Of a stretch of DNA of 64,000 nt, positions 1 to 64,000 are shown piece after piece (within the stretch, counting starts at the first letter, position 1; each line of letters begins with the position of its first letter). Below the pieces are notes generated by a model. It worked only from the letters and a program-made list of their open reading frames with translations. It was not told the origin of the DNA and did no database searches. The stretch is from Planctomycetota bacterium (GTDB lineage Bacteria > Planctomycetota > UBA1135 > GCA-002686595), in assembly GCA_016220085.1 (NCBI GenBank), contig JACRIN010000025.1, positions 1 through 64,000 on the forward strand, written 5' to 3'. The translations under genes were made by a program, and so were the position numbers.

Positions 1-1
1 G

Positions 2-295
2 ACCGTGATCCACCTGCCGAACAACAAGTCCGGCATCGTGTTCATGGCCAACAACCAGGTGTCGCTCCCGTTCGGCGACGGTCGTCTCTGCACCTCGGGC
101 GGCACGAAGCGCTTCCAAGTGAAGAGCTCCGGCACCACCGGTTCGTTCACGCAGACCGGCATCGTGGCGCTCTCGGGCGGCACGATCCTCCCGGGCGTCA
201 CCAAGAACTTCCAAGCTTGGTACCGCGACCCGGCCGGCCCCTGCGGCGGCACCTTCAACCTCTCGAGCGCCGTCAAGATCACGTTCACGCCGTGA
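2..295 (+). CDS. Partial secreted protein, C-terminal part only
   Basis: The reading frame is open at the left edge of the window and ends at TGA 293-295, so only the last 97 codons are present. The visible part is a small beta-rich domain with Gly, Thr and Ser richness and ends in FQAWYRDPAG...FNLSSAVKITF. I recognise this ending from C-termini of large secreted or surface proteins of planctomycetes, where it follows repeat or lectin-like regions; that is recollection, not a search. Two cysteines lie near positions 30 and 80 of the visible part and could form a disulfide outside the cell. The GTG at 5 would be an in-frame start, but nothing suggests that it is real. The function is unknown. 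Confidence 0.6.
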   Translation, partial: TVIHLPNNKSGIVFMANNQVSLPFGDGRLCTSGGTKRFQVKSSGTTGSFTQTGIVALSGGTILPGVTKNFQAWYRDPAGPCGGTFNLSSAVKITFTP

Positions 296-325
296 TCTGA
301 GCTCGAACGAGCACCGGCTCCAAAC

Positions 326-358
326 GCGGGGCGTCGCGACACGATCGCGGCGCCCCGC
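326..358. terminator. GC-rich hairpin after the first gene
   Basis: Arms at 326-339 and 345-358 pair at 13 of 14 positions around a 5-nt loop. The hairpin lies 30 nt after the stop of the partial gene. There is no T tract on either side, so it is a terminator-like structure and not a textbook intrinsic terminator. The core GCGGGGCG / CGCCCCGC is the same as in the hairpin at 8551-8576. Confidence 0.45.
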
Positions 359-416
359 GCGCAATCGGCGCGCGCAGTTGCGAGAGCCCGCGACGCTCGT
401 CACGCTCTGCGGCCCC

Positions 417-1280
417 ATGACGTCGCGTGCGGTCCCGCGTCTCTCGCTCGCGCTCGCGGCGGCACTTTTCTCGACCGGCGGCGCGGCGATCAAGGGTTGT
501 TCGTTGAACGGCTGGCAGGTCGCGTGCTTGCGCTCGGCGATCGCGGCGCTGGCGCTCTTCGTCCTGCTGCCGAACGCGCGCCGCGGCTACTCGGTCGCGG
601 TCGCGGGCTGGGCGGCGATCTATGCGGCGACGCTGGTGCTCTTCGTCACCGCGAACAAGCTGACGACCTCCGCCAACGCGATCTACCTGCAGTCGACGGC
701 GCCGCTCTGGGTCCTGTGTCTCTCGCCGTGGCTGCTGCGCGAGCGCATCAAGCGCTCCGACGCGCTGCCGATGCTGCTGTTCGCGATCGGGCTCGTCGTC
801 TTCTTCGTCCAGAAGGAGAGCGCGTCCCGCACCGCGCCCGATCCGGCGAGCGGCAACGTGCTCGCGCTCGCGTCGGGGCTTACGTTCGCGCTGTCGCTGG
901 TCGGACTGCGCAAGGTCTCGAGCGGCGGACAAGACGCGAGCATGGCGCTCGTGGTGCTCGGCAACGTCTTCGCCGCGGTCGCGTGTCTGCCGAAGGCGTG
1001 GCCGATCGAAGGCGCGGGCGCGAGCGACTGGATGGTGCTCGGCTACCTCGGCGTCTTCCAGATCGGGCTCGCGTACGTGCTGGTCGCGCGCGGGCTCGCG
1101 CAGGTCGGCGCGCTCGAGGGTTCGTTGCTCTTGATGATCGAGCCCGCGCTGAATCCGGTGTGGACGTTTTTTCTGCAAGGCGAGCGGCCGGGCGCGCTCG
1201 CGCTGGTCGGCGGCGGGCTGATCCTCGCGGCGACCGTCGCAAAGACGTGGATCGACTCGCGCAGGGCCGCGCGGAGCTGA
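417..1280 (+). CDS. EamA/DMT-superfamily membrane transporter
   Basis: This is a 287-residue, very hydrophobic protein with about ten predicted membrane helices arranged as two EamA repeats. The start of repeat 1 (STGGAAIKGC, then NGWQVACLRS) matches the DMT family pattern in which a small glycine-rich helix precedes a conserved arginine. Members export or import small metabolites such as amino acids, but the substrate cannot be read from sequence. The ATG at 417 is preferred to a TTG at 378, because the first helix begins a few residues after 417. The gene stands alone: the upstream gene ends 121 nt before it, and pilT begins 88 nt after it in the same direction. Confidence 0.8.
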   Translation: MTSRAVPRLSLALAAALFSTGGAAIKGCSLNGWQVACLRSAIAALALFVLLPNARRGYSVAVAGWAAIYAATLVLFVTANKLTTSANAIYLQSTAPLWVLCLSPWLLRERIKRSDALPMLLFAIGLVVFFVQKESASRTAPDPASGNVLALASGLTFALSLVGLRKVSSGGQDASMALVVLGNVFAAVACLPKAWPIEGAGASDWMVLGYLGVFQIGLAYVLVARGLAQVGALEGSLLLMIEPALNPVWTFFLQGERPGALALVGGGLILAATVAKTWIDSRRAARS

Positions 1281-1368
1281 ATCGAGCTCGGCGGACGGAG
1301 CGAGCGCTTCAGAAGCGCCGCTTGGGATTCCGAACAGGGGCCTCGCTCCCAACCGAGGTCAACCCGCG

Positions 1369-2718
1369 ATGGCTTGGATCGATTCCCTCTTCAAGCGCAT
1401 GGTCGAGTCCGGCGCGTCCGACTTGCACATGAGCTCGACCCTGCGGCCGATGTTCCGCTTGCACGGCGATATGGAGCCCGTCGAGGGCTGCCCGGAGATC
1501 ACCGCCGATCAGATGCGGCAGATCCTGTTCGAGATCACGCCCGAGCGAAACAAGGCGCAGTTCGACGAGGAGTGGGACAGCGACTTCGCGTACGAGATCC
1601 CGGGGCTCGCGCGCTTCCGCGCGAACCTGTTCATGGATCGCCGCGGACCGGGCGCGGTGTTCCGCGTCATCCCGACCAAGATCCTGACGTCGGAGGACCT
1701 CGGGCTGCCGAAGGCGATCACCGACCTGTGCTTCCTGACCAAGGGGCTCGTCTTGGTCACCGGGCCGACCGGTTCGGGCAAGTCGACGACGCTCGCGGCG
1801 ATGATCGACCACATCAACGCGAACCGCACCGACCACATCATCACGATCGAGGATCCGATCGAGTTCGTGCACAACGAAAAGAAGTGTCTGATCAACCAAC
1901 GCGAGGTGCACCGGCACACGGGCTCGTTCAAGCGCGCGTTGCGCGCGGCGCTGCGCGAGGACCCGGACATCGTGCTCGTCGGCGAGATGCGTGACCTCGA
2001 AACGATCGAGATCGCGCTCGAAACCGCTGAAACGGGTCACTTGGTGTTCGGCACGCTGCACACGACGACCGCGCCGTCGACGGTCGACCGCATCATCGAC
2101 CAGTTCCCGGCGGAGCGTCAGTCGCAGATCCGCACGATGCTCGCTTCGTCGCTGAAGGGCGTCGTCGCGCAGACGTTGTGCAAGAAGCAGCCGAAGGGCC
2201 GCGTCGCCGCGCTCGAGATCCTGATCGCGAACAACGCGGTCAGCGCGAACATCCGCGAAGGCAAGGTGCACCAGATCGTGTCGGCGATGCAGATGGGGGG
2301 GAAGCTCGGCATGCGGCTGCTCAACGACTCGATGATCGAGCTCGTCCGCACCGGCCAGGTCGAGCCGATGGAGGCCTACATGAAGGCCGTCAACAAGGAC
2401 GACATGCTCGCCAAGTTCAAGCAGGCGAACGTGCCGTTCGACGCGTCGAAGCTCGGCGAGGACGCCGACGCGCCGGCCGCGGCCGCGCCGGGAGTCGCGC
2501 GCCCGACGAATGGCCCGACGTTGAGCACCGCAGGCGCGCGTCCGACGAGTCCGACGCTCGGCACCCGTCCGCCGCTGCCGACGACGCGCCCGACGTCGCC
2601 GACCGCGCGCCCGCTGGGCGAACCTCTCTCGCTCCAAAAACCCGCGCCGAAGCCCGAGCCCGAACCCGAATCGGGCGGCCTGACCAACCCGTTCGCGCGC
2701 TTCCGCAAGAAGCAGTGA
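1369..2718 (+). CDS. pilT: PilT/PilU-type retraction ATPase with proline-rich tail
   Basis: This is a 449-residue AAA+ secretion ATPase of the PilT family, which powers depolymerisation of type IV pili at the inner membrane. Walker A GPTGSGKST is at 132-140, the Walker B region DPDIVLVGEMRD at 198-209 and the His box ending in GTLHT at about 222-232. An N-terminal PAS-like region spans roughly 1-110. The ATPase core ends near residue 360. A tail of about 85 residues follows, rich in Pro and Thr with repeated PTSPT-like units, and ends in a basic stretch. Such a tail is absent from classical PilT, which is about 340-370 residues. No other pilus gene is next to it, so pilus assembly must be encoded elsewhere. 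PilU cannot be excluded by sequence alone. Confidence 0.9.
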   Translation: MAWIDSLFKRMVESGASDLHMSSTLRPMFRLHGDMEPVEGCPEITADQMRQILFEITPERNKAQFDEEWDSDFAYEIPGLARFRANLFMDRRGPGAVFRVIPTKILTSEDLGLPKAITDLCFLTKGLVLVTGPTGSGKSTTLAAMIDHINANRTDHIITIEDPIEFVHNEKKCLINQREVHRHTGSFKRALRAALREDPDIVLVGEMRDLETIEIALETAETGHLVFGTLHTTTAPSTVDRIIDQFPAERQSQIRTMLASSLKGVVAQTLCKKQPKGRVAALEILIANNAVSANIREGKVHQIVSAMQMGGKLGMRLLNDSMIELVRTGQVEPMEAYMKAVNKDDMLAKFKQANVPFDASKLGEDADAPAAAAPGVARPTNGPTLSTAGARPTSPTLGTRPPLPTTRPTSPTARPLGEPLSLQKPAPKPEPEPESGGLTNPFARFRKKQ

Positions 2719-2767
2719 GCGACTCGCGCGGCGGCGAACGCACGGCAGGCGCTCGTTCGCTCGTCCG

Positions 2768-4675
2768 TTAGCGTGTCGCGCCGAGCGGCGCGCACTCGAA
2801 CACGGTCCACGACGACGCGAGCACCGTCGCGCGCGCGCCGACGAGTCGCGGCGCGATGTTCGCGCCCGCGCCCATTCGCGAGCGTGGGTCGACGAAGCGC
2901 CAGAAGAAGATCGGCCACCACTCGGACCAATCGGCGAGCTCGAAGCCGCGGAAGATCGCTGGGTTGTCGTCGAGCGGCGGGCGCAGGCGTGTGACGCGCG
3001 ACGGAGCGATGGTGCGTTGGCGGTCGAGGATCGCGCGTCCGAGCGCGTCGAGCTCGTGCATCGGCTGGTCGAGCGTCGCTCCGCGTTCGACGGCGCGCAG
3101 CGCGGCGGGGCGGACCCAAAGTTCGTCGCGCAACGCGCGCGCGGCGGCAAGGTCGAGCTCGCGACCGTGCTCCGCCGCCAGGCGCACGACTTCCTCGACG
3201 GGGATCGGCTCTTGGCCGACCATCGAGTCCACGAACAGGATCGGGCCCGGATGGCGGCTGAGGAACTCGCGACGGATCGGCGCGATGCTCTGGAACGGCA
3301 GGCCGGAGTAGAAAGTGAGGCTCAGGTGCTCGTTCGGCGCTGCGTAGAGGCGCGTGCCCCGCGCGAACGGACCGCGCGCGCCAAGGTGCAGGAGCGTCGA
3401 TTGCGCGTAGGAGATCTTGGGCTCGCTCGCGCTCCAGCGCAGTCCGCCGCTGCCGACGAACGGCAGCAGCGCGAGCGCGCCCGCGAGCGCCGTCGCGAGC
3501 CGCGCGCCCTCGGTGAACGAGCGCGCGAACGCGCCGACGACCGCCGCGGCGAGCAACACCGCCGGCGCGGCGAGCGCGATCGTCGCGCGCGGCACGAAGA
3601 AGCTCGCCGCCGGCGTCACGAACACGAACGCGAGGTACCCGACGAGCAACCACACCGCGAGTGCGCTCGCCGAGCGCAGCGGCGCCGACCACGCCTCGCG
3701 CACGCCCTCGACCGGGAAGCGCCGCGCGCGTCTTGCCCACAGCATCGTCGCGAGTCCGGCGGCGACGAACACGACGTACGGCAGCTTCTCGCGCGGGAAG
3801 AGCAGGTAGTCGCGCGGCCACGCGAGCAGCGGCCACGCCTTCGGCACCGCGCCCGCCTGCTCGAGGAATCCGGTCCACAGCACGAACGGGACGACTGCGA
3901 TCGTGACCACCGCGCCGAAGACGAGCCACGCGTGCAGGCGGGCGCGCCGCTCGCGCGCGGCGACGAACACCAGCACGCTCATCACAGCGGCGATCGCGAA
4001 GCTCAGGACGTGCGTGTGGAACAGCGCGCCGTACGCGAGCGCAGCGAGCAGTCCGTCGCGCGCTCGCCGACGCTCGTGCAGACGCCACACGAGCCAGATC
4101 GCGAGCGCCGCGAGGAACAGCGTCGCCGAGTAGTAGCGAGCCTCTCGCGCATAGCGCACCAGCGGCGGCGTGAACCCCGCGAGCAGCAGCGCGGCGAACC
4201 CGGCTTCGCGACCGAACACCTCGCGCGCTGCGAAGAAGACGACGACGAGGAAGCCGACGCCGAACAGCACCGACGGCACGCGCCCGGCGACCGTGCGCCG
4301 TCGCATCTCTTCCAGCGAGAAACGCGGCACGAGCTCGCCGCCCGCTCGATCGGGCTCGATCCCGAACGCCGCGAACGACGCGGCGATCGCGTAGAGCGGC
4401 AGCCAACCGTGATAGACGGCGTAGCCTTCGCGCGAGTAGCTCGAGTCGCGGAACTCGTACTCCTCGCTCTCGGGCCACGGCTCGACGAGCACGTTCTCGT
4501 AGATCGGCAGGCCGAGGTACGTGCTCTTCGACACGCCCTCGTCGAGGATCGTCAGCGCGTTGATGCACGACTCCGACTCGTCGACCCAGTTCGCGGGCGA
4601 GCCGAGGTCATTGGCGCGCACCCACACGGCGAGCGCGAGGATCAAGGCGAAGAGGAGGCGTTCGATGCGGCTCAT
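2768..4675 (-). CDS. GT39/ArnT-like membrane glycosyltransferase
   Basis: This is a 635-residue polytopic membrane protein. The N-terminal helix is followed by WVDESE, with Asp32 and Glu33 in the external-loop acidic motif that binds the polyprenyl-phosphate-sugar donor in the ArnT/PMT (GT39, GT83) superfamily. About ten further hydrophobic segments follow, and the last 200 residues form a soluble C-terminal domain. The enzyme probably moves a sugar from an undecaprenyl- or dolichol-like phosphate carrier to an external acceptor. It lies 31 nt downstream of a family 2 glycosyltransferase of the polyprenyl-phosphate-sugar synthase type on the same strand, which would make its donor. Acceptor and sugar are unknown. 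Confidence 0.75.
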   Translation of the reverse strand: MSRIERLLFALILALAVWVRANDLGSPANWVDESESCINALTILDEGVSKSTYLGLPIYENVLVEPWPESEEYEFRDSSYSREGYAVYHGWLPLYAIAASFAAFGIEPDRAGGELVPRFSLEEMRRRTVAGRVPSVLFGVGFLVVVFFAAREVFGREAGFAALLLAGFTPPLVRYAREARYYSATLFLAALAIWLVWRLHERRRARDGLLAALAYGALFHTHVLSFAIAAVMSVLVFVAARERRARLHAWLVFGAVVTIAVVPFVLWTGFLEQAGAVPKAWPLLAWPRDYLLFPREKLPYVVFVAAGLATMLWARRARRFPVEGVREAWSAPLRSASALAVWLLVGYLAFVFVTPAASFFVPRATIALAAPAVLLAAAVVGAFARSFTEGARLATALAGALALLPFVGSGGLRWSASEPKISYAQSTLLHLGARGPFARGTRLYAAPNEHLSLTFYSGLPFQSIAPIRREFLSRHPGPILFVDSMVGQEPIPVEEVVRLAAEHGRELDLAAARALRDELWVRPAALRAVERGATLDQPMHELDALGRAILDRQRTIAPSRVTRLRPPLDDNPAIFRGFELADWSEWWPIFFWRFVDPRSRMGAGANIAPRLVGARATVLASSWTVFECAPLGATR

Positions 4676-4706
4676 GCCGAACGGCGCGCGGGCCGCGGCC
4701 GAGAGA

Positions 4707-5453
4707 CTACGCAGCGCGGAACCGCTCGGCCACGAAGAAGCGCAGCGTGCGCCAGCCGTCGCGGAAGGTCCTCAGGTGTCCGCGGTGCGCGGTGCGGCCG
4801 TCCTTGTGCAGCGTGATCGGCACTTCGCGGATCGCGTGACGCGCGCGCGCCGCGCGGAGGACCATCTCGATCGCGAACACCATTCCGGTCTGGCGGAGGC
4901 CGAGCGTCGCGATTCGCTCGCGCCGAAAGCCGCGCAGCCCGCAGTACACGTCGTGGATCGGCGCGCGGAACCAGAGGCGTGCGAGCGTGGAGAAGAACGG
5001 GTTGCCGACCCAGCGATGGAGGAACGGCATCGCGCCGCGCTCGATGCGCCCGCCGCCGCTCGGCAAGCGACAGCCTTGGACCAGGTCGGCGCCGGCGCGG
5101 AGCTCCGCGACGAAGCGCGGGATCTCGAGAAAGTCGTACGAGTCGTCGGCGTCGCCCATGATCACGAATGGGGCTCGCGCCGCGGCGAATCCGCCCGCGA
5201 GCGCGTGGCCATAGCCGCGCGCCGCGACGGGCACGACGCGCGCGCCAAGGGCCGCCGCGATCTCGCGCGAGCCGTCGGTCGAGCCGTTGTCAGCGACGAT
5301 GATCTCGCCCGCGATGCCGGCGGCGATCAGCGCGCGCGCTGCCTTCTCGACGCAGATCCCGATCGTCTCGGCCTCGTCGAGGCACGGGATGACCACGGCG
5401 ACCTCCGGGGCCGACGCGGCGAGGAACTTCGTCCCCGAGGGTGCGGGGATCAC
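4707..5453 (-). CDS. Family 2 glycosyltransferase, polyprenyl-phosphate sugar synthase-like
   Basis: This protein of about 248 residues has a GT-A fold. The first strand, VAVVIPCLDE, is followed by a nucleotide-binding NGSTDGS, and the metal-binding acidic motif GDADDSYDF lies near residue 100. This arrangement is that of DPM1/DPG-synthase-like enzymes that load mannose or glucose onto a polyprenyl phosphate at the inner face of the membrane. There is no C-terminal GtrA-like membrane domain. The start is uncertain: GTG at 5453 or GTG at 5477 both precede the first conserved strand and neither has a clear ribosome site. The in-frame open region further upstream overlaps the next gene and is not counted. 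It forms an operon with the GT39-like gene downstream. Confidence 0.75.
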   Translation of the reverse strand: MIPAPSGTKFLAASAPEVAVVIPCLDEAETIGICVEKAARALIAAGIAGEIIVADNGSTDGSREIAAALGARVVPVAARGYGHALAGGFAAARAPFVIMGDADDSYDFLEIPRFVAELRAGADLVQGCRLPSGGGRIERGAMPFLHRWVGNPFFSTLARLWFRAPIHDVYCGLRGFRRERIATLGLRQTGMVFAIEMVLRAARARHAIREVPITLHKDGRTAHRGHLRTFRDGWRTLRFFVAERFRAA

Positions 5454-5527
5454 ACCGCTGGTGGACGCGGGGCGCACGCCCGGATTTCGGCGAACCGAGC
5501 CGTCGAACTGGAGCAAACTCGAGGTAC

Positions 5528-6166
5528 CTACTCTTTCGCGATCGAGCCCGCGCGGGTGTACGTCGCCGAAACCGACAGCAGCCACACGCCGCCGTTGTCG
5601 GTCGAGACCAGGTAGAAAAAGCCGAAGCTGCTCGGATCGTCCTTCACGTCGGCGAAGGACATGCCGAGCAACACGTCGCGTCCACGGAAACGCACGCGGG
5701 TCTGGATCCAGAACTCGTCCTTGCGCTGGCCGTCGGTCGGGCGCCATTCGTTGCCCGCGGGATCGGTCCACGCCTCGCCGTAGCGGCGCGCGCGCTCGTT
5801 CTCGCTCGGGACGAAGAGCTTCAGCGGGCTCTCGACCTCCGCGCGCTTGGTGGCCGGGACGGTCAACCAATCGCCGAGCGCCTTGCCGAGCACCGTGCGC
5901 GACCACTCCAAGACCTCGCGGTCGCCCTCGGAGAGCTTTGGGTACTCGCGGAACGCGTCGACCTTCGCGTCCCAGCGGCCGATCCAATAATCGAGCGAGC
6001 CGCCGGCGGCTTGATCGGAGAGCGGACCGCCGATGCGTTTCTTGCCGACCGCCGATCTCGGGCCGCGGGTCGCGAGGAACGTCGCCACCATCACGCCGAT
6101 CAGGAGCACGGCGCCTCCGATCGAGAGGATGCGATTGACGAGGTCGAGTTGGCGGAGGCGGGTCAT
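5528..6166 (-). CDS. Hypothetical membrane-anchored protein
   Basis: I do not recognise this 212-residue protein. It has a short cytoplasmic N-terminus (MTRLRQLDLVNR), one membrane helix at about 13-31 and a mostly polar remainder that is presumably outside the cytoplasm. The final third is beta-rich, with RFRGRDVLLGMSFADV and FYLVSTDNGGVWLLSVSATY. It is the first gene of a minus-strand set with the two glycosyltransferases and ends about 75 nt before the GT2 start. This suggests, without proof, a supporting role in the same envelope glycosylation process. Confidence 0.65.
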   Translation of the reverse strand: MTRLRQLDLVNRILSIGGAVLLIGVMVATFLATRGPRSAVGKKRIGGPLSDQAAGGSLDYWIGRWDAKVDAFREYPKLSEGDREVLEWSRTVLGKALGDWLTVPATKRAEVESPLKLFVPSENERARRYGEAWTDPAGNEWRPTDGQRKDEFWIQTRVRFRGRDVLLGMSFADVKDDPSSFGFFYLVSTDNGGVWLLSVSATYTRAGSIAKE

Positions 6167-6513
6167 CGGGGCGAAGTCGGCACGGCGCTATCCCGTAGCG
6201 TAGCGCGGCGCGGGCTGGGTGGGCTGTCGCTTGCGTTAGCTCTGCGTCGCGGCACGGCGCTTGGCTCCGGCCGACGTGTCGGCGTACCGGCGTACCGGCG
6301 TACCGGCGTATCGGCGTATCGACGCACCGACGCACCGACGCACCGGCGCGCGGGCGAGGCGAGCGGAACGAACTTCCTAGCCCGTCACCGCGGCGCGCGC
6401 CGCGCGCGAATCCCCGCCGTTTCGAGGACGCGCCTTTTCCGCGAGCCGCGCGCACCCTACTCTTCCGCGCCGTTCTTGCTCCGCAGAGCTCCAAGCCTGA
6501 AAACGCACCGTCG
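6167..6513. other. Intergenic region upstream of the helicase gene
   Basis: This 347-bp gap lies between two divergent genes. It holds repeat array A (6273-6344) and a 16-bp perfect palindrome made only of C and G near 6390-6405. Promoters for both flanking genes must lie here, but I cannot point to convincing -35/-10 boxes. I see no coding potential. Confidence 0.6.
6273..6344. repeat. 8-bp tandem repeat array A, nine units
   Basis: Nine head-to-tail 8-bp units occupy this span in the gap before the helicase gene. In order they read gacgtgtc, ggcgtacc three times, ggcgtatc twice and gacgcacc three times, so the unit drifts stepwise along the array. The last form is a rotation of the caccgacg unit that makes up most of array B at 12981-13092. 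No open reading frame of note crosses it. Confidence 0.85.
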
Positions 6514-8535
6514 ATGGAGAAGCTTCTTCAAGGTCTGAACCCGGAGCAACGCGACGCGGTTGTCACCATCCAGGGGCCGCTGCTCGTGCTCGCCGGCGCG
6601 GGCACCGGGAAGACGCGCGTGATCACGGTGCGCATCGCGTGGATGCTCGCGCACGGCGTCAAGCCCGAGAACGTGCTCGCGATGACGTTCACCAACAAGG
6701 CCGCGGGTGAGATGCGCGAGCGCGTCGCCGGGCTGGTCGGCGCCGAGCGCGCGAAGCTCTTGACCGTCGGCACGTTCCACGCGTTCTGCGCGCGTTTCCT
6801 GCGCGAGCACGCGGCCGAGGCGGGGCTCTCGAAGACCTTCGCGATCGCCGACGAAGGCGATCAGGCGTCGGCGCTGCGCGGCGCGCTGCGCGAGCTCGTC
6901 GTCGCCGAAGCGGCGGTGCAGCCGAGCTACGCGCAGTCGCGCATCTCGCTCGCGAAGAACCGCCTGCAGACGCCCGAGTCGTTCCTGAACGACGCCGCCG
7001 ACGACCGCGACGAGCTCATCGGCCGCGCGTGGCTGCGCTACGAGGAGCGCCTGCGCCGCTCGAACCAGCTCGACTTCGACGACCTGTTGGTGTTCACCGT
7101 GCGCGTGCTCGCGTCGAAGAAGGCGGTGCGCGAGAAGCTCGAGGAACGCTTCCGCTACGTCTCGGTCGACGAGTACCAGGACACCAACGCGCCGCAGTAC
7201 GAGATCCTGCGCCTGATCGCCAAGCGCCACGCGAACCTCTGCGTCGTCGGCGACGACGATCAGTCGATCTACGGTTGGCGCGGCGCGGACGTGCAGAAGA
7301 TCCTCGGCTTCGAGAAGGACTTCAAGGGCGCGAAGGTCGTGCGCCTCGAGACCAACTACCGTTCGACACGCCAAGTGATCTCCGCCGCGAACGCGGTGAT
7401 CAAGAACAACCCGAAGCGTCACGAGAAGGAGCTGCGCTCCGCGTTCGGCGAAGGCGAGCACGTGATGGTCGTCGCCGCAGAGGACGAGATGGCCGAGGCC
7501 GATCACGTCGTGCGCGAGATCCAGTCGCTCGTCCGCGCCCAGCGCGCGACGCTGCGCGACTTCGCGATCCTGGTCCGCAGCGCGGTGCAGACGCGGCCGT
7601 TCGAGGCGGCGCTGCGGGCGCGCGCGGTGCCGTACCACCTGGTCGGCGGCATGTCGTTCTTCGACCGCAAGGAGGTCCGCGACGTGCTCGCGTACCTCAA
7701 GCTCGCCGCGAATCCGAAGGACGAAGCGGCGCTGATGCGCGTGATCAACACGCCGCCTCGCGGAGTCGGCAAGACGACGATCGAGCGCCTGCTCGAGGTC
7801 ACCGCCGCGAAGCAGGAGAGCGTGCCCGATCTGCTCCAGCGCGGCGAGGAGGTCGATGGCGTGCCGCCGCCGGTGCTTGCCGGTCTACGCGCGTTCCAGG
7901 CGAATCTGACCGATCTCGGGCGCTCCGATCCGGGCAAGGCGCTGGTCGGGATGATCTCGCGCGTGCTCGAGACCGTCGGCTACAAGGGCGAGGTCGAGCG
8001 CAACTATCCCGACAAGCTCGAGTGCGAGCAGCGGTGGCAGTCGGTGATGGAAGTGCTGAACTTCGCCGAGAACCACGTGCGCCGTACGTCGAAGCCGACG
8101 CTCGCCGGATTCTTGGAGGAGTTGACGCTCAGCGCCGAGGATCGCCAGGACTCCGACAAGGAGACGAAAGGCGAGAAGGTCACGTTGATGACGCTGCACG
8201 CGGCGAAAGGACTCGAGTTCTTCCGCGTGTATCTGGTCGGCCTCGAGGAGGGGATCCTGCCGCACCAACGCGCGCTCGAGGAAGGCTCGGTCGAGGAAGA
8301 GCGCCGGCTCGCGTACGTCGGCGTCACGCGCGCGCAGCGCTTCCTGACGATCGCCTGGTCGCGCTCACGCTCGAAGTACGGCAAGCGCGCGGAGTCGTTC
8401 GCGTCGCGCTTCCTCTACGAGATGCGCAACGAGACGCCGCCGAAGGAATGGCGCGCCGCGGAACGCGCGAAGGACCGCGGTGCGGCGCCGTCGCGAGGCG
8501 CGAAGACCAAACGCAAGCGCACCAAGGCGCGGTGA
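6514..8535 (+). CDS. pcrA: UvrD/PcrA/Rep-type superfamily 1A DNA helicase
   Basis: This is a 673-residue 3'-5' DNA helicase. Motifs appear in the expected order: the Q motif LNPEQRDAV at 8-16, Walker A AGAGTGKT at 27-34, motif Ia MTFTNKAAGEM at about 57-67, Walker B VDEYQDTN at 218-225 and motif III GDDDQSIYGWRG at 246-257. Motif IV with LETNYRST, motif V VTLMTLHAAKGLEF and motif VI EERRLAYVGVTRA follow. The basic C-terminal tail is short, as in PcrA and Rep. The family acts in nucleotide excision repair, removal of proteins from DNA and restart of stalled forks. The symbol is by family; uvrD or rep would be equally defensible. The next gene is convergent, with a hairpin between them. Confidence 0.92.
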   Translation: MEKLLQGLNPEQRDAVVTIQGPLLVLAGAGTGKTRVITVRIAWMLAHGVKPENVLAMTFTNKAAGEMRERVAGLVGAERAKLLTVGTFHAFCARFLREHAAEAGLSKTFAIADEGDQASALRGALRELVVAEAAVQPSYAQSRISLAKNRLQTPESFLNDAADDRDELIGRAWLRYEERLRRSNQLDFDDLLVFTVRVLASKKAVREKLEERFRYVSVDEYQDTNAPQYEILRLIAKRHANLCVVGDDDQSIYGWRGADVQKILGFEKDFKGAKVVRLETNYRSTRQVISAANAVIKNNPKRHEKELRSAFGEGEHVMVVAAEDEMAEADHVVREIQSLVRAQRATLRDFAILVRSAVQTRPFEAALRARAVPYHLVGGMSFFDRKEVRDVLAYLKLAANPKDEAALMRVINTPPRGVGKTTIERLLEVTAAKQESVPDLLQRGEEVDGVPPPVLAGLRAFQANLTDLGRSDPGKALVGMISRVLETVGYKGEVERNYPDKLECEQRWQSVMEVLNFAENHVRRTSKPTLAGFLEELTLSAEDRQDSDKETKGEKVTLMTLHAAKGLEFFRVYLVGLEEGILPHQRALEEGSVEEERRLAYVGVTRAQRFLTIAWSRSRSKYGKRAESFASRFLYEMRNETPPKEWRAAERAKDRGAAPSRGAKTKRKRTKAR

Positions 8536-8550
8536 GCTCCGGGAAACGAC

Positions 8551-8576
8551 GCGGGGCGACCCGAAGGCCGCCCCGC
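8551..8576. terminator. Hairpin between convergent helicase and DUF350 genes
   Basis: Perfect 8-bp arms GCGGGGCG (8551-8558) and CGCCCCGC (8569-8576) surround a 10-nt loop. They lie 15 nt after the helicase stop and 25 nt from the stop of the convergent gene, so the hairpin could serve both. There is no T tract, but a short A run (8543-8545) lies just before it. The arms match the core of the hairpin at 326-358. Confidence 0.5.
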
Positions 8577-8601
8577 GCGAGGATCGACGAGCGCGCTCGG
8601 A

Positions 8602-9237
8602 TCAGCTGAAGACGTTGAAGTACTCGAGCAACGCCGACAGGAACGACGTCACCGCCGCGCCGATGCCCGACACGCCGGCCGAGATCAGGCCCGACACGCC
8701 GATCAGGATGCCGGCGTAGACGATTCCGATCGCGATGTTGCCGTTCTTGAACTCGTCCTTCTCGTTGATGTTGTTCGTCAGCTTGTCCATCACCTTGAAG
8801 GTGACGGTGATCGCGAAGCTCGCGACCATGATCGCGACGATCAGGTTCAGCGCGCCACCGATCACCGCGCCGACGCCCGCGGAGAGCTCGCCGCTGACCA
8901 GATTCTGGAGCCCGGTGGTCATCGCCGCGATGCCGCCCGCGATCACGTTCGTGTAGCTGATCACGACGCCCGCGGCGAGCAATGCGACCGCGGCGTTGCG
9001 CTTCTTCACCTCGGCCCAGATCTCGATCCCGGAGAGCAGTCCGCTGACGATCTGGAAGCCCTTGTTGATCGCGAACGCGGCGATCGAGAGGCCGACGACG
9101 AGCTGCACGACGCCCATCAGCAGGCCGAGCAACGCGCCGAGGATGTTCGGGCCGGACGACGCGGGATGCGTCGCATCGTTGGCTTGGACGAGGACCGGGA
9201 AGAGGTTCGTGAGGAAGAAATCGGTGGTCGGGATCAT
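8602..9237 (-). CDS. DUF350-family integral membrane protein
   Basis: This is a 211-residue protein with six or so hydrophobic segments in two similar halves, the DUF350 (UPF0719) arrangement. In each half a helix is followed by a charged loop containing EVKKRN or INEKDEFKNGN and then by a Gly- and Ala-rich helix. DUF350 proteins are inner-membrane proteins of unknown function, often near envelope-stress or glutathionylspermidine-like genes. No such neighbour is seen here. The ATG at 9237 follows a non-coding region and has no strong ribosome site. The gene converges with the helicase gene and diverges from the secreted protein at 9397. Confidence 0.75.
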   Translation of the reverse strand: MIPTTDFFLTNLFPVLVQANDATHPASSGPNILGALLGLLMGVVQLVVGLSIAAFAINKGFQIVSGLLSGIEIWAEVKKRNAAVALLAAGVVISYTNVIAGGIAAMTTGLQNLVSGELSAGVGAVIGGALNLIVAIMVASFAITVTFKVMDKLTNNINEKDEFKNGNIAIGIVYAGILIGVSGLISAGVSGIGAAVTSFLSALLEYFNVFS

Positions 9238-9396
9238 GACGAGGTGGGGGCAGGGATCCCCGTGGGGGGCGACAGGGCAATGGGGACTTCGAAAGGGCGA
9301 AGAGGATAGCGACGGCGCCCCGCCCGCTCCACACGGTCGCCCGCGGCGCGGCGCTGCTAGAGTCTGCGGCCCGTTTCCTCGACCCGAGAGCACCCC

Positions 9397-11514
9397 ATGA
9401 CTTGCCTCCTTCCGCGTCCGCTCGCGCTTTTCCTCGCCGTCCTTTCGCTCGCCGTGTCCGTCGCGGCGCAGAACTCCGGCCTGCCAGCCGACTTCGTCGG
9501 GCTCGTTCCGGAGGACGCGGTGCTGCTGGTCGAGCTGCGGTCGGCGGACGAGCTCGCGCGCGAATCCGAGGGCTACCGAGCCGTCTCGAAGCCGGAGCTC
9601 GATCCGGTCACCGGCACCGCGGTGCTCGCGTACTTCGCGAGCGAACTCGACGTGCCGGGCGATCCCGCCGCGCTCGATCCGAGCTTGCCGGCCGGCTTCG
9701 CGCTGCGCGTGGTCGGCGGCGAGCTCGTCCCGACGTTCATCGTGCCGACGCGCGACGCCGCGGCGTGGACGAAGTCGACCGAGGGCTCCGCGGAGAAGCT
9801 GTCGTTCGCGACCGCCGGCAAGTACGTCGCGTGCACGTTCGGCGAGCTCCCGCCCGCCGCGGCGACGCCTTCGCGGCTCGCGGCCGCCTGGCCGGCGACG
9901 CTGTTCGCCGTGCGCGTCGACGCGTCGCGGCTGATCGCGGCGTACCGGCTCCAGATCGACGCTTTGCTCGGTCAGGTCGAACAGATGATCGAGGCCGGCG
10001 CGTTCGAGAGCGAGGAAATGCCGTTCGACATGACGGAGATGCTCGACCAGTACGTGCAGTTCGCGAACGACCTCGTCGCGTCGGCGGACGTCGTCGAGCT
10101 CTCGAGCGACGTGCAGCGCGGAGAGTACGTGTTCGTCGGCTCGCTCTCCATCAAGACCGGCACGCCGCTCACGAAGTACGCGCACGCCGAGCGCGTCGAC
10201 TACGCGGCGCTCGCGCGCCAGGTCGAGCGCGGCGCGGCGCTGCAGGTGCTCGGCAGCTACGACCAGACTTCGGTGTGGCAGTCGTCGGAGCAGTTCTACG
10301 GCGCGGTGTTCGCGGCGCTCGAGGCCAACCCCGAAACGCCGAAGGGCCTGGTGCCGGCATTGCGCGCGGCGTTCCAGCACACCGGCGAGGTGATGGCGCA
10401 GTCGGGCCGCACGATCGCGTACTCCGCGGACGTCGACGCGCGCGGTGTGCGGATGGCGAGCGTGTTCACGCCGCCGAACGCGGCAGGCATCGACGCGCTC
10501 GCGGGCGCGTGGGGCGGGATCTTCGCCGACCCGGCGTTCGCCACCTTGGGGCTGAGCTCCGATCCGGTCGAGCGCACGAAGCTCGCGGGGCTCCCGGCGG
10601 AGCTCCGGGCTCTCGCGTTCGACCTGAAGAAGTTCGTCGCCGCGTTTCCGGACGCCGCGCCTGGTGCCGGGCTCGGTGCCGACGGCGAGTCGACGGCGAT
10701 GCTCCGGGAACTCACGCGGCGACTCCTCGGCGGCGAGCGCTTGCGTTGGTGCAGCGTCACGACGGGCGAGCGCATCGCCGTGCTCGTCGGCGGCGACGAT
10801 GCGTGGCGCACGACCGCGGCGCAGCGGCTGGCCGCCGGCGCCGAGCCGTCGCCCGCGCTCGCGAAGCTCGCGGCGACGCTCGACGGCGCGAACCCGGCGT
10901 ACGCGGCCCACATCGACTTCGGTCGGCTGCTCGCGGGCGTCGTCGCGATCGGCGAAGGCACCGCGCTCGCCGCGCAGGACTCCGACGACACGCTCGGCGT
11001 GCTGCGCGCGTTCGGCGCGAAGCCGATGCCGGTGTCGCTCCACTGGGCCGTGACGCCGAGCGTGTGGCGCGCGGGCGCGAGCATCGGCCGCGACGGCGTC
11101 GCGCACTTCGTCGAGTGCGCGCTCGCGATCGAGCGCGAGACCGAGCGGCGCGCGCGCGCCGAGCAGGACGTCTCGGCGATCGTGCTCGGACTGATCCACT
11201 TCGCGGTCGAGCACGACGGCGCGTACCCGGCGAAGCTCGCCGAGCTCGAGACGCCCGACGCGGAACGCGAAGCGTACGTCGACGTGTCGCTGATCGATCC
11301 GTGGGGCCGCGCGTACGAGTACGAGCTCTCGCCCGACGGCTCGCAGTTCATCGTCCGCACGCTCGGCGCCGATGGCAAGCAAGGCGGCCGCGGCGCGGAC
11401 TCCGACTTCTCGAGCGAGCAACTCCCGCCGCCCGAGGGTTTCGAGCCCGAATGGACCGACGACGAGGAGATGGACGGCGACGAGGGAGAAGAGGACGACG
11501 GCGGCGAGGAGTGA
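9397..11514 (+). CDS. Secreted protein with pseudopilin-G-like C-terminal domain
   Basis: This is a 705-residue exported protein. The signal peptide is residues 1-24 (LALFLAVLSLAVSVAAQ), cut after Ala-Ala. The region to about 570 is not a family I can name; it begins with VGLVPEDAVLLVELRS, a pattern seen in secreted planctomycete proteins of DUF3352-like type. Residues about 578-690 resemble the C-terminal globular domain of type II secretion pseudopilin GspG: a helix with RARAEQDVSAIVLGLIHFAV, then DPWGRAYEYEL, then TLGADGKQGG. The hydrophobic N-terminal pilin helix is missing at that point, so this is a domain fusion and not a pilin. The last 20 residues are strongly acidic. It is monocistronic. 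Confidence 0.7.
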   Translation: MTCLLPRPLALFLAVLSLAVSVAAQNSGLPADFVGLVPEDAVLLVELRSADELARESEGYRAVSKPELDPVTGTAVLAYFASELDVPGDPAALDPSLPAGFALRVVGGELVPTFIVPTRDAAAWTKSTEGSAEKLSFATAGKYVACTFGELPPAAATPSRLAAAWPATLFAVRVDASRLIAAYRLQIDALLGQVEQMIEAGAFESEEMPFDMTEMLDQYVQFANDLVASADVVELSSDVQRGEYVFVGSLSIKTGTPLTKYAHAERVDYAALARQVERGAALQVLGSYDQTSVWQSSEQFYGAVFAALEANPETPKGLVPALRAAFQHTGEVMAQSGRTIAYSADVDARGVRMASVFTPPNAAGIDALAGAWGGIFADPAFATLGLSSDPVERTKLAGLPAELRALAFDLKKFVAAFPDAAPGAGLGADGESTAMLRELTRRLLGGERLRWCSVTTGERIAVLVGGDDAWRTTAAQRLAAGAEPSPALAKLAATLDGANPAYAAHIDFGRLLAGVVAIGEGTALAAQDSDDTLGVLRAFGAKPMPVSLHWAVTPSVWRAGASIGRDGVAHFVECALAIERETERRARAEQDVSAIVLGLIHFAVEHDGAYPAKLAELETPDAEREAYVDVSLIDPWGRAYEYELSPDGSQFIVRTLGADGKQGGRGADSDFSSEQLPPPEGFEPEWTDDEEMDGDEGEEDDGGEE

Positions 11515-11615
11515 GCGAGCCACGGCGTTCGCCGCGGGTCAGAGGTCGGTAGACGGCGCGTGAAGCGCGAGCTCGGACTTGCGCTCGGCGTCGGCGTCGA
11601 GCACAAAGGCTCGCC

Positions 11616-12932
11616 ATGGCCGCGGGGAGGGAAGAACTCGGCTGGTTCGCTCGCTTCGCGCTGATCCGGCGCGAGGAGCGCGCGGCGTGCGCGTGGGCGG
11701 GGCTCTACTTCTTCTTCATCCTCGCGAGCACGTTCGCCTTGCGCCCCGTGCGCGAGCAGACCGGCGTCAAGGAAGGGCTCGACAACCTCCCGTGGCTCTT
11801 CACCGGCACATGCGTCGCGATGGTGCTCGCGCACCCGCTCTATTCGTGGCTGGTCGCACGCTTCCCACGGAGCATCTTCCTGCCGCTCTTCTATCAGTTC
11901 TTCGGCGCCGGGCTGCTGGTCTTCGCCGCGCTGTTCGAGTGGACGTCGTCGGAGAAGGGCAGCGCGCTCAACTGGGTGTTCTTCATCTGGTTCAGCGTCT
12001 TCAACGTCTTCGCGATCGCCGTGCTGCGCGGCTACCTCGCCGACGTGTTCTCGCCGGCATCGGCGAAGCGTGTGTTCGGCGTGATCGGCGTCGGCGGGAC
12101 GCTCGGCGCGATGGCGGGCTCGAAGTTCAACGCCGAGTTCGCCGAGCACATCTCGCGGCCGGGTTTCTTCGTCGTTTCGTTCGTGTTGCTCGAACTCGCG
12201 GTGCTCGCGATGACCCGCGTCGCGCACGCGGCGCGCGGGATCCAGCGCGAGCCCGAGGAAGTGCAACGCGAGGTCCGCGTCGAAGGCTCGCTCGGCTCGA
12301 GCATCCGGCTCGCGTTCGGCTCGCCGTACCTGCTCGCGATGTCGGCGGTGATGCTGCTCTCCGCGATGACGTTCACGATGTTCTACGTCGAGCAGGCGGC
12401 CATCCTCGCCGAGCGCTACCCCGAAGCGCAGTTCGCCAAGGAGGTGCGCGATGCGCTCCAGCAGGCCGATCTCGCGCGCATCGATTTCTGGACGCAGACG
12501 CTGACGCTCGTGCTCGAACTTTTCCTGACCGGGCGCGTGCTCTCGCGCCTCGGCACGCCGGTCGCGTTGGTCGCGCTGCCCGCGGTCGCGGTGATCGGGT
12601 TCAGTTGGCTCGCGGCGTCGCCGACGTTCGCGGTGCTCGCCTGCGTGCAGGTCGCGATGCGCGGAACGAACTACGGCCTCGCGTCGCCCGCGCGCGACGT
12701 GCTCTACACGCCGCTCTCGCGCGAAGTGAAGTACCGCGTGAAGAGTCTGATCGAGACGTTCGTGTGGCGCCTCGGAGATCTTCTCGGCGTGTGGGTGAAG
12801 CCGGTCGTCGGCTCGCTCGGCGGAAGCCTCGCGTTCGTCGCGGTAGCGCTCGGCGTGACGTGGGCGGCGCTCGCGCTGTGGCTGGGGCGGACGCACGAGC
12901 GCAAGGAGCGCGAGGTCGCGCCGACGCGATAG
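11616..12932 (+). CDS. MFS-like carrier related to ATP/ADP antiporters
   Basis: This is a 438-residue protein with about 12 membrane helices. Features shared with the bacterial NTP/nucleotide transporter (Tlc) branch include FALRPVREQTG in the first helix and GYLADVFSPASAKRVFGVIGVGGTLGA after helix 4. The second is close to the DVFSP..AKRLFGF..AGG pattern of this family. Tlc proteins of intracellular bacteria exchange ATP for ADP. Free-living bacteria carry shorter relatives of unknown substrate, and that is the likelier case here. The N-terminus is cytoplasmic and ends with a charged segment before helix 1. The next gene is 282 bp away across repeat array B. Confidence 0.7.
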   Translation: MAAGREELGWFARFALIRREERAACAWAGLYFFFILASTFALRPVREQTGVKEGLDNLPWLFTGTCVAMVLAHPLYSWLVARFPRSIFLPLFYQFFGAGLLVFAALFEWTSSEKGSALNWVFFIWFSVFNVFAIAVLRGYLADVFSPASAKRVFGVIGVGGTLGAMAGSKFNAEFAEHISRPGFFVVSFVLLELAVLAMTRVAHAARGIQREPEEVQREVRVEGSLGSSIRLAFGSPYLLAMSAVMLLSAMTFTMFYVEQAAILAERYPEAQFAKEVRDALQQADLARIDFWTQTLTLVLELFLTGRVLSRLGTPVALVALPAVAVIGFSWLAASPTFAVLACVQVAMRGTNYGLASPARDVLYTPLSREVKYRVKSLIETFVWRLGDLLGVWVKPVVGSLGGSLAFVAVALGVTWAALALWLGRTHERKEREVAPTR

Positions 12933-12980
12933 CTCGCGGCTCGGTCTTCCTGCGTAGGCGAGCGCTGGGTCGAGGTGCTT

Positions 12981-13092
12981 CGCCGACTCGCCGACTCGCC
13001 GACTCACCGACTCACCGACTCACCGACGCACCGACGCACCGACGCACCGACGCACCGACGCACCGACGCACCGACGCACCGACGCACCGACG
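12981..13092. repeat. 8-bp tandem repeat array B, fourteen units
   Basis: Fourteen 8-bp units run head to tail: cgccgact three times, caccgact twice and caccgacg nine times without error, followed by a partial caccc. The unit changes one base at a time along the array. The final unit is the same 8-mer (rotated) as in array A at 6273-6344. The array lies in the 282-bp gap between the carrier gene and the M64 peptidase gene. In one plus-strand frame it encodes a run of Thr, Asp, Ala, Pro, His and Arg, but that frame has no sensible start or homologous extension. Confidence 0.9.
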
Positions 13093-13214
13093 CACCCGCG
13101 CGGCGCCGCGCCGTGACCCGCGGGTGCGCGCAGTGCAGCGCACGAGCGCTTCGTCCGCGGGAAGGCGGCGGTCCGGTCCGCGCGCGCTCGCGCGGCGTCC
13201 GCTAGTCTCTTGGC

Positions 13215-14606
13215 ATGATCCACGCCGCCCTGTTGCTCGCCCTCGCCGCCGATTTCGACTCGAACTTCACCGGGTGCACGCTGCGCTTCGACTATCACCA
13301 CGTCGGCACCGCCGGCGAGCAGCACGTCGCGTACTCCGGCTTGCGGCTCGAAGGCGAGTGGGCGGGCTCGAAGCGCCAGCTCGTCGATCCCGAGACGCTA
13401 GGGCAGTATCGCTTTCGCGTGCTCGACGCCGCGAGCGGCTCGCTCGTCTTCGCGCACGCTTTCAGCAGCATCTACGGCGAATGGAAGTCGACCGGCGAGG
13501 CGAAGGAGCGCTGGGGTTCGATCGAGGAATCGCAGCGCTTCCCCGAGCCGAAGCGGCCGGTGATCCTCGCGCTCGACGAGCGCGGCGACGACGGCGTCTT
13601 CAAGGAGTTTTGGCGCCAAGAGATCGATCCCGCGTCGCGTTTCGTCGATCGCTCGCCGCTCGTGAAGCAAGGCGAAGTGCTGACGCTCGCCGACCACGGC
13701 CCGATCGCGAACAAGGTCGACTTGTTGGTGATCGCCGACGGTTACACGGCGGAGCAGCGCGGGAAGCTCGAAGCGGACGCCAAGCGCTTGACCGGCGCGT
13801 TGCTCTCGACCGAGCCCTTCAAGCGCCACGCGAGCGACTTCAACGTGCGCGTCCTCCATGTGCCGTCAACGTCGAGCGGCATCTCGAATCCGCGCAAGAA
13901 CGAGTGGCGCACGAGCCTGCTCGGCCTCGCGTTCAACGCGTTCGACAGCGATCGTTACGTCCTGACGTTCTCCGATCGAGCGTTGCGCGAAGCGGCCGCG
14001 AGCGTGCCGTACGACGCGCTCATCCTGCTCGCCAACGAGCGCAAGTACGGCGGCGGCGGCATCTACAACCTCTGGGCGACGTGCACCGCGGACACCGAGC
14101 CGTCGGCGTACGTGTTCGTGCACGAGTTCGGCCACTCGTTCGCGGGCCTCGCCGACGAGTACTACAGCTCGCAAGTCGCGTACGAGGACCTGACCAAGCC
14201 CGGCGTCGAGCCGTGGGAGCCGAACGTCACCGCGCTGCTCGATCCGGCGAAGCTCAAGTGGCGCGATCTCGTCGAGTCGGGCACGCCGCTGCCGACGCCG
14301 TGGAACCAAACGCACTACGACGAGGTCGATCTCGGGTATCAGGCGAAACGCAAGGCCGCGATCGACGCGAAAGCGACCGAGGAGACCAACGAGGCGTTGA
14401 TGCGCGAGATCAAGGCGCTGACGCAGCCGCTGCTCGCCGCGGAGAAGCACTACGGCAAAGTGGGGGCATTCGAGGGCTCGATGTACTTGGCGAAGGGCCT
14501 CTACCGGCCGGAGGTCGACTGCATCATGTTCACGCGCAACCCGTCGACGTTCTGCAAGGTGTGCGAGCGCGCGCTGGAGCAGACGATCCGCCGCTACGTC
14601 GATTGA
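13215..14606 (+). CDS. Secreted M64-family (IgA peptidase-like) metalloprotease
   Basis: This is a 463-residue protein with a very short N-terminal hydrophobic segment (residues 1-11). It has the two M64 parts: an N-terminal beta domain (about 20-150) and a catalytic domain beginning with NKVDLLVIADGYTAEQ. The zinc motif is HEFGHSFAGLADEY at 303-316, with His303, Glu304 and His307 and the downstream Asp expected as third ligand in this family. M64 includes the Clostridium ramosum IgA peptidase; environmental members are uncharacterised secreted proteases. The ATG at 215 of the segment (13215) directly precedes the hydrophobic stretch. It is a single gene; the Tricorn-like protease follows 163 nt later. 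Confidence 0.85.
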   Translation: MIHAALLLALAADFDSNFTGCTLRFDYHHVGTAGEQHVAYSGLRLEGEWAGSKRQLVDPETLGQYRFRVLDAASGSLVFAHAFSSIYGEWKSTGEAKERWGSIEESQRFPEPKRPVILALDERGDDGVFKEFWRQEIDPASRFVDRSPLVKQGEVLTLADHGPIANKVDLLVIADGYTAEQRGKLEADAKRLTGALLSTEPFKRHASDFNVRVLHVPSTSSGISNPRKNEWRTSLLGLAFNAFDSDRYVLTFSDRALREAAASVPYDALILLANERKYGGGGIYNLWATCTADTEPSAYVFVHEFGHSFAGLADEYYSSQVAYEDLTKPGVEPWEPNVTALLDPAKLKWRDLVESGTPLPTPWNQTHYDEVDLGYQAKRKAAIDAKATEETNEALMREIKALTQPLLAAEKHYGKVGAFEGSMYLAKGLYRPEVDCIMFTRNPSTFCKVCERALEQTIRRYVD

Positions 14607-14769
14607 ACCGCGCGGCGCGGCGCGCGAACTCCGGTCGCGGCGCGAGCCAACGCGTGCTTCACCTCCGCGATACGAACCGCCGTCCTTCCCGAGCGCGCAA
14701 CGCAAGAAGCCCGCAAGCTCGTCGCCTGTCCCTTTCGGCGCGGGGTGGTGCTCGGTAGCGTGCTCCGCT

Positions 14770-18162
<3,393 letters not shown>

Positions 18163-18165
18163 CGC

Positions 18166-19434
18166 TCACTTCGAGCTCGTCGCGCCCGCGCACGCGAGCG
18201 CGGCGAGCTCCATCAACACCGACGACGGAGAGCGCTTCCACGTCGCGAAGTCCGAGCTGTTGACCTGTAGGCCGTACGCGAGCTGCGCGTCGACGAGGTA
18301 GCCCATCTCGGTCACGTAGCCCGGGAAAAAGCCCGAGTGGCCGAGCACTCGGCCGAGGCGCGACTCGCCGACGATCACGCCGAGGCCGTACTTCACGTTG
18401 CGACCGAGCCCCGGCGCATCGACGGCCTCTTGCATGCGCGCGAGACCGTCCGCGTCGAGCACGGTGCCGCCGTACAACGCGGCGGACCAACGCGCGAGGT
18501 CGCGCGCGGTCGTGACGAAGCCGCCGCCGGTCCATTCGAACTGCGGATTGACGGCGTAGTGACCTTCTCCGTCGAACACGCGGTCCTGGATCCGCAGCGG
18601 ATCGTGCGCGCCCGCGTAGCCCTGCGCGCAGTGCGCGAGCTCGCGTTGCGTCGCCGGCTCGGTGTCGGCGAGCTCCAACGGTTCGAGGAAGCGCGCGCGC
18701 ACCTCGTCGTAGAGCGAACGCTCGCAGAGCTTCTCCAGGATCGCGCCGAGCACGATGTAGTTGGTGTCGCTGTAGTCCCAGCCCTTGCCCGCCTCGAACG
18801 GCGGCGTCGCGTCGAAGAGGTACTTCAGGCGGTCCTCGATCGACCAAGTCGTGTCCGGCTGAGCGACGAGGTCGGCGGTGAAGCGCTCGTCGAGCTCGTA
18901 GCGCGCCAGCCCCGACGTGTGGTTCATCAGCATGCGCACCGTGATCGACTTCGCGTTCGGCAGACGCGCGAACCAAGTCTCCTTGTCGAGCCAGCGCGAG
19001 ATCGGCGCGTCGAGCTCGAGTTTTTTCGCGGCGACGAGCTACAGCGCGAGCGCCGCGAAGAACGTCTTGCCGGCCGAGCCGGTGAACATGCGGTCGCCGG
19101 GCGTGAGCTCGCGTTGCTTCTCGCGGTCCGCGAGACCGCTCGCGAGCGCGAGCGTCGAGCCGTCGGCCCACACGAACGCGACGTTCGCCGCTGGGTAGTT
19201 CGCGGCGAGGACGAGCTCGTCGAACTTGGCCTGGAGCGCGATGCGCCGCGCGTCGGCGACCGCCGCGGCGGCTGCATGCGCGGTCGGTGCAGTCGGGTCC
19301 GTCCCGTGGCCGATCGCAGGCGGCGCAACTACCGCAACTGACGCGCGTGGCGCAACTGCCGTGAGTGACGCGTATGACGTGAGTGACGCGAGGAGGAACC
19401 CAGACGCGACGAACGGCGGCGAGCGCACGATCAC
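18166..19434 (-). pseudogene. Class C beta-lactamase-family gene interrupted by an in-frame TAG
   Basis: The frame from GTG 19434 to TGA 18166 encodes 422 residues apart from one TAG at 19039-19041. The start is well supported: AGGAGG lies 5 nt upstream. The first part carries a signal peptide and the nucleophile motif Ser-Ala-Gly-Lys (SxxK) in FTGSAGKTF. The second part carries YSD in WDYSDTNY and a late HSG, as in serine beta-lactamase/D-alanyl-D-alanine carboxypeptidase relatives. The TAG falls in FFAALAL-stop-LVAAKKLELDAPI, where family members commonly have Gln, so a single CAG to TAG change explains it. No frame shift is needed. Either the gene is inactive, the stop is read through, or the base is wrong. 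The downstream part alone could start at an internal ATG but would lack the nucleophile. Confidence 0.85.
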
Positions 19435-19463
19435 GGGAGCCTCCTGACGAGATCACGGCGAGC

Positions 19464-19504
19464 GAAAACGACGGCGGACGACGACGCGACGCGCCGTCGT
19501 CCGC
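19464..19504 (-). terminator. Intrinsic terminator of the epimerase gene
   Basis: Perfect 10-bp arms at 19474-19483 and 19495-19504 lie between the epimerase stop (19520) and the start of the interrupted beta-lactamase-family gene. Read on the minus strand the hairpin is followed by CGTCGTTTTCG, a short T run, which fits a minus-strand intrinsic terminator. Confidence 0.55.
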
Positions 19505-19519
19505 ACGCGTGCGAACCTC

Positions 19520-20647
19520 TCAGCCCGTGTGCTCGGCGTGCCACGCTTCGAGCAACTTGGCTTCGGCTTCCGGCGAGAGCTGCGCCCAGAGCTTCTGCTG
19601 CACGTCCTCGGGTTGCTCGACGAACCACGCGAGCGCGTCCTTCGCGATCGTTCCGACCGGGCGGAACTTCAGGCCGGCCTTGACCGCGCGCGCGTTGCTC
19701 CACGTGTGGAAGCCCGCGCTCTCGCCCGTCGACGGCGCCCAGATCGGCAGACCGACGCCTTGCTTCGCGAGGAAGTCCGCGTCGATCCACGTGAAGCGCA
19801 CGTCGTTCTTCGAGTTCGCCTTGCACGCGTCGAGCACTTCGCCCATCGAGAGCTTATTGGCCGGCCCGCACGCGTTGAAGGTGCCGTACGTGCGCTCTTC
19901 GGCGAGCCGCACCAGCCACTCGGCGAGGTCGCGCACGTCGATGATCTGGATCGGATCGCTCGGATTGCCGGGCGCGACCATCTCGCCGCCCTTCGCCACG
20001 CGCGCCGGCCAGTACGTGAAACGATGCGTCCAGTCGCCGGGCCCGACGATGTAGCCCGGTCGCACGATCGTCGTCGCCTCGCCGAAGCTCGTCGCCGCTG
20101 CTTGCTCGCAGAGCGCCTTGAGCGGTCCGTAGTGCTGGAACTGATCGCCCATCGTCTCCAGCGTCGGGTCGTCCATCGTCGCGAGCCTCGCGGTCTCGTC
20201 GAGTCCGACCTTGTCGTTCTCGGCGTAGCAGCTGATGCTCGAAATGTAGACGTAGTGACCCGAGCCGTTCTTCTTCAAGAGCTCGGCGGACGCCGCGACC
20301 ATCCGCGGGTAGTAACCGCAGTCGTCGAAAACGACGTCGAACTTGCGGCCTTCGAGCGCCTCGAGGCCCTCGCCCTTCTTCGGATCGCGGTCGCCTTGCA
20401 GCTTCTCGAGCTCGGGGAAGAGCCCGGGCTTGGTCTTGCCGCGGTTGAAGAGCGTCAGCTTGTGCCCACGCGGCTTCGCGGCTTCGACGATCGCCGGCCC
20501 GAGGAAGCCGGTGCCGCCGAGGATCAGGATGTCGAGCGGTTTCGAGCGGTGTGCTTTCGTCGAAGCGCAACCGAGGACGAGCCCGCTTGCGCCGAGCGCG
20601 CCGGCGGCGGCGGTGTAGCGCAGGACATCGCGACGTGAGGTGTTCAT
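19520..20647 (-). CDS. Tat-exported NAD-dependent epimerase/dehydratase-family protein
   Basis: This is a 375-residue extended-SDR-like protein. The N-terminus has twin arginines in TSRRDVLRY, a hydrophobic core and a lipobox VLGC with Cys27, so it is probably a Tat-exported lipoprotein. The Rossmann motif GGTGFLG is at 44-50 and the catalytic pair Tyr-x-x-x-Lys in HYGPLK is Tyr173 and Lys177. The fold resembles sugar-nucleotide epimerases and atypical SDRs; the substrate is unknown. An exported protein would need to carry its NAD(P) already bound, which is how Tat substrates such as glucose-fructose oxidoreductase work. The ATG at 20647 has GGAG 5 nt upstream. It is monocistronic and divergent from the DinB gene. 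Confidence 0.82.
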   Translation of the reverse strand: MNTSRRDVLRYTAAAGALGASGLVLGCASTKAHRSKPLDILILGGTGFLGPAIVEAAKPRGHKLTLFNRGKTKPGLFPELEKLQGDRDPKKGEGLEALEGRKFDVVFDDCGYYPRMVAASAELLKKNGSGHYVYISSISCYAENDKVGLDETARLATMDDPTLETMGDQFQHYGPLKALCEQAAATSFGEATTIVRPGYIVGPGDWTHRFTYWPARVAKGGEMVAPGNPSDPIQIIDVRDLAEWLVRLAEERTYGTFNACGPANKLSMGEVLDACKANSKNDVRFTWIDADFLAKQGVGLPIWAPSTGESAGFHTWSNARAVKAGLKFRPVGTIAKDALAWFVEQPEDVQQKLWAQLSPEAEAKLLEAWHAEHTG

Positions 20648-20803
20648 GGAGTCTCCGAACGGGGGTGTGAGAGATGCAGCTCTCGCCAAGCATGGGAGTT
20701 CGCGCGTGTGGCGCCAGCACGAAACGGTAAGGAACGCGTGCGCGTCCTGTGACGTGTCGATCGGCGCCGGTATCCTCGCGCGCTCCCCGAAAGGAGCTCG
20801 AAC

Positions 20804-21358
20804 ATGGCGAAGAAGCAGCCCGGTCCCGTGGTCATCGATCGCTACCGCGACGCGCTCGGCGAGCGCGAGCCGATCCGCACGATGGCGTCGTCGCCGGATC
20901 GCATCGCGAAGATCCTGCGCGGGCTCGACGAGCAGACGCTCGCGAAGCGTCCCGCGCCCGGCAAGTGGTCGATGAAGGAGGTGGTCGCGCACCTCGCCGA
21001 CTGGGAGTTCGTGCTCGGCACGCGCGTGCGGCTGGTCGCGGCGCTCGATCGGCCTGCGCTGCACGGCTACGACCAAGATGCGTTCGTGGAGAACCTCGCG
21101 GTCGACCGCGCGACGACCGGCGAGCTCCTGGTCTCGTTCGCCGCGGTGCGCGCCGCGAACGTCGCGCTGTTCGAGCGCTTGCCGAAGAGCGCCCACGCGC
21201 GCGTCGGGCTGCACTCGGAACGCGGCGAGGAGTCGATCGCGAAGATGCTGGTGATCTACGCCGGTCACGATCTGATCCACGAAGCCCAGCTCGCGCGCAT
21301 GGCCGCCGAGAGCGCGCCCAAGAAGCCGGCGAAGCCCGCCGCGAAACGCTCGAAGTAG
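20804..21358 (+). CDS. DinB-family putative metal-dependent enzyme
   Basis: This is a 184-residue all-helical DinB/YfiT-type protein. The usual metal-binding histidines are seen: one in EVVAHLADWE (about residue 63) and two in YAGHDLIHEAQL (about 156 and 160). Characterised relatives are thiol transferases such as mycothiol or bacillithiol enzymes, but most are unassigned. A Lys- and Ala-rich tail (AKKPAKPAAKRSK type) ends the protein and may bind nucleic acid or simply be disordered. AAGGAG lies 7 nt before the ATG, one of the best ribosome sites in the window. Confidence 0.8.
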   Translation: MAKKQPGPVVIDRYRDALGEREPIRTMASSPDRIAKILRGLDEQTLAKRPAPGKWSMKEVVAHLADWEFVLGTRVRLVAALDRPALHGYDQDAFVENLAVDRATTGELLVSFAAVRAANVALFERLPKSAHARVGLHSERGEESIAKMLVIYAGHDLIHEAQLARMAAESAPKKPAKPAAKRSK

Positions 21359-22338
21359 ACTGAACGGTCGCGCGGCGTCGTACCGCGGCGCGGTCCACGC
21401 CGGGGCCGGGAGTCGAGCCGCGATCGCGGCGACGATGCGCGCGGCGCTCGGTCGAGGCCGCGCGAGGCGCACGCGGCGTCGCGGGGTTGGGCGGACTCGG
21501 GGGGACGATGCCGTGACTCGCGCTTCGGCGCCTTGTTCGCCTTGCGTGCCAGGTCGAGCGACGGCTTCGCTCGCTCGCGTCCTCGCCGTCGAGCCTCGGC
21601 ACGATCGAGTGCGTGCGCTGCTACCAGGTCCGTACGACCGCGGGCACGTGATTCGCTCTTCAGCTCGCGAGCTCACGGCATCCGAGGCCACAACCCACGC
21701 ATCGGCGATCGGATGTGCGCGAGCTCACGCCGCGCGTGCGGGTGCGCACGCGCGGAGCGGAGAGCAGACGAAGGGTCCCCAGCCCCCGAACACCGCCTCG
21801 AGCGGAGCCGCCGCGGCTCCGTCGAAGGACCGCCGCCGACTCGCGAGTTGCCACGCGAAGCGGTGGCGTCGTCCATCTGTGGCTCGCGTCGCTCGCTTCG
21901 AGCCCGCCGCGATCGCGGCGAATGCGCGGAGAACTCGAGGCGCTCGCAGTCCGCAGTTCAGCCGTCGCGCACCGGGACTTCTCGGCATGCGATTCGCCAT
22001 GACGAAGCATGCACGTGAGCGCACGTCGCCGCGCGATGCGGGCGCACGACGCAGCGCGAGTGTGACGTACGAGCCGCGAGGCTCGGCACGGAGCGCGTCG
22101 TCCGGATCATGCTGGCCGCTCGACGCTCTCGCGCGCCCGGTTCCACCTTCCCAGGCGACCGGGCGCGCCCGTTGGGGCGAGCGAGCCGACGCGCCGCGGG
22201 ACGCGCGCACCGCTCGCGATCTCCACGGCGCATGCGCAGTCGATGAGCGAGCGCGTTCCGTGCGCGCGCGAGAGATGAGCTCGCTCGGTCGATGAGCACG
22301 CTCGGGCGATGCGCTCGCGCTCGGCCGCGTCCGCTCGC
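21359..22338. other. 980-bp region without a convincing gene
   Basis: Several long open frames cross this gap on both strands (one of 286 codons on the plus strand from 21435), but their translations are Arg-, Ala- and Ser-rich without domains, hydrophobic cores or biased third positions. They look like the random open frames expected at this GC content. A short motif, cgagctcacg, occurs at about 21668 and 21719. Near 22240-22320 there are imperfect copies of gatgagc followed by gc-rich sequence. No tRNA T-arm or intrinsic terminator was seen. It could be decayed DNA or hold an unrecognised RNA. Confidence 0.55.
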
Positions 22339-23709
22339 TCAGTGCCCGACGTTCTGCGGCGTCGCCTTCGCGGGCGGGCGGAAGAACAGGCCGAGCAGCA
22401 CTGCCGCGCCGAGCGCGAAGCCGCAGGGGATCAGGAACAGCGTCCGGAAGTCGGTGACGCCGTTTTCGGTCACCCGGCTCATCAAGTACGGGCAGATCGA
22501 GTTCGCGATCAGCGCGCCGATGCCGAGGATCATCAGGTTGAAGAGCCCCTGGGCGCTCGCTCGCGCGTCCTTCGGAAAGAACTCGTCGACGAAGATGTAG
22601 ACGGTCGCGAAGAAGAACGCGTAGCAGATGCCGTGCAGCACCTGCACGAGCACGATCATCCACGCGTGCTGTGGGAAGAACGCGTAGACCGCGAAGCGCG
22701 CCGCGTGGCCGAGGATGCCGACGATCATCGTCGCGCGCCAACCGAGGCGCGTCAGCACGAAGCCGAGCACCGCCATCGTCAGGATCTCCGCGACTTGGCC
22801 GATGCTCATCACCGGCATGATCCAGTTGCCCGGGATGCCGACCGCTTCGCTGCCGAGGAACGAGCCCGTCCAGTTGAAGTAGCAGTTGTGGACGAAGGCG
22901 TCGATCAGGGTGACGAACCACAGCACGAGCACGAACGGGTGCTTCAAGAGCTTCGCGGCTTCGAGCCACGCGAGCTTCTCCGTCCTGCCGTCGGCCTTCT
23001 TCGCCGGCGTGTGCGGCAGTGTCAGGCTGAACAGCGTGAGCAGGATCGACGCGACGCCCGCGACGATGAACGTCCAGCGCGTCGCGGCCTTCAGCGGATC
23101 GCCGGTCAGGCCGGAGCCCAGGACGTTGCCGAGCCAATCCACGAACCCCGAGCTCTGCGCCACGGCGACCTTGTCCCAGTCGACCAGGATGAACGTGAAC
23201 GGCCACGCGGCGAGGATCCAACCGATTGTCCCGCCCATGCGCACGGGCCCGAATTGCTTCTGCGGATCGTTCATGTGCGCGAACGCGATCGAATTCGTGA
23301 TCGAGATCGTCGGCACGTAGAGCAGGCAGTGCAGCATCATGAAGCCGAAGAACGGCCAGAAGGACTGCGTGTAGGCGAGGCCGATCATCGCCGCGCCGCC
23401 GATCAGGTGGCTGACGGCGAGGAAGCTTTCCGCGGAGAAGTTGCGATCGGCGAACTGGTTCGAGAACAGCATCCCGACGATCGCGGCGATCGGGAACGCG
23501 TTCAGGATCAGCGACTGCTCGGAGAACAGGAACGCGATGCGCTGGGGGATCCAGCTCGCGATCTCCGCGGGCGGCGCGACCGCGGAGAACCCGAGGCTCG
23601 GCAGGTACCCGAAGATCAGCGGCAGCCACGCGCCCCAGATGAAGAACTCGAGCAGCATCATCACGAAGAGACGTGCCATCGGAGCGGGGGCGTTGGCGGG
23701 GGCCGACAT
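22339..23709 (-). CDS. MFS transporter, nucleoside:H+ symporter-like
   Basis: This is a 456-residue protein with 12 predicted membrane helices. The pattern FIWGAWLPLIFGYL in helix 1, LHCLLYVPTISITNSIAFAHM in helix 4 and RMGGTIGWILAAW next to it fits the NupG/XapB-like branch of the major facilitator superfamily, which imports nucleosides or related glycosides with protons. Planctomycetes have many such carriers near sugar genes, so a sugar substrate is also possible. AAGGAG lies 6 nt before the ATG at 23709. The C-terminus at 22339 faces the 980-bp non-coding stretch. Confidence 0.75.
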   Translation of the reverse strand: MSAPANAPAPMARLFVMMLLEFFIWGAWLPLIFGYLPSLGFSAVAPPAEIASWIPQRIAFLFSEQSLILNAFPIAAIVGMLFSNQFADRNFSAESFLAVSHLIGGAAMIGLAYTQSFWPFFGFMMLHCLLYVPTISITNSIAFAHMNDPQKQFGPVRMGGTIGWILAAWPFTFILVDWDKVAVAQSSGFVDWLGNVLGSGLTGDPLKAATRWTFIVAGVASILLTLFSLTLPHTPAKKADGRTEKLAWLEAAKLLKHPFVLVLWFVTLIDAFVHNCYFNWTGSFLGSEAVGIPGNWIMPVMSIGQVAEILTMAVLGFVLTRLGWRATMIVGILGHAARFAVYAFFPQHAWMIVLVQVLHGICYAFFFATVYIFVDEFFPKDARASAQGLFNLMILGIGALIANSICPYLMSRVTENGVTDFRTLFLIPCGFALGAAVLLGLFFRPPAKATPQNVGH

Positions 23710-24144
23710 GCGGGACTCCTTGGGGAGAGGGACCGCGAGAGTCTAGGCAGCGCGGCGATCGGAGCCAGTGTCCGCTGCGCCGTTTTCGTGGGCTCGCGTT
23801 CCGCTGCGTCTCGTGTCGCAGGCGAAGTCGAGTCGGGCACCGAGTTCCGTGCGGTCTCCGCATTTCGCGGTGGGCGAACTCCGCTACCGCGGTGGGTGAC
23901 TTCCGCTCTTGCGGTGGGCGAGCTCCGGTTCCGCGGCAGGCGAACTCCGCTTCCGCAGTGGGCGCGTTCCGCCGCGGCGACAGGCGATCTCCGTCGCGGC
24001 TCGCGCGATGTCGCGTCGGCAACGGGCGAAGTCAACGTCGGCGACTGGCGCAGTCCGCCGCACCGACGGGCAAACTCCGCCTCGGCGGTGAGCGAACTCC
24101 GCCGCGGCCGGTCCGAGGTTCGCCGCGGCGCGGGGCGCGTTGGC
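23710..24144. other. Intergenic region containing the minisatellite
   Basis: This 435-bp gap lies between two minus-strand genes. The first 150 bp from 23710 should hold the MFS promoter and ribosome site; the rest is the 22-bp repeat array. I see no gene in it. Confidence 0.6.
23867..24140. repeat. Degenerate 22-bp minisatellite
   Basis: About twelve imperfect copies of a 22-bp unit run head to tail. The first four, at 23867-23888, 23889-23910, 23911-23932 and 23933-23954, are the most alike and start GCGGTGGGCGAACTCCGC or close to it. Later copies are more diverged and vary from 19 to 24 bp. The array fills most of the gap between the start of the MFS gene and the end of the ApbE gene. A period of 22 is not a multiple of 3, and no frame gives a steady peptide repeat, so it is not a coding repeat. 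Confidence 0.8.
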
Positions 24145-25194
24145 TCAGCGCTCGTCGCGCCAGCGCAGCGTGCTCGCCGGATCGATGGTCGTCCGCGCGC
24201 CCTCGCGATCGACCAGCACCGCTGCGGTCGCGGGGAACTGCTCGACCAACCGACGCGCGGTGGCGTCGTCGGCGAGCGCGAGCGCGGTCGCGAGCGCGTC
24301 GGCGAGCTCCCCGCGCGGCGCGACGACGGTCGCCGTCCGCGGCGCGAGCGCGCCGAGTCCCGTGCGCGGATCGACGATGTGCGCGTAGCGCTTGCCGCCG
24401 AGCTCGACGAACTGCTCCGCGTCGCCGGAGGTCGAGATCGCCGCGTGCGCGAGCAAGAGCACCGTCGGCGTTCCGCGCGCGTCGACCACGCGCGGCACCG
24501 ACACGGTCCAACCGCGCGCGCCCGGCGGTGGCGCGCCGGCCGCGACATCGCCCGCGAGCGCGACGAGCGCGCTCTCGAAGCCGAGCTCGCGAATCCGATC
24601 GAGCGCAGCCTGCGCGGCGAGACCCTTGCCGATGCCGCCGAAGTCGAGCCGCATCCCGCGCAGCGGCAGCGCCGCGCGTTGGTTCTGCGCATCGAGCTCG
24701 ACCAGGCGCCAACCGACCAACGCGCGCGCGGACGCGAGCTCTTCGACGCTCGCCAGTCGTCCGTTCGCGCGCATCGCGCGCCACTGGCGCACCAGCGGTC
24801 CGATCGTCGGATCGAAGAGCCCTTCACTGGCAGCCGCGACCCCAAGGCTCGTTTCAAGCGCAAAAGCGAGGTCGCGACCGATCGGCACCGCTCCGAGACC
24901 GGCGAGCTCGCACAGACGATTCGTCTCGCTGTCGACGAGCCAATCGGAGAGCGCTTGATCGAGCTCGGCGATCCGCAGGAACGCGAGGTTCGCCGCGGCG
25001 CTCGCGGCCTCTTCGTTCGGTGCGTAGATCGCGATCGTCGTTCGAACGCCCATCGCGATGCGGGTAAACTCGCTGCGCTCCGGGCCCGAGGCGCGACACG
25101 CCGCCAGTCCGAGCGCGAACCACGACAGCGCGAGCACGAACCCAGCGCCGCGAGCGCGAGCGATGAAACTAGAACGACTCACGACCGTCGCCAT
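24145..25194 (-). CDS. apbE: ApbE-family FMN transferase lipoprotein
   Basis: This is a 349-residue periplasmic lipoprotein: a hydrophobic signal ends in the lipobox LAAC with Cys33. ApbE enzymes attach FMN from FAD to Thr or Ser of proteins such as RnfG/NqrC or flavin-containing exported reductases. Family motifs are FDPTIGPL (127-134), DFGGIGKG (184-191), AISTSGD (about 252-258) and HIVDPRTG (272-279), with the metal-binding acidic residues in their usual places. No Rnf, Nqr or FMN-binding target gene is in the window. The start at 25194 is the only ATG that gives the signal peptide, and it overlaps the start of the divergent SUMF1-like gene by 32 bp. Confidence 0.88.
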   Translation of the reverse strand: MATVVSRSSFIARARGAGFVLALSWFALGLAACRASGPERSEFTRIAMGVRTTIAIYAPNEEAASAAANLAFLRIAELDQALSDWLVDSETNRLCELAGLGAVPIGRDLAFALETSLGVAAASEGLFDPTIGPLVRQWRAMRANGRLASVEELASARALVGWRLVELDAQNQRAALPLRGMRLDFGGIGKGLAAQAALDRIRELGFESALVALAGDVAAGAPPPGARGWTVSVPRVVDARGTPTVLLLAHAAISTSGDAEQFVELGGKRYAHIVDPRTGLGALAPRTATVVAPRGELADALATALALADDATARRLVEQFPATAAVLVDREGARTTIDPASTLRWRDER

Positions 25195-26071
25195 CCTAGC
25201 CCTCTGGTCGGTCGCGTGCTCCGGCACGCGCGCGAGCTCGAACGCGACGCACGCGCGACCGCAGGTCGCCGCTCGTTCGGCCGCCGAGCCCGCGCCGACC
25301 GCGGCGGCTTCGGTCGCCGCGCCCGCCGCCGAACCCGCCGCCGCGCCCACCGCGCTCACGAACTTCACGCAGGAGATCCCGGGCTCCGCATACCGCTTCG
25401 AGATGATCGCGATCCCCGGCGACGCGGCGAAGGGGATCGCGCCGTTCTGGCTCGGTCGCACCGAGCTGACGTGGGAGGCGTTCGACGCGTTCGTGTACGG
25501 GCTCGACGCCGAGAGCGGCGCGGGCAACTCCGCCGCCGACGCGGTGTCGCGTCCGACCAAACCGTACTTGCCGCCCGATCGCGGCTTCGGACACGAGGGC
25601 TACGCGGCGATCAGCATGGCGCACAAGAACGCGACCAGCTTCTGCGAGTGGCTCTCGAAGGTCAGCGGCAAGAAGTACCGCTTGCCGACCGAGGCCGAGT
25701 GGGAGCACGCGAGCCGCGCCGGCGCGACGACGCGCTTCTCGTTCGGTGACGACGAGCAAGCGCTCGCGGACTACGCGTGGTACTCCGAGAACTCCGGCGG
25801 CAAGACGCACCCGGTCGCAGAGAAGAAGCCGAACGCGTGGGGCCTCTTCGACGTGCACGGCAACGTCAAGGAGTGGTGCATCGGACCCGACGGCAAGCCG
25901 GTGACGCGCGGCGGCGGCTACGCCGACAAGGCGGGCGATCTCGAGTGCTCGGTCCGAGCCCCGCAGGTGCCCGCGTGGAACCGCAGCGATCCCCAAGTCC
26001 CGAAGAGCAAGTGGTGGCTGTCCGACGGTCCGTTCGTCGGCTTCCGCGTGCTCTGCGAATCCCAACCGTGA
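25163..26071 (+). CDS. SUMF1-domain (formylglycine-generating enzyme-like) lipoprotein
   Basis: This is a 302-residue lipoprotein with signal MKLERLTTVAILALWSVAC and Cys19 as lipidation site, then an Ala- and Pro-rich linker (about 25-70). The SUMF1/FGE-sulfatase fold follows: FWLGRTELTWEAF, YRLPTEAEWEHASRAG, GLFDVHGNVKEWC, TRGGGYAD and a closing GFRVLCE. The paired catalytic cysteines of true formylglycine-generating enzyme are not evident (only one Cys in DLECSVRAP), so sulfatase activation is unlikely. Bacterial SUMF1 lipoproteins are often structural or ligand-binding. The ATG at 25163 sits inside the first codons of the antisense apbE gene. It leads the sugar-oxidoreductase set that follows at 26089. 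Confidence 0.8.
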   Translation: MKLERLTTVAILALWSVACSGTRASSNATHARPQVAARSAAEPAPTAAASVAAPAAEPAAAPTALTNFTQEIPGSAYRFEMIAIPGDAAKGIAPFWLGRTELTWEAFDAFVYGLDAESGAGNSAADAVSRPTKPYLPPDRGFGHEGYAAISMAHKNATSFCEWLSKVSGKKYRLPTEAEWEHASRAGATTRFSFGDDEQALADYAWYSENSGGKTHPVAEKKPNAWGLFDVHGNVKEWCIGPDGKPVTRGGGYADKAGDLECSVRAPQVPAWNRSDPQVPKSKWWLSDGPFVGFRVLCESQP

Positions 26072-26088
26072 CCGAGAAGAGCCTCTCC

Positions 26089-27411
26089 ATGTCGAACTCG
26101 TCCTCCGAATCGCAGCTCAACCGACGTCACGTGATGCAAGGCGCCGGCGCGCTCGGCCTCGCCGCCGCGGCGAGTCTCTCGCTGCCTCGCTCCGCTCGCG
26201 CGTCCGGCGCGAACGCCGCCGAGCTCAAGATCGGCGTCATCGGTTCCGGCGGTCGCGGCACCGGCGCGGCGCTGCAAGCATTGCGCGCCGACGCGAACAC
26301 CGTGCTCTGGTCGGTCGGCGACATGTACCCCGAGCGCATCCAGTCGTGCCTCGAAGGCGTCGCGGGCGAGCTCGGCGACGAAGCGACGAAACGCATCCAA
26401 GCTCCCGCGGCGCGCCAGTTCTCGGGCTTCGAGGCCTACAAGAAGGTGCTCGAGTCCGGCGTCGACTTCGTGATCCTGACGACGCCGCCGGGCTTCCGTC
26501 CGATGCACTTCAAGGCCGCGGTCGACGCGAAGAAGCACGTCTTCCTCGAGAAGCCGGTCGCCGTCGACGGTCCGGGCCTGCGCATGGTGGTCGAAGCGGC
26601 CGCCGCGGCAAAGGCGCAGAAGCTCGCGGTCGTGTGCGGCTTCTGTTGGCGCTACAACGCCGGCATGCGCGCGACGTTCGCGCAGGTCAACGCCGGCGCG
26701 ATCGGCGAGATCGTCAGCGTGCACACCACGTATCACACCGGCACGCTGCAGAAGCGTCCGCGCCAAGCCGACTGGAGCGACATGGACTTCCAGGTCCGCA
26801 ACTGGTGGCACTTCACGTGGCTCTCCGGCGATCACATCGTCGAGCAAGCGGTGCACTCGATCGACCGCATGTCGTGGGCGACCGGCGACAAAAGGCCCGT
26901 GCGCGCGACGTGCCTCGGCGGCCGCGCGGCGCGCTCCGGGCCGGAGCACGGCAACGCGTTCGACCATTTCGCGGTCGTGTACGAGTACGACGACGGCATG
27001 CGCGCGTTCCACACCTGCCGTCAGATCGACGGCTGCCCGTCGGACAACACCGACTACATCTACGGCACCAAGGGCTCGTGCACGGTCAACGGCTGGGTGC
27101 CGCAGTACGACGTCGTCGATCGCTCGAAGAAGCCGCTCTGGAAGTTCGAGGGCGAAGTCCCCGACATGTACCAGGTCGAGCACGACGAGCTCTTCGCCTC
27201 GATCCGCAGGGGCGAGCCGAAGTGGGACGGCGATTTGATGGTGCACAGCACCCTGCTCGCGATCATGGGCCGCATGGCGGCCTACACCGGGCAGACGATC
27301 GGCTACCAGCAGGCGCTGGAGTCGAAGGAGAACCTGCTGCCGGCGCGGCTCGAGTTCGGCGAGCTCGCGATGCCGCCGGTCGCGATCCCCGGCCAGACCA
27401 AGTTCGCGTGA
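26089..27411 (+). CDS. Tat-exported Gfo/Idh/MocA oxidoreductase (pair 1)
   Basis: This is a 440-residue NAD(P)-dependent sugar oxidoreductase. The N-terminus carries LNRRHVMQGAGALG and an Ala-rich core ending in ARASG, a Tat signal. The Rossmann motif is IGVIGSGGRGTGAAL at about residue 47-60, the EKP motif is HVFLEKPVAVDG, and the C-terminal substrate domain follows with a histidine-containing DHIVEQAVHSIDRM. Exported relatives hold NADP tightly and move hydride between two sugars, as in glucose-fructose oxidoreductase; 3-keto-sugar formation is another known activity of the family. The ATG at 26089 is 17 nt after the SUMF1 stop; a GTG at 26068 overlapping that stop would add seven residues. 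An isomerase follows 7 nt later. Confidence 0.85.
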   Translation: MSNSSSESQLNRRHVMQGAGALGLAAAASLSLPRSARASGANAAELKIGVIGSGGRGTGAALQALRADANTVLWSVGDMYPERIQSCLEGVAGELGDEATKRIQAPAARQFSGFEAYKKVLESGVDFVILTTPPGFRPMHFKAAVDAKKHVFLEKPVAVDGPGLRMVVEAAAAAKAQKLAVVCGFCWRYNAGMRATFAQVNAGAIGEIVSVHTTYHTGTLQKRPRQADWSDMDFQVRNWWHFTWLSGDHIVEQAVHSIDRMSWATGDKRPVRATCLGGRAARSGPEHGNAFDHFAVVYEYDDGMRAFHTCRQIDGCPSDNTDYIYGTKGSCTVNGWVPQYDVVDRSKKPLWKFEGEVPDMYQVEHDELFASIRRGEPKWDGDLMVHSTLLAIMGRMAAYTGQTIGYQQALESKENLLPARLEFGELAMPPVAIPGQTKFA

Positions 27412-27418
27412 GGCTCCG

Positions 27419-28336
27419 ATGAGCACGTTCGATCGACGCTCCGTGTTGCTCGCCGGCGGGGCGCTCGCCGCGTCGGCCGCGCTGGTCCGAACGGCTCGCG
27501 CACAGGAGGCGAAGCCGAAGCGCACGCTGCGCAAGGCGGTCGGGCTCGGCATGGTCGGCGAGGGCGCAACGCTGCTGGACAAGTTCCAGTTGCTTCGCGA
27601 CCTCGGCTTCGACGGCGTCGAGCTCGACAGCCCGAACGACCTGAAGCAGGACGACGTGCTCGCCGCGAGCCAGAAGACCGACCTCGTGATCAACGGGCTC
27701 GTGCACTCGAAGCACTGGGGCGCGCCGTTCAACTCCGACGACCCCAAGCAGCGCGCGGAGAGCGTCGCCGCGCTCGAGCACGCGTTGCGCGAAGCGAAGG
27801 TCTACGGCGCGCAGTCGGTGCTCGTCGTGCCCGCGGTCGTCGACGGCAACCTGAGCTACGACTCCGCGTGGAAGCGCTCGATCACCGAGCTCTCGAAGTG
27901 CGTGCCGCTCGCTCGTGAGCTCTCGGTCGAGATCGCGATCGAGAACGTGTGGAACAACTTCCTGCTCTCGCCGATCGAAGCGGCGCAGTACGTCGACGCG
28001 TTCCAGGACCCGATCGTGCGGTTCCACTTCGACATCGGCAACGTCGTCGCGTACGGCTGGCCGGAGCAGTGGGTGCGCATCCTCGGGCCGCGGATCGCGA
28101 AGCTGCACGTCAAGGACTACAGCCGCAAGAAGCGCGACGAGCAGGGCCGCTGGGCGGGCTTCGACGTCGAGCTCGGCGAAGGCGACGCGAACTACCCGGC
28201 GGTGATGCGCGCGCTCGACGAGAGCGGCTACTCGACCGATCCGCGCCGTCGCTGGGCGACCGCCGAAGTCGGCGGCGGTGATCGCAAACGCCTGGCGCAG
28301 CTCGCCGAGCAGATGAATCGTCTTCTGAACTCATGA
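27419..28336 (+). CDS. Exported TIM-barrel sugar isomerase/epimerase (pair 1)
   Basis: This is a 305-residue xylose-isomerase-like TIM barrel. The N-terminal FDRRSVLLAGGALAASAAL...ARAQ looks like a Tat signal. Barrel motifs include GFDGVELDSP, SVEIAIENVWNNFL, FHFDIGNVVAYG and AKLHVKDY, giving the usual Glu, Asp, His and Glu metal ligands of the family. Related proteins act as hexulose isomerases, inosose isomerases or 3-keto-glycoside lyases. The close spacing to the Gfo/Idh gene (7 nt) suggests the two act on one periplasmic substrate, with the oxidoreductase making a keto sugar that the isomerase rearranges or cleaves. That coupling is inference. Confidence 0.8.
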   Translation: MSTFDRRSVLLAGGALAASAALVRTARAQEAKPKRTLRKAVGLGMVGEGATLLDKFQLLRDLGFDGVELDSPNDLKQDDVLAASQKTDLVINGLVHSKHWGAPFNSDDPKQRAESVAALEHALREAKVYGAQSVLVVPAVVDGNLSYDSAWKRSITELSKCVPLARELSVEIAIENVWNNFLLSPIEAAQYVDAFQDPIVRFHFDIGNVVAYGWPEQWVRILGPRIAKLHVKDYSRKKRDEQGRWAGFDVELGEGDANYPAVMRALDESGYSTDPRRRWATAEVGGGDRKRLAQLAEQMNRLLNS

Positions 28337-28344
28337 CCCCCGTC

Positions 28345-28468
28345 GCGCGGAGTCGGAAGTACGGAGTCGCACCCCTTCTTCCCGGTCCCGGCGACGCGCG
28401 TTCAGATCGGCGCTGCGTTCGCCGGAACGGCAAAGAAGCGGTGCGACTCCGTACGTCCGACTTCGCGC
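28345..28468. repeat. Long imperfect inverted repeat between two oxidoreductase genes
   Basis: Left arm 28345-28380 and right arm 28433-28468 pair at 33 of 36 positions. The 52-nt loop has its own partial pairing (CCGGTCCCGGCGACGC with the GCGTTCGCCGGAACGG side), so nearly the whole intergenic region can fold into one long hairpin. No T tract follows. It separates the first Gfo/Idh-isomerase pair from the second. It could be a REP- or MITE-like element, an RNA processing site or an attenuator. Confidence 0.85.
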
Positions 28469-28487
28469 CTCGCCCCCAGGACGCACC

Positions 28488-29774
28488 ATGACTGCCCAGA
28501 GCTCCGTCAATCGTCGTCACTTCGTTCAAGGCACCGCGGCGTTCACCGCCGCCGCGCTCGCGTCCGGCGCGTTCGCACGCGCGGCGGCGCCGAACCGCGT
28601 GTCGAAGCTGCGCTACGGCGTGATCGGCTGCGGCGGGCGCGGAACCGGCGCCGCGCTCAACGCGCTCGAGGCGTCGCCCGACGTCGAGATCGTCGCGCTC
28701 GCCGACGTCGTCGCCGATCGGCTCGCGGGGGCGAAGCAGAGCCTCGCGGAGCTCGAAGGCGACCTGTCGAAGCGCGTCAAGGTCGACGCGAAGCACTGCT
28801 TCGTCGGTTTCGAGGCGTACCAAGAGCTCTGCGCGCTCGATCTCGACGTCGTGATCCTCGCGACCGCGCCGGGGTTCCGGCCGATCCACCTCGCGGCGGC
28901 GATCGCGGCGGGCAAGCACGCGTTCATGGAGAAGCCCGCGGGCGTCGATCCGACCGGCGTGCGCTCGGTGCTCGCGTCGGCGAAGCTCGCGCGCGAGAAG
29001 AAGCTCTCGATCGTCGCCGGCACGCAGCGCCGCCACGAACAGTGCTACCGCGAAGCGATGGCGCGCGTGCAGGCCGGCGCGATCGGCGAGATCACGCACG
29101 CGAACTGTTACTGGAACCAGGGCAGCCTCTGGGTGAAGCAGCGCGAGCAAGGCTGGAGCGACACCGAGTGGCAGGTGCGCAACTGGCTCTATTTCGCGTG
29201 GCTCTCCGGCGACCACATCTGCGAACAGCACGTCCACAACCTCGACGTGTGCAACTGGGCGATCGGCTCGCACCCGCTGCGCGCGACCGGCATGGGCGGC
29301 CGCCAGGTCCGCGTCGCACCGGAGTACGGCAACATCTTCGATCACTTCGCGATCGACTACGAGTACGCGAACGGCGTGCGCGTCTCGAGCTACTGCCGCC
29401 AGATCGACGGCTGCGCGGGCCGCGTCGAGGAGATCGTCCACGGCACCGAGGGCGTGCTCTACACCGCCTCGAATCGCGCCGAAATCGTCGGCAAGCAGCC
29501 GTGGAAGTTCACCGGCGAGCAACCGAACCCCTACGTGCAGGAACACGCCGATCTGATCGCCGCGATCCAGAGCGGCACGCCCGTCGACGAGGCGACCGCG
29601 GTCGCCGAGTCGACGCTGACCGCGGTGATGGGGCGCATGTCGGCTTACACCGGCAAGGAGCTCTCGTGGGAGCAAGCGCTCGCCTCGAAGCTCGACCTGG
29701 TGCCCGCGCGCTGCACGATGGGACCGCTCGCGATCGAGCCCGTCGCGGTGCCCGGCAAGACGCCGTTCGTCTGA
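28488..29774 (+). CDS. Tat-exported Gfo/Idh/MocA oxidoreductase (pair 2)
   Basis: This is a 428-residue paralogue of the product of 26089. It has the Tat motif VNRRHFVQGTAAF, the Rossmann motif GVIGCGGRGTGAAL, the EKP motif HAFMEKPAGVDP and the same downstream signature, WLSGDHICEQHVHNLDVCNWA. The two proteins share the RQIDGC and YCR-type stretch near residue 300, so they arose from one ancestor. It starts a second oxidoreductase-isomerase pair after the long inverted repeat. AGGA lies 6 nt before the ATG. The substrate is not determinable; the following mutarotase points to a 6-deoxy sugar as one option. Confidence 0.85.
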   Translation: MTAQSSVNRRHFVQGTAAFTAAALASGAFARAAAPNRVSKLRYGVIGCGGRGTGAALNALEASPDVEIVALADVVADRLAGAKQSLAELEGDLSKRVKVDAKHCFVGFEAYQELCALDLDVVILATAPGFRPIHLAAAIAAGKHAFMEKPAGVDPTGVRSVLASAKLAREKKLSIVAGTQRRHEQCYREAMARVQAGAIGEITHANCYWNQGSLWVKQREQGWSDTEWQVRNWLYFAWLSGDHICEQHVHNLDVCNWAIGSHPLRATGMGGRQVRVAPEYGNIFDHFAIDYEYANGVRVSSYCRQIDGCAGRVEEIVHGTEGVLYTASNRAEIVGKQPWKFTGEQPNPYVQEHADLIAAIQSGTPVDEATAVAESTLTAVMGRMSAYTGKELSWEQALASKLDLVPARCTMGPLAIEPVAVPGKTPFV

Positions 29775-29804
29775 TCCCGATCCACCCTTCTGCCAGGAGT
29801 CGCC

Positions 29805-30686
29805 ATGCAACGTCGCCAGTTCCTCGGAGCTTCGCTCGCCGCGGCGGCCGCCGCGGTTTCCGTCTCGTCGTCGCCCGTCGCCGCGCAGGCAACCGCCGGC
29901 GCGCAAGCCGTCGCGACGCCGAAGAAGCGTCTCGGTCGCATCCGCCAATCCGCGTCGCGCTGGTGCTACGGCGGGATGACGCTCGACGAGCTCTGCACCG
30001 AGGTCGCCGCGCTCGGCGGCGTCGCGATCGATCTGCTCGACGAGCACGAGTGGGCGGTGCCGGCGAAGTACGGACTGACGTGCTCGATGTGCAACGGACC
30101 CGGCGGCATCGGCAAGGGTTGGAACCGTGTCGAGCATCACGACGAGCTCGTCCGGAAGGGCGAGCCGATGCTCGTGAAGGCGGGCGAGCTGAAGCTCCCG
30201 AACCTGATCGTGTTCACCGGCAACCGCGCGGGGATCAGCGATGCCGACGGCATCCGCAACTGCGTCACCGGCCTGAAGCGCCTGACGCCGCTCGCGGAAA
30301 AGCTCGGCGTCACGCTGCACCTCGAATACCTGAACAGCCGCCACGACCACGGCGACTACCACTTCGATCACACCGCGCTCGGCGTCGAGATCTGCAAGCA
30401 GGTCGGCTCGCCGCGGCTCAAGCTGCTCTACGACCTGTATCACGTGCAGATCATGGAGGGCGACCTGATCAACCGCTTGCGCGAGAACAAGCAGTGGATC
30501 GGTCACTACCACACCGGCGGAGTCCCGGGACGCAACGAGATCGACGACGGCCAGGAGATCAACTATCGCGCAGTGATGAAGGCGATCGTCGACACCGGCT
30601 ACACCGGTTTCGTCGCGCACGAGTTCATCCCGACGCGCGATCCGAAGACGTCGCTCGCCGAGGCGATGGACATCTGCGACGTATGA
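29805..30686 (+). CDS. Exported hydroxypyruvate-isomerase-like TIM-barrel protein (pair 2)
   Basis: This is a 293-residue protein with a Tat-like start MQRRQFLGASLAAAAAAVS and a cut site near PVAAQ. The barrel resembles hydroxypyruvate isomerase (Hyi): LHLEYLNSRHDHGDYHF corresponds to the EPLN loop, KLLYDLYHVQIMEGD to the DxYHxQ metal site, and GHYHTGGVPGRNEID to the later histidine motif. True Hyi is cytosolic; exported relatives in planctomycetes are uncharacterised. AGGAG lies 5 nt before the ATG. It overlaps the mutarotase gene by ATGA, so the two are translationally coupled. Confidence 0.82.
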   Translation: MQRRQFLGASLAAAAAAVSVSSSPVAAQATAGAQAVATPKKRLGRIRQSASRWCYGGMTLDELCTEVAALGGVAIDLLDEHEWAVPAKYGLTCSMCNGPGGIGKGWNRVEHHDELVRKGEPMLVKAGELKLPNLIVFTGNRAGISDADGIRNCVTGLKRLTPLAEKLGVTLHLEYLNSRHDHGDYHFDHTALGVEICKQVGSPRLKLLYDLYHVQIMEGDLINRLRENKQWIGHYHTGGVPGRNEIDDGQEINYRAVMKAIVDTGYTGFVAHEFIPTRDPKTSLAEAMDICDV

Positions 30687-31021
30687 AGCGCTACGGGTCG
30701 GTGATCCGGCTCCGCGAGGAGAAGGTCGAGGAGTACAAGCGTCTGCACGCCGCCGCGTGGCCCGGCGTGCTCGCGCAGATCCGCGCCTGCAACCTCCGGA
30801 ACTACTCGATCTTCCTGCGGCGTCTCGACGACGGCAGACATTACCTCTTCAGCTACTTCGAGTACGTCGGCATCGACTTCGACGCCGACCGCGCGAAGCT
30901 GGCCGCCGATCCGACGACCCGCGAGTGGTGGAGTCACACCGATCCTTGCCAGGAGCCGCTCGCGACGCGCGCGGACGGCGAATGGTGGTCGCCGATGGAA
31001 GAAGTCTTTCACCACGACTGA
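30683..31021 (+). CDS. rhaM: L-rhamnose mutarotase family protein (DUF718)
   Basis: This 112-residue protein is of the RhaM/DUF718 family, ferredoxin-like dimers that speed up interconversion of alpha and beta anomers of 6-deoxy hexoses. Conserved parts are KRYGSVIRLREEKVEEYKRLH, AAWPGVL, NYSIFLRRL, YFEYVGID and TDPCQEPL, with the histidine and tryptophans in their usual places. It has no signal peptide, unlike the genes before it, so it acts in the cytoplasm. L-Rhamnose is the textbook substrate. With alpha-L-fucosidases and an L-fucose locus in the same window, L-fucose is also plausible. Start and stop of neighbours overlap as ATGA at 30683-30686. Confidence 0.85.
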   Translation: MKRYGSVIRLREEKVEEYKRLHAAAWPGVLAQIRACNLRNYSIFLRRLDDGRHYLFSYFEYVGIDFDADRAKLAADPTTREWWSHTDPCQEPLATRADGEWWSPMEEVFHHD

Positions 31022-31057
31022 TCCCGCAGATCCAAGAGTCCGAAAGTCACGAATCCG

Positions 31058-31825
31058 ATGAAGCTCTCCCTGCTCCTCCTCGTCGCCGCGCTCGGCGCCT
31101 GCGCTCGAACCCAGACCGTCCAAGAGCCGCCCAAGGCGATCGAAGGCGTTCCGCTGCACAGCGCGTTGCTGCCGGCCGAACGGCTCGGCGAAGGCTGGTG
31201 GAAGGAGCGCTTCGAGGCCTCGGCGAAGCGCGTCGCCGCCGGCAACAGCGCGGTCGTGTTCCTCGGCGATTCGATCACGCAGGGCTGGGAGGGCGAAGGC
31301 CGCGACGCGTGGCAGAGTCACTTCGCGCGGTACGAGCCGATCAACCTCGGCTTCAGCGGCGACCGGACGCAGCACGTGCTCTGGCGCCTCGAACGGTACG
31401 ACTTCGGCGCGCTCGCGACGCCCGCCGCCGGTTCGCTCGCGGCGAAGTGCGTCGTCGTGATGATCGGCACCAACAACTCGAACGGCGCCGACCACACCGC
31501 CGAGGAGATCGCCGACGGAGTGACCGCGATCGTCCACGTGCTGCGCGCAAAGCTGCCGAAGGCGAAGGTGCTCTTGCTCGCGGTGTTCCCGCGCGGCGAG
31601 CAACCGAACGCGCAGCGCGAGAAGAACGCGAAAGCGAGCGAGCTCTTCTCGAAGTGCGCCGACGGCAAGCACGTCGTGTACCTCGACCTCGGCCCGAAGT
31701 TCCTCGCGGAGAACGGCGTGCTGCCGAAGGAGACGATGCCCGACTTCCTGCACCTGTCGCCCGCGGGCTACGAGATCTGGGCGAACGCGATCGACGCAAA
31801 GCTGAAGGCGCTGGTCGGCTCCTGA
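31058..31825 (+). CDS. SGNH/GDSL-family hydrolase lipoprotein
   Basis: This is a 255-residue lipoprotein with signal MKLSLLLLVAALGAC and Cys15. The SGNH blocks are all present: GDSITQGW (Ser72 nucleophile), GFSGDRTQHVLWRL (block II Gly), MIGTNNSN (block III Asn) and DFLHLSPAGYEIW (block V Asp and His). It is close to the platelet-activating-factor acetylhydrolase-like branch, which in bacteria often removes acetyl groups from polysaccharides or sialic acids. Here it ends a sugar-modifying gene set, so deacetylation of a glycan outside the cell is a fair guess. It converges with the M60-like gene; the stops are 1 nt apart. Confidence 0.85.
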   Translation: MKLSLLLLVAALGACARTQTVQEPPKAIEGVPLHSALLPAERLGEGWWKERFEASAKRVAAGNSAVVFLGDSITQGWEGEGRDAWQSHFARYEPINLGFSGDRTQHVLWRLERYDFGALATPAAGSLAAKCVVVMIGTNNSNGADHTAEEIADGVTAIVHVLRAKLPKAKVLLLAVFPRGEQPNAQREKNAKASELFSKCADGKHVVYLDLGPKFLAENGVLPKETMPDFLHLSPAGYEIWANAIDAKLKALVGS

Positions 31826-31826
31826 T

Positions 31827-34082
31827 TCACTTCGTCGGCCAGCTCGCCGGCATCCAGTCGTCGAGGTCCGCGACCTGCTTGCGCGCCTCCGCCGAGACCG
31901 GAACGCCCCAGGCCTGGAAGTAGGGCCCGAGGTCCTTCCCGACGGCGCGCGAGAGGCGCACCATCCACTGGTCGCGCTTGTCGGCCTCGGTCTTCGGCCG
32001 CTCGGCGTCCGGGAGCGCCGCGTACTCCGCGAAGACCGCGCGGAAAGGCTCCCAGCCGAACTCCGCTTGCACCAGCAGATACGTCTGCAGCGCGAGAAAC
32101 GGATCCTCCTTCCATTCCTCGAAGCGCGCGCCGCGCTCCAGGTAGGCGGCGATCGACGGCGGCGAGCTCACCGCGTCGTGCCCGCGGCGTCCGGGCGCGA
32201 GCTTGCACGTCTTCTCGATCGAATACACCGAGAACAGGTTGTTGGTGACTTCGCCGGTGCCCTCGAACGTCCAGTCGTCGACCTGGAGGTTGTGGCCGAG
32301 CTCGTGGACGAAGCCCCAGATCTCCTCGCCGGTCTCGAGCCGCGCGCGGTCGACGACGACCTCGGCGACGTCGAGGTGCGCCATGATCGGATAGCCGGAG
32401 TGCATGTAGCCGCCGGCGATCTGTCGATCGAGCACGAAGCGCTCCGGCCGCGGCCGCGCGGCGGAGATGCCGGCGAGCTCGGCCTCCGCATCGAGCACGC
32501 GATCCCAGAACACCATCAACGACTTCGGATCGTCGAGCTCGCGCACGACGCGCGAGGGGACGGTGATCACGAGCTTCGAACTCGCGAGCTCCGCCCACGG
32601 CCCCGGCCGACGCCGCTGCGTGCGCCATTCGTCGTTGCCGGTCTCGCCGAGCACGTAGAGCGGCGCCTGGATCGCGCCGCGAATCACCAAGCGCACGCGT
32701 CCGACGCGCTTGCCCTCGGGCGCGACGACGTACACGAGCCCGCCGAACGGATTGGCGGCGGTCGTGCTCTCGGCGGCGAGCGCGAACTCGCGCGTGATCG
32801 CGGGCATGCGGCGCCACGCGTCGTGATCCCAGAGCTCGTCTTGGTGCGCGCCGAGGCGCACGCGGAGTCCGGCGGCGGTGACCTCGCTCGGCAACTGGAC
32901 GACGATGCGCGCGCCCGGATTCGCCCAGAGACCGGTCGAGTGCCAGCCGGGCACGTTCAAGTCGAGCTCGAGCGACTGCAGCGTGCTCTCCGCGGTGACC
33001 GAGCCCGGAAAATCCGCCGCGGACGCATGCGGGCGCGTCGAATCGGGCGGCACGCGCGAGAGTTGGATCCACTGCGCGGACGCGAGCGCGCGGAGCAACG
33101 GCTTGTCGGGCCCGAGCGGCTTCGCTTCGGAGGCGACGAGCTCGCGATCGCGCTCCTTGACGAGCCGCGCGAGGCGATCGCCGAACGGCGTCGCGACGTC
33201 GGGCAGCGCGCGCGCCGCGAAACCGACGGTGAACGACGCTCGAGCGAGCTCTTCCGCTTTCGCGCGCGGCTTGCCGGCGTTGGCGATCAGGAGATCGAGC
33301 GCGCTGTCGCCGTTCAGCAGCGCCAGCGGCTCGCCGTCGATCGCGAAGCCGCGCGCGTGCGTGCGCTCGAGGTAACCGAGCGTGAAGGCGAGCCCGTGCT
33401 TCGCGAGCCAGATCTGGATCGGCTGCGCGCCGAGCGATTCGTCGGCGTGGAGCTGCTGCCAACCCCAACCGGTGTCGCAGCCGAGCAGGCCGCCGCCGCG
33501 CTCGACGAACGCCTGGAGGCTCGCCATGTCGGCGTCGGAGAGGCCGAGCAGGGTCGTCGCGACGACGTCGACCTCGTCGAGCTTCGCGAACGCGCCGCGC
33601 CCGTCGAGCTCGCGCGGCGTGAAGCCCGCGAGCCGGACAGCTCCCGACCAACCGCCGGTGACGCCGATGCGCGGACGCTCGGCCTTCGGCGCGAGCCAGT
33701 GGATCGCGTTGCGCACGAAGAGCGTCGTGTCGCCTTCGCGCAGCGCGTCGGTCGACGCGTAGCCCGAGTGCGCGAGCAGGAGCACGCGTCCGCTGGCGAC
33801 GCGGGCGGCGGCGGCGGCGGACGCGCGGTGCTCGCCGTCGACGCGCCCGGCGACGACGGTGAACGCTCGCTCGTCGAAGACCGCGATCGGCCCGGGCACG
33901 CCGGGCGCCGCGATCGTGTGCACGCCGTCGAGCAGCGCGTCGAGATCGCCGCGCTCTTGCGCGACGGTGGGGGCGGCCAACGTCGCGAGCGCAGCCAGTG
34001 TGAACGGCGCGAACGCGCCGACTCTCGACACGGCGACACCGCTCGCGGCGACGCTCGCGAGCCAAGCTCTGCGGATGCTCAC
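31827..34082 (-). CDS. Secreted M60-like (enhancin-family) metallopeptidase, TCAF-like layout
   Basis: This is a 751-residue exported protein. The GTG at 34082 places a signal peptide (LASVAASGVAV...PTVAQ) at the N-terminus. Residues about 50-260 form a glutamine-amidotransferase-like alpha/beta domain (RVLLLAHSGYAS, GGGLLGCDTGWGW). The C-terminal part is a peptidase M60 domain with the zinc motif HELGHNLQ at 593-600 and the following Glu in FEGTGEVTNN. This order of domains resembles animal TCAF (FAM115) proteins. Bacterial M60 enzymes cut mucin-type O-glycoproteins. Open sequence upstream of the GTG overlaps the sigma-factor gene and is not counted. The gene lies 65 nt after a tandem pair of sigma-factor genes on the same strand. 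Confidence 0.82.
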   Translation of the reverse strand: MSIRRAWLASVAASGVAVSRVGAFAPFTLAALATLAAPTVAQERGDLDALLDGVHTIAAPGVPGPIAVFDERAFTVVAGRVDGEHRASAAAAARVASGRVLLLAHSGYASTDALREGDTTLFVRNAIHWLAPKAERPRIGVTGGWSGAVRLAGFTPRELDGRGAFAKLDEVDVVATTLLGLSDADMASLQAFVERGGGLLGCDTGWGWQQLHADESLGAQPIQIWLAKHGLAFTLGYLERTHARGFAIDGEPLALLNGDSALDLLIANAGKPRAKAEELARASFTVGFAARALPDVATPFGDRLARLVKERDRELVASEAKPLGPDKPLLRALASAQWIQLSRVPPDSTRPHASAADFPGSVTAESTLQSLELDLNVPGWHSTGLWANPGARIVVQLPSEVTAAGLRVRLGAHQDELWDHDAWRRMPAITREFALAAESTTAANPFGGLVYVVAPEGKRVGRVRLVIRGAIQAPLYVLGETGNDEWRTQRRRPGPWAELASSKLVITVPSRVVRELDDPKSLMVFWDRVLDAEAELAGISAARPRPERFVLDRQIAGGYMHSGYPIMAHLDVAEVVVDRARLETGEEIWGFVHELGHNLQVDDWTFEGTGEVTNNLFSVYSIEKTCKLAPGRRGHDAVSSPPSIAAYLERGARFEEWKEDPFLALQTYLLVQAEFGWEPFRAVFAEYAALPDAERPKTEADKRDQWMVRLSRAVGKDLGPYFQAWGVPVSAEARKQVADLDDWMPASWPTK

Positions 34083-34147
34083 ACGTTTGAGCCTAGCGCC
34101 CGCCGCGCGCGACGCGACTGTCCGGTTCGTCAGTCGCGCTCGATCGC

Positions 34148-36697
34148 CTACTTCCGGATCACGTTGACCTTGCCGGCCTCGAGCTCGACCGGGATCGTCA
34201 GCAGCACGTCGCCGTTCGACTGCACGACCAGAGCGCTCGCGGTGTCGCACACCGGAAAGACGCCGGTGCGCCGTGTGTCGTCGAAGCGTGCCTGCACGGC
34301 GAGTCCGAGGAGTGTTCGTTCGAGCTGGCGACCGCGGACGTCGACCGGGACGACGTCCATGTCCATCGGTTCTAGCCCAGGTCCGCACGCGGCTTCCGAG
34401 AGCTCGACTCGCACGAAAGCGACGCGCGGAAGGACGATCTCGACGTTCTCCCGGTCCGTCACGTTCGCCAGAGACTTGCGGCCCGCGAACCAACGTGCCG
34501 ACGGAGGCTCCGCGCGAAGGCTGCGGAGTTCGAGTCCGACGCCGTTCAGTTCGAAGCGGCCGTCCGAGTCCGTGAGCACCGGCCGCGACGCGCCGATGCC
34601 GTACAGCGTGGCCGCCTCGAAGCGCTCGAGCCAGTCTGGCGCTGTGGCGTCGAGCGTCACGAGCGCACCCGCGATCGGGGCGCCCGAGGAGTCGACGACG
34701 CGGCCGGCGACGCGTCCCTCCGAGTTCGTCGTGTCGATCACGAGCTCGACGCCGCTCGACCCCGCTTGGACCGGCTCGGAGAGCGCCCAACGCTGCCGCT
34801 GCCGGTCGAACGCGACGACGCGGTAGGCGCGCGGCTGGAGCTCGCGGAGCTCGAAGCCGCCTGCAGCGTCCACGTCGACGTGCGTCCATGGGGTGCGACC
34901 GGCGGCGAGCTGCTCCCAAGTGCAATCGCCTGAAGCGTCCAAGTAACCCTCGCCCATCCTCGTCACGCCCCAAGGTGTACCGTCGAGCACATCGACCCAC
35001 GCATCGGTGAGCGGACGTCCCTGCTCGTCGACGACGCGGCCACGCAACTTGGGAGCCGGGCGATCGAGTCGCACGACGAGCGGCTCCGGCCAGCTCGCGG
35101 CGAGCGTCGAATCGCCGGTCGGAGTCAACGTCACCAGCTCGCGGCCGCTCGCTCCCGCCGTGATCACCATGTCCGGCTGTCCGCGGAACAACGGGAACTC
35201 GAAAGCGCCGCGCGCGTCGCTGCGCACTTGCGGGAAGACGCGCATCGAGCGGCCCGGCGGTCGCTGCTTCGGCACGAGCATCAGGAACGCGCCCTCGATC
35301 GGCTGCTCGCGCTCGTCGACGACGACTCCGTGGAGCACGAACGCGGGCGCATCGTCGTAGGCGAAGACGATGCGGCCACTATTCGCGCGCAGGTCGCCGA
35401 GGGTGGCGTGGAACACGATGGAGCTCCCGCGCCGCGTCGCGCGGACGCCGAGGTCATGCACGAGCGGTGCATCGTCGAAGCGGTAGGACCCGTCGGCCGC
35501 GCTCACCGTCGCCCGCGCGATCGACGGCAGATCATGCGTCGGCACCGGGAGGGTTCGGAGGCCTCGGAGCTGACCGAACTCGACGCGCACGCCTCCGAGC
35601 GGTACGCCGTCCGAGTCGACGACGACGCCGAATAGTGGTTCGCGTGCGGCCACACAGACGACGCGGTCGCACGGGAGAGCGAGCGGGCCGATCGGCGCGG
35701 CGCCGAGCGTGAACCACCGCTCGCCGAGCGCGCGCAGCGAGCCCGAGACCGCCGGCTCGACGAACTCGAAGCGCCCGTCGGCGCCGCTCGTCGCGACGAG
35801 ACGCGCGCTTGCGTCGAGCTCGCCTTCCGCGACGAAGCCGACTTCGACATCGGCGACCGACTTCCCGTCGGCGTCGAGCACGAGGCCGGCGAGCTTCGTG
35901 CTCGGCGCGCTCTCGGGTGTGGCGGGTTCCGCAGTCGGTGCGACGACCTCCGCGCGCTGCTCGTGCGCACTTGACGGCTCCGCCGCGGCGAAATCACCCT
36001 TCGGCGCCTCGAGCGGCGTGCTCGCGCGCGTGTCGCTCGACGGCGACCCCACGTTCGAGCTCCACGCGTTCCAACTCCACCACGCGAGCAGCAACACCGC
36101 CGTCGCGGCACCGATCTTCGTCACCGTCTTCACGATCGCGAGCTCCATCCAGGGGACTTCCATGGGATGGACCCACGCCGCCGTCGCCGCCAGCCACTTC
36201 TCGCGCCCGCCGCGTCGATCGAGCCGCTCGCGCAGGCGCGACCGCGCGCGTGCGAGCCGCGATTCGACCGTCGCGAGCGGCACGCCGAGTCGCTCCGCGA
36301 TCGCGCGCGGCTCGAGCGCGTCGAAGTAGCGCAGGCGCACGACCGTGCGAAACGGCTCGTCGAGCTCGCGCACTTCGTCCACCAGCGCGGCGACCAGCTC
36401 GAGCCGCTCGAGCGACTCGTCCGCTTCGACCGCCTCATCGCGCGCCGCGGTCCGCTCGCGAGCGCGCCGCCGCACGCTGCGCCGATGGCGATCGACGGCG
36501 AGCCTGCGGACGACCGCGCGCAACCAGTGCGGCAGGATCGCCGGCTCCGGCCGACGCTCGAGCGCCGCGGTGAACGCCTCTTGGACGACGTCCTCGGCGG
36601 CGTGCGTGTCACCGAGCAGCGCCGCCGCGAGCCGGCGCAGCGCGTCGCGCTGACCGGCGAACTCGCCCGCGGCGTCGATGGGCTGCATGGGTTCCAT
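34148..36697 (-). CDS. Transmembrane ECF sigma factor with carboxypeptidase-regulatory-like repeats (copy 1)
   Basis: This 849-residue protein joins an ECF sigma factor to an external region. Sigma-2 (AALLGDTHAAEDVVQEAFTA, about 25-45) and sigma-4 (RAIAERLGVPLATVESRLAR, about 131-150) occupy the first 160 residues. One membrane helix lies at about 194-210 (IGAATAVLLLAWWSW). After a Ser-, Pro- and Glu-rich linker there are about five carboxypeptidase-D regulatory-like beta repeats, each with a VxGxVxDxxGxPxxGAxV-like core. Residues 1-213 align without gaps to copy 2. The start is ATG 36697 by that alignment; a second in-frame ATG nine bases later (36688) has the better spaced GAGG. No separate anti-sigma gene is adjacent. 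The protein would have to be cut to release the sigma part, which is inference. Confidence 0.85.
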   Translation of the reverse strand: MEPMQPIDAAGEFAGQRDALRRLAAALLGDTHAAEDVVQEAFTAALERRPEPAILPHWLRAVVRRLAVDRHRRSVRRRARERTAARDEAVEADESLERLELVAALVDEVRELDEPFRTVVRLRYFDALEPRAIAERLGVPLATVESRLARARSRLRERLDRRGGREKWLAATAAWVHPMEVPWMELAIVKTVTKIGAATAVLLLAWWSWNAWSSNVGSPSSDTRASTPLEAPKGDFAAAEPSSAHEQRAEVVAPTAEPATPESAPSTKLAGLVLDADGKSVADVEVGFVAEGELDASARLVATSGADGRFEFVEPAVSGSLRALGERWFTLGAAPIGPLALPCDRVVCVAAREPLFGVVVDSDGVPLGGVRVEFGQLRGLRTLPVPTHDLPSIARATVSAADGSYRFDDAPLVHDLGVRATRRGSSIVFHATLGDLRANSGRIVFAYDDAPAFVLHGVVVDEREQPIEGAFLMLVPKQRPPGRSMRVFPQVRSDARGAFEFPLFRGQPDMVITAGASGRELVTLTPTGDSTLAASWPEPLVVRLDRPAPKLRGRVVDEQGRPLTDAWVDVLDGTPWGVTRMGEGYLDASGDCTWEQLAAGRTPWTHVDVDAAGGFELRELQPRAYRVVAFDRQRQRWALSEPVQAGSSGVELVIDTTNSEGRVAGRVVDSSGAPIAGALVTLDATAPDWLERFEAATLYGIGASRPVLTDSDGRFELNGVGLELRSLRAEPPSARWFAGRKSLANVTDRENVEIVLPRVAFVRVELSEAACGPGLEPMDMDVVPVDVRGRQLERTLLGLAVQARFDDTRRTGVFPVCDTASALVVQSNGDVLLTIPVELEAGKVNVIRK

Positions 36698-36786
36698 CCT
36701 CGTCTGCCCCGGAATCGCCGCAAGCCCGAACGCCATGCCCGCAATCTCCGAAAACCGGCGCCGCGGCCCGGCGCGCTCGACGCGGG

Positions 36787-39318
36787 CTACGGACGCACGA
36801 TCGTCAGTCGCGTCGGATCCGGCGTGAACGGGATGCGGCGCGTCTCGGCCTGTCCGTCGGCGCTGCGGCCGACGACGACGTCGATCGCGGTCGCCCGTTC
36901 GCTGACGACGAACGCCTGGGTCCGTCCATCGACGACCCAGACGCCGCTGGTCGATCCCGACGCTCGGCCCGCGGGCAGAGTCACGTAGCCGGACGACGCG
37001 TTCGGGTCGACGGGCAGTGCGAAGTCGGCCTCGATCCCGGAGCCGCGCAAGTCGAGCTGCACGATGCAGGGGAGCGGCGTGACGAGCTCGAGGTCGCGTC
37101 GATCGCCGCCGCCGCCGTCACCACCGCCGGCACCGTCGTCGAGCTCGAGCGTCGTCGCCATCGAGGTGCCGCGCGGGACCGCCCAGATCCGCGCCGCGCT
37201 CGCGTCGACACCCTCGAAGAGGAAGCGGCCATCTGCGTCGCTGAGGTGTCTCGCGCCGATCCACAGACTGCCCCGCGCATCGCCCGGCTCGCGATTCTCG
37301 TAGGCCGACTTGCGCAGCAGGCGCACGTCCGCGCCGATCACCGGCCGACCGCGCGCGTCGACGACTCGCCCGGCCAGCGTGCGTGCGCGTTCGGGTCGGA
37401 CGAGCCGCAGCACGAGATCGGTCGAGCCGGCGTCGAACGCAGCGCTCGTGAAGCACACCAGCGTGCGCGGATCGAACACGCGCAGGCGATACGGGCGGTT
37501 GCGCAATCCGCGGAGCTCGAAGCGGCCACGTTCGTCGGTGACGAGATCGGTGTCGCCGGGGCCGGCGCCGCCGAGCAGGCGCTCGACCGAATGCTCGTAC
37601 GTTCCCGCGCGTTCGCTCCACGTGCGGATCGGTTCGCGGTCGACGTTTTCGAGCTCGATCCCCGCGCACGGTTGCCCATCGGCGTCGACGACGACGCCGG
37701 ACAGCGTGAGCGCGCGTTGCGCGAGTCGCAGTTCGATCGGAGCAGCGTGCGCGTCGGCCGCGAGCTCGCGCTCGAGCGGCAGGTAGCCCGGCGCGAGCGC
37801 GATCAGCCGCGTCGCAGGTGTGCTCAGAAGCAGCTCGAACTCGCCGCGCGCGTTGGTCGGTTCGCTGTTCTCTCTGGCCGCGCGCCCGGTCCACACGTGT
37901 GCGTCGGCGACCGGTGCTCCGTCGGGGTCCAGCACGTGGCCGAACAGCGAGCGCGCGTCGCGCACGCGCGGCTTCAACACGATCGTCAGCGTTCCGGTTT
38001 GCGCTTCGAAGAGCTCGCGACGCTCCTCGACGAAGCCCGGCGCGCTTGCGCAGAGCTGCGCCGGCCAGAGGTCGGGCGCGGCGTCGATCTCGAAGTGCCC
38101 GTCGTCGTCGGTCGCGGCGCGCGGCCGCACGTCGGAGCTTTGCGAGACGTCGTGCAGGAGCTCGTAACGCAAATTCGGGCCGCTGAGTTCGACCGAGGCG
38201 TCGACCACCGGCCGACCCTCCGGATCGACGACGCGACCGGCGACCGGCATGCGCGGCGCGACGACCAACGTGCACTCGTCGCCGCCTTCCTTGCCGATCC
38301 ACGGCTCGAGCACGGTGGTCCAGAGCGGCGTGTCGACGTCGAGCACGCACGCGCTCGTCGGCCGCGCGAGCGTGAACCGCCCGTCCGCCGCGCTCGAAGC
38401 GGCGAAGCCGGCGAGCGCGGGCTCGCCGCGCCGCGCACGCGCGACGATCCGCACGCCGGCGACCGGGCGAGCGTGGGTATCGATCACCAGCCCGAGCAGT
38501 CGTCGTTCCGTCGCGCCCGTCACGCTCGCCGCGCTCGCCGTCGCTGCGACGCTCGATGCGGCGGCTGGTTCGGGCAGCGAGGTGCGCGCCGCGCCGTGCT
38601 CCGCTTCGTCCGGCGGGGTCTCCGGTCGCGCGAGCACCGCGGGGCTCGCTCCCGCGACCGACGACGGCGTCGCGTCCGGACTCAGGATCCACCAACCAAG
38701 CCAAACGAGCAGCACGGTTGCCGCTGCGATACCGATCTTCATCGACGTCTTCATCAGCGCGAACTCCATCCAAGGGACTTCCGTCGGATGGACCCACGCC
38801 GTCGTTGCCGCCAGCCACTTCTCGCGACCGCCGCGTCGATCGAGCCGCTCGCGCAGGCGTTCGAGCGCGCGCACCAAGCGCGACTCGATCGTGGCGAGCG
38901 GCACGTCGAGCGTGCGTGCGATCTCCCTCGGGCTTCGCCCCTCGAAGTAGCGCAGGCGCAGCGCGGTGCGATAGGGCTCGTCGAGCTCGCGCACTTCACG
39001 CGCGAGCGCTTCGACGAGCTCGAGCTGCGCGAGCGAGTCCTCGCCGTCGACGCTCTCGTGTCGCGCGGCGGCACTCTCCCGCGCGGCCCGTCGCGCGCCG
39101 CGGCGCTTGCGGTCGAGCGCGAGCTTGCGCACCACCGCGCGCAGCCAACTCGCGACGCCGTCGGGCCGCCGCTCGCGCGCGAGCACCGCGGTGAAGGCGT
39201 CTTGCACGACGTCCTCCGCCGCGTGTGCGTCGCCGAGCAGCGCCCGCGCGAGCCGCTTCAACGGTTCGCGTTGGCGGTCGAGCTCGCTCGCCCAATCGAT
39301 CGGCTGCATCGGATCCAT
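36787..39318 (-). CDS. Transmembrane ECF sigma factor with carboxypeptidase-regulatory-like repeats (copy 2)
   Basis: This is an 843-residue tandem paralogue of copy 1, 89 nt upstream of it. Sigma-2 has ARALLGDAHAAEDVVQDAF (23-41); sigma-4 has REIARTLDVPLATIESRLVR (131-150). The linker REKWLAATTAWVHPTEVPW (165-183) is nearly the same in both copies, which suggests a function such as a protease or partner site. A membrane helix at about 195-213 (KIGIAAATVLLVWLGWWIL) is followed by an Ala- and Pro-rich linker and about five beta repeats (GLVIDTHARPVAGVRI, GRVVDPEGRPVVDASV, GHVLDPDGAPVADAHV, GVVVDADGQPCAGIEL, GRVVDARGRPVIGADV). The external halves are much less alike than the sigma halves. Gene order suggests both are transcribed with the M60-like peptidase gene. 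Confidence 0.86.
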   Translation of the reverse strand: MDPMQPIDWASELDRQREPLKRLARALLGDAHAAEDVVQDAFTAVLARERRPDGVASWLRAVVRKLALDRKRRGARRAARESAAARHESVDGEDSLAQLELVEALAREVRELDEPYRTALRLRYFEGRSPREIARTLDVPLATIESRLVRALERLRERLDRRGGREKWLAATTAWVHPTEVPWMEFALMKTSMKIGIAAATVLLVWLGWWILSPDATPSSVAGASPAVLARPETPPDEAEHGAARTSLPEPAAASSVAATASAASVTGATERRLLGLVIDTHARPVAGVRIVARARRGEPALAGFAASSAADGRFTLARPTSACVLDVDTPLWTTVLEPWIGKEGGDECTLVVAPRMPVAGRVVDPEGRPVVDASVELSGPNLRYELLHDVSQSSDVRPRAATDDDGHFEIDAAPDLWPAQLCASAPGFVEERRELFEAQTGTLTIVLKPRVRDARSLFGHVLDPDGAPVADAHVWTGRAARENSEPTNARGEFELLLSTPATRLIALAPGYLPLERELAADAHAAPIELRLAQRALTLSGVVVDADGQPCAGIELENVDREPIRTWSERAGTYEHSVERLLGGAGPGDTDLVTDERGRFELRGLRNRPYRLRVFDPRTLVCFTSAAFDAGSTDLVLRLVRPERARTLAGRVVDARGRPVIGADVRLLRKSAYENREPGDARGSLWIGARHLSDADGRFLFEGVDASAARIWAVPRGTSMATTLELDDGAGGGDGGGGDRRDLELVTPLPCIVQLDLRGSGIEADFALPVDPNASSGYVTLPAGRASGSTSGVWVVDGRTQAFVVSERATAIDVVVGRSADGQAETRRIPFTPDPTRLTIVRP

Positions 39319-39532
39319 CCTTGCGTGCCTTTCGCTTGCCGCAAGGGGCCCTCGCCTGGCGGGTTTCCCGAGAAACTCGCTGGGGCCCGATGCTCGCCGC
39401 GCGCGCAGTCGACTCCTCGAGCGTCGTGTCGTTCGGACGTGCGATCGTGCTCCGGCGCCTGCTGCCCGAGCCTCCCGACGGCGCCGGCGACGATCGTACG
39501 TCGACGAATTCGGATCGAGCCGGCGGCGCGCG

Positions 39533-41704
39533 TCAGTGCGCGAACGCGTGCCCCGGAACGTCGGTCTCCGTCTTCTTCGGCACGCGCCAGCGCAGCGAGA
39601 GACCGAAACTGCCGGTCGCGTTGAAGTAGGCGAGCTTGAAACGGTGCAGGCCGGCGAAGAGGCCGACCGTGCCGTGCTTCGTGCTCATCCCGTGCAAGCC
39701 GTCGTGATCGACGACGAGCCGATCGTCGATCCACAAGCGCGCGCCGTCGTCGCTCGCGAGCGCGAAACGGAAGAGCCCGGTGTCCGGCGCTTGGATCAGA
39801 CCCTCCCAGCAGAGCGCGAAGTGCTCGTTTCGCGTCGCGGGCGCGAAGTCGAGCACCGGCGTGACTCCGGTCGCGACCGGCGTCGCGCGGTCGAGGTCGA
39901 CCAGGCTCTGCCAGCCGCCCTCGAAGTAGCTCCAGTTCAAACCGGGATCCGGCGCGCGCACGAACACGGTGCCGGGCAGCAGGTCGCTCGGCGTCAGCCG
40001 CCTGAACTCGGCGCGCGCGATCGCGCTGGTGGCGCCGTCGCGCGACGCGACGACCGAGAGCGTGCAGGCTTCGGTCAACGTCAGCGGCCGCGGCAGCTCG
40101 GGCGAGCTCGCGGTCGGATCCGAGCCGTCGAGCGTGTAGCGGAGCGTCGCACCGGCGTCGTCGCACATCACGCTCACCGCGAGCGGCTCGTAGAACTCGC
40201 GCTCCTCGGTCGCGATCGAGACCTTCGGCGGCGCGGCGTAGAGACCGACCTCGGCGAGCAGCGGTTCGCCGCGCGCGCGCAGGATCTCGAGCTCGAGTTT
40301 GGTCGCGCGCGTCGTCGGGATGCGCACGATGCGCTTGCGGCCGATCGTCGTGCCGCGCGCGAGCTCGCGCCGCTCTCCGGTCGCTTCGTCGAGCGCCGAG
40401 AGCGTGAACGCCTCGACGCGCTGGCCGAGCGCGATCGGCTCCGAGAGCACGATGCGGTTGAACGCGCGCTCGCCGCCGAGGTCGAGCGCGAGCCTCCCGT
40501 CGCGCACGCCTTCGCCCGCCGCCCAGTACGTCGTGCGATCGCCGTCGAGCACGCGCGCCGCATCGCAGCCGGGTCGCGTCGAGCTCGCGCTCGCCCGCGC
40601 GCCGACCGCCAGGTCGCGCGCGAACGTCGCGTCGATCGCCGCACGCAGCTCCAAGAGCCGCGCCGCGTCGTGCTCGTGCACCAGCCCGCGCCGATCGACC
40701 GGCAGGTTGAGCAGCAGCGCCGCGTTCCGTCCGACCGAGCCGTACCAGATCTCCTCCAGCGCCTCGAGCGACTTGACGTGCTCGTCCTGCTCGGCGTGGT
40801 AGTACCAACCCGGACGGATCGAGACGTCGCACTCCGCGGGGATCCAATCGGTGCCGTCGATCACGCCTTGATTGAGCATTTCGACCGGCGGTCCGCCCTC
40901 GCCGCGCGCGTAGCCCTTCGGCGAGAGCATCGACCAACACGTGTCGCCCGCGAAGCCGCCTTCGTTGCCGACCCAGCGCACGTCGGGCCCGATGTCGCTG
41001 AAGATCACGGCGTCGGGCTGGAGCTCGCGCACGAGCTTGGTGAAGCGCTCGAAGTCGTAGACCTGGCGCTTGCCGTCCGGACCCTCGCCGCACGCGCCGT
41101 CCCACCAGACCTCGAAGACCGGCCCGTAGTTCGAGAGCACTTCGCGCAGTTGGTTCGCGTAGTAGTCGTTGTACGCGGACGAGTCCCCGTAGAGCTCCGA
41201 GTTGCGATCCCACGGCGAAAGGTAGACGCCGAACTTCAGGCCGAACTCGCGACACGCGTCGGAGAGCTCGCGCAGTACGTCCCCTTTGCCGTCCCGCCAA
41301 TTCGAGTTCGCGACGTCGTGCTCGGTGTACGCCGACGGCCACAAGCAGAAGCCGTCGTGGTGTTTCGCGGTCAGGATGATCCCTTTCATCCCGGCGTCGC
41401 GCGCGACGCGCGCCCATTGACGGCAATCGAGCGCGCTCGGCGCGAAGAGCTTCGGGTCTTCCGTGCCCGTGCCCCATTCGGCGCCGGAGAACGTGTTCAT
41501 GTTGAAGTGCACGAACGCGCAGTACTCGAGCTCCGACCACGCGAGCTGCCGCGCGCTCGGCAACGGCGGCACGGGCTCGGGCGGACGCGCGTCGTCCGAC
41601 GGCGCGCGACATCCGAGCGCGAGCAAGACCAGCGGGAGCGAGATCCGCGGCAGCAACGTCCGCGGGAGCAACTGGAGCGGCGCGACGCGGAGCGAGTTCG
41701 GCAT
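39533..41704 (-). CDS. GH29 alpha-L-fucosidase lipoprotein with discoidin and PA14 domains
   Basis: This is a 723-residue lipoprotein (lipobox LALGC, Cys32). The GH29 barrel spans about 50-390; conserved parts are GIILTAKHHDGFCLWPS and FEVWWDGACGEG, where Asp202 is at the position of the catalytic nucleophile. It is followed by an F5/8 type C (discoidin)-like domain (about 400-525, ARASASSTRPG ... ILRARG), a chitobiase-C-like strand block (TLRYTLDGSDPT) and a PA14-like domain near the end (GLFRFALASDDGARLWIDD). These modules probably bind the glycan. The enzyme is expected to release L-fucose outside the cytoplasm. It is monocistronic and lies 4 kb before the fucose importer genes. Confidence 0.88.
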   Translation of the reverse strand: MPNSLRVAPLQLLPRTLLPRISLPLVLLALGCRAPSDDARPPEPVPPLPSARQLAWSELEYCAFVHFNMNTFSGAEWGTGTEDPKLFAPSALDCRQWARVARDAGMKGIILTAKHHDGFCLWPSAYTEHDVANSNWRDGKGDVLRELSDACREFGLKFGVYLSPWDRNSELYGDSSAYNDYYANQLREVLSNYGPVFEVWWDGACGEGPDGKRQVYDFERFTKLVRELQPDAVIFSDIGPDVRWVGNEGGFAGDTCWSMLSPKGYARGEGGPPVEMLNQGVIDGTDWIPAECDVSIRPGWYYHAEQDEHVKSLEALEEIWYGSVGRNAALLLNLPVDRRGLVHEHDAARLLELRAAIDATFARDLAVGARASASSTRPGCDAARVLDGDRTTYWAAGEGVRDGRLALDLGGERAFNRIVLSEPIALGQRVEAFTLSALDEATGERRELARGTTIGRKRIVRIPTTRATKLELEILRARGEPLLAEVGLYAAPPKVSIATEEREFYEPLAVSVMCDDAGATLRYTLDGSDPTASSPELPRPLTLTEACTLSVVASRDGATSAIARAEFRRLTPSDLLPGTVFVRAPDPGLNWSYFEGGWQSLVDLDRATPVATGVTPVLDFAPATRNEHFALCWEGLIQAPDTGLFRFALASDDGARLWIDDRLVVDHDGLHGMSTKHGTVGLFAGLHRFKLAYFNATGSFGLSLRWRVPKKTETDVPGHAFAH

Positions 41705-41736
41705 GCGCGCATTGTGCGCGCCGGCCGCGTTCCACA

Positions 41737-42222
41737 CTAGCCGCCGCGCGCGCGCCGCTCTTCCAGCGTGCGCTCGTAGTCCGCGAGCTGGGCCCGATCC
41801 TTGGTCCGGGTCAGCAGACGCTTGATCGCAACCAGCTCGGCGAGGTCGAGCACCTGGACCCGCAAGCCATCGTGGAGATCGGCGCGCGGCGCATGCACGA
41901 CGAGGTCCGGATAGCTCCTCCCTCCGACGATCTCGCCGAGCACGTCGAGCGGCCCGCAGCGCGTCATCAGCAGATGATGGCCGGGCAACATCAGGTCGCG
42001 CGCGATGGGCTCGAGGCGTTTCGGCAAGTGCTGTCGATAGCATGCGTCGAGGCCGCGCAGCGCAACCGCCAGGCGGCCGGCGTTCTCCGGCTCACGGGCG
42101 GGGACGATGTCGATGTCGAACGTGTTCACCGGTACGCCGTGCAGGACAGCGGCGACTCCGCCCACGAGCACGTACCGGACGTCCGCGTCCTCGAGCGCGG
42201 TCAGGATCGCTCGGAAGTCCAT
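41737..42222 (-). CDS. Nucleotidyltransferase-fold protein (MNT/AbiEii-like)
   Basis: This is a 161-residue protein of the polymerase-beta-like nucleotidyltransferase superfamily. The active-site signature is present: VLVGGVAAVLHGVPVNTFDIDIV, in which GG is followed about a dozen residues later by Asp-Ile-Asp. The C-terminal half, with DLAELVAIKRLLTRTKDRAQLADYE, is the helical region typical of AbiEii/DUF6036-like proteins. Such proteins are often toxin or antitoxin halves of two-gene modules. It overlaps by 22 nt the end of a small gene on the same strand, which is consistent with such a pair. No activity can be assigned. Confidence 0.75.
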   Translation of the reverse strand: MDFRAILTALEDADVRYVLVGGVAAVLHGVPVNTFDIDIVPAREPENAGRLAVALRGLDACYRQHLPKRLEPIARDLMLPGHHLLMTRCGPLDVLGEIVGGRSYPDLVVHAPRADLHDGLRVQVLDLAELVAIKRLLTRTKDRAQLADYERTLEERRARGG

Positions 42223-42419
42223 CGCTCACGGCTCGGATCGGCTCGAGACGGACGCGACTTCTCGATCGCGTTCACGTGATCTTGCAGCACTTGCAGACGT
42301 TGCTGCGGCGTCAACGAGAGCATCCACCGGATCAGCGTCAGGTCGACGCCGTCGGGCGAGTATTCCGGAGGCTCTTCGCGCGCGAGCTCGCCGCGCGTTT
42401 CGTCACGCTTGCCGTTCAC
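42201..42419 (-). CDS. Small partner protein of the nucleotidyltransferase
   Basis: This 72-residue polar protein has a recognisable core, PDGVDLTLIRWMLSLTPQQRLQVLQ. I remember similar short proteins next to MNT/AbiEii-like nucleotidyltransferases in planctomycetes and myxobacteria; that is recollection. The GTG at 42419 is chosen because a terminator-like hairpin ending the cutC gene lies at 42441-42475, so a start at ATG 42500 would place the coding region across it. No good ribosome site is seen for either. Its end overlaps the nucleotidyltransferase start by 22 nt, implying coupled translation. Confidence 0.6.
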   Translation of the reverse strand: MNGKRDETRGELAREEPPEYSPDGVDLTLIRWMLSLTPQQRLQVLQDHVNAIEKSRPSRADPSRERWTSERS

Positions 42420-42440
42420 GCGACCAGTGTGACGCGCACG

Positions 42441-42475
42441 CCGCGAAAAAGGAATCCGGCCGTCGAGCCGGCCGA
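42441..42475 (-). terminator. Intrinsic terminator after cutC
   Basis: A 5-bp stem CCGGC / GCCGG (42456-42460 and 42467-42471) is followed, on the minus strand, by ATTCC and then TTTTT (complement of the A run 42446-42450). It lies about 50 nt after the cutC stop codon. The stem is short, but the T run stands out in this GC-rich context. Confidence 0.5.
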
Positions 42476-42521
42476 GGAGGGAGTCGCTGGGCTGTGGCAC
42501 GGCGCCTCGCTCGAAGCGCGG

Positions 42522-43145
42522 TCAGAAAGCGCGCGCGTCGAACGGCACCGAGCCGTGGAGCTCGCGCGCGCCGGTGACGCGCACGAGCTCGGCCGCGTGC
42601 GCCGCGCGCACGCCGCCGCCGGGCAGCACGACGATGCGGCCGCGGGCGCGACGCACGAGCTCCGCGAGCCGCGCGCGGCCCTCGAAAGCGGTGGGTGCGC
42701 CCGCGGACGTCAGCACGCGCTCGACGCCGAGCTCGATCAGCACCTCGAGCTCCGCGAACGGGTCGCGCACGAGGTCGAACGCGCGGTGGAACGTCACCGG
42801 TTTCGGACGCGCGGTGAGCACCAGCGCGCGCGTCGCCTCGCGGTCGACGCGGCCGTCGCGAGTCAGCACGCCGAAGACGAAGCCGTTTGCGCGCTCGCGG
42901 CGTGCCGCGAGCTCGGCGCGCATCGTCGCGAGCTCGCGCTCCGAATGGACGAAGTCGCCGCTGCGCGGCCGCACCATCGAGAAGATCGGCAGCCTCGCGC
43001 GGGCGTGGGCTTCGGCGAAGAGCTCGTCCGTCGGCGAAAGCCCGCCGAGGTCGAGGCGCGAGCAGAGCTCGATGCGCTCGGCGCCGCCCGACTGCGCGGC
43101 GTCGAAGCTTGCGAGCGAGTCGACGCACACTTCGAGCAGGGCCAT
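42522..43145 (-). CDS. cutC: CutC-family protein
   Basis: This is a 207-residue TIM-barrel protein of the CutC family. The N-terminal LEVCVDSLASFDAAQSGGAERIELCSRLDLGGLSPT is the family signature, followed by RPRSGDFVHSE, FGVLTRDGRVD, VTFHRAFD and VLTSAGAPTAFEG. Family members are about 200-250 residues, so this copy is full length or slightly short at the C-terminus. CutC was named for copper homeostasis, but structures and later work leave its enzymatic role open, with sugar-phosphate-like activity proposed. The ATG at 43145 is preceded by GAAGG. It is divergent from the symporter gene, with 169 bp between. Confidence 0.85.
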   Translation of the reverse strand: MALLEVCVDSLASFDAAQSGGAERIELCSRLDLGGLSPTDELFAEAHARARLPIFSMVRPRSGDFVHSERELATMRAELAARRERANGFVFGVLTRDGRVDREATRALVLTARPKPVTFHRAFDLVRDPFAELEVLIELGVERVLTSAGAPTAFEGRARLAELVRRARGRIVVLPGGGVRAAHAAELVRVTGARELHGSVPFDARAF

Positions 43146-43314
43146 CGTCGTCGAGCCTTCGGGTCGGGACCGCGCAGCGAGACCCGGCGGCGCGCGGAGC
43201 TTGCCATGAAAGCTCCGCGGCGGCCATCGAGTTCTCGCGGCCCGCCGGGCGCGAGCCCGCGCTCGCTTTTTCGCTCGACCTCCGCGCGCTCGCGAGGAAC
43301 ACTCGCGTCGCCGC

Positions 43315-44832
43315 ATGTCCCACTTCGACCCGTGGATCGACGGCTCGATCGTCGGCGTCTACCTGCTCGCGACGCTGATCGCCGGCGTGATGGTGCGCCG
43401 CTACGTCGGCAAGGTCGAGGACTACCTCGTCGCCGGCCGCGAGATGGATGTGTATCTCGGCATCGCGTCGCTCGCCGCGACCGAGTTCGGCATCGTCACC
43501 TGCATGTACACCGCGCAAGCGGGCTACACGAAAGGCTTCGTCGGCGCGATGCCGGGGATCCTGCAAGCGGTCGCGATGCTCGTGATCGGACTCACCGGCT
43601 TCTGCATCAAGCCGTTGCGGCTCTCGGGGGTGATGACGATCCCCGAGCTCTTCCAACGCCAGTTCGGACCGCGCGTGCGCTGGGCGGCGGGCCTGGTGAT
43701 CATCCTCGGCGGACTGTTGAACATGGGGCTCTACCTGCGCATCGGCGGAGAGTTCCTGAGTGCGGTCGTCGGCTTCGATCCAGGCTGGCTCGAGTGGGTG
43801 ATGACCGCGTTGCTCGTGCTCGTGCTCGTCTACACGGTGCTCGGCGGGATGCTGTCGGTGCTGGTCACCGACTACCTGCAGTTCGTGGTGATGAGCGTCG
43901 GACTGCTGGTCGTCACGTACCTCGTGTTCGCCGACGTCGGTTGGTCGCGGCTCGTCGAGACCGTCGAGACGCACCACGGCGCAGGCGGCTTCGATCCTCT
44001 CGCCGCGGGCGGTCCAGGTTGGTCGTTCCTGCTCTTCCAGAGTTGCTTGCAGGTCGCCGCGACGATCACGTGGCAGCCGGTGATCGCGCGTTTGCTCTCC
44101 GCGAAGGACGAGCGCACCGGACGGCGGATGTACGTGCGCACCAGCGCCTTTTTCGCCGCGCGCTTCGTCATCCCGGGCCTGTGGGGCATCGCGGCGCTCG
44201 CGATGTTGACGCCGGTCGAGCTCGCGGGACTGCCGCCGGGCGCCGATCCGTCGCTCCACGCGATGCCGGTCTACCTCGCGCGGCTCGTGCCGGTCGGCTT
44301 GATGGGCCTGCTCGTCGCCGCGATGCTCGCCGCGGACATGTCGACCGATTCGTCGTACATGCTCACGTGGGGGAGCGTGATCTACAACGACCTCTGCGCT
44401 CCGTTCCGCAAGGGACCGTGGAGCGAGAAGCGCGGGCTCTTCTGGAATCGCACGATCGTCGTGTTGATCGGCGTCTTCCTGCTCTTCTTCGGACTGTGGT
44501 TCCCGTTGAAGGGCGATCTGTGGACGTACTTCAGCGTCACCGGGACGATCTATCTCTCGAGCGTCTCCGTGCTGCTCGTCAGTTGCTGCTACTGGAAGCG
44601 CGCGAACAGTTGGGGCGCCGCCGCCGCGATCTTCTTCGGCGCCGCGTTCCCGGTCGCGACGTTGGTCTTGCCGTACCTCGATCCGGAGAAGTCGTTCGTG
44701 CTGACGCGCCTGGGCGACAACTGGAACGGTTTCCTCGCGTACGTGCTCGCGGCGGTCGGGATGATCGTCGGCTCGCTGCTCAAGCCGGCGTCGCGTTCGG
44801 GGCCGACGGTCGCGATGGGAGCGAGCTCGTGA
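43315..44832 (+). CDS. SSS-family sodium:solute symporter
   Basis: This is a 505-residue membrane protein with about 13 helices. The family pattern is clear: VYLLATLIAGVMVRRYVGKVEDYLVAGREM, then SLAATEFGIVTCMYTAQAGYTKGF (sodium-site region) and GLLVAAMLAADMSTDSSYMLTWGSVIYNDL, the conserved GxxxAAxMAxxMSTxSSxL-type stretch. It should couple Na+ entry to uptake of a sugar, organic acid or nucleoside. Its end overlaps the next small gene by GTGA, so the two are translated together. The substrate is open; a sugar or 2-hydroxy acid fits the surroundings. Confidence 0.85.
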   Translation: MSHFDPWIDGSIVGVYLLATLIAGVMVRRYVGKVEDYLVAGREMDVYLGIASLAATEFGIVTCMYTAQAGYTKGFVGAMPGILQAVAMLVIGLTGFCIKPLRLSGVMTIPELFQRQFGPRVRWAAGLVIILGGLLNMGLYLRIGGEFLSAVVGFDPGWLEWVMTALLVLVLVYTVLGGMLSVLVTDYLQFVVMSVGLLVVTYLVFADVGWSRLVETVETHHGAGGFDPLAAGGPGWSFLLFQSCLQVAATITWQPVIARLLSAKDERTGRRMYVRTSAFFAARFVIPGLWGIAALAMLTPVELAGLPPGADPSLHAMPVYLARLVPVGLMGLLVAAMLAADMSTDSSYMLTWGSVIYNDLCAPFRKGPWSEKRGLFWNRTIVVLIGVFLLFFGLWFPLKGDLWTYFSVTGTIYLSSVSVLLVSCCYWKRANSWGAAAAIFFGAAFPVATLVLPYLDPEKSFVLTRLGDNWNGFLAYVLAAVGMIVGSLLKPASRSGPTVAMGASS

Positions 44833-45002
44833 ACCCGCACGGACACCTCTTCTGGTGGCTCGTCGCCGCGTTCTGCTGCGTTTGGTACTCGACGGTGACC
44901 GTCTACGTCGCGATCAAGGGCGCGCGCGACATCCGCGGGATGCTCGGGCGGCTCGCGAGGACGAAGCGGGGCGATGAACCCGATTCCGAGCGCGCGAGTT
45001 AG
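44829..45002 (+). CDS. Small membrane protein coupled to the symporter
   Basis: This 57-residue protein starts at GTG 44829, which overlaps the symporter stop (GTGA). It has one hydrophobic helix, LFWWLVAAFCCVWYSTVTVYVAI, followed by a basic tail (KGARDIRGMLGRLARTKRG), so the C-terminus should be cytoplasmic. Small one- or two-helix partners are known for several sodium symporters. This layout suggests an accessory subunit, but I cannot name a family. The gene is easily missed because the same frame stays open far upstream. Confidence 0.65.
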   Translation: MNPHGHLFWWLVAAFCCVWYSTVTVYVAIKGARDIRGMLGRLARTKRGDEPDSERAS

Positions 45003-45051
45003 GCTGCGCGGGTTCGCGGTGGCGAACGATCCAACTTCACGGAGTCGATCG

Positions 45052-45516
45052 ATGCAAGGTCCGGTCAAGCCCATCCCCGACGGCTATCACACGCTGACGC
45101 CGTACCTGATCGTCCGCGGCGGTTTCGAAGCGCTCGCGTTCTACGCCGCGGCGTTCGGCGCGCGCGAGCTGCTGCGCCTCGGCGCGCCCGGCGGCAAACT
45201 CGGCCACGCCGAGCTCCAGATCGGCGATTCGCGGGTCATGCTCGCCGACGAGTTCCCCGACATGGACGCGCGCAGCCCGCGCTCGTTCGGCGGCACGCCG
45301 GCGCGGATGATGCTCTACGTCGAGGATTGCGATGCGCTGTTCGCTCGCGCGGTCGCGGCGGGCGCGAAGGTGATCCGCCCGCTCGCCGATCAGTTCTACG
45401 GCGATCGCGTCGGCGGCCTCGAGGATCCGTTCGGCCACGTCTGGTTCGTCGCGACGCACAAGGAGGACCTCACGCCAGAGGAACTCGCGAAGCGCGCCGC
45501 CGCCGCGCACGGCTGA
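45052..45516 (+). CDS. VOC-superfamily protein, PhnB/glyoxalase-like
   Basis: This is a 154-residue vicinal-oxygen-chelate protein made of paired beta-alpha-beta-beta-beta units. Recognisable parts are LTPYLIVRGGFEALAFYAAAFGARELLRL at the start and GGLEDPFGHVWFVATHKED at the end, the second typical of PhnB-like glyoxalase/bleomycin-resistance proteins. The activity is unknown. GGAG lies 7 nt before the ATG at 45052, which decides this start over the upstream ATG at 44974. It converges with the ABC permease gene with no space between the two stop codons. Confidence 0.82.
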   Translation: MQGPVKPIPDGYHTLTPYLIVRGGFEALAFYAAAFGARELLRLGAPGGKLGHAELQIGDSRVMLADEFPDMDARSPRSFGGTPARMMLYVEDCDALFARAVAAGAKVIRPLADQFYGDRVGGLEDPFGHVWFVATHKEDLTPEELAKRAAAAHG

Positions 45517-46629
45517 TCAGCTCTGCGAGCGCGCGCGCCACCGATCGAGCGCCACCGCCGCGACGATGATCGCGCCGGTGGCGATTTCCTGCACCCCGTT
45601 GTCGAGGCCGAGCGTGGTGCAGCCGTTGTCGACGACGGTCATGATCAACGCGCCGATCAAGGTGCCGACCACCGAGCCCTGGCCGCCCGCCAAGCTCGCG
45701 CCGCCGATCACGCACGCGGCGATCACCTTGAGCTCGTAACCTTCCGCGGTCGTCGGGTCGCCCATCGAGAGGTAGGCGAGCTGCAGCACCGCCGCGAGCC
45801 CCGCGCAGCCGACCGCGACGACGTACAGCGCGAACTTCGTGCGCTCGACGCGCACGCCGCACAAACGCGCGGTCTCCTCGTTCGAGCCGATCGCGAACAC
45901 GTTGCGGCCGAAGCGCGTCGAGCGCATCACCAGCGCGACGACGAGCGCGACTCCGGCGAGGATCCAGACGCCCGGCGCGACGACGGCGCCGAGACCGTTC
46001 TCGGACGGCCGCATCAGCTCGCCGAGCCAGCCGGTCGACGACGGATACACCGGTTGGTTGTCGCCGAGGCCTTTCGCGAGCCCGCGCAGCGCGCCCCACA
46101 ACCCGAGCGTCGTGATGAAGGGCGAGATCGCGATCCGCGGCGCCAAGCGTTCGCCGACGACCAGCAACACGAGCGTGCTCGCGACGCCCGCGCCGAGCGC
46201 GACGCCGACGCTCGCGTGCGCCGCGGTCCACACGCCGATCGCCGCGCCGAGCGCCGGCGCCGCGATGCGCGCCCAACGACCGACGACCACGCCGCCGATC
46301 ACCGCGCCGACGGCGAGCCCGGTCGCGATCGCGCCGAGCGCCGCGGCCCAAGGCGGCGCGCCGCCGCGCAAGCAGAGCGCGCCGACGACCGTGCCGAGCG
46401 CGATCGTCGAGCCGACCGACAGATCGATGCCGCCCGCGACGATGATCAACGTCGCGCCGACCGCCGCGATGCCGACGACCGACGTCTGCTCGAGCATCAG
46501 GCGTTGGTTCGACCACGCGAGGAAGTCGCCGCCGGCGAGCGCCGCGAAGAGCAGCCACGTCGCCGTAAGGCCGAGCGCGGGCCCGAACTTCGCGAACAGG
46601 CAGGGAAGCCGCACGCTGGAGCAGTTCAA
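45517..46629 (-). CDS. RbsC-type ABC transporter permease of the fucose locus
   Basis: This is a 370-residue permease of the BPD_transp_2 (ribose/xylose importer) family with 8-10 helices. Family hallmarks are ATLIIVAGGIDLSVGSTIALGTVVGAL early and FAIGSNEETARLCGVRVERTKFALYVVAV in the middle, then IAACVIGGASLAGGQGSVVGTLIGALIM. The start is TTG 46629, which overlaps the ATPase stop (TTGA) and has GGGAG 7 nt upstream, so translation is coupled. It is the last gene of the minus-strand importer operon. L-Fucose as substrate is inferred from the divergent catabolic operon. Confidence 0.85.
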   Translation of the reverse strand: MNCSSVRLPCLFAKFGPALGLTATWLLFAALAGGDFLAWSNQRLMLEQTSVVGIAAVGATLIIVAGGIDLSVGSTIALGTVVGALCLRGGAPPWAAALGAIATGLAVGAVIGGVVVGRWARIAAPALGAAIGVWTAAHASVGVALGAGVASTLVLLVVGERLAPRIAISPFITTLGLWGALRGLAKGLGDNQPVYPSSTGWLGELMRPSENGLGAVVAPGVWILAGVALVVALVMRSTRFGRNVFAIGSNEETARLCGVRVERTKFALYVVAVGCAGLAAVLQLAYLSMGDPTTAEGYELKVIAACVIGGASLAGGQGSVVGTLIGALIMTVVDNGCTTLGLDNGVQEIATGAIIVAAVALDRWRARSQS

Positions 46630-48146
46630 GAGCTCGCTCCCGTCGCCGCGAGCAGCACCGCGTGTTCATCGAGCTCGCCGACCGGGCGCGAGGGTCCGAG
46701 CCGTCCGCGGCACATCACCGCGATTCGATCGCACGTGCCGAAGAGCTCCGGCAGGTAGCTCGACACGAGCACGACCGCTCGCGGCCGATCGCCGGAGCGC
46801 GTGAGCTCGTCGATCAACCGGTAGATCTCCGCCTTCGAGCCGACGTCGATGCCTCGCGTCGGCTCGTCGAGCAACAGGATGTCGGCGTCGGCGTGCAAGA
46901 GGCGCGCGAGCGCCACCTTTTGCTGGTTGCCGCCCGAGAGCTTGCCGATCGTCTGGTTCGGCCCTTCGCACTTCACGCCGAGGCGCGCGAGCCACCCAGC
47001 GGCTTCGCGCTCGACGCGCGACGGCGAGATCCAACCGCCGCGTGCGACGCGATCGAGCCGCGCGAGCACCAGGTTGTCGGCGATCGAAAGCCCGAGCGCG
47101 AGCCCTTCGGCCTTGCGGTCCTCGCTGACCAGGCCGACGCCTTGGCGCCAACGCTCGCCCGGCGTCCGCGGTCCTTCGAGAGCGAGCACGCGCAGGTTGC
47201 CGGAGCGCACCGGCGCGAGGCCGAACAGCGCGCGCATGAGCTCGGTGCGCCCCGCGCCGACCAGTCCGGCGATGCCGAGCACTTCGCCGCGGCGCAGCTC
47301 GAGCGTCGCGTCGAGCGGCAGCCGCTCGCCCGCGAGCGAGAGCACGCGCGCGACGACCTCGCCGGGCCGCGCGGGCGAGCGCGGGTAGAGCTCGGTCACC
47401 GTGCGGCCGACCATCGCCGCGACGAGGCGCGCGACGTCGGTATCCGCGGTCTTTCCGCTCGCGACGCTGCGGCCGTCGCGCAGCACGGTGTAGCGCTGCG
47501 AGAGCGCGAAGACCTCCTCGAGCGCGTGGGAGATGTAGACGATCGCGACGCCGCGCGCGGCGAGCTTCGCGATCAACGCGAACAGCCGCTCGACGTCCGC
47601 GCGGCCGAGGCTCGACGTCGGTTCGTCGAAGACGATCACGCGCGCGTCGCCGGCGAGGCTGCGCGCGATCTCGACGAGCTGGCGATCCGCGGGGGCGAGC
47701 CGTGCGACCGGCGCGTCGACGTCGAGCTCCGCGCGCCCGACCTCGGCGAGCAATTCCCGCGCGCGCGCGCGCAGCGCGCCCCACGCGACGAAGCCGCTTC
47801 GGGTCGGTTGCGCGCCGAGCAGCACGTTCTCCGCGACCGACAGGTGCGGCGCGAGCGAGAGCTCTTGGTAGATCATCGCGACGCCGCGCGCGCGCCCTTG
47901 TGCCGGCGAGCGAGGCGCGTAGGGGCTGCCGTCGAGCTCGATCCGGCCCTCGTCGGGCGCGAGCGCGCCCGAGAGCACCTTCATCAACGTCGACTTGCCC
48001 GCGCCGTTCTCGCCGACGAGCGCGTGCACCTCGCCGGGCGCGACGACGAGGTCGACGCCGTCGAGCGCGAGCGTCGCGCCGAAGCGATGCTTCACGCCGT
48101 GCATCGCGAGGCGCGCGGAGCTGGCGGCAGCGTTCGGCGGCGTCAT
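46626..48146 (-). CDS. RbsA-type ABC transporter ATPase, two nucleotide-binding domains
   Basis: This is a 506-residue double ATPase of the RbsA/MglA/XylG type. Domain 1 has Walker A GENGAGKST, a Q loop in YQELSLAPHL and a Walker B region VIVFDEPTSSL. Domain 2 has the usual altered Walker A GLVGAGRTEL, and LSGGNQQKVALARLL and DILLLDEPTRGIDVG. This asymmetry is normal in the family: domain 2 carries the typical signature and domain 1 (LAPADRQLVEIARSL) a weak one. It powers uptake by the permease encoded just downstream. The binding-protein gene lies 27 nt upstream. Confidence 0.9.
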   Translation of the reverse strand: MTPPNAAASSARLAMHGVKHRFGATLALDGVDLVVAPGEVHALVGENGAGKSTLMKVLSGALAPDEGRIELDGSPYAPRSPAQGRARGVAMIYQELSLAPHLSVAENVLLGAQPTRSGFVAWGALRARARELLAEVGRAELDVDAPVARLAPADRQLVEIARSLAGDARVIVFDEPTSSLGRADVERLFALIAKLAARGVAIVYISHALEEVFALSQRYTVLRDGRSVASGKTADTDVARLVAAMVGRTVTELYPRSPARPGEVVARVLSLAGERLPLDATLELRRGEVLGIAGLVGAGRTELMRALFGLAPVRSGNLRVLALEGPRTPGERWRQGVGLVSEDRKAEGLALGLSIADNLVLARLDRVARGGWISPSRVEREAAGWLARLGVKCEGPNQTIGKLSGGNQQKVALARLLHADADILLLDEPTRGIDVGSKAEIYRLIDELTRSGDRPRAVVLVSSYLPELFGTCDRIAVMCRGRLGPSRPVGELDEHAVLLAATGASS

Positions 48147-48173
48147 CGAGCCGAAAGGTTACCGCCCCAAGGG

Positions 48174-49133
48174 TTACTTCAGCAGCAGCGCGATCGCCGG
48201 GTCGTTCAGATTCTCGCGGGTCGCGACGACGACGCCGGTGTCGATGCGCGGCTCGACTTGCTCGCCACGGATCGCGGCGACCAACGTTTTGGTCGCGACG
48301 TAGCCCATCTTCCTCGGGTTCTGGACGACGAGCGCGTCGATCTCGCCGGACTTCAGCGCTTCGACGAGCGGCGGGCTCGCGTCGAAGCCGACGAACCGCT
48401 TCTTGCCGGCGAGCCCCGTTTGGCGCAGCGCGAGCAACATGCCCATCGTCGCCGATTCGTTGGAGCAGAAGATGCCGTCGGCTTCCTCGAGTCGCTCCAG
48501 CAGGTTCAACGCCTCGTCCTTCGCTTCGCCCGCGGTCGCGCCGGCGTAGCGGTTGTCGACCAGCACTTCGAGCTTGCCCGCGACCGCGGCGAGGAAGCCC
48601 TTCTCGCGCGCGTCGGTGCTCGCGGAGCCGACCTGATAGCGCAACAACACCGCCTTGCCCTTCTGGCCGAGCAGCCCGAGCAGGTGCTCGCCGCCGAGCG
48701 TGCCGCCCGCGAGGTTGTCGGTCGCGACGAAGCTCGCGAAGTCGACGCCCGCGGTGCCGTCGAGGTCGGAGTCGAAGATCACGACCGGGATCTTCGCCCT
48801 GGACGCGGCGGCGAGCGGCGCGACCAACGCTTGGTGGTCGAGCGGCGCGATCGCGATGCCGTCGAGCTTCGCGGAGACGAACTGCTCGACGAGTTGGATC
48901 TGTTGCGCGCGGTCGTTCTCCTCCAGCGGGCCCTTCCACTCGACGTCGACGCCGAGCTCCTGCTCCGCCTCGCGCGCACCGCTCTCGACCGCCTTCCAGA
49001 ACACGTGGGTCGTGCCCTTCGGGATCACGGCGACGCGCAGGCGCTTCTCGCCGGTCGCCGTCGGGTCGGAGTCGGGCTTCGAGCAAGCGGGGGCGAGCGC
49101 GACGAGCAGCAGGATCCAGCGACTCAGGGTCAT
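48174..49133 (-). CDS. Periplasmic sugar-binding lipoprotein of the fucose importer
   Basis: This is a 319-residue type I periplasmic binding protein (Peripla_BP_4, RbsB-like). The signal is MTLSRWILLLVALAPAC, with Cys17 in the lipobox, so the protein is membrane-anchored. Conserved parts are VIPKGTTHVFWKAVESGA, DGIAIAPLDH, IPVVIFDSDLDG, ATDNLAGGTLGGEHL and FCSNESATMGMLLAL. GAGG lies 6 nt before ATG 49133. It is the first gene of the importer operon, and its promoter shares the gap with the palindrome before the IclR gene, so joint control is likely. Confidence 0.88.
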   Translation of the reverse strand: MTLSRWILLLVALAPACSKPDSDPTATGEKRLRVAVIPKGTTHVFWKAVESGAREAEQELGVDVEWKGPLEENDRAQQIQLVEQFVSAKLDGIAIAPLDHQALVAPLAAASRAKIPVVIFDSDLDGTAGVDFASFVATDNLAGGTLGGEHLLGLLGQKGKAVLLRYQVGSASTDAREKGFLAAVAGKLEVLVDNRYAGATAGEAKDEALNLLERLEEADGIFCSNESATMGMLLALRQTGLAGKKRFVGFDASPPLVEALKSGEIDALVVQNPRKMGYVATKTLVAAIRGEQVEPRIDTGVVVATRENLNDPAIALLLK

Positions 49134-49244
49134 CGGGGGCCTCGGGGTTGGGCGGCGCACCTCGCCAGGATGCATCGGGGATGCTGCGGGATGCGCGGGG
49201 ATGCAGCGGCGACCGCCGGGTGGACCTCGGCGACGCGCTCCCGT

Positions 49245-49286
49245 GCCGTTTTACTTGCAAAAAGTCCGGCCTGCAAATAAAACGGC
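49245..49286. promoter_or_regulatory. Palindromic operator in the divergent fucose promoter region
   Basis: Left arm GCCGTTTTACTTGCA (49245-49259) and right arm TGCAAATAAAACGGC (49272-49286) are inverted repeats with one mismatch in 15, separated by 12 bp. The arms are AT-rich in a very GC-rich genome. The right arm ends 3 nt before the GGAGG of the IclR gene, and the left arm is 112 bp from the start of the binding-protein gene. The position fits an IclR-family operator controlling both directions and the regulator itself. Confidence 0.8.
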
Positions 49287-49299
49287 GGTGGAGGTTCCC

Positions 49300-50142
49300 T
49301 TGAACGCGTCATCCGCCACCCGCAATGCTCAAAGCAGTCGTTACCGCGCACCGGCGCTCGAGAAGGGCCTCGACATCGTCGAGCTGCTCTCCGATCGCCC
49401 GGATGGACTGAGCCAGACCGAGATCGCGCGTTCGCTCGATCGCTCGGTCGGCGAGATCTTCCGCATGCTGAATTGCCTCGTCGAGCGAGGTTACCTCGCG
49501 ATCCAACGACCGGGCGATCGCTACATCCTCACGCTGAAGCTCTTCGAGCTCTCGCACAAGAACCCGCCGATCCATCGCTTGATCAGCGACGCGGTGCCGT
49601 TGATGCGCGAGCTCGCCGAGCGCGTGCACCAGTCGTGTCACCTCGTCGTGATCGAGGCCGGCCACGGCGTCGTCGTCGCGCAGGTCGACAGCCCGGGCTA
49701 CATCGGCTTCGCGGTGCGCGTCGGTTCGGTGATCACGCTGCACAAGTCCGCGTCGGGCCGCGTGCTGCTCGCGTTCCAGACCGGCGAGGACCGCGAGCGC
49801 GTGCTCGCGCGTCGAACCGAGGCCGAATCGGCGAGCTTCGACCGCGCCAAGTTCGACGCCGCGATCGACGCGGTCAAGAAACGCGGTCACGAGGACTGCG
49901 AGAGCACCCGCACGCGCGGCGTGCGCGACCTTTCGTTCCCGATCCTCAACCACCGCGGCGCGGCCGTCGCCGCGCTGACGATCCCCTTCATCGAGCACCT
50001 CGACGTGCCGGTCGATCCTTCGCTCTCCGCGTGCAAGCAAGCGCTCGGCGAGACGGCCGGTCGGCTCTCGGCGCTGATCGGCGGCAAGGCGTCGATGCCC
50101 TTCGACCCCGTCGCCACCCGCACGTCTCGCCGCGGGAAGTGA
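49300..50142 (+). CDS. IclR-family transcriptional regulator of the fucose locus
   Basis: This is a 280-residue IclR-type protein. The N-terminal winged helix is at about 20-85 (ALEKGLDIVELLSDRPDGLS, TEIARSLDRSVGEIFRMLNCL). The effector domain at about 100-260 has GVVVAQVDSPGYIGFAVRVG, LHKSASGRVLLAF and RGVRDLSFPILNHRGAAVAALT. The start is taken as TTG 49300, since GGAGG sits 5 nt before it; GTG 49288 is an alternative four codons upstream. It is the first gene of the catabolic operon, and its stop overlaps the next start (TGATG). The inducer is probably L-fucose or an intermediate such as L-fuconate or a 2-keto-3-deoxy acid; that is inference. Confidence 0.88.
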   Translation: MNASSATRNAQSSRYRAPALEKGLDIVELLSDRPDGLSQTEIARSLDRSVGEIFRMLNCLVERGYLAIQRPGDRYILTLKLFELSHKNPPIHRLISDAVPLMRELAERVHQSCHLVVIEAGHGVVVAQVDSPGYIGFAVRVGSVITLHKSASGRVLLAFQTGEDRERVLARRTEAESASFDRAKFDAAIDAVKKRGHEDCESTRTRGVRDLSFPILNHRGAAVAALTIPFIEHLDVPVDPSLSACKQALGETAGRLSALIGGKASMPFDPVATRTSRRGK

Positions 50143-51263
50143 TGGCCGTGCGGCGCGAGCTCGTCGCCGAACTGAGGCAGCGTTGGGACGTGCCCTCGCG
50201 TCCGCGCAGCATCGTGTTCATCGGTTCGGGCGGGATCGTCAACGACGCGCACCTGCCCGCGTACCGCGCGCTCGGCTTCGACATCGCGGGCTGTTTCGAC
50301 CAGGCTCGCGAGCGCGCGGAGCAAACCGCCGCGCGTTGGAAGTTGCCGCGCGTGTTCGGCTCGCTCGGCGAGGCCGCGAGCCAGCCCGGCGTCGTGTTCG
50401 ACGTCGCGTTGCCGCCCGAGGCGGTGTTCGAGACGCTGCAGCGCCTGCCCGACGGCGCGGTCGCGCTGATCCAGAAGCCGCTCGGCCTGGACCTCGCCGA
50501 CGCGACGCGCATCCGCGCGGTGTGCAGGGCGAAGAAGCTCGTCGCCGCGGTGAACTTCCAACTGCGTTTCTCGCCGGCGATGCTCGCGCTCGCCGACGCG
50601 GTCGAGCGCGGGCTCCTCGGACGGCTGATCGAGCTCGAGGTGCACGTCAACTGCCGCATGCCGTGGGAACTCTGGCCGTTCATGGCCGGGTTGAAGCGCA
50701 TGGAGTTCGCGCTGCACTCGATCCACTACCTCGACTCGATCCGGCGCTTGCTCGGCGAGCCTCGCTCGGTGCAAGCGCGCACCGTCAAGCACCCCGATGC
50801 GCCGTGGCTCGCGAGCTCGCGCAGCACCGCGATCCTCGACTACGCCGACGACGTGCGCTGCGCGCTGTCGATCAACCACCACCACAAGCACGGGCCCAAG
50901 CACCAGACGAGCCGATTGCGCGTCGAAGGCACGCTCGGCGCCGCGGTGCTGACGATGGGCGTCAACCTCGACTACCCGCGCGGTCGGCCCGACGAGCTCG
51001 AGCTCGCGTTCGCCGATCCCGACGCGCGGCGATCGGAGGAGTGGCACGCGGTGCCGCTCTGCGGCAATTGGTTCCCCGACGCGTTCCGCGGCACGATGTC
51101 GAACCTGCAGCGCTTCGCCGCGGGCGAGGATCGCGTGCTGCTGACGTCGGTCGAGGACGCGTGGCACACGATGGCGCTCGTCGAAGCGCTCTACGCCGCC
51201 GATGCGCGCGGCGGCGTGCCGATCCCGTCGGACGCGAGCGTCGCGGGAGAGGACGGCGCATGA
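50142..51263 (+). CDS. Gfo/Idh/MocA oxidoreductase, candidate L-fucose dehydrogenase
   Basis: This is a 373-residue cytosolic oxidoreductase without a signal peptide. The Rossmann motif is IVFIGSGGIVNDAHLPAY. The usual Glu-Lys-Pro is Gln-Lys-Pro here (ALIQKPLGLD), which keeps the catalytic Lys. The substrate domain has HSIHYLDSIRRLLGEP, with the conserved histidine and aspartate. In the operon it comes directly before a lactonase. Only one SDR is present, and the pathway needs two oxidations, so this protein is the best candidate for L-fucose to L-fuconolactone. Known L-fucose dehydrogenases are mostly SDR or AKR enzymes, so the assignment is tentative. Both junctions overlap (TGATG, ATGA). 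Confidence 0.82.
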   Translation: MAVRRELVAELRQRWDVPSRPRSIVFIGSGGIVNDAHLPAYRALGFDIAGCFDQARERAEQTAARWKLPRVFGSLGEAASQPGVVFDVALPPEAVFETLQRLPDGAVALIQKPLGLDLADATRIRAVCRAKKLVAAVNFQLRFSPAMLALADAVERGLLGRLIELEVHVNCRMPWELWPFMAGLKRMEFALHSIHYLDSIRRLLGEPRSVQARTVKHPDAPWLASSRSTAILDYADDVRCALSINHHHKHGPKHQTSRLRVEGTLGAAVLTMGVNLDYPRGRPDELELAFADPDARRSEEWHAVPLCGNWFPDAFRGTMSNLQRFAAGEDRVLLTSVEDAWHTMALVEALYAADARGGVPIPSDASVAGEDGA

Positions 51264-52156
51264 ACGCCTCCGCCGTGCGCGTGGACGCGCACCAACACTT
51301 CTGGCAGCTCGCGCGCGGCGACTACGGTTGGCTGAAGCCGGAGCTCGCGGCGCTGTATCGCGACTTCGGGCCCGCGGACCTCGCACCGTTGCTCGCGCGC
51401 CACGCGCTCGACGGCACGATCCTGGTGCAAGCGGCGCCGACCGTCGCCGAGACCGAGTTCCTGCTCGCGCTCGCGGAGCGCACGCCGTTCGTGCTCGGCG
51501 TCGTCGGGTGGCTCGATTTCGACGCCGCGGACGCGGCCGACGTGCTCGTGCGGCTCGCGCGGCATCCGAAGCTCGTCGGGGTGCGGCCGATGATCCAGGA
51601 CCTCGCCGACGATCGCTGGATGCTCGCGCCGGGCCTCGCTCCGGTGTTCCGCGCGATGGTCGAGCATCAGCTCGCGTTCGACGCGTTGGTCAAGCCGCGC
51701 CACCTCGCGCACCTCGCGCGGCTCGTCGAGCGGCATCCCGACCTGCGCGTCGTGATCGACCACGGCGGAAAGCCGGCGATCGCGGACGGCGGTCGCGCGT
51801 GGGGCGGCTTCGAGCGCTGGAGCGAAGCGCTCGCGGAACTCGCGCGCTCGCCGCGCGTCGCCGCGAAGCTCTCCGGACTCGTCACCGAGGCGCGCGCGGA
51901 CTGGGTCGCTCCCGAGCTCGCGCCGTTCGTCGACGTGCTCTGCGCGAACTTCCTCCCCGACCGACTGTTGTGGGGCAGCGATTGGCCGGTGGTCGAGCTC
52001 GCCGGCGGCTACACGCGCTGGTGGGAGGCGACGCACGCGTTGCTCGCTGAGCGGGTGCGCGACGAGCGCGTCCGGACGGGCCTCTTCGGTCGCAATGCGC
52101 TCGAGTTCTATCGGATCTCCAACCCGAGGCCCGCGGCGTGCGGGCGCAACGCATGA
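51260..52156 (+). CDS. Amidohydrolase, probable L-fuconolactonase
   Basis: This is a 298-residue COG3618 amidohydrolase_2 protein. It has the N-terminal His-x-His metal motif in VDAHQHFW (His11, His13), followed by the W..P pattern of this lactonase group, then GVRPMIQDL, VVIDHGGKPAI (His), AKLSGLVTEA and LLWGSDWPV (catalytic Asp). COG3618 enzymes hydrolyse sugar-acid lactones such as L-fucono-1,5-lactone and L-rhamnono-lactone. Neighbouring genes make L-fuconolactone the natural substrate. Start and stop overlap on both sides by ATGA. Confidence 0.86.
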   Translation: MNASAVRVDAHQHFWQLARGDYGWLKPELAALYRDFGPADLAPLLARHALDGTILVQAAPTVAETEFLLALAERTPFVLGVVGWLDFDAADAADVLVRLARHPKLVGVRPMIQDLADDRWMLAPGLAPVFRAMVEHQLAFDALVKPRHLAHLARLVERHPDLRVVIDHGGKPAIADGGRAWGGFERWSEALAELARSPRVAAKLSGLVTEARADWVAPELAPFVDVLCANFLPDRLLWGSDWPVVELAGGYTRWWEATHALLAERVRDERVRTGLFGRNALEFYRISNPRPAACGRNA

Positions 52157-53478
52157 CCTCCATCCGCATCCTGGGCCTCGAAGCCCTCGACATCCGCTTC
52201 CCGACCTCCGACGAACTCGACGGGTCGGACGCGATGCACTCCGATCCGGACTACTCGGCGGCGTATGCGGTCTTGCGGACGAACGTGCCGGGGCTCGAAG
52301 GGCACGGGCTGACGTTCACGATCGGGCGCGGCAACGAGCTCTGCGTCGCGGCATTGCGCTCGATGTCCCACATGATCGTCGGGCTCACGCTCGATTCGAT
52401 CACGCGCGACTTCGGCGGCTTCTGGCGCAAGTTGACCAGCGACTCGCAGATGCGCTGGGTCGGTCCCGAGAAGGGCGTGATCCACCTCGCGACCGCCGCG
52501 ATCGTCAACGCGGTCTGGGATCTCTACGCGAAGCACGAGCGCAAGCCGCTGTGGAAGCTCGTCGTCGACATGACGCCCGAGGAAGTCGTCGCGTTGATCG
52601 ATTTCCGCTACATCAGCGACGCGCTGACGCGCGACGAAGCGCTCGCCATCCTGCGCGCGAACGAGCCGACCAAGCACGTGCGCGAGCAGGAGCTCCGAGA
52701 TCGCGGCTATCCCGCGTACACGACGTCCGCGGGCTGGCTCGGCTATCCCGACGACAAGATCCGGCGGCTGTGCCGCGAGGGCATCGCCGCGGGCTGGAAC
52801 CACTTCAAGATCAAGGTCGGCGCCGATCTGAAGGACGATCTGCGACGCGCGGCGATCGTGCGCGAGGAGATCGGGCCCGATCGCAAGCTGATGTTCGACG
52901 CCAACCAGCGCTGGGACGTCGCCGAGGCGATCACGAACATGCGCGAGCTCGCGCGCTTCCGGCCCTGGTGGATCGAGGAGCCGACGTCGCCCGACGACGT
53001 GCTCGGCCACGCGGCGATCGCGAAGGCGATCCAGCCGATCGGCGTCGCCACCGGCGAGCAGTGCCAGAACCGCGTGATGTTCAAGCAGCTCCTGCAGGCG
53101 AACGCGATCCGCTTCTGCCAGATCGATTCGTGCCGCCTCGGCGACGTCAACGAAGTGCTCGCGGTGATGCTGATGGCGAAGAAGTTCGGCGTGCCGGTCT
53201 GTCCGCACGCCGGCGGGGTCGGGCTCTGCGAGTACGTGAACCACCTGATCATGATCGACTACGCCTGCATCTCGGCGTCGCTCGACGATCGCGTCGCCGA
53301 GTTCGTCTCGCACCTCCACGAGCACTTCGAGAACCCGAGCGTGGTCGAGGACGGCTGCTACTTGCCGCCGCTCGAGCCCGGTTACGGCATCACGATGAAG
53401 CGCGAGTCGCTCGCGCGCTTCGCGTACCCCGACGGCCCCGCATGGACCGCGCGGTCGAAGCGCGTCGCGCAACGCTAG
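52153..53478 (+). CDS. L-fuconate dehydratase (ENOSF1-like, enolase superfamily)
   Basis: This is a 441-residue enolase-superfamily acid-sugar dehydratase, forming 2-keto-3-deoxy-L-fuconate from L-fuconate. Motifs are HFKIKVG with Lys219 and Lys221, metal ligands Asp249 (DANQRW), Glu275 or Glu276 (WIEEP) and Glu302 (GEQ), and the base His352 (HAGGVG). From memory, long stretches such as AMHSDPDYSAAY, GPEKGVIHLATAA, EEPTSPDDVLGHA and IDSCRLG match human ENOSF1 and bacterial L-fuconate dehydratases closely, which makes this the anchor for assigning the whole operon to L-fucose. The ATG overlaps the lactonase stop; the SDR gene follows after 9 nt. Confidence 0.93.
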   Translation: MTSIRILGLEALDIRFPTSDELDGSDAMHSDPDYSAAYAVLRTNVPGLEGHGLTFTIGRGNELCVAALRSMSHMIVGLTLDSITRDFGGFWRKLTSDSQMRWVGPEKGVIHLATAAIVNAVWDLYAKHERKPLWKLVVDMTPEEVVALIDFRYISDALTRDEALAILRANEPTKHVREQELRDRGYPAYTTSAGWLGYPDDKIRRLCREGIAAGWNHFKIKVGADLKDDLRRAAIVREEIGPDRKLMFDANQRWDVAEAITNMRELARFRPWWIEEPTSPDDVLGHAAIAKAIQPIGVATGEQCQNRVMFKQLLQANAIRFCQIDSCRLGDVNEVLAVMLMAKKFGVPVCPHAGGVGLCEYVNHLIMIDYACISASLDDRVAEFVSHLHEHFENPSVVEDGCYLPPLEPGYGITMKRESLARFAYPDGPAWTARSKRVAQR

Positions 53479-54228
<750 letters not shown>

Positions 54229-54230
54229 AG

Positions 54231-55079
54231 ATGAAGCTCTTGCGATGGGGTCCGCGCGGCGCGGAGAAGCCCGGGTTGCTCGACGCGAGCGGCCGCATCC
54301 GTTCACTCGTCGGCCTGATCGACGACGTGCGCGGGGACGTGCTGTTGCCCGAATCGCTCGCGAAGTTGGCGAAGCTCGATCCGGAGAAGCTGCCGCTCGT
54401 CGAGGGCGACGTGCGCCTCGGCGCGTGCGTCGGCGGCGTCGGCAAGTTCCTCTGCATCGGCTTGAACTACGCCGACCACGCGGCGGAGTCCGGCATGGCG
54501 GTGCCGACCGAGCCCGTGATCTTCGACAAGGCGACCAGCGCGATCATTGGCCCGAACGACGACGTCGAGATGCCGCGCCGCGGCGAGAAGCTCGACTGGG
54601 AGGTCGAGCTCGGCGTCGTGATCGGCAAGCCGGCGAAGTACGTCGAGCGCGCGAAGGCCCGCGAGCACATCGCGGGCTTCTGCGTGATCAACGATTTGTC
54701 CGAGCGTCGGTTCCAGCTCGAAGGCACCGGTCAGTGGATCAAGGGCAAGAGCTGCGACACGTTCGGACCGATCGGGCCGTGGCTGGTGACCAAGGACGAA
54801 GTGCGCGAGCCGCAGGACCTCGCGATCTGGCTCGAGGTCGACGGCCGTCGCTTCCAGAACGGCAACACGCGCACGATGATCTTCGACGTCGACTACCTGG
54901 TCGCGTACGTGTCGCAGTTCATGAGCCTGCAACCGGGCGACGTGATCTCGACCGGCACGCCGCCGGGCGTAGGGCTCGGCCAGAAGCCCGAGCCGATCTG
55001 GCTGAAGGTCGGCCAGGCGATGCACCTCGGCATCCAAGGTCTCGGCGAGCAACGGCAACGCGTGATCGCGGCGCCCTGA
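54231..55079 (+). CDS. FAH-family hydrolase, probable 2,4-diketo-3-deoxy-L-fuconate hydrolase
   Basis: This is a 282-residue fumarylacetoacetate-hydrolase-like protein. The core starts at KFLCIGLNYADHA, and metal ligands lie in LDWEVELGVVIGK (Glu, Glu) and FCVINDLSERRFQ (Asp). The typical KSCDTFGPIGPWL and GDVISTGTPPGVG follow. In the non-phosphorylating L-fucose route this family hydrolyses the C3-C4 bond of the diketo acid to pyruvate and L-lactate. The gene starts 2 nt after the SDR stop. A related L-rhamnose or D-arabinose pathway enzyme cannot be excluded by sequence, but the dehydratase next door favours L-fuconate. Confidence 0.88.
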   Translation: MKLLRWGPRGAEKPGLLDASGRIRSLVGLIDDVRGDVLLPESLAKLAKLDPEKLPLVEGDVRLGACVGGVGKFLCIGLNYADHAAESGMAVPTEPVIFDKATSAIIGPNDDVEMPRRGEKLDWEVELGVVIGKPAKYVERAKAREHIAGFCVINDLSERRFQLEGTGQWIKGKSCDTFGPIGPWLVTKDEVREPQDLAIWLEVDGRRFQNGNTRTMIFDVDYLVAYVSQFMSLQPGDVISTGTPPGVGLGQKPEPIWLKVGQAMHLGIQGLGEQRQRVIAAP

Positions 55080-55090
55080 AGGCCTGGGCG

Positions 55091-56290
55091 ATGCAGCGAG
55101 CTGACCTCCTCGTCGTCGGCGGCGGCATCGTCGGGCTCGCGACGGCCCAGCGCTACGGGTTGCGTCATCCGGGCGCGCGCGTGGTCGTGCTCGAGAAGGA
55201 GCGCGCGGTCGCCGCGCACCAGACCGGTCACAACTCCGGCGTCATCCACTCGGGGCTCTACTACAAGCCCGGGTCGCTGAAAGCGCTGAACTGCCGGCGC
55301 GGCAAGCGCATGCTCGAGGACTTTTGCCGCGAGGAAGCGTTGCCGTTCGAGCTCTGCGGCAAGGTCGTCGTCGCGGTCGACGCGAGCGAAGTGCCGCGGC
55401 TCGAGAAGCTCGAGGAACGCGGCCGCGCGAACGGCGTCGACTGCACGCGCATCGATCTCGCGCGCTTGAAGGAGCTCGAGCCGCACGTCGCGGGCGTCGC
55501 CGCGTTGCACGTGCCGGAGACCGGCATCGTCGACTACACCGCGGTGTGCGTGCGGCTCGCCGAGCACGTCGCTCGCGCGGGCGGCGAGGTCGTGACGAAC
55601 GCGAAGGTCACGGCGTTGCGGGCCGAAGCCGGCGACGTCGCCGTCGCGAGCACCGCGGGCGATTTCTCCGCGCGCGCGGTGATCAACTGCGCGGGCCTGC
55701 ACTCCGATCGCGTCGCCGAGCTCGAGCGCGGCGAGCGGCCCGCGCGCATCGTGCCGTTCCGCGGCGAGTACTGGGAGCTCGCGCCCGAAGCCGCGCACCT
55801 CTGCAAGCACCTGATCTACCCGGTGCCCGACCCGAGCTTCCCGTTCCTCGGCGTCCACTACACGCGGATGATCCGCGGCGGCGTCGAGTGCGGGCCGAAC
55901 GCGGTGCTCGCGCTCGCGCGCGAAGGCTATCGCTGGTCCGACGTGAACCTCGCGGACCTCTGGGACGTGTTCTCGTACGGCGCGTTCTGGAAGCTCGCGG
56001 CGAGGCACCACCGCACCGGCGGCATGGAAGTCTGGCGCTCGCTGTCGAAGCGCGCGTTCACGCGCTCGTTGCAACGGCTGATCCCCGAAGTGCGCGAAGA
56101 GCACCTGCGGCCCGCGCACGCCGGCGTGCGCGCGCAGGCGCTCGCGCCCGACGGCGCGTTGGTCGACGATTTCCTGATCCGGAAGGGCGAGCGCATCCTG
56201 CACGTGTGCAACGCGCCGTCGCCGGCGGCCACTTCTTCGCTCTCGATCGGCGAGACGCTGGTCGACGAGCTCGCGGAGTTCTCGCGATGA
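55091..56290 (+). CDS. lhgO: LhgO-like FAD-dependent L-2-hydroxyacid oxidoreductase
   Basis: This is a 399-residue DAO-family flavoprotein. The FAD motif is LLVVGGGIVGLATAQR, followed by the LhgO hallmarks HQTGHNSGVIHSGLYYKPGS and ELEPHVAGV, then CAGLHSDRVA and PFRGEYWEL. LhgO oxidises L-2-hydroxyglutarate to 2-oxoglutarate with electrons to the quinone pool. In this operon the L-2-hydroxyacid at hand is L-lactate from the hydrolase step, so a role in L-lactate oxidation is a reasonable alternative; that is inference. It overlaps the next gene by ATGA. Confidence 0.86.
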   Translation: MQRADLLVVGGGIVGLATAQRYGLRHPGARVVVLEKERAVAAHQTGHNSGVIHSGLYYKPGSLKALNCRRGKRMLEDFCREEALPFELCGKVVVAVDASEVPRLEKLEERGRANGVDCTRIDLARLKELEPHVAGVAALHVPETGIVDYTAVCVRLAEHVARAGGEVVTNAKVTALRAEAGDVAVASTAGDFSARAVINCAGLHSDRVAELERGERPARIVPFRGEYWELAPEAAHLCKHLIYPVPDPSFPFLGVHYTRMIRGGVECGPNAVLALAREGYRWSDVNLADLWDVFSYGAFWKLAARHHRTGGMEVWRSLSKRAFTRSLQRLIPEVREEHLRPAHAGVRAQALAPDGALVDDFLIRKGERILHVCNAPSPAATSSLSIGETLVDELAEFSR

Positions 56291-57378
56291 GCGTCCCGGA
56301 GTTCACCACGTACCCCGTCGAGCGTCTGCACGAGTTCTCGGTGCGCACGTTCGTCCATTTCGGCGTGCCGAAGCAGGACGCGCGCGTCGCGGCGGACGTG
56401 CTCGCGCTCGCCGACCTGCGCGGCATCGACTCGCACGGCGTCGCGCGGCTGCACACGTACTTCGAGATGCTGACGCTCGGTCGGATCAATCCGCGTTGCA
56501 AGCCGCGCGTCGTCCGCGAGACGCTCTCGACCGGCACCGTCGACGGGGACAACGGGCTCGGGCTCGTCGTCGGGCCGTTCGCGAACCGAATCGCGATGGA
56601 CAAGGCCGAAGAGGCGGGCAGCGGCTGGATCAGCGTCCGCAACACCAATCCCTACGGCATCGCGGGCTACTACGTGCTCGAAGCGTTGAAGCGCGACTTG
56701 ATCGGTTGGGCGATGACCAACACGACCAAGCTGGTCGCGCCGCTCTGGGGCGCCGAGCGCATGCTCGGCACCAATCCGATCGCGATCGCGTTCCCCGGCA
56801 AGGAAGAGCCCGCGATCGTGATCGACCTCGCGACGTGCGCCGCGGCGTACGGCAAGGTCGAGATCGCGAAGCGGCACGGCACGCCGATCCCCGACGGCTG
56901 GGCGATCGATCGGGACGGTCGCGCGACCACCGATCCGCAGGCGATGATCGACGGCGGCGCGATCCTGCCGCTCGGTTCGGAGCGCGAACGCGGCGGGCAC
57001 AAAGGCTATTGTCTCGCGCTGATGGTCGACGTGCTCTCGGCGGTGCTCTCGGGCGCCAACTGGGGTCCTTTCGCGCCGCCGTTCGCGCTGCGCCAGGAGA
57101 CTCCCGCGCGTTCGGTCGGATTGGGCATCGGCCACTTCTTCGGCGCGATGCGCATCGACGGGTTCATCGACCCCGACGAGTTCAAACGCCAGATCGACGA
57201 CGTCGTGCGCACGTTCCGCGCGACCAAGCCCGCGCCCGGCACGAGCGGACCGCTCTTGCCCGGCGATCCCGAGCGCGAGGCCGAGCTCCTCCGCAAGACG
57301 GACGGCATCCCGCTGGTCGGCCCCGTGATCGACGACCTGCGCGACATCTCCAGGCACACCGGCATTCCCTTCGACTGA
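56287..57378 (+). CDS. Malate/L-lactate dehydrogenase (Ldh_2 family)
   Basis: This is a 363-residue NAD(P)-dependent dehydrogenase of the Ldh_2 fold, unrelated to ordinary LDH. Family stretches are DLRGIDSHGVARL (catalytic His region), SVRNTNPYGIAGYYV, LGTNPIAIAFPG, ERGGHKGYCLALMVDVLS and HFFGAMRIDGF. Members act on L-malate, L-lactate, L-sulfolactate, ureidoglycolate or 2,3-diketo-L-gulonate. Placed after the L-lactate-forming hydrolase and the LhgO-like enzyme, oxidation of L-lactate is the best guess. The ATG overlaps the previous stop. Confidence 0.85.
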   Translation: MSVPEFTTYPVERLHEFSVRTFVHFGVPKQDARVAADVLALADLRGIDSHGVARLHTYFEMLTLGRINPRCKPRVVRETLSTGTVDGDNGLGLVVGPFANRIAMDKAEEAGSGWISVRNTNPYGIAGYYVLEALKRDLIGWAMTNTTKLVAPLWGAERMLGTNPIAIAFPGKEEPAIVIDLATCAAAYGKVEIAKRHGTPIPDGWAIDRDGRATTDPQAMIDGGAILPLGSERERGGHKGYCLALMVDVLSAVLSGANWGPFAPPFALRQETPARSVGLGIGHFFGAMRIDGFIDPDEFKRQIDDVVRTFRATKPAPGTSGPLLPGDPEREAELLRKTDGIPLVGPVIDDLRDISRHTGIPFD

Positions 57379-57406
57379 GAGTTCCACAGACCCCGAGAGG
57401 TCCCCG

Positions 57407-59449
57407 ATGAAGTCCCTGCTGATCCCGCTGCTCGCGTTGTGCGCTCTCTCTTGCGAATCGACGCGCAGCGTGCACCGTGCGTTCCCCGAACCGATGACGC
57501 AGGACGAGCGCATGGCGTGGTGGCGCGACGCGCGCTTCGGCATGTTCATCCACTGGGGTCTGTACGCGATCCCCGCGGGCGAGTGGAACGGCAACAAGGG
57601 CCACGGCGAGTGGATTCGCGAGACCGCGCAGATCCCGGTCGACACCTACGAGAAGTTCCAGCCGCAGTTCAACCCGGTGAAGTTCGACGCCGACGCGTGG
57701 GCGCAAATGGCCGCCGACGCGGGGATGAAGTACCTGGTGATCACGTCGAAGCACCACGACGGTTTCGCGCTCTTCGATTCGAAGGAGACCGACTGGGACG
57801 TGATGAACACGCCGTTCGCGTGCGACGTCTTGAAGGAGCTCTCCGAAGCCTGCGCGCGCCACGGCGTCCGTTTCTGCACGTACCACTCGATCATGGATTG
57901 GCACCATCCGGACTACCTGCCGCGGCGCGCGTGGGAGAGCCGGCCGGCGGCGGGCGCGAACTTCGAGCGCTTCGAGAAGTACCTGCACGCGCAGGTCTCC
58001 GAGGTGATCGAGAAGTACAAGCCGGGCGTGATGTGGTTCGACGGTGAGTGGGAGAGCACGTGGAGCCACGAGCGCGGCGTCGCGCTCTACCAGCTCTGCC
58101 GCAAGCTCGCGCCCGCGATGATCGTCAACAATCGCGTCGACGTGTACCGCGGCGGGATGGGCGGCTTCTCCGACTCCGATCAAGCGGTCGGCGACTTCGC
58201 GACGCCCGAGCAGGAGATCCCGGCGACCGGCATGCCCGGCGTCGACTGGGAGTCCTGCATGACGATGAACGACCACTGGGGCTTCAATCGCGTCGACCAG
58301 AACTTCAAGTCGACCGAAGAGCTGCTCCAGAACGTGATCGACATCGCCTCGAAGGGCGGGAACTACCTCCTGAACGTCGGACCGCGCGCGGACGGCACGT
58401 TCCCGCCGGAGTCGGTCCAGCGCCTCGCCGAGATCGGCGCGTGGATGAAGCAGAACGGCGACGCGATCCACGGCACGACCGCGAGCGTGTTCGACGCGCT
58501 CGACTTCGGCCGCTGCACGGTGCGCGTCGGCGCGCGGAAGACCAAGCTCTTCCTGCACGTCTTCGATTGGCCGGAGTCGCGCGAACTCGTGCTCGCCGGC
58601 CTCGGCAACAAGCCGCGGCGCGCGTACTTGCTCGCCGATCCGAAGCACGAGCTCAAGGTGACCTCCGGCGACGGCCAAGTCGTCGTGCGCGTGCCCGAAG
58701 CACCGCTCGATCCGATCGCGACGGTGGTGGTGCTCGAGGTCGACGGCGCGCCGATCGTCTACAAGGCGCCGGTGCTGGAGGCGGAGTCGAGCGAGTTCGT
58801 GCGCGGGCTCGAAGTGCGGCTCGCGGTGACCAATCCGGCGCTCGACGTGCGCTACACGCTCGACGGCAGCGATCCGGTCAAGGGTTCCAAGCGCTTCACC
58901 GGCCCGGTGACGCTCAGCGACTCCGCGACGGTCAAAGCGCGGCTCTTCCACGACGGCAAGGCGGTCAGTCGGACGACCGAGCGGCATTTCGAGCGCGTCG
59001 TGCCGTCGCCCGCCGTCGAGGCGGCGCCGAGCGAGAGCGGGCTCTTCGTCGAGCGCTTCGCCGCGGACTGGGACGCGATCCCCGCGGACCTCACGGGGCT
59101 CGCGGCGGAGCGCACGTCGGTCGCGACCGGCGTCACGCTCGCGGGCGCGCGCGACGAGCACGTCGCGTTGCGCATCAAGGGCTTCGTCGACGTGCCGGCG
59201 GACGAGCTCTATCGCTTCGCGCTGACCAGCGACGACGGTTCGAAGCTCTGGATCGACGGCGCGCTGGTCGTCGACAACGACGGCTTGCACGGCGCGATCG
59301 AGAAGCAGGGCGCGCGCGCGTTGGCGAAGGGGCTGCACGCGATCGAGGTCGTGTGGTTCAACAAGTCGGGCGGCGCGGAGCTGCGCCTGCGCTGGGCGCA
59401 ACCGGGCGCGCCGTTCGCGGCGATCCCGGAGAGCGCGTTCAAGCACTGA
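57407..59449 (+). CDS. GH29 alpha-L-fucosidase lipoprotein with PA14-like C-terminus
   Basis: This is a 680-residue lipoprotein (signal to LCALSC, Cys16). The GH29 barrel spans about 30-390 with ARFGMFIHWGLYAIPAGEW, YLVITSKHHDGFALFDS and VMWFDGEWEST, where Asp212 is the expected nucleophile. The second half has a fucosidase C-terminal beta domain, a chitobiase-C-like stretch (DVRYTLDGSDPV) and a PA14-like domain (DELYRFALTSDDGSKLWIDGALVVDNDGLHG). Unlike the enzyme at 39533-41704 it lacks the discoidin domain, and the two share little outside core motifs, so they may act on different linkages. GAGAGG is 6 nt before the ATG; the gene follows the dehydrogenase by 28 nt in the same operon. Confidence 0.9.
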   Translation: MKSLLIPLLALCALSCESTRSVHRAFPEPMTQDERMAWWRDARFGMFIHWGLYAIPAGEWNGNKGHGEWIRETAQIPVDTYEKFQPQFNPVKFDADAWAQMAADAGMKYLVITSKHHDGFALFDSKETDWDVMNTPFACDVLKELSEACARHGVRFCTYHSIMDWHHPDYLPRRAWESRPAAGANFERFEKYLHAQVSEVIEKYKPGVMWFDGEWESTWSHERGVALYQLCRKLAPAMIVNNRVDVYRGGMGGFSDSDQAVGDFATPEQEIPATGMPGVDWESCMTMNDHWGFNRVDQNFKSTEELLQNVIDIASKGGNYLLNVGPRADGTFPPESVQRLAEIGAWMKQNGDAIHGTTASVFDALDFGRCTVRVGARKTKLFLHVFDWPESRELVLAGLGNKPRRAYLLADPKHELKVTSGDGQVVVRVPEAPLDPIATVVVLEVDGAPIVYKAPVLEAESSEFVRGLEVRLAVTNPALDVRYTLDGSDPVKGSKRFTGPVTLSDSATVKARLFHDGKAVSRTTERHFERVVPSPAVEAAPSESGLFVERFAADWDAIPADLTGLAAERTSVATGVTLAGARDEHVALRIKGFVDVPADELYRFALTSDDGSKLWIDGALVVDNDGLHGAIEKQGARALAKGLHAIEVVWFNKSGGAELRLRWAQPGAPFAAIPESAFKH

Positions 59450-59457
59450 GCGCCGCC

Positions 59458-61743
59458 ATGTTGCTCCGCAGCGGAATCGCGGTGTGCGTGCTCGTCGTCG
59501 CGGCGTTCGCCGGAGCGCCCGGCGGCCCGAGCGGCGTTGGCGAGCCCGGCGCAGCGGACGCGCCTAGCGCAGCGGGCACAGCGCGCTCGGCGGTTCCGTC
59601 CGCGGAGCTCGTTGCGACGGTGCGCGCATTGCCGGTGCTCGATCCGGCGCGCACGCGGGTCGCCGGCGACTGGCTGCTCGCGACCGAGCCCGCGCCGACG
59701 CGCGTCGGTCGTTCGGCGGACGGGCGCGAGCTCGTGCTCGCGAACGGGCTGGTCGCACTGACGTGGCGGGTCGAGCCCGGCGTCGCGCGCGTCGCGTTCG
59801 ACGAGCTGTCGAGCCGACGCTCGCTGCTGCGCGCGGTCGAGCCCGAGGCGCGCGTGACGATCGACGGCGTGACGCACGACGTCGGCGGCCTGGTCGCCGG
59901 CGCGGAGCAGGATCGTGCGTTCCTGCGCCTCTCCGATCGCGAGCGACTGGCGCTCGATCCGGCGGCGCTCGCGTGCGAGGCGCTGACGATCGGCAAGCCG
60001 GTCGCGCCGTTCGGCTGGAAGCGCGTGAGGCACGCGGAGGAGCGTGCGTGGCCGCCGCCGGGCGTCGCGCTCGACTTCCGCTATCGCTCGAGCGGCGCGA
60101 AGCCGTTCGTCGTGCACGTGCGCTACACGATGTACGACGGCCTGCCGTTGGTCGAGAAGTCGCTCGAGATCGAGAACGTCGGCGCGGAGGTCTTCGTGCT
60201 CGACGCGCTCGAGGTCGAGCGGCTCGCCGCGGTCGAGTCGATGTCGCCGGTCGAGACGCCGGGCACGTTCGGACGGCCGGACCTCGACGTGTTCTCCGAC
60301 TACGCGTTCGGCGGCGGCGACCTCGCGTCGACCAATCGCGTCGCGCGCTGGCTTCCGGACCCGCGCTACGGCACGCAGGTCAACTATCGCCTCCAGACGC
60401 CGTGCTTGCTGGTGTGCGCGCCGCCGCGCGGTCCCAGCATCGGGCTCGACGCCGGCGACAGCGAGAGCTCGTTCCGGGTCTTCGAGCTCGCGTGCGATTC
60501 GAGCGAGCGCGAGCGCCGCGGCCTGACGATTCGCCGCGCGTTCCGCACGCTCGCGCCGTGGTGCACCGAGAACCCGTTGATGCTCCATTGCACGCGCTCG
60601 GACGACGCGGGGGTGTTCGACGCGATCGACCAAGCGGCCGCCGTCGGTTTCGAGATGGTGATCCTGTCATTCGGCTCCGGCTTCGATCTCGAGAGCACCG
60701 ATCCGGCGGTCACGGCGCGCGCGAGGGAGTGGGTGCGACGCGCCACGGAGAAGAAGATCGAGATCGGTAGCTACTCGCTGCTCTCGAGCCGTTCGATCGG
60801 ACCCGAGACCGACGTGATCGATCCCGCGACGTCGAAGCCGGGCGGCGCGATGTTCGGCAACGCGCCGTGCCTCGGCAGCGCGTGGGGCGAGAGCTACTTC
60901 CGTCGGCTGCTCGACTTCCACTCGGAAGTCGGCTTCACGCTGCTCGAGCACGACGGCAGCTATCCGGGCGACTTCTGCGCGTCGACGAGCCACGCGCACC
61001 GCGGCTACGACGATTCGCAGTGGACGCAGTGGCAGACGATCGCGCACTTCTACGGTTGGGCGCGCGAGCGCGGCATCTACCTGAACGTGCCCGACTTCTA
61101 CTACCTCGCGGGCTCGTCGAAGTGCGGCATGGGCTATCGCGAGACCAATTGGTCGCTGCCGCGCGAGCTCCAGATCCTCCACGCGCGCCAGAACATCTAC
61201 GACGGCACGTGGGAGAAGACTCCGTCGATGGGCTGGATGTTCGTGCCGCTGGTGCAGTACCAAGGCGGCGGCGCGGCGGCGACGATCGAACCGCTCGACC
61301 AGCACCTCGACGCGTACGAGCAACACCTCGCGACCAACCTCGGCGCCGGCGTGCAGGCTTGCTATCGCGGGCCGCGGCTCTTCGACACCGAACGGACGCG
61401 CGAGCTCGTCGCGCGCTGGGTCGCCTTCTTCAAGCGCCACCGCGCGATCCTCGAGTCCGACCTGATCCACGTGCGCCGTCCGGACGGTCGCGACCTCGAC
61501 GTTTGGCTGCACGTCAACCCGAAGCTCGGCGAGCGCGCGCTCGCGATGTTCTTCAACCCGACCGAGGCTCCGCTCGCGCGCAAGCTGGAACTGCCGCTGT
61601 ACTATGCGGGCCTCGCGGGCTCGATCCACGTCGCCGAGCGCGACGGCGCCGCGCGCGAGCTCGAACTCGGTCCCACCTCCGCCGCCGAACTCGACGTCAC
61701 CTTGCCGCCCGGCGGGATCACGTGGTTCGTCTTCACCCCATGA
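59458..61743 (+). CDS. Secreted glycosidase-like protein, alpha-galactosidase-type barrel
   Basis: This is a 761-residue protein with a signal peptide at 1-20. Residues about 60-370 form a beta-sandwich like the N-terminal domain of GH36/GH27-clan enzymes (LANGLVALTWRVEPG, YTMYDGLPLVEKSLEIEN). Residues about 380-690 form a TIM barrel with EMVILSFGSGFD, KIEIGSYSLLSSRS and GFTLLEHDGSYPGD; Glu497, Asp499 or the later Asp could be catalytic. I cannot place it in a numbered GH family with confidence. Its position, 8 nt after the fucosidase, suggests it removes another sugar from the same fucose-containing glycan. Confidence 0.7.
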   Translation: MLLRSGIAVCVLVVAAFAGAPGGPSGVGEPGAADAPSAAGTARSAVPSAELVATVRALPVLDPARTRVAGDWLLATEPAPTRVGRSADGRELVLANGLVALTWRVEPGVARVAFDELSSRRSLLRAVEPEARVTIDGVTHDVGGLVAGAEQDRAFLRLSDRERLALDPAALACEALTIGKPVAPFGWKRVRHAEERAWPPPGVALDFRYRSSGAKPFVVHVRYTMYDGLPLVEKSLEIENVGAEVFVLDALEVERLAAVESMSPVETPGTFGRPDLDVFSDYAFGGGDLASTNRVARWLPDPRYGTQVNYRLQTPCLLVCAPPRGPSIGLDAGDSESSFRVFELACDSSERERRGLTIRRAFRTLAPWCTENPLMLHCTRSDDAGVFDAIDQAAAVGFEMVILSFGSGFDLESTDPAVTARAREWVRRATEKKIEIGSYSLLSSRSIGPETDVIDPATSKPGGAMFGNAPCLGSAWGESYFRRLLDFHSEVGFTLLEHDGSYPGDFCASTSHAHRGYDDSQWTQWQTIAHFYGWARERGIYLNVPDFYYLAGSSKCGMGYRETNWSLPRELQILHARQNIYDGTWEKTPSMGWMFVPLVQYQGGGAAATIEPLDQHLDAYEQHLATNLGAGVQACYRGPRLFDTERTRELVARWVAFFKRHRAILESDLIHVRRPDGRDLDVWLHVNPKLGERALAMFFNPTEAPLARKLELPLYYAGLAGSIHVAERDGAARELELGPTSAAELDVTLPPGGITWFVFTP

Positions 61744-64000
61744 TGCACACGCTCGCGAAGCTCGCCGTTGCTTGCGCGCTCGTTCCGATGCTGTTCGCGC
61801 ACACCGCGCGCGCCCAAGGCGTCGAGCGCGTGCTCGTCGACAAGAAGCGCGTCGCCGATGTGCAGTTCCACGGCACGCCGTGGTCGGTGATCAAGGGCGG
61901 CGGCATCGAGGGCGCGGGTCGACAGAACCAGGTGTACACGAGCTTCGAGGTCGCCGCGGGCGATTGGCACGCGAGGCTGCGGCTCTCGGTCGGCGAACTC
62001 GGCGACAAAGGGAGCGGCTTCGCGTTCGCGGACGACGCGTTCCTCGGATTCGACGCGCACGGCAAGAAGCTCTTCGTCGACGGCGCGCGCTTCGGGGGCA
62101 AGGTCTTCGAGATCGCGGATGCGACGCGCGTCTGGGAGCCCAACCGGCCGTTCACGCTCGACGTCGCGCGGCGGGGGAGCAAGGTCAGCTTCGCGATCGA
62201 CGAGAAGCCGCTCTACGAGCTCGACTTCCACGACGGTCCGGTCGGTCGGATGGCGGTCCACCCGGGCGACACCAGTCTGCGCCTCTTCGAGTGGCGCGTG
62301 ATCGGCTCGGTCGCCGCGCGCAAGCAGTCGCCGGACGTCGAGGCGCTGCGCGAGCCGATCGATCGCGCGATCGAGCGCGGCGTCGCGTTCCTGCTCTCCG
62401 TGCAACAGCGCGACGGCTCGTGGTCGAGCGGCCAACCGCAGTACGTCTCCGGACAGACCGCGCTGTCGCTCTACGCGCTCATCAAGAGCGGCCTCGCTCC
62501 GACCGAGCCCGCGCTCGCCCGCGCGCTGCGCTTCGTCGACGCGCACCCGCCGTTCGACACGTACAGCATCGGGCTCGCGTTGATCGCGTACGAGGCGACG
62601 CACGACCCGAAGTACAAGGATCGCATGCGGCCGTTGGTGAAGCAGTTGCTGCAGAACCAACGCCAGGGGCTGTGGAGCTATCCGACCGGCTTCGACGGCC
62701 GGCGCTGGAACAGCGACCTCGGCGGCGTCGATCTCTCGAACTCTCAGTACGCGGTGCTCGGCCTGCGCGCGGCGAGCGCGGCGGGCATCGAGATCCCGCC
62801 GAAGACATGGGTAGATCTGATCGACAACGTGCTGCGTCTCCAGGAAGCGCCGAAGTCGATCGACGTCGCGCTCGCCGACGGCGAGACCGGCACCGGCAAG
62901 CGCACGATCGCGGGCTTCGGCTACAACTTCGACTCGCCCCCGAAGGGCTCGATGACGTCGGCGGGCATCTCGGCGCTGGTGATCGCGCGCGACGCGCTCG
63001 GCTCGAAGCTCGCCGGCGCGCAAGCCGCCGAGGTGCAGCAGAGCATCCAGATGGGCGTCGCGTGGCTCGGCCACTACTTCCGCGCCGACGCGCACCCGTT
63101 CGGCGACGAACCGTGGCTCTTCTACTGGCTCTACGGCGCCGAGCGCGTCGGCAGCCTGCTCGACGTCGACGAGTTCGGCGCGCACCGGTGGTACCTCGAA
63201 GGCGCGCGCTTCTTGATCGGTCGCCAAGGCGGCAACGGCGAGTGGGCGAGCAACGCGGGCGGCAACGTCCGGCCGCAGGAGACCGATACGTGCTACGCGC
63301 TGCTCTTCCTCGAGCGCGCGACGGCGCAGCGTCCGACCACCGCGGGTGCCGAGCGCTCCTTCTTCGAGCCGAAACGCGAGGTGCAGGACGACGTGCGCAT
63401 CGCGTACAGCGGCCGCGGCGCTTTCGAGTTCTGGCTCGGCGGCTTCGGCGACCGTGTGCTCGCGGAGCACGGCGGCGGCGAGCTCGCCGGCCTGCGCATC
63501 GCGTATGTCGACTACGTCTGCGAGGGCCGCGTGCTCGCGCACGTCGTCGGCGATCCGAGCCGTCCGTGGAAGGACGAACGCTTCCGCGCGAAGTTCGACC
63601 TGATCTATCCCGGCGAGTATCCGGTGGTCGCGCGGGTCTACCTCGTCTCGCCCGAGGCGCCCGCGGACGCGACGGAAGCGACGCGCTCGATCGAGTCGGG
63701 CGTCGTGCGCGTGCGTTCGCTCGGGACGTCGGCGCCGTGGCTCGACGAGCTCGTCGACTTGCGCGCGCGGAACCTGCTGGTCGACAAGGGGATGACGCTG
63801 ACGCCGAGCTCGATCAACGGCGAGGACCAACCGCATCGCGCGTTCGACGGGCTCGAGGGCTCGCGGTGGATGTGCAAGAACGACGATCCGACGCCGACGT
63901 TGATCGTCGAGCTCGCGAAGCCGGTGCAAGGGAGCGAGCTGCGGCTCTTCTCGCACTGCGCGTCCGCGCGGCTGCGCGGCCAGCACGACGTGATCCGTCG
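61740..64000 (+). CDS. Secreted DUF1080-like / terpenoid-cyclase-fold protein, 3' end outside window
   Basis: The frame is open from ATG 61740 to the right edge, giving 753 codons so far. A signal peptide covers about 1-26 (ACALVPMLFAHTARAQ). Residues about 30-190 resemble the DUF1080 (3-keto-disaccharide hydrolase) or concanavalin-like fold. Residues about 205-545 are alpha/alpha-toroid repeats as in squalene-hopene cyclase and prenyltransferase families (GVAFLLSVQQRDGSWSSG, ARFLIGRQGGNGEWASN), common in planctomycete secreted proteins without cyclase activity. The last visible part (SSINGEDQPHRAFDGLEGSRW) looks like the start of a discoidin domain. The start overlaps the previous stop (ATGA), so it belongs to the fucose operon. 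The function is unknown. Confidence 0.78.
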   Translation, partial: MMHTLAKLAVACALVPMLFAHTARAQGVERVLVDKKRVADVQFHGTPWSVIKGGGIEGAGRQNQVYTSFEVAAGDWHARLRLSVGELGDKGSGFAFADDAFLGFDAHGKKLFVDGARFGGKVFEIADATRVWEPNRPFTLDVARRGSKVSFAIDEKPLYELDFHDGPVGRMAVHPGDTSLRLFEWRVIGSVAARKQSPDVEALREPIDRAIERGVAFLLSVQQRDGSWSSGQPQYVSGQTALSLYALIKSGLAPTEPALARALRFVDAHPPFDTYSIGLALIAYEATHDPKYKDRMRPLVKQLLQNQRQGLWSYPTGFDGRRWNSDLGGVDLSNSQYAVLGLRAASAAGIEIPPKTWVDLIDNVLRLQEAPKSIDVALADGETGTGKRTIAGFGYNFDSPPKGSMTSAGISALVIARDALGSKLAGAQAAEVQQSIQMGVAWLGHYFRADAHPFGDEPWLFYWLYGAERVGSLLDVDEFGAHRWYLEGARFLIGRQGGNGEWASNAGGNVRPQETDTCYALLFLERATAQRPTTAGAERSFFEPKREVQDDVRIAYSGRGAFEFWLGGFGDRVLAEHGGGELAGLRIAYVDYVCEGRVLAHVVGDPSRPWKDERFRAKFDLIYPGEYPVVARVYLVSPEAPADATEATRSIESGVVRVRSLGTSAPWLDELVDLRARNLLVDKGMTLTPSSINGEDQPHRAFDGLEGSRWMCKNDDPTPTLIVELAKPVQGSELRLFSHCASARLRGQHDVIR

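Follow-up and report, generated by a model that had tools for sequence, protein, structure and literature searches.

The BIME and REP clusters of enterobacteria are mosaic runs of inverted palindromic units that lie in intergenic DNA, often on the 3' side of genes. The repeat family reported here also forms mosaic inverted palindromic runs that are intergenic and often 3', but its sequence is another one, its copies are far fewer and it belongs to another phylum. RAYT-like genes flanked by terminal inverted repeats (TIRs) were described by Di Nocera et al. 2013 as TIRYTs and TIRtrons (PMC3733652). According to the available text of that paper, TIR families are moderately abundant and occur as singles, dimers and groups, and the motif GGGGWSAS is common to only some TIRs. 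In the available part of PMC6006769, most TIRYTs are placed in TnpA_Y1 subclass 2.1. As far as the accessible text on the REPIN/RAYT system goes (Bertels and Rainey 2011, PMC3116915), our family resembles it in having intergenic inverted doublets that form a hairpin and, in relatives, a tie to a low-copy Y1 gene. It differs in that runs in tandem are frequent, the arms measure about 35-50 nt, and the GTAG/GGAG tetranucleotide is absent from the hairpin foot, where the unit consensus starts GACATACGG; a GTAG foot is characteristic of classical REPs.

We analysed a 64-kb stretch of DNA (the window) from a Planctomycetota draft genome of 5.55 Mb in 111 contigs, 86% complete (G000). A palindrome in the window is probably a non-autonomous, REPIN/MITE-like miniature mobile element of a dispersed intergenic family, moved in trans by a Y1/HUH transposase of the TIRYT/RAYT type.

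The hairpin and its gene context

The features of the locus are as follows.
28345..28468, no strand: whole palindromic element, putative REPIN/MITE-like doublet (sequence reading, inverted-repeat search, fold, BLAST; absent in G001 and G002)
28356..28390, + strand: left repeat unit, consensus GACATACGGTGTCGCACCACTTCTTCCAGGTTCCG (nhmmer E 2.3e-8; exact tip TACGGAGTCGCACC at 28360-28373)
28423..28457, - strand: right repeat unit, inverted (nhmmer E 5e-7; exact tip at 28440-28453)
28345..28359, no strand: outer extension of the left arm resembling part of a second tip, CGGAGTCG, that lacks CACC (mirrored at 28454-28468 in the right arm; direct reading)
28395..28418, no strand: spacer of 24 nt separating the 50-nt arms, with some pairing in the predicted fold (inverted-repeat search, RNA fold)
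27419..28336, + strand: upstream gene, xylose-isomerase-like TIM barrel (PF01261), context only
28488..29774, + strand: downstream gene, GFO/IDH/MocA oxidoreductase (PF01408), context only

Direct reading of the sequence pairs 28345-28380 with 28433-28468 over 36 bp with three mismatches, and the palindrome takes up 124 of the 151 nt of the gap between ORFs 27419-28336 and 28488-29774. These are the figures given in a preliminary description of this DNA. An inverted-repeat search lengthens the arms to 50 nt (28345-28394 and 28419-28468, 86% complementary) with 24 nt between them. The predicted fold pairs part of this spacer, in line with the partly paired loop of the earlier account. A partial tip is repeated within both arms on direct reading. 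The palindrome is by far the top inverted repeat of the window; the arms of the next one are 70% complementary. When folded as RNA, positions 28335-28478 reach -97.8 kcal/mol on the plus strand (z -10.0) and -100 kcal/mol on the minus strand (z -8.6), and on either strand 0 of 200 dinucleotide shuffles were as stable. The sequence contains no T run 3' of the hairpin, as had been stated before. Given the absence of a T tract, we rejected an intrinsic terminator. An Rfam scan of the 64-kb window gave no matches at the gathering score.

The flanking genes form two co-directional pairs, each of a GFO/IDH/MocA oxidoreductase and a xylose-isomerase-like TIM barrel, and the two oxidoreductase genes are paralogues with about 65% DNA identity. 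Elsewhere in the window, positions 23780-24160 are GC-rich and intergenic and contain numerous degenerate repeats of the GGCGAACTCCGC and GGCGATCTCCG types, apparently unrelated to the palindrome.

Copies in the genome and absence at the same sites in relatives

The preliminary description had proposed a REP/MITE-type element, to be checked by a search of the arms against the genome and by comparison with strains lacking the insertion. Both comparisons speak for this proposal. A BLAST of the window gap against G000 matched further places (best E 1e-7), and the tip TACSGNGYCGCACC occurs exactly 32 times in this genome versus once for the reversed-pattern control, so that the element is multicopy. 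An iterated HMM over 11 fetched stretches and the window found 54 units at E<=1. At E<0.01 there were at least 49 units in 16 clusters, a lower bound for the genome because the scan covered only stretches already containing the exact tip. Neighbouring units within 400 bp are arranged +- in 14 cases, -+ in 3, ++ in 10 and -- in 6; thus opposite neighbours are mostly convergent. Only four units stand alone, and the remainder form doublets and runs, including inverted doublets of the REPIN type dispersed in intergenic DNA. A simple gene caller based on codon usage found no gene overlapping 12 of the 16 clusters; in three, the overlap is confined to 2 nt of a stop codon, and one overlaps a weak ORF.

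An array in C105 (L125, G000:C105:8000-22000, record 14897-16673) is a dense nest of 11 or more tip units within 1.8 kb that is largely free of genes: a span of 0.85 kb contains eight, and another three follow after a further 0.7 kb. An integron attC site, considered because of the arrays and the position after stop codons, seems unlikely, since the conserved ends do not resemble attC core sites. In C3 (L129, record 18144-18400), two elements are separated by a partial copy of the 3' end of the upstream gene, and C19:181488-181797 is laid out similarly. The C3 layout suggests tandem duplication of the gene tail together with the element; some copies would therefore have spread by local or segmental duplication.

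The two arms of one element are slightly more alike (similarity 0.754) than arms of different elements (0.723; p 0.011, 14 pairs), which is modest evidence from sequence that the arms of one element evolve together. Doubled tips in tandem also occur upstream of C5:122596. Paired arm likeness and repeated or doubled tips hint at copying through the hairpin.

We compared the same sites in three same-genus genomes. Both flanking genes of the window palindrome are kept in G002 (identical in sequence with the L060 record; protein identity 95%) and in G001 (likewise with the L061 record; 87%), and in both the gap sequence is different and the palindrome is absent. The window site thus lacks the element in two of the three genomes; G003 aligned well on the left side only. 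The sister gaps are not clean empty sites and hold roughly 60-110 nt of other sequence. The C3 cluster is absent in all three genomes (G001, G002, G003). The C5 cluster is absent in two of the three, G001 and G003, and G002 was not resolved there. The C5 site of G003 has GATTGTAGCG joined to short filler. The exact tip was found nowhere in the three genomes. We read the absence in the sister genomes as a gain of the element in the G000 lineage; that several lineages lost it is less likely. Most likely, judging from these alignments, the window element was inserted after the split from the same-genus relatives.

The elements at G000:C5:122592 and C96:26316 both start close after one motif, ATTGTAGCG. 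G003, whose C5 site is empty, already has this motif there. It is possible that this motif reflects an insertion preference or is a promoter motif.

The hairpin might instead be primarily an RNA element of the operon, a 3' stabiliser or a processing or attenuation site between the gene pairs that is selected for its structure. The highly stable fold of the coding strand between co-directional genes agrees with this, and in other bacteria REPs lie mainly 3' of genes, according to the available text of PMC3733652. However, 15 more clusters, which lie next to different genes and in some cases between divergent ones, have the same primary sequence, the palindrome is missing from the same gap in G001 and G002, and there is no T tract. 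This makes a primary RNA function improbable. The hairpin, which is presumably transcribed between the two genes, could have an RNA role as a secondary effect.

Transposase genes and repeat tips in related genomes

We searched 61 genomes, from G000 itself out to its genus, family and order, with the profile PF01797 (Y1_Tnp); 29 had matches. G000 was not among them: neither PF01797 nor a profile of seven relatives at E<=10 found a Y1 transposase gene in this 86% complete assembly. We inspected 15 Y1_Tnp loci, picked from 30 (17 read) for resemblance to a group of 345-400 aa. Immediately beyond the gene, 10 of the 15 loci show inverted repeats of 16 nt or more that bear a TAC-type tip. The tip is TACSGNGYCGCACACC at four loci (G012, G015, G032, G033), CAGGCTC at four (G009, G018, G030, G035), CAGCCTC at one (G003) and CCGAAC at one (G027). 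No such repeat was found at the other five: L145 and L147 lack it, and L139, L146 and L158 are truncated or have short flanks. This tally leaves out L196, a second G003 transposase locus found with the relatives' profile. The Y1 gene of same-genus G002 has the related flanking tip TACGGAGCCAGGCTCC; transposase genes of the same genus thus carry a CAGSCTC tip, not GCACC or GCACACC. A second Y1 gene of G012 (C13, in L166) has its sole exact tip about 10 kb away. By the likeness of these sequences, the palindrome appears related to the repeats that flank Y1/HUH transposase genes in other genera of the family and has nearly the same tip.

PF01797 scored above the cut-off in all three relatives' proteins scanned, and no other Pfam domain, including a C-terminal HTH, was found in them at E<=1. 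The NCBIfam model NF047646 (REP-associated tyrosine transposase) gave 55-67 bits in all three, below its cut-off of 80. Seven aligned Y1 proteins share an invariant HFH and, 57 residues later, an invariant tyrosine in YIDxN. This spacing is near the medians of 58-67 residues that the available part of PMC6006769 gives for most TnpA_Y1 subclasses.

The units of G000 carry GCACC and the transposase-linked tips carry GCACACC. What connects the two subtypes is that they begin with the same 13 nt and are laid out alike as doublets. The GCACACC tip TACSGNGYCGCACACC has no occurrence in G000, and no Y1 gene flanked by GCACC-subtype tips was found among the loci inspected. In G012, G035 and G021 the GCACC tips continue differently (AATCnCCGCCG); the tip core therefore outlives its flanks. 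In G035 (L177), two convergent tips 1.85 kb apart were considered as an autonomous GCACC-type element. They enclose ordinary-looking ORFs (by eye, a TetR-like regulator and an OmpH-like protein), and the pair is therefore not a transposon.

As an exact 16-mer, TACSGNGYCGCACACC is present in 20 of 61 genomes. Seven genomes, all from the same family, have at least 14 copies: G033 62, G012 28, G024 24, G015 20, G017 17, G008 16 and G016 14. G008 and G017 have 16 and 17 GCACACC tips, yet no PF01797 match; copies lacking a detected gene are therefore not unique to G000. G033 is a single contig with one Y1 match and 62 exact TACSGNGYCGCACACC units. Its dispersed units, seen in 30 fetched loci, mostly share the repeat of about 48 bp that flanks the Y1 gene, with L244, L245 and L247 among the divergent ones. 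Neighbours within 450 bp in G033 are +- in 20 cases, -+ in 0, -- in 11 and ++ in 4; in other genomes, among the matches listed, the counts are 31, 0, 5 and 4. Tip variants agree in 14 of 20 arm pairs of G033 (p 0.021). At L221 and L234 of this genome, terminal tips are doubled or multiplied in tandem on one side of the element, with a period of 26 nt or longer.

Small size, multiple copies and inverted repeats at the termini would also fit a classic MITE of the DDE type, which would in addition have a target-site duplication. We regard it as having hardly any probability: 11 G033 elements, the window element not among them, gave no target-site duplication signal (observed 2.36 vs shuffled 2.11), which matches the expectation for Y1 and not DDE elements; the genes found inside related terminal repeats belong to the Y1/HUH type and not to the DDE type; and lone units and tandem tips exist.

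The comparison with TIRYTs and TIRtrons, as the available texts describe them, shows likeness on two points. Relatives have a RAYT-type Y1 HUH gene with terminal inverted repeats (GCACACC subtype), and the moderately abundant copies dispersed in G000 occur as singles, dimers and groups. There are differences as well. The tip TACSGNGYCGCAC only partly fits GGGGWSAS (by eye, GGAGTCGC at 6 of 8 positions and GGAGTCAG of G035 at 7 of 8), the C-terminal HTH of subclass 2.1 was not found by Pfam in the three relatives' proteins, and G000 has no detected transposase. The own family works like TIRYT/TIRtron repeats, and its best place is beside them. Since the search gave no cognate gene for the GCACC subtype, we do not count the family as a full member of the TIRYT TIRs.

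Proposed mode of spread and significance

Copies, their arrangement, their absence in relatives and the likeness of the tip to transposase-flanking repeats were observed directly in this analysis. We infer movement by an enzyme with single-strand chemistry. Two inverted repeat units would form one hairpin, an element like a REPIN or a TIR doublet. A Y1/HUH transposase of the RAYT/TIRYT type, acting on single strands and encoded elsewhere or in a recent ancestor, would recognise the TAC-S-G-N-G-Y-C-GCAC tip of each arm whenever the hairpin DNA is in single-stranded form, as may happen on the lagging strand. Cutting and rejoining at the tips would then move the element in trans.

It is also conceivable, if rather doubtful, that the family is an inert relic: active in a recent ancestor, it would have lost its transposase, and the copies would only decay or be duplicated with neighbouring DNA. 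The negative transposase search of G000 fits this, as does the second C3 element behind a partial gene-tail copy, by which part of the spread is segmental duplication. On the other side, copies are missing in sisters at three tested sites, which implies activity after the genus split, and about 14% of the genome is missing from the assembly. The relic reading overlaps with a mobile element moved in trans, for which present activity is not required.

A broader reading, which we think unlikely, makes this a family-wide planctomycete system. Here diverging low-copy HUH transposases would act in trans to move palindromic elements of the tip subtypes GCACC, GCACACC and CAGGCTC, GCACC would spread as an orphan that has no dedicated gene, and the tandem doubled tips in both arms would be a signature of hairpin-templated replication.

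The palindrome family is a new one, and the kind of element is already known. In the available texts on TIRYT, REPIN/RAYT, domesticated bacterial RAYT transposases and planctomycete REP repeats, the tip is apparently undescribed. As a mobile element moved in trans, the window hairpin is explained without a special link to the sugar genes. The finding adds a concrete repeat family and a candidate cognate transposase type to an uncultured Planctomycetota lineage, in which such elements have hardly been described. Transposases and tips occur here as a natural series of pairs in which the tip variants match, and one genome, a single contig, has 62 copies; recognition by RAYT-like enzymes could be tested in this material.

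Follow-up and report, generated by a model that had tools for sequence, protein, structure and literature searches.

Fusions of an ECF sigma factor to a membrane helix are already known. In IutY of P. putida, one chain combines an ECF sigma factor, a membrane helix, and an external part, and cleavage by Prc and then by RseP yields an active sigma fragment of ~23 kDa (PMC5411451). The actinobacterial groups ECF48, ECF52, and ECF53, exemplified by SCO4117, carry a membrane-spanning C-terminal regulatory extension, for which proteolytic activation has been proposed (PMC8999054). Within the Planctomycetota, ECF57-like groups join an ECF sigma factor to a long beta-rich C-terminal extension. The two genes analysed here, A and B, lie in a 64,000-nt stretch of a planctomycete genome (the window) and were described in an initial annotation as sensor, anchor, and sigma factor in a single chain. 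This is still the best reading of them and has its precedent in IutY, but the layout is not unique to this pair nor, with IutY and ECF52/53 already on record, categorically new.

Genes A (36787..39318, 843 aa) and B (34148..36697, 849 aa) are arranged in tandem on the minus strand, and their reading frames are intact. For B, the listed start at 36736 was replaced by 36697: in the closest relative (L067), the ATG corresponding to 36736 lies in another frame, whereas the MxPMQPID start is kept. Sigma70_r2 and Sigma70_r4_2 scored over the Pfam cut-off in both proteins, while sigma region 3 had no Pfam match in either, which places them among the ECF sigma factors. Matches to CarboxypepD_reg cover four to five stretches of A (4e-36) and four stretches of B (1e-27). 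Hydropathy predicts a single hydrophobic helix C-terminal to sigma4 on the same chain in each protein, at residues 195-213 in A (Kyte-Doolittle 1.97) and at about residues 186-207 of the corrected protein in B (1.77), with no further segment above 1.55. In A, sigma2 (residues 18-76) and sigma4 (104-155) are followed by a signature helix (163-176) within a juxtamembrane stretch that comprises the signature (GGREKWLAATTAWVHP) and the linker to the membrane helix (residues 155-185; 38764..38856, minus strand). The membrane helix itself (38680..38736, minus strand), placed by the hydropathy maximum and the flanking charges, has Lys at its sigma side and is Trp-rich at the opposite end; beyond it lie an Ala/Ser/Pro-rich linker (~215-270) and a beta-sandwich ectodomain (272-843). 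Pfam and hydropathy thus agree with the annotated order of sigma-2, sigma-4, one helix, and external repeats, the repeats numbering four to five rather than about five.

The sigma module matches the ECF sigma structures SigW, SigE, and SigL in both sequence and fold, including structures bound to an anti-sigma factor or to the polymerase. An AlphaFold model of A, built from six sequences only, is moderately confident in the sigma region and shows beta-sandwiches from residue 273 onwards, many blocks of which have a pLDDT of ~80-90. Foldseek searches with the whole model retrieved surface sandwich proteins (pilins, alpha-2-macroglobulin) with low TM-scores, as would be expected of beads on a string. 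A built-in latch could not be discerned in the model: helix 182-211 and the linker are of low confidence, and the model speaks neither for nor against such a latch.

The A/B pair is no isolated oddity, but one tandem pair out of a large family in this planctomycete lineage. The genome to which the window belongs has 69 matches to sigma-70 region 2; among 39 of these sigma proteins that were extracted, 19 have a membrane helix, so that at least 19 genes share the sigma-helix-ectodomain layout, and CarboxypepD_reg was found in 17 of 20 family members scanned there. A profile of the sigma-linker-helix region matched up to 69 times per genome in 40 relatives, many of which have 20 or more matches, although at the threshold used (E <= 1e-15) these counts can include some soluble close relatives. 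Across a sample of the phylum, 45 of 199 genomes gave a match at 1e-40, and one distant genome had 56 matches at 1e-30. When the best match per genome was inspected (n = 29), both sigma regions were always present and CarboxypepD_reg was found in 27. Chance or an assembly artefact can be excluded for the layout of A and B, since these genes recur in further genomes that were assembled independently. An ECF group number may already have been given to the family (main classification, Casas-Pastor 2021); a literature search brought up no paper that connects planctomycete sigma factors to carboxypeptidase regulatory-like domains, which does not prove that none exists. Two divergent receptors in G000, at L011:885-1940 (C61) and L014:918-4517 (C108), differ in their longer linker and in their sigma subgroup, and possibly stem from an independent fusion.

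The initial annotation had noted a nearly identical juxtamembrane linker in A and B and proposed that it be sought in other planctomycetes. In an alignment of 78 members (19 from the window's own genome, 29 from relatives, and 30 distant), sigma4 is immediately followed by the signature GxRxxWxxALxPLA throughout the family. Its Trp (Trp168 in A) is present in 71 of the 78, a proportion somewhat biased upward because the relatives were picked by a profile containing this stretch, and its information content equals that of core sigma residues. The spacer that follows is variable (median of 37 residues from D160 to the helix). A membrane helix (KD >= 1.6) is found in 77 of the 78 members, with Lys the commonest residue at its sigma-side end and Trp at the other. 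Based on this pattern, the GxRxxWxxALxPLA helix may be a built-in latch. Among 20 sigma proteins of the same genome that lack the helix, the signature occurs only in a soluble close relative, a 225-aa sigma factor of the same family that has the signature Trp (L015:5961-6635) and whose gene lies ~1.5 kb upstream of a full receptor gene.

Downstream of B, after a gap of 65 bp, follows a gene for a secreted M60 metallopeptidase (31827..34082, minus strand; Peptidase_M60 2e-64, M60-like_N), which by its position is probably part of the same transcription unit as the receptors. Upstream of A, Pfam identifies an alpha-L-fucosidase with F5/8-type and PA14 domains on the same strand (39533..41737). 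The operon-like order of fucosidase, two to three sigma receptors, and secreted M60 peptidase is found in all four genomes of the genus that were examined, namely in the window, G001 (L091), G002 (L095 and L089), and G003 (L068/L090), each of the three relatives having a fucosidase orthologue upstream of the receptors. In G002, the set is split over two contigs (L095 and L089), each with part of the order, and in G003 one extra gene is inserted. G002 seemingly has three tandem receptors (U, A, and B): on one contig, A is closely preceded by the end of a U-type gene, and the fucosidase and U are on another (L067:1-120; C213/C26, L095 and L089). The U copy is present in three relatives and absent from the window.

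Before the start codons of the receptor genes, ~40 bases are conserved (window 39319-39360, L067:150-192, L068:5960-6003); they contain the short inverted repeat CTTGC-G-GCAAG, and an AAGG directly abuts the ATG. An operator or an RNA element is a possible role for this block. No conserved autoregulatory promoter could be assigned in front of the receptor genes.

According to the initial annotation, this layout beside an M60 peptidase is not known to have been described. M60 peptidases were rejected as general partners of the receptors, since M60 occurs only at the A/B locus among the loci examined. Other receptor genes of the same genome have unrelated neighbours, encoding M14 and C25 peptidases, M48, an FG-GAP repeat protein, a kinase, and DNA gyrase A. 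At one locus (L080:4704-15149), the receptor gene is flanked on one side by a Ser/Thr kinase gene and on the other by one encoding a 957-aa protein of carboxypeptidase-regulatory-like repeats, in which no sigma domain was detected.

No anti-sigma domain was found in 20 scanned genes, most of them immediate neighbours of receptor genes, which bears out the annotated absence of a separate anti-sigma gene near A and B. The same genome does encode seven zf-HC2 anti-sigma factors; five of them have an ECF gene of the non-receptor kind at a distance of no more than 0.7 kb, and none is near a receptor gene. The search for an RseP-type protease, likewise suggested by the initial annotation, was also successful: the genome encodes an RseP-like M50 protease in which the HExxH and LDGG motifs are present and a long insert separates the two halves. 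It further encodes S41 proteases, including CtpA/Prc-like ones. RseP and S41 proteases are common to most bacteria, and their presence is therefore weak evidence for release. Within the window, a long protein encoded at 14770-18162 has an S41 protease domain (tricorn or C-terminal-processing type) at 17539-18009.

In L067, whose copy A is 82% identical to that of the window, the tandem copies have exchanged sequence. Their DNA is 98% identical over codons ~178-206 and 90% identical over codons 149-178, whereas a comparison of copy A between L067 and the window gives only 75% over codons 178-206. Outside this tract, the orthologues of L067 and the window are the closer pair. These values point clearly to gene conversion having homogenised the linker and helix of the L067 copies. 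Thus, the near identity of the linkers in A and B, which is real and part of a family-wide signature, is not by itself a sign of functional constraint, because recent tandem duplication and the conversion seen in L067 confound it.

The external halves had been annotated as diverged, which understates the difference. In all four genomes, the sigma halves of A and B are sisters and fall into a single clade (support 100). The ectodomain of A, in contrast, resembles that of B no more than it resembles the ectodomains of unrelated members; its best non-orthologous match, a receptor in G027, has 35% identity, which is the same level. From this comparison, an ectodomain may have been swapped. In G001 and G003, B-type ectodomains are joined to sigma halves that resemble A more than B. 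A test for separate histories of sigma halves and ectodomains among the B orthologues was suggestive only, its AU p of 0.07 being compatible with the simpler history. The pattern is suggestive of a constant output module combined with exchangeable sensors.

We consider it fairly probable that A and B are one-component, membrane-anchored ECF sigma factors activated by proteolytic release, and by analogy with IutY such release is the likely activation route. The elements of this proposal with sequence support are the domain content, the single helix, the absence of anti-sigma genes, the conserved operon, and the presence of proteases. The N-terminal sigma2-sigma4 module would reside in the cytoplasm, with the helix oriented N-in/C-out, and the GxRxxWxxALxPLA helix, together with the flexible spacer and the membrane helix, would keep sigma poorly active at the membrane. 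Outside, the four to five carboxypeptidase-regulatory-like (transthyretin/CnaB-like) sandwiches would sense a ligand or the state of the envelope. Upon a signal, an external protease might trim the ectodomain, after which a site-2 protease of the RseP type could cut the membrane helix, freeing a sigma fragment of ~20-22 kDa that would programme RNA polymerase. Its predicted targets include the receptors' own operon with the secreted M60 peptidase and the fucosidase, which may serve in the breakdown of fucosylated glycoproteins.

Alternatively, sigma might act while tethered, without any cleavage, if a ligand shifted the juxtamembrane helix or an oligomer and thereby exposed sigma to RNA polymerase. 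The conserved Trp helix between sigma4 and the membrane helix is a fitting place for such a conformational switch, and the C-terminal extensions of ECF41 and ECF42 are thought to act by conformational change or protein contact (PMC8999054). Still, we consider tethered switching unlikely, as a single helix with a long Ala/Ser/Pro-rich outer spacer would make a poor relay and is a typical protease-accessible layout, an anchored sigma factor would have to find its promoters at the membrane, and IutY, the nearest tested analogue, undergoes cleavage (PMC5411451).

Lower in probability is the view that anchoring serves constitutive storage or envelope attachment, and that the expression level or phosphorylation sets activity instead of an external ligand. 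Control by Ser/Thr kinases has been predicted for planctomycete ECF groups (PMC8999054), detergent-soluble fractions from a planctomycete were found to contain ECF sigma factors (PMC8567305), and in L080 a kinase gene is located just upstream of a receptor gene. However, this is the only locus with a kinase neighbour among those scanned, and family members vary most in their ectodomains, with conserved sigma halves, as would be expected of sensors. It is very improbable that tandem duplication left A, B, or both as decoys or without function. Recombination between the sigma halves of the copies and the absence of U from the window would fit such decay, but the reading frames are uninterrupted in the different genomes, the core sigma residues of A and B are conserved in the family alignment, and A and B both persist in two genomes, with ectodomain identities of 84% (A) and 63% (B).

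If A and B are receptors activated by release, some planctomycetes may sense their surroundings largely via one-chain sigma receptors, of which a genome can hold up to several dozen, without partner anti-sigma genes. With their conserved fucosidase/M60 operon as a predicted target, the tandem genes lend themselves to a compact test, and the Trp of the signature helix offers a single-residue handle on sigma silencing without an anti-sigma factor.

Compared to the described systems, A and B are most similar to IutY (ECF243), with which they share the combination of an ECF sigma domain, a single membrane helix, and an external portion on the same polypeptide. The external portion of IutY, however, is a cell-surface-signalling anti-sigma domain and cooperates with a siderophore receptor in the outer membrane, whereas A and B have external carboxypeptidase-regulatory-like repeats, no partner gene, no Pfam match to a FecR-like periplasmic anti-sigma domain, and dozens of family copies. 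With ECF48/52/53 they share a membrane-spanning C-terminal extension, which in SCO4117 also includes an external binding region. The actinobacterial extensions differ in holding a zinc-finger anti-sigma part, which Pfam did not detect in A or B and which is missing from the families listed for the relatives, in having one or two helices, and in the fold of the ectodomain. The ECF57-like groups have WD40-like repeats in some members in place of the transthyretin/CnaB-like sandwiches of A and B; WD40 repeats were without a Pfam match in A, B, and the families listed for the relatives. We tentatively suggest, as a possibility short of an expectation, that these genes represent a planctomycete receptor class with up to several dozen members per genome, in which sensor, anchor, latch helix, and sigma form one chain and recombination within tandem arrays pairs near-constant sigma modules with exchangeable ectodomains. 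Such a class would do in planctomycetes what TonB-linked sigma/anti-sigma or hybrid two-component systems do in Bacteroidota.
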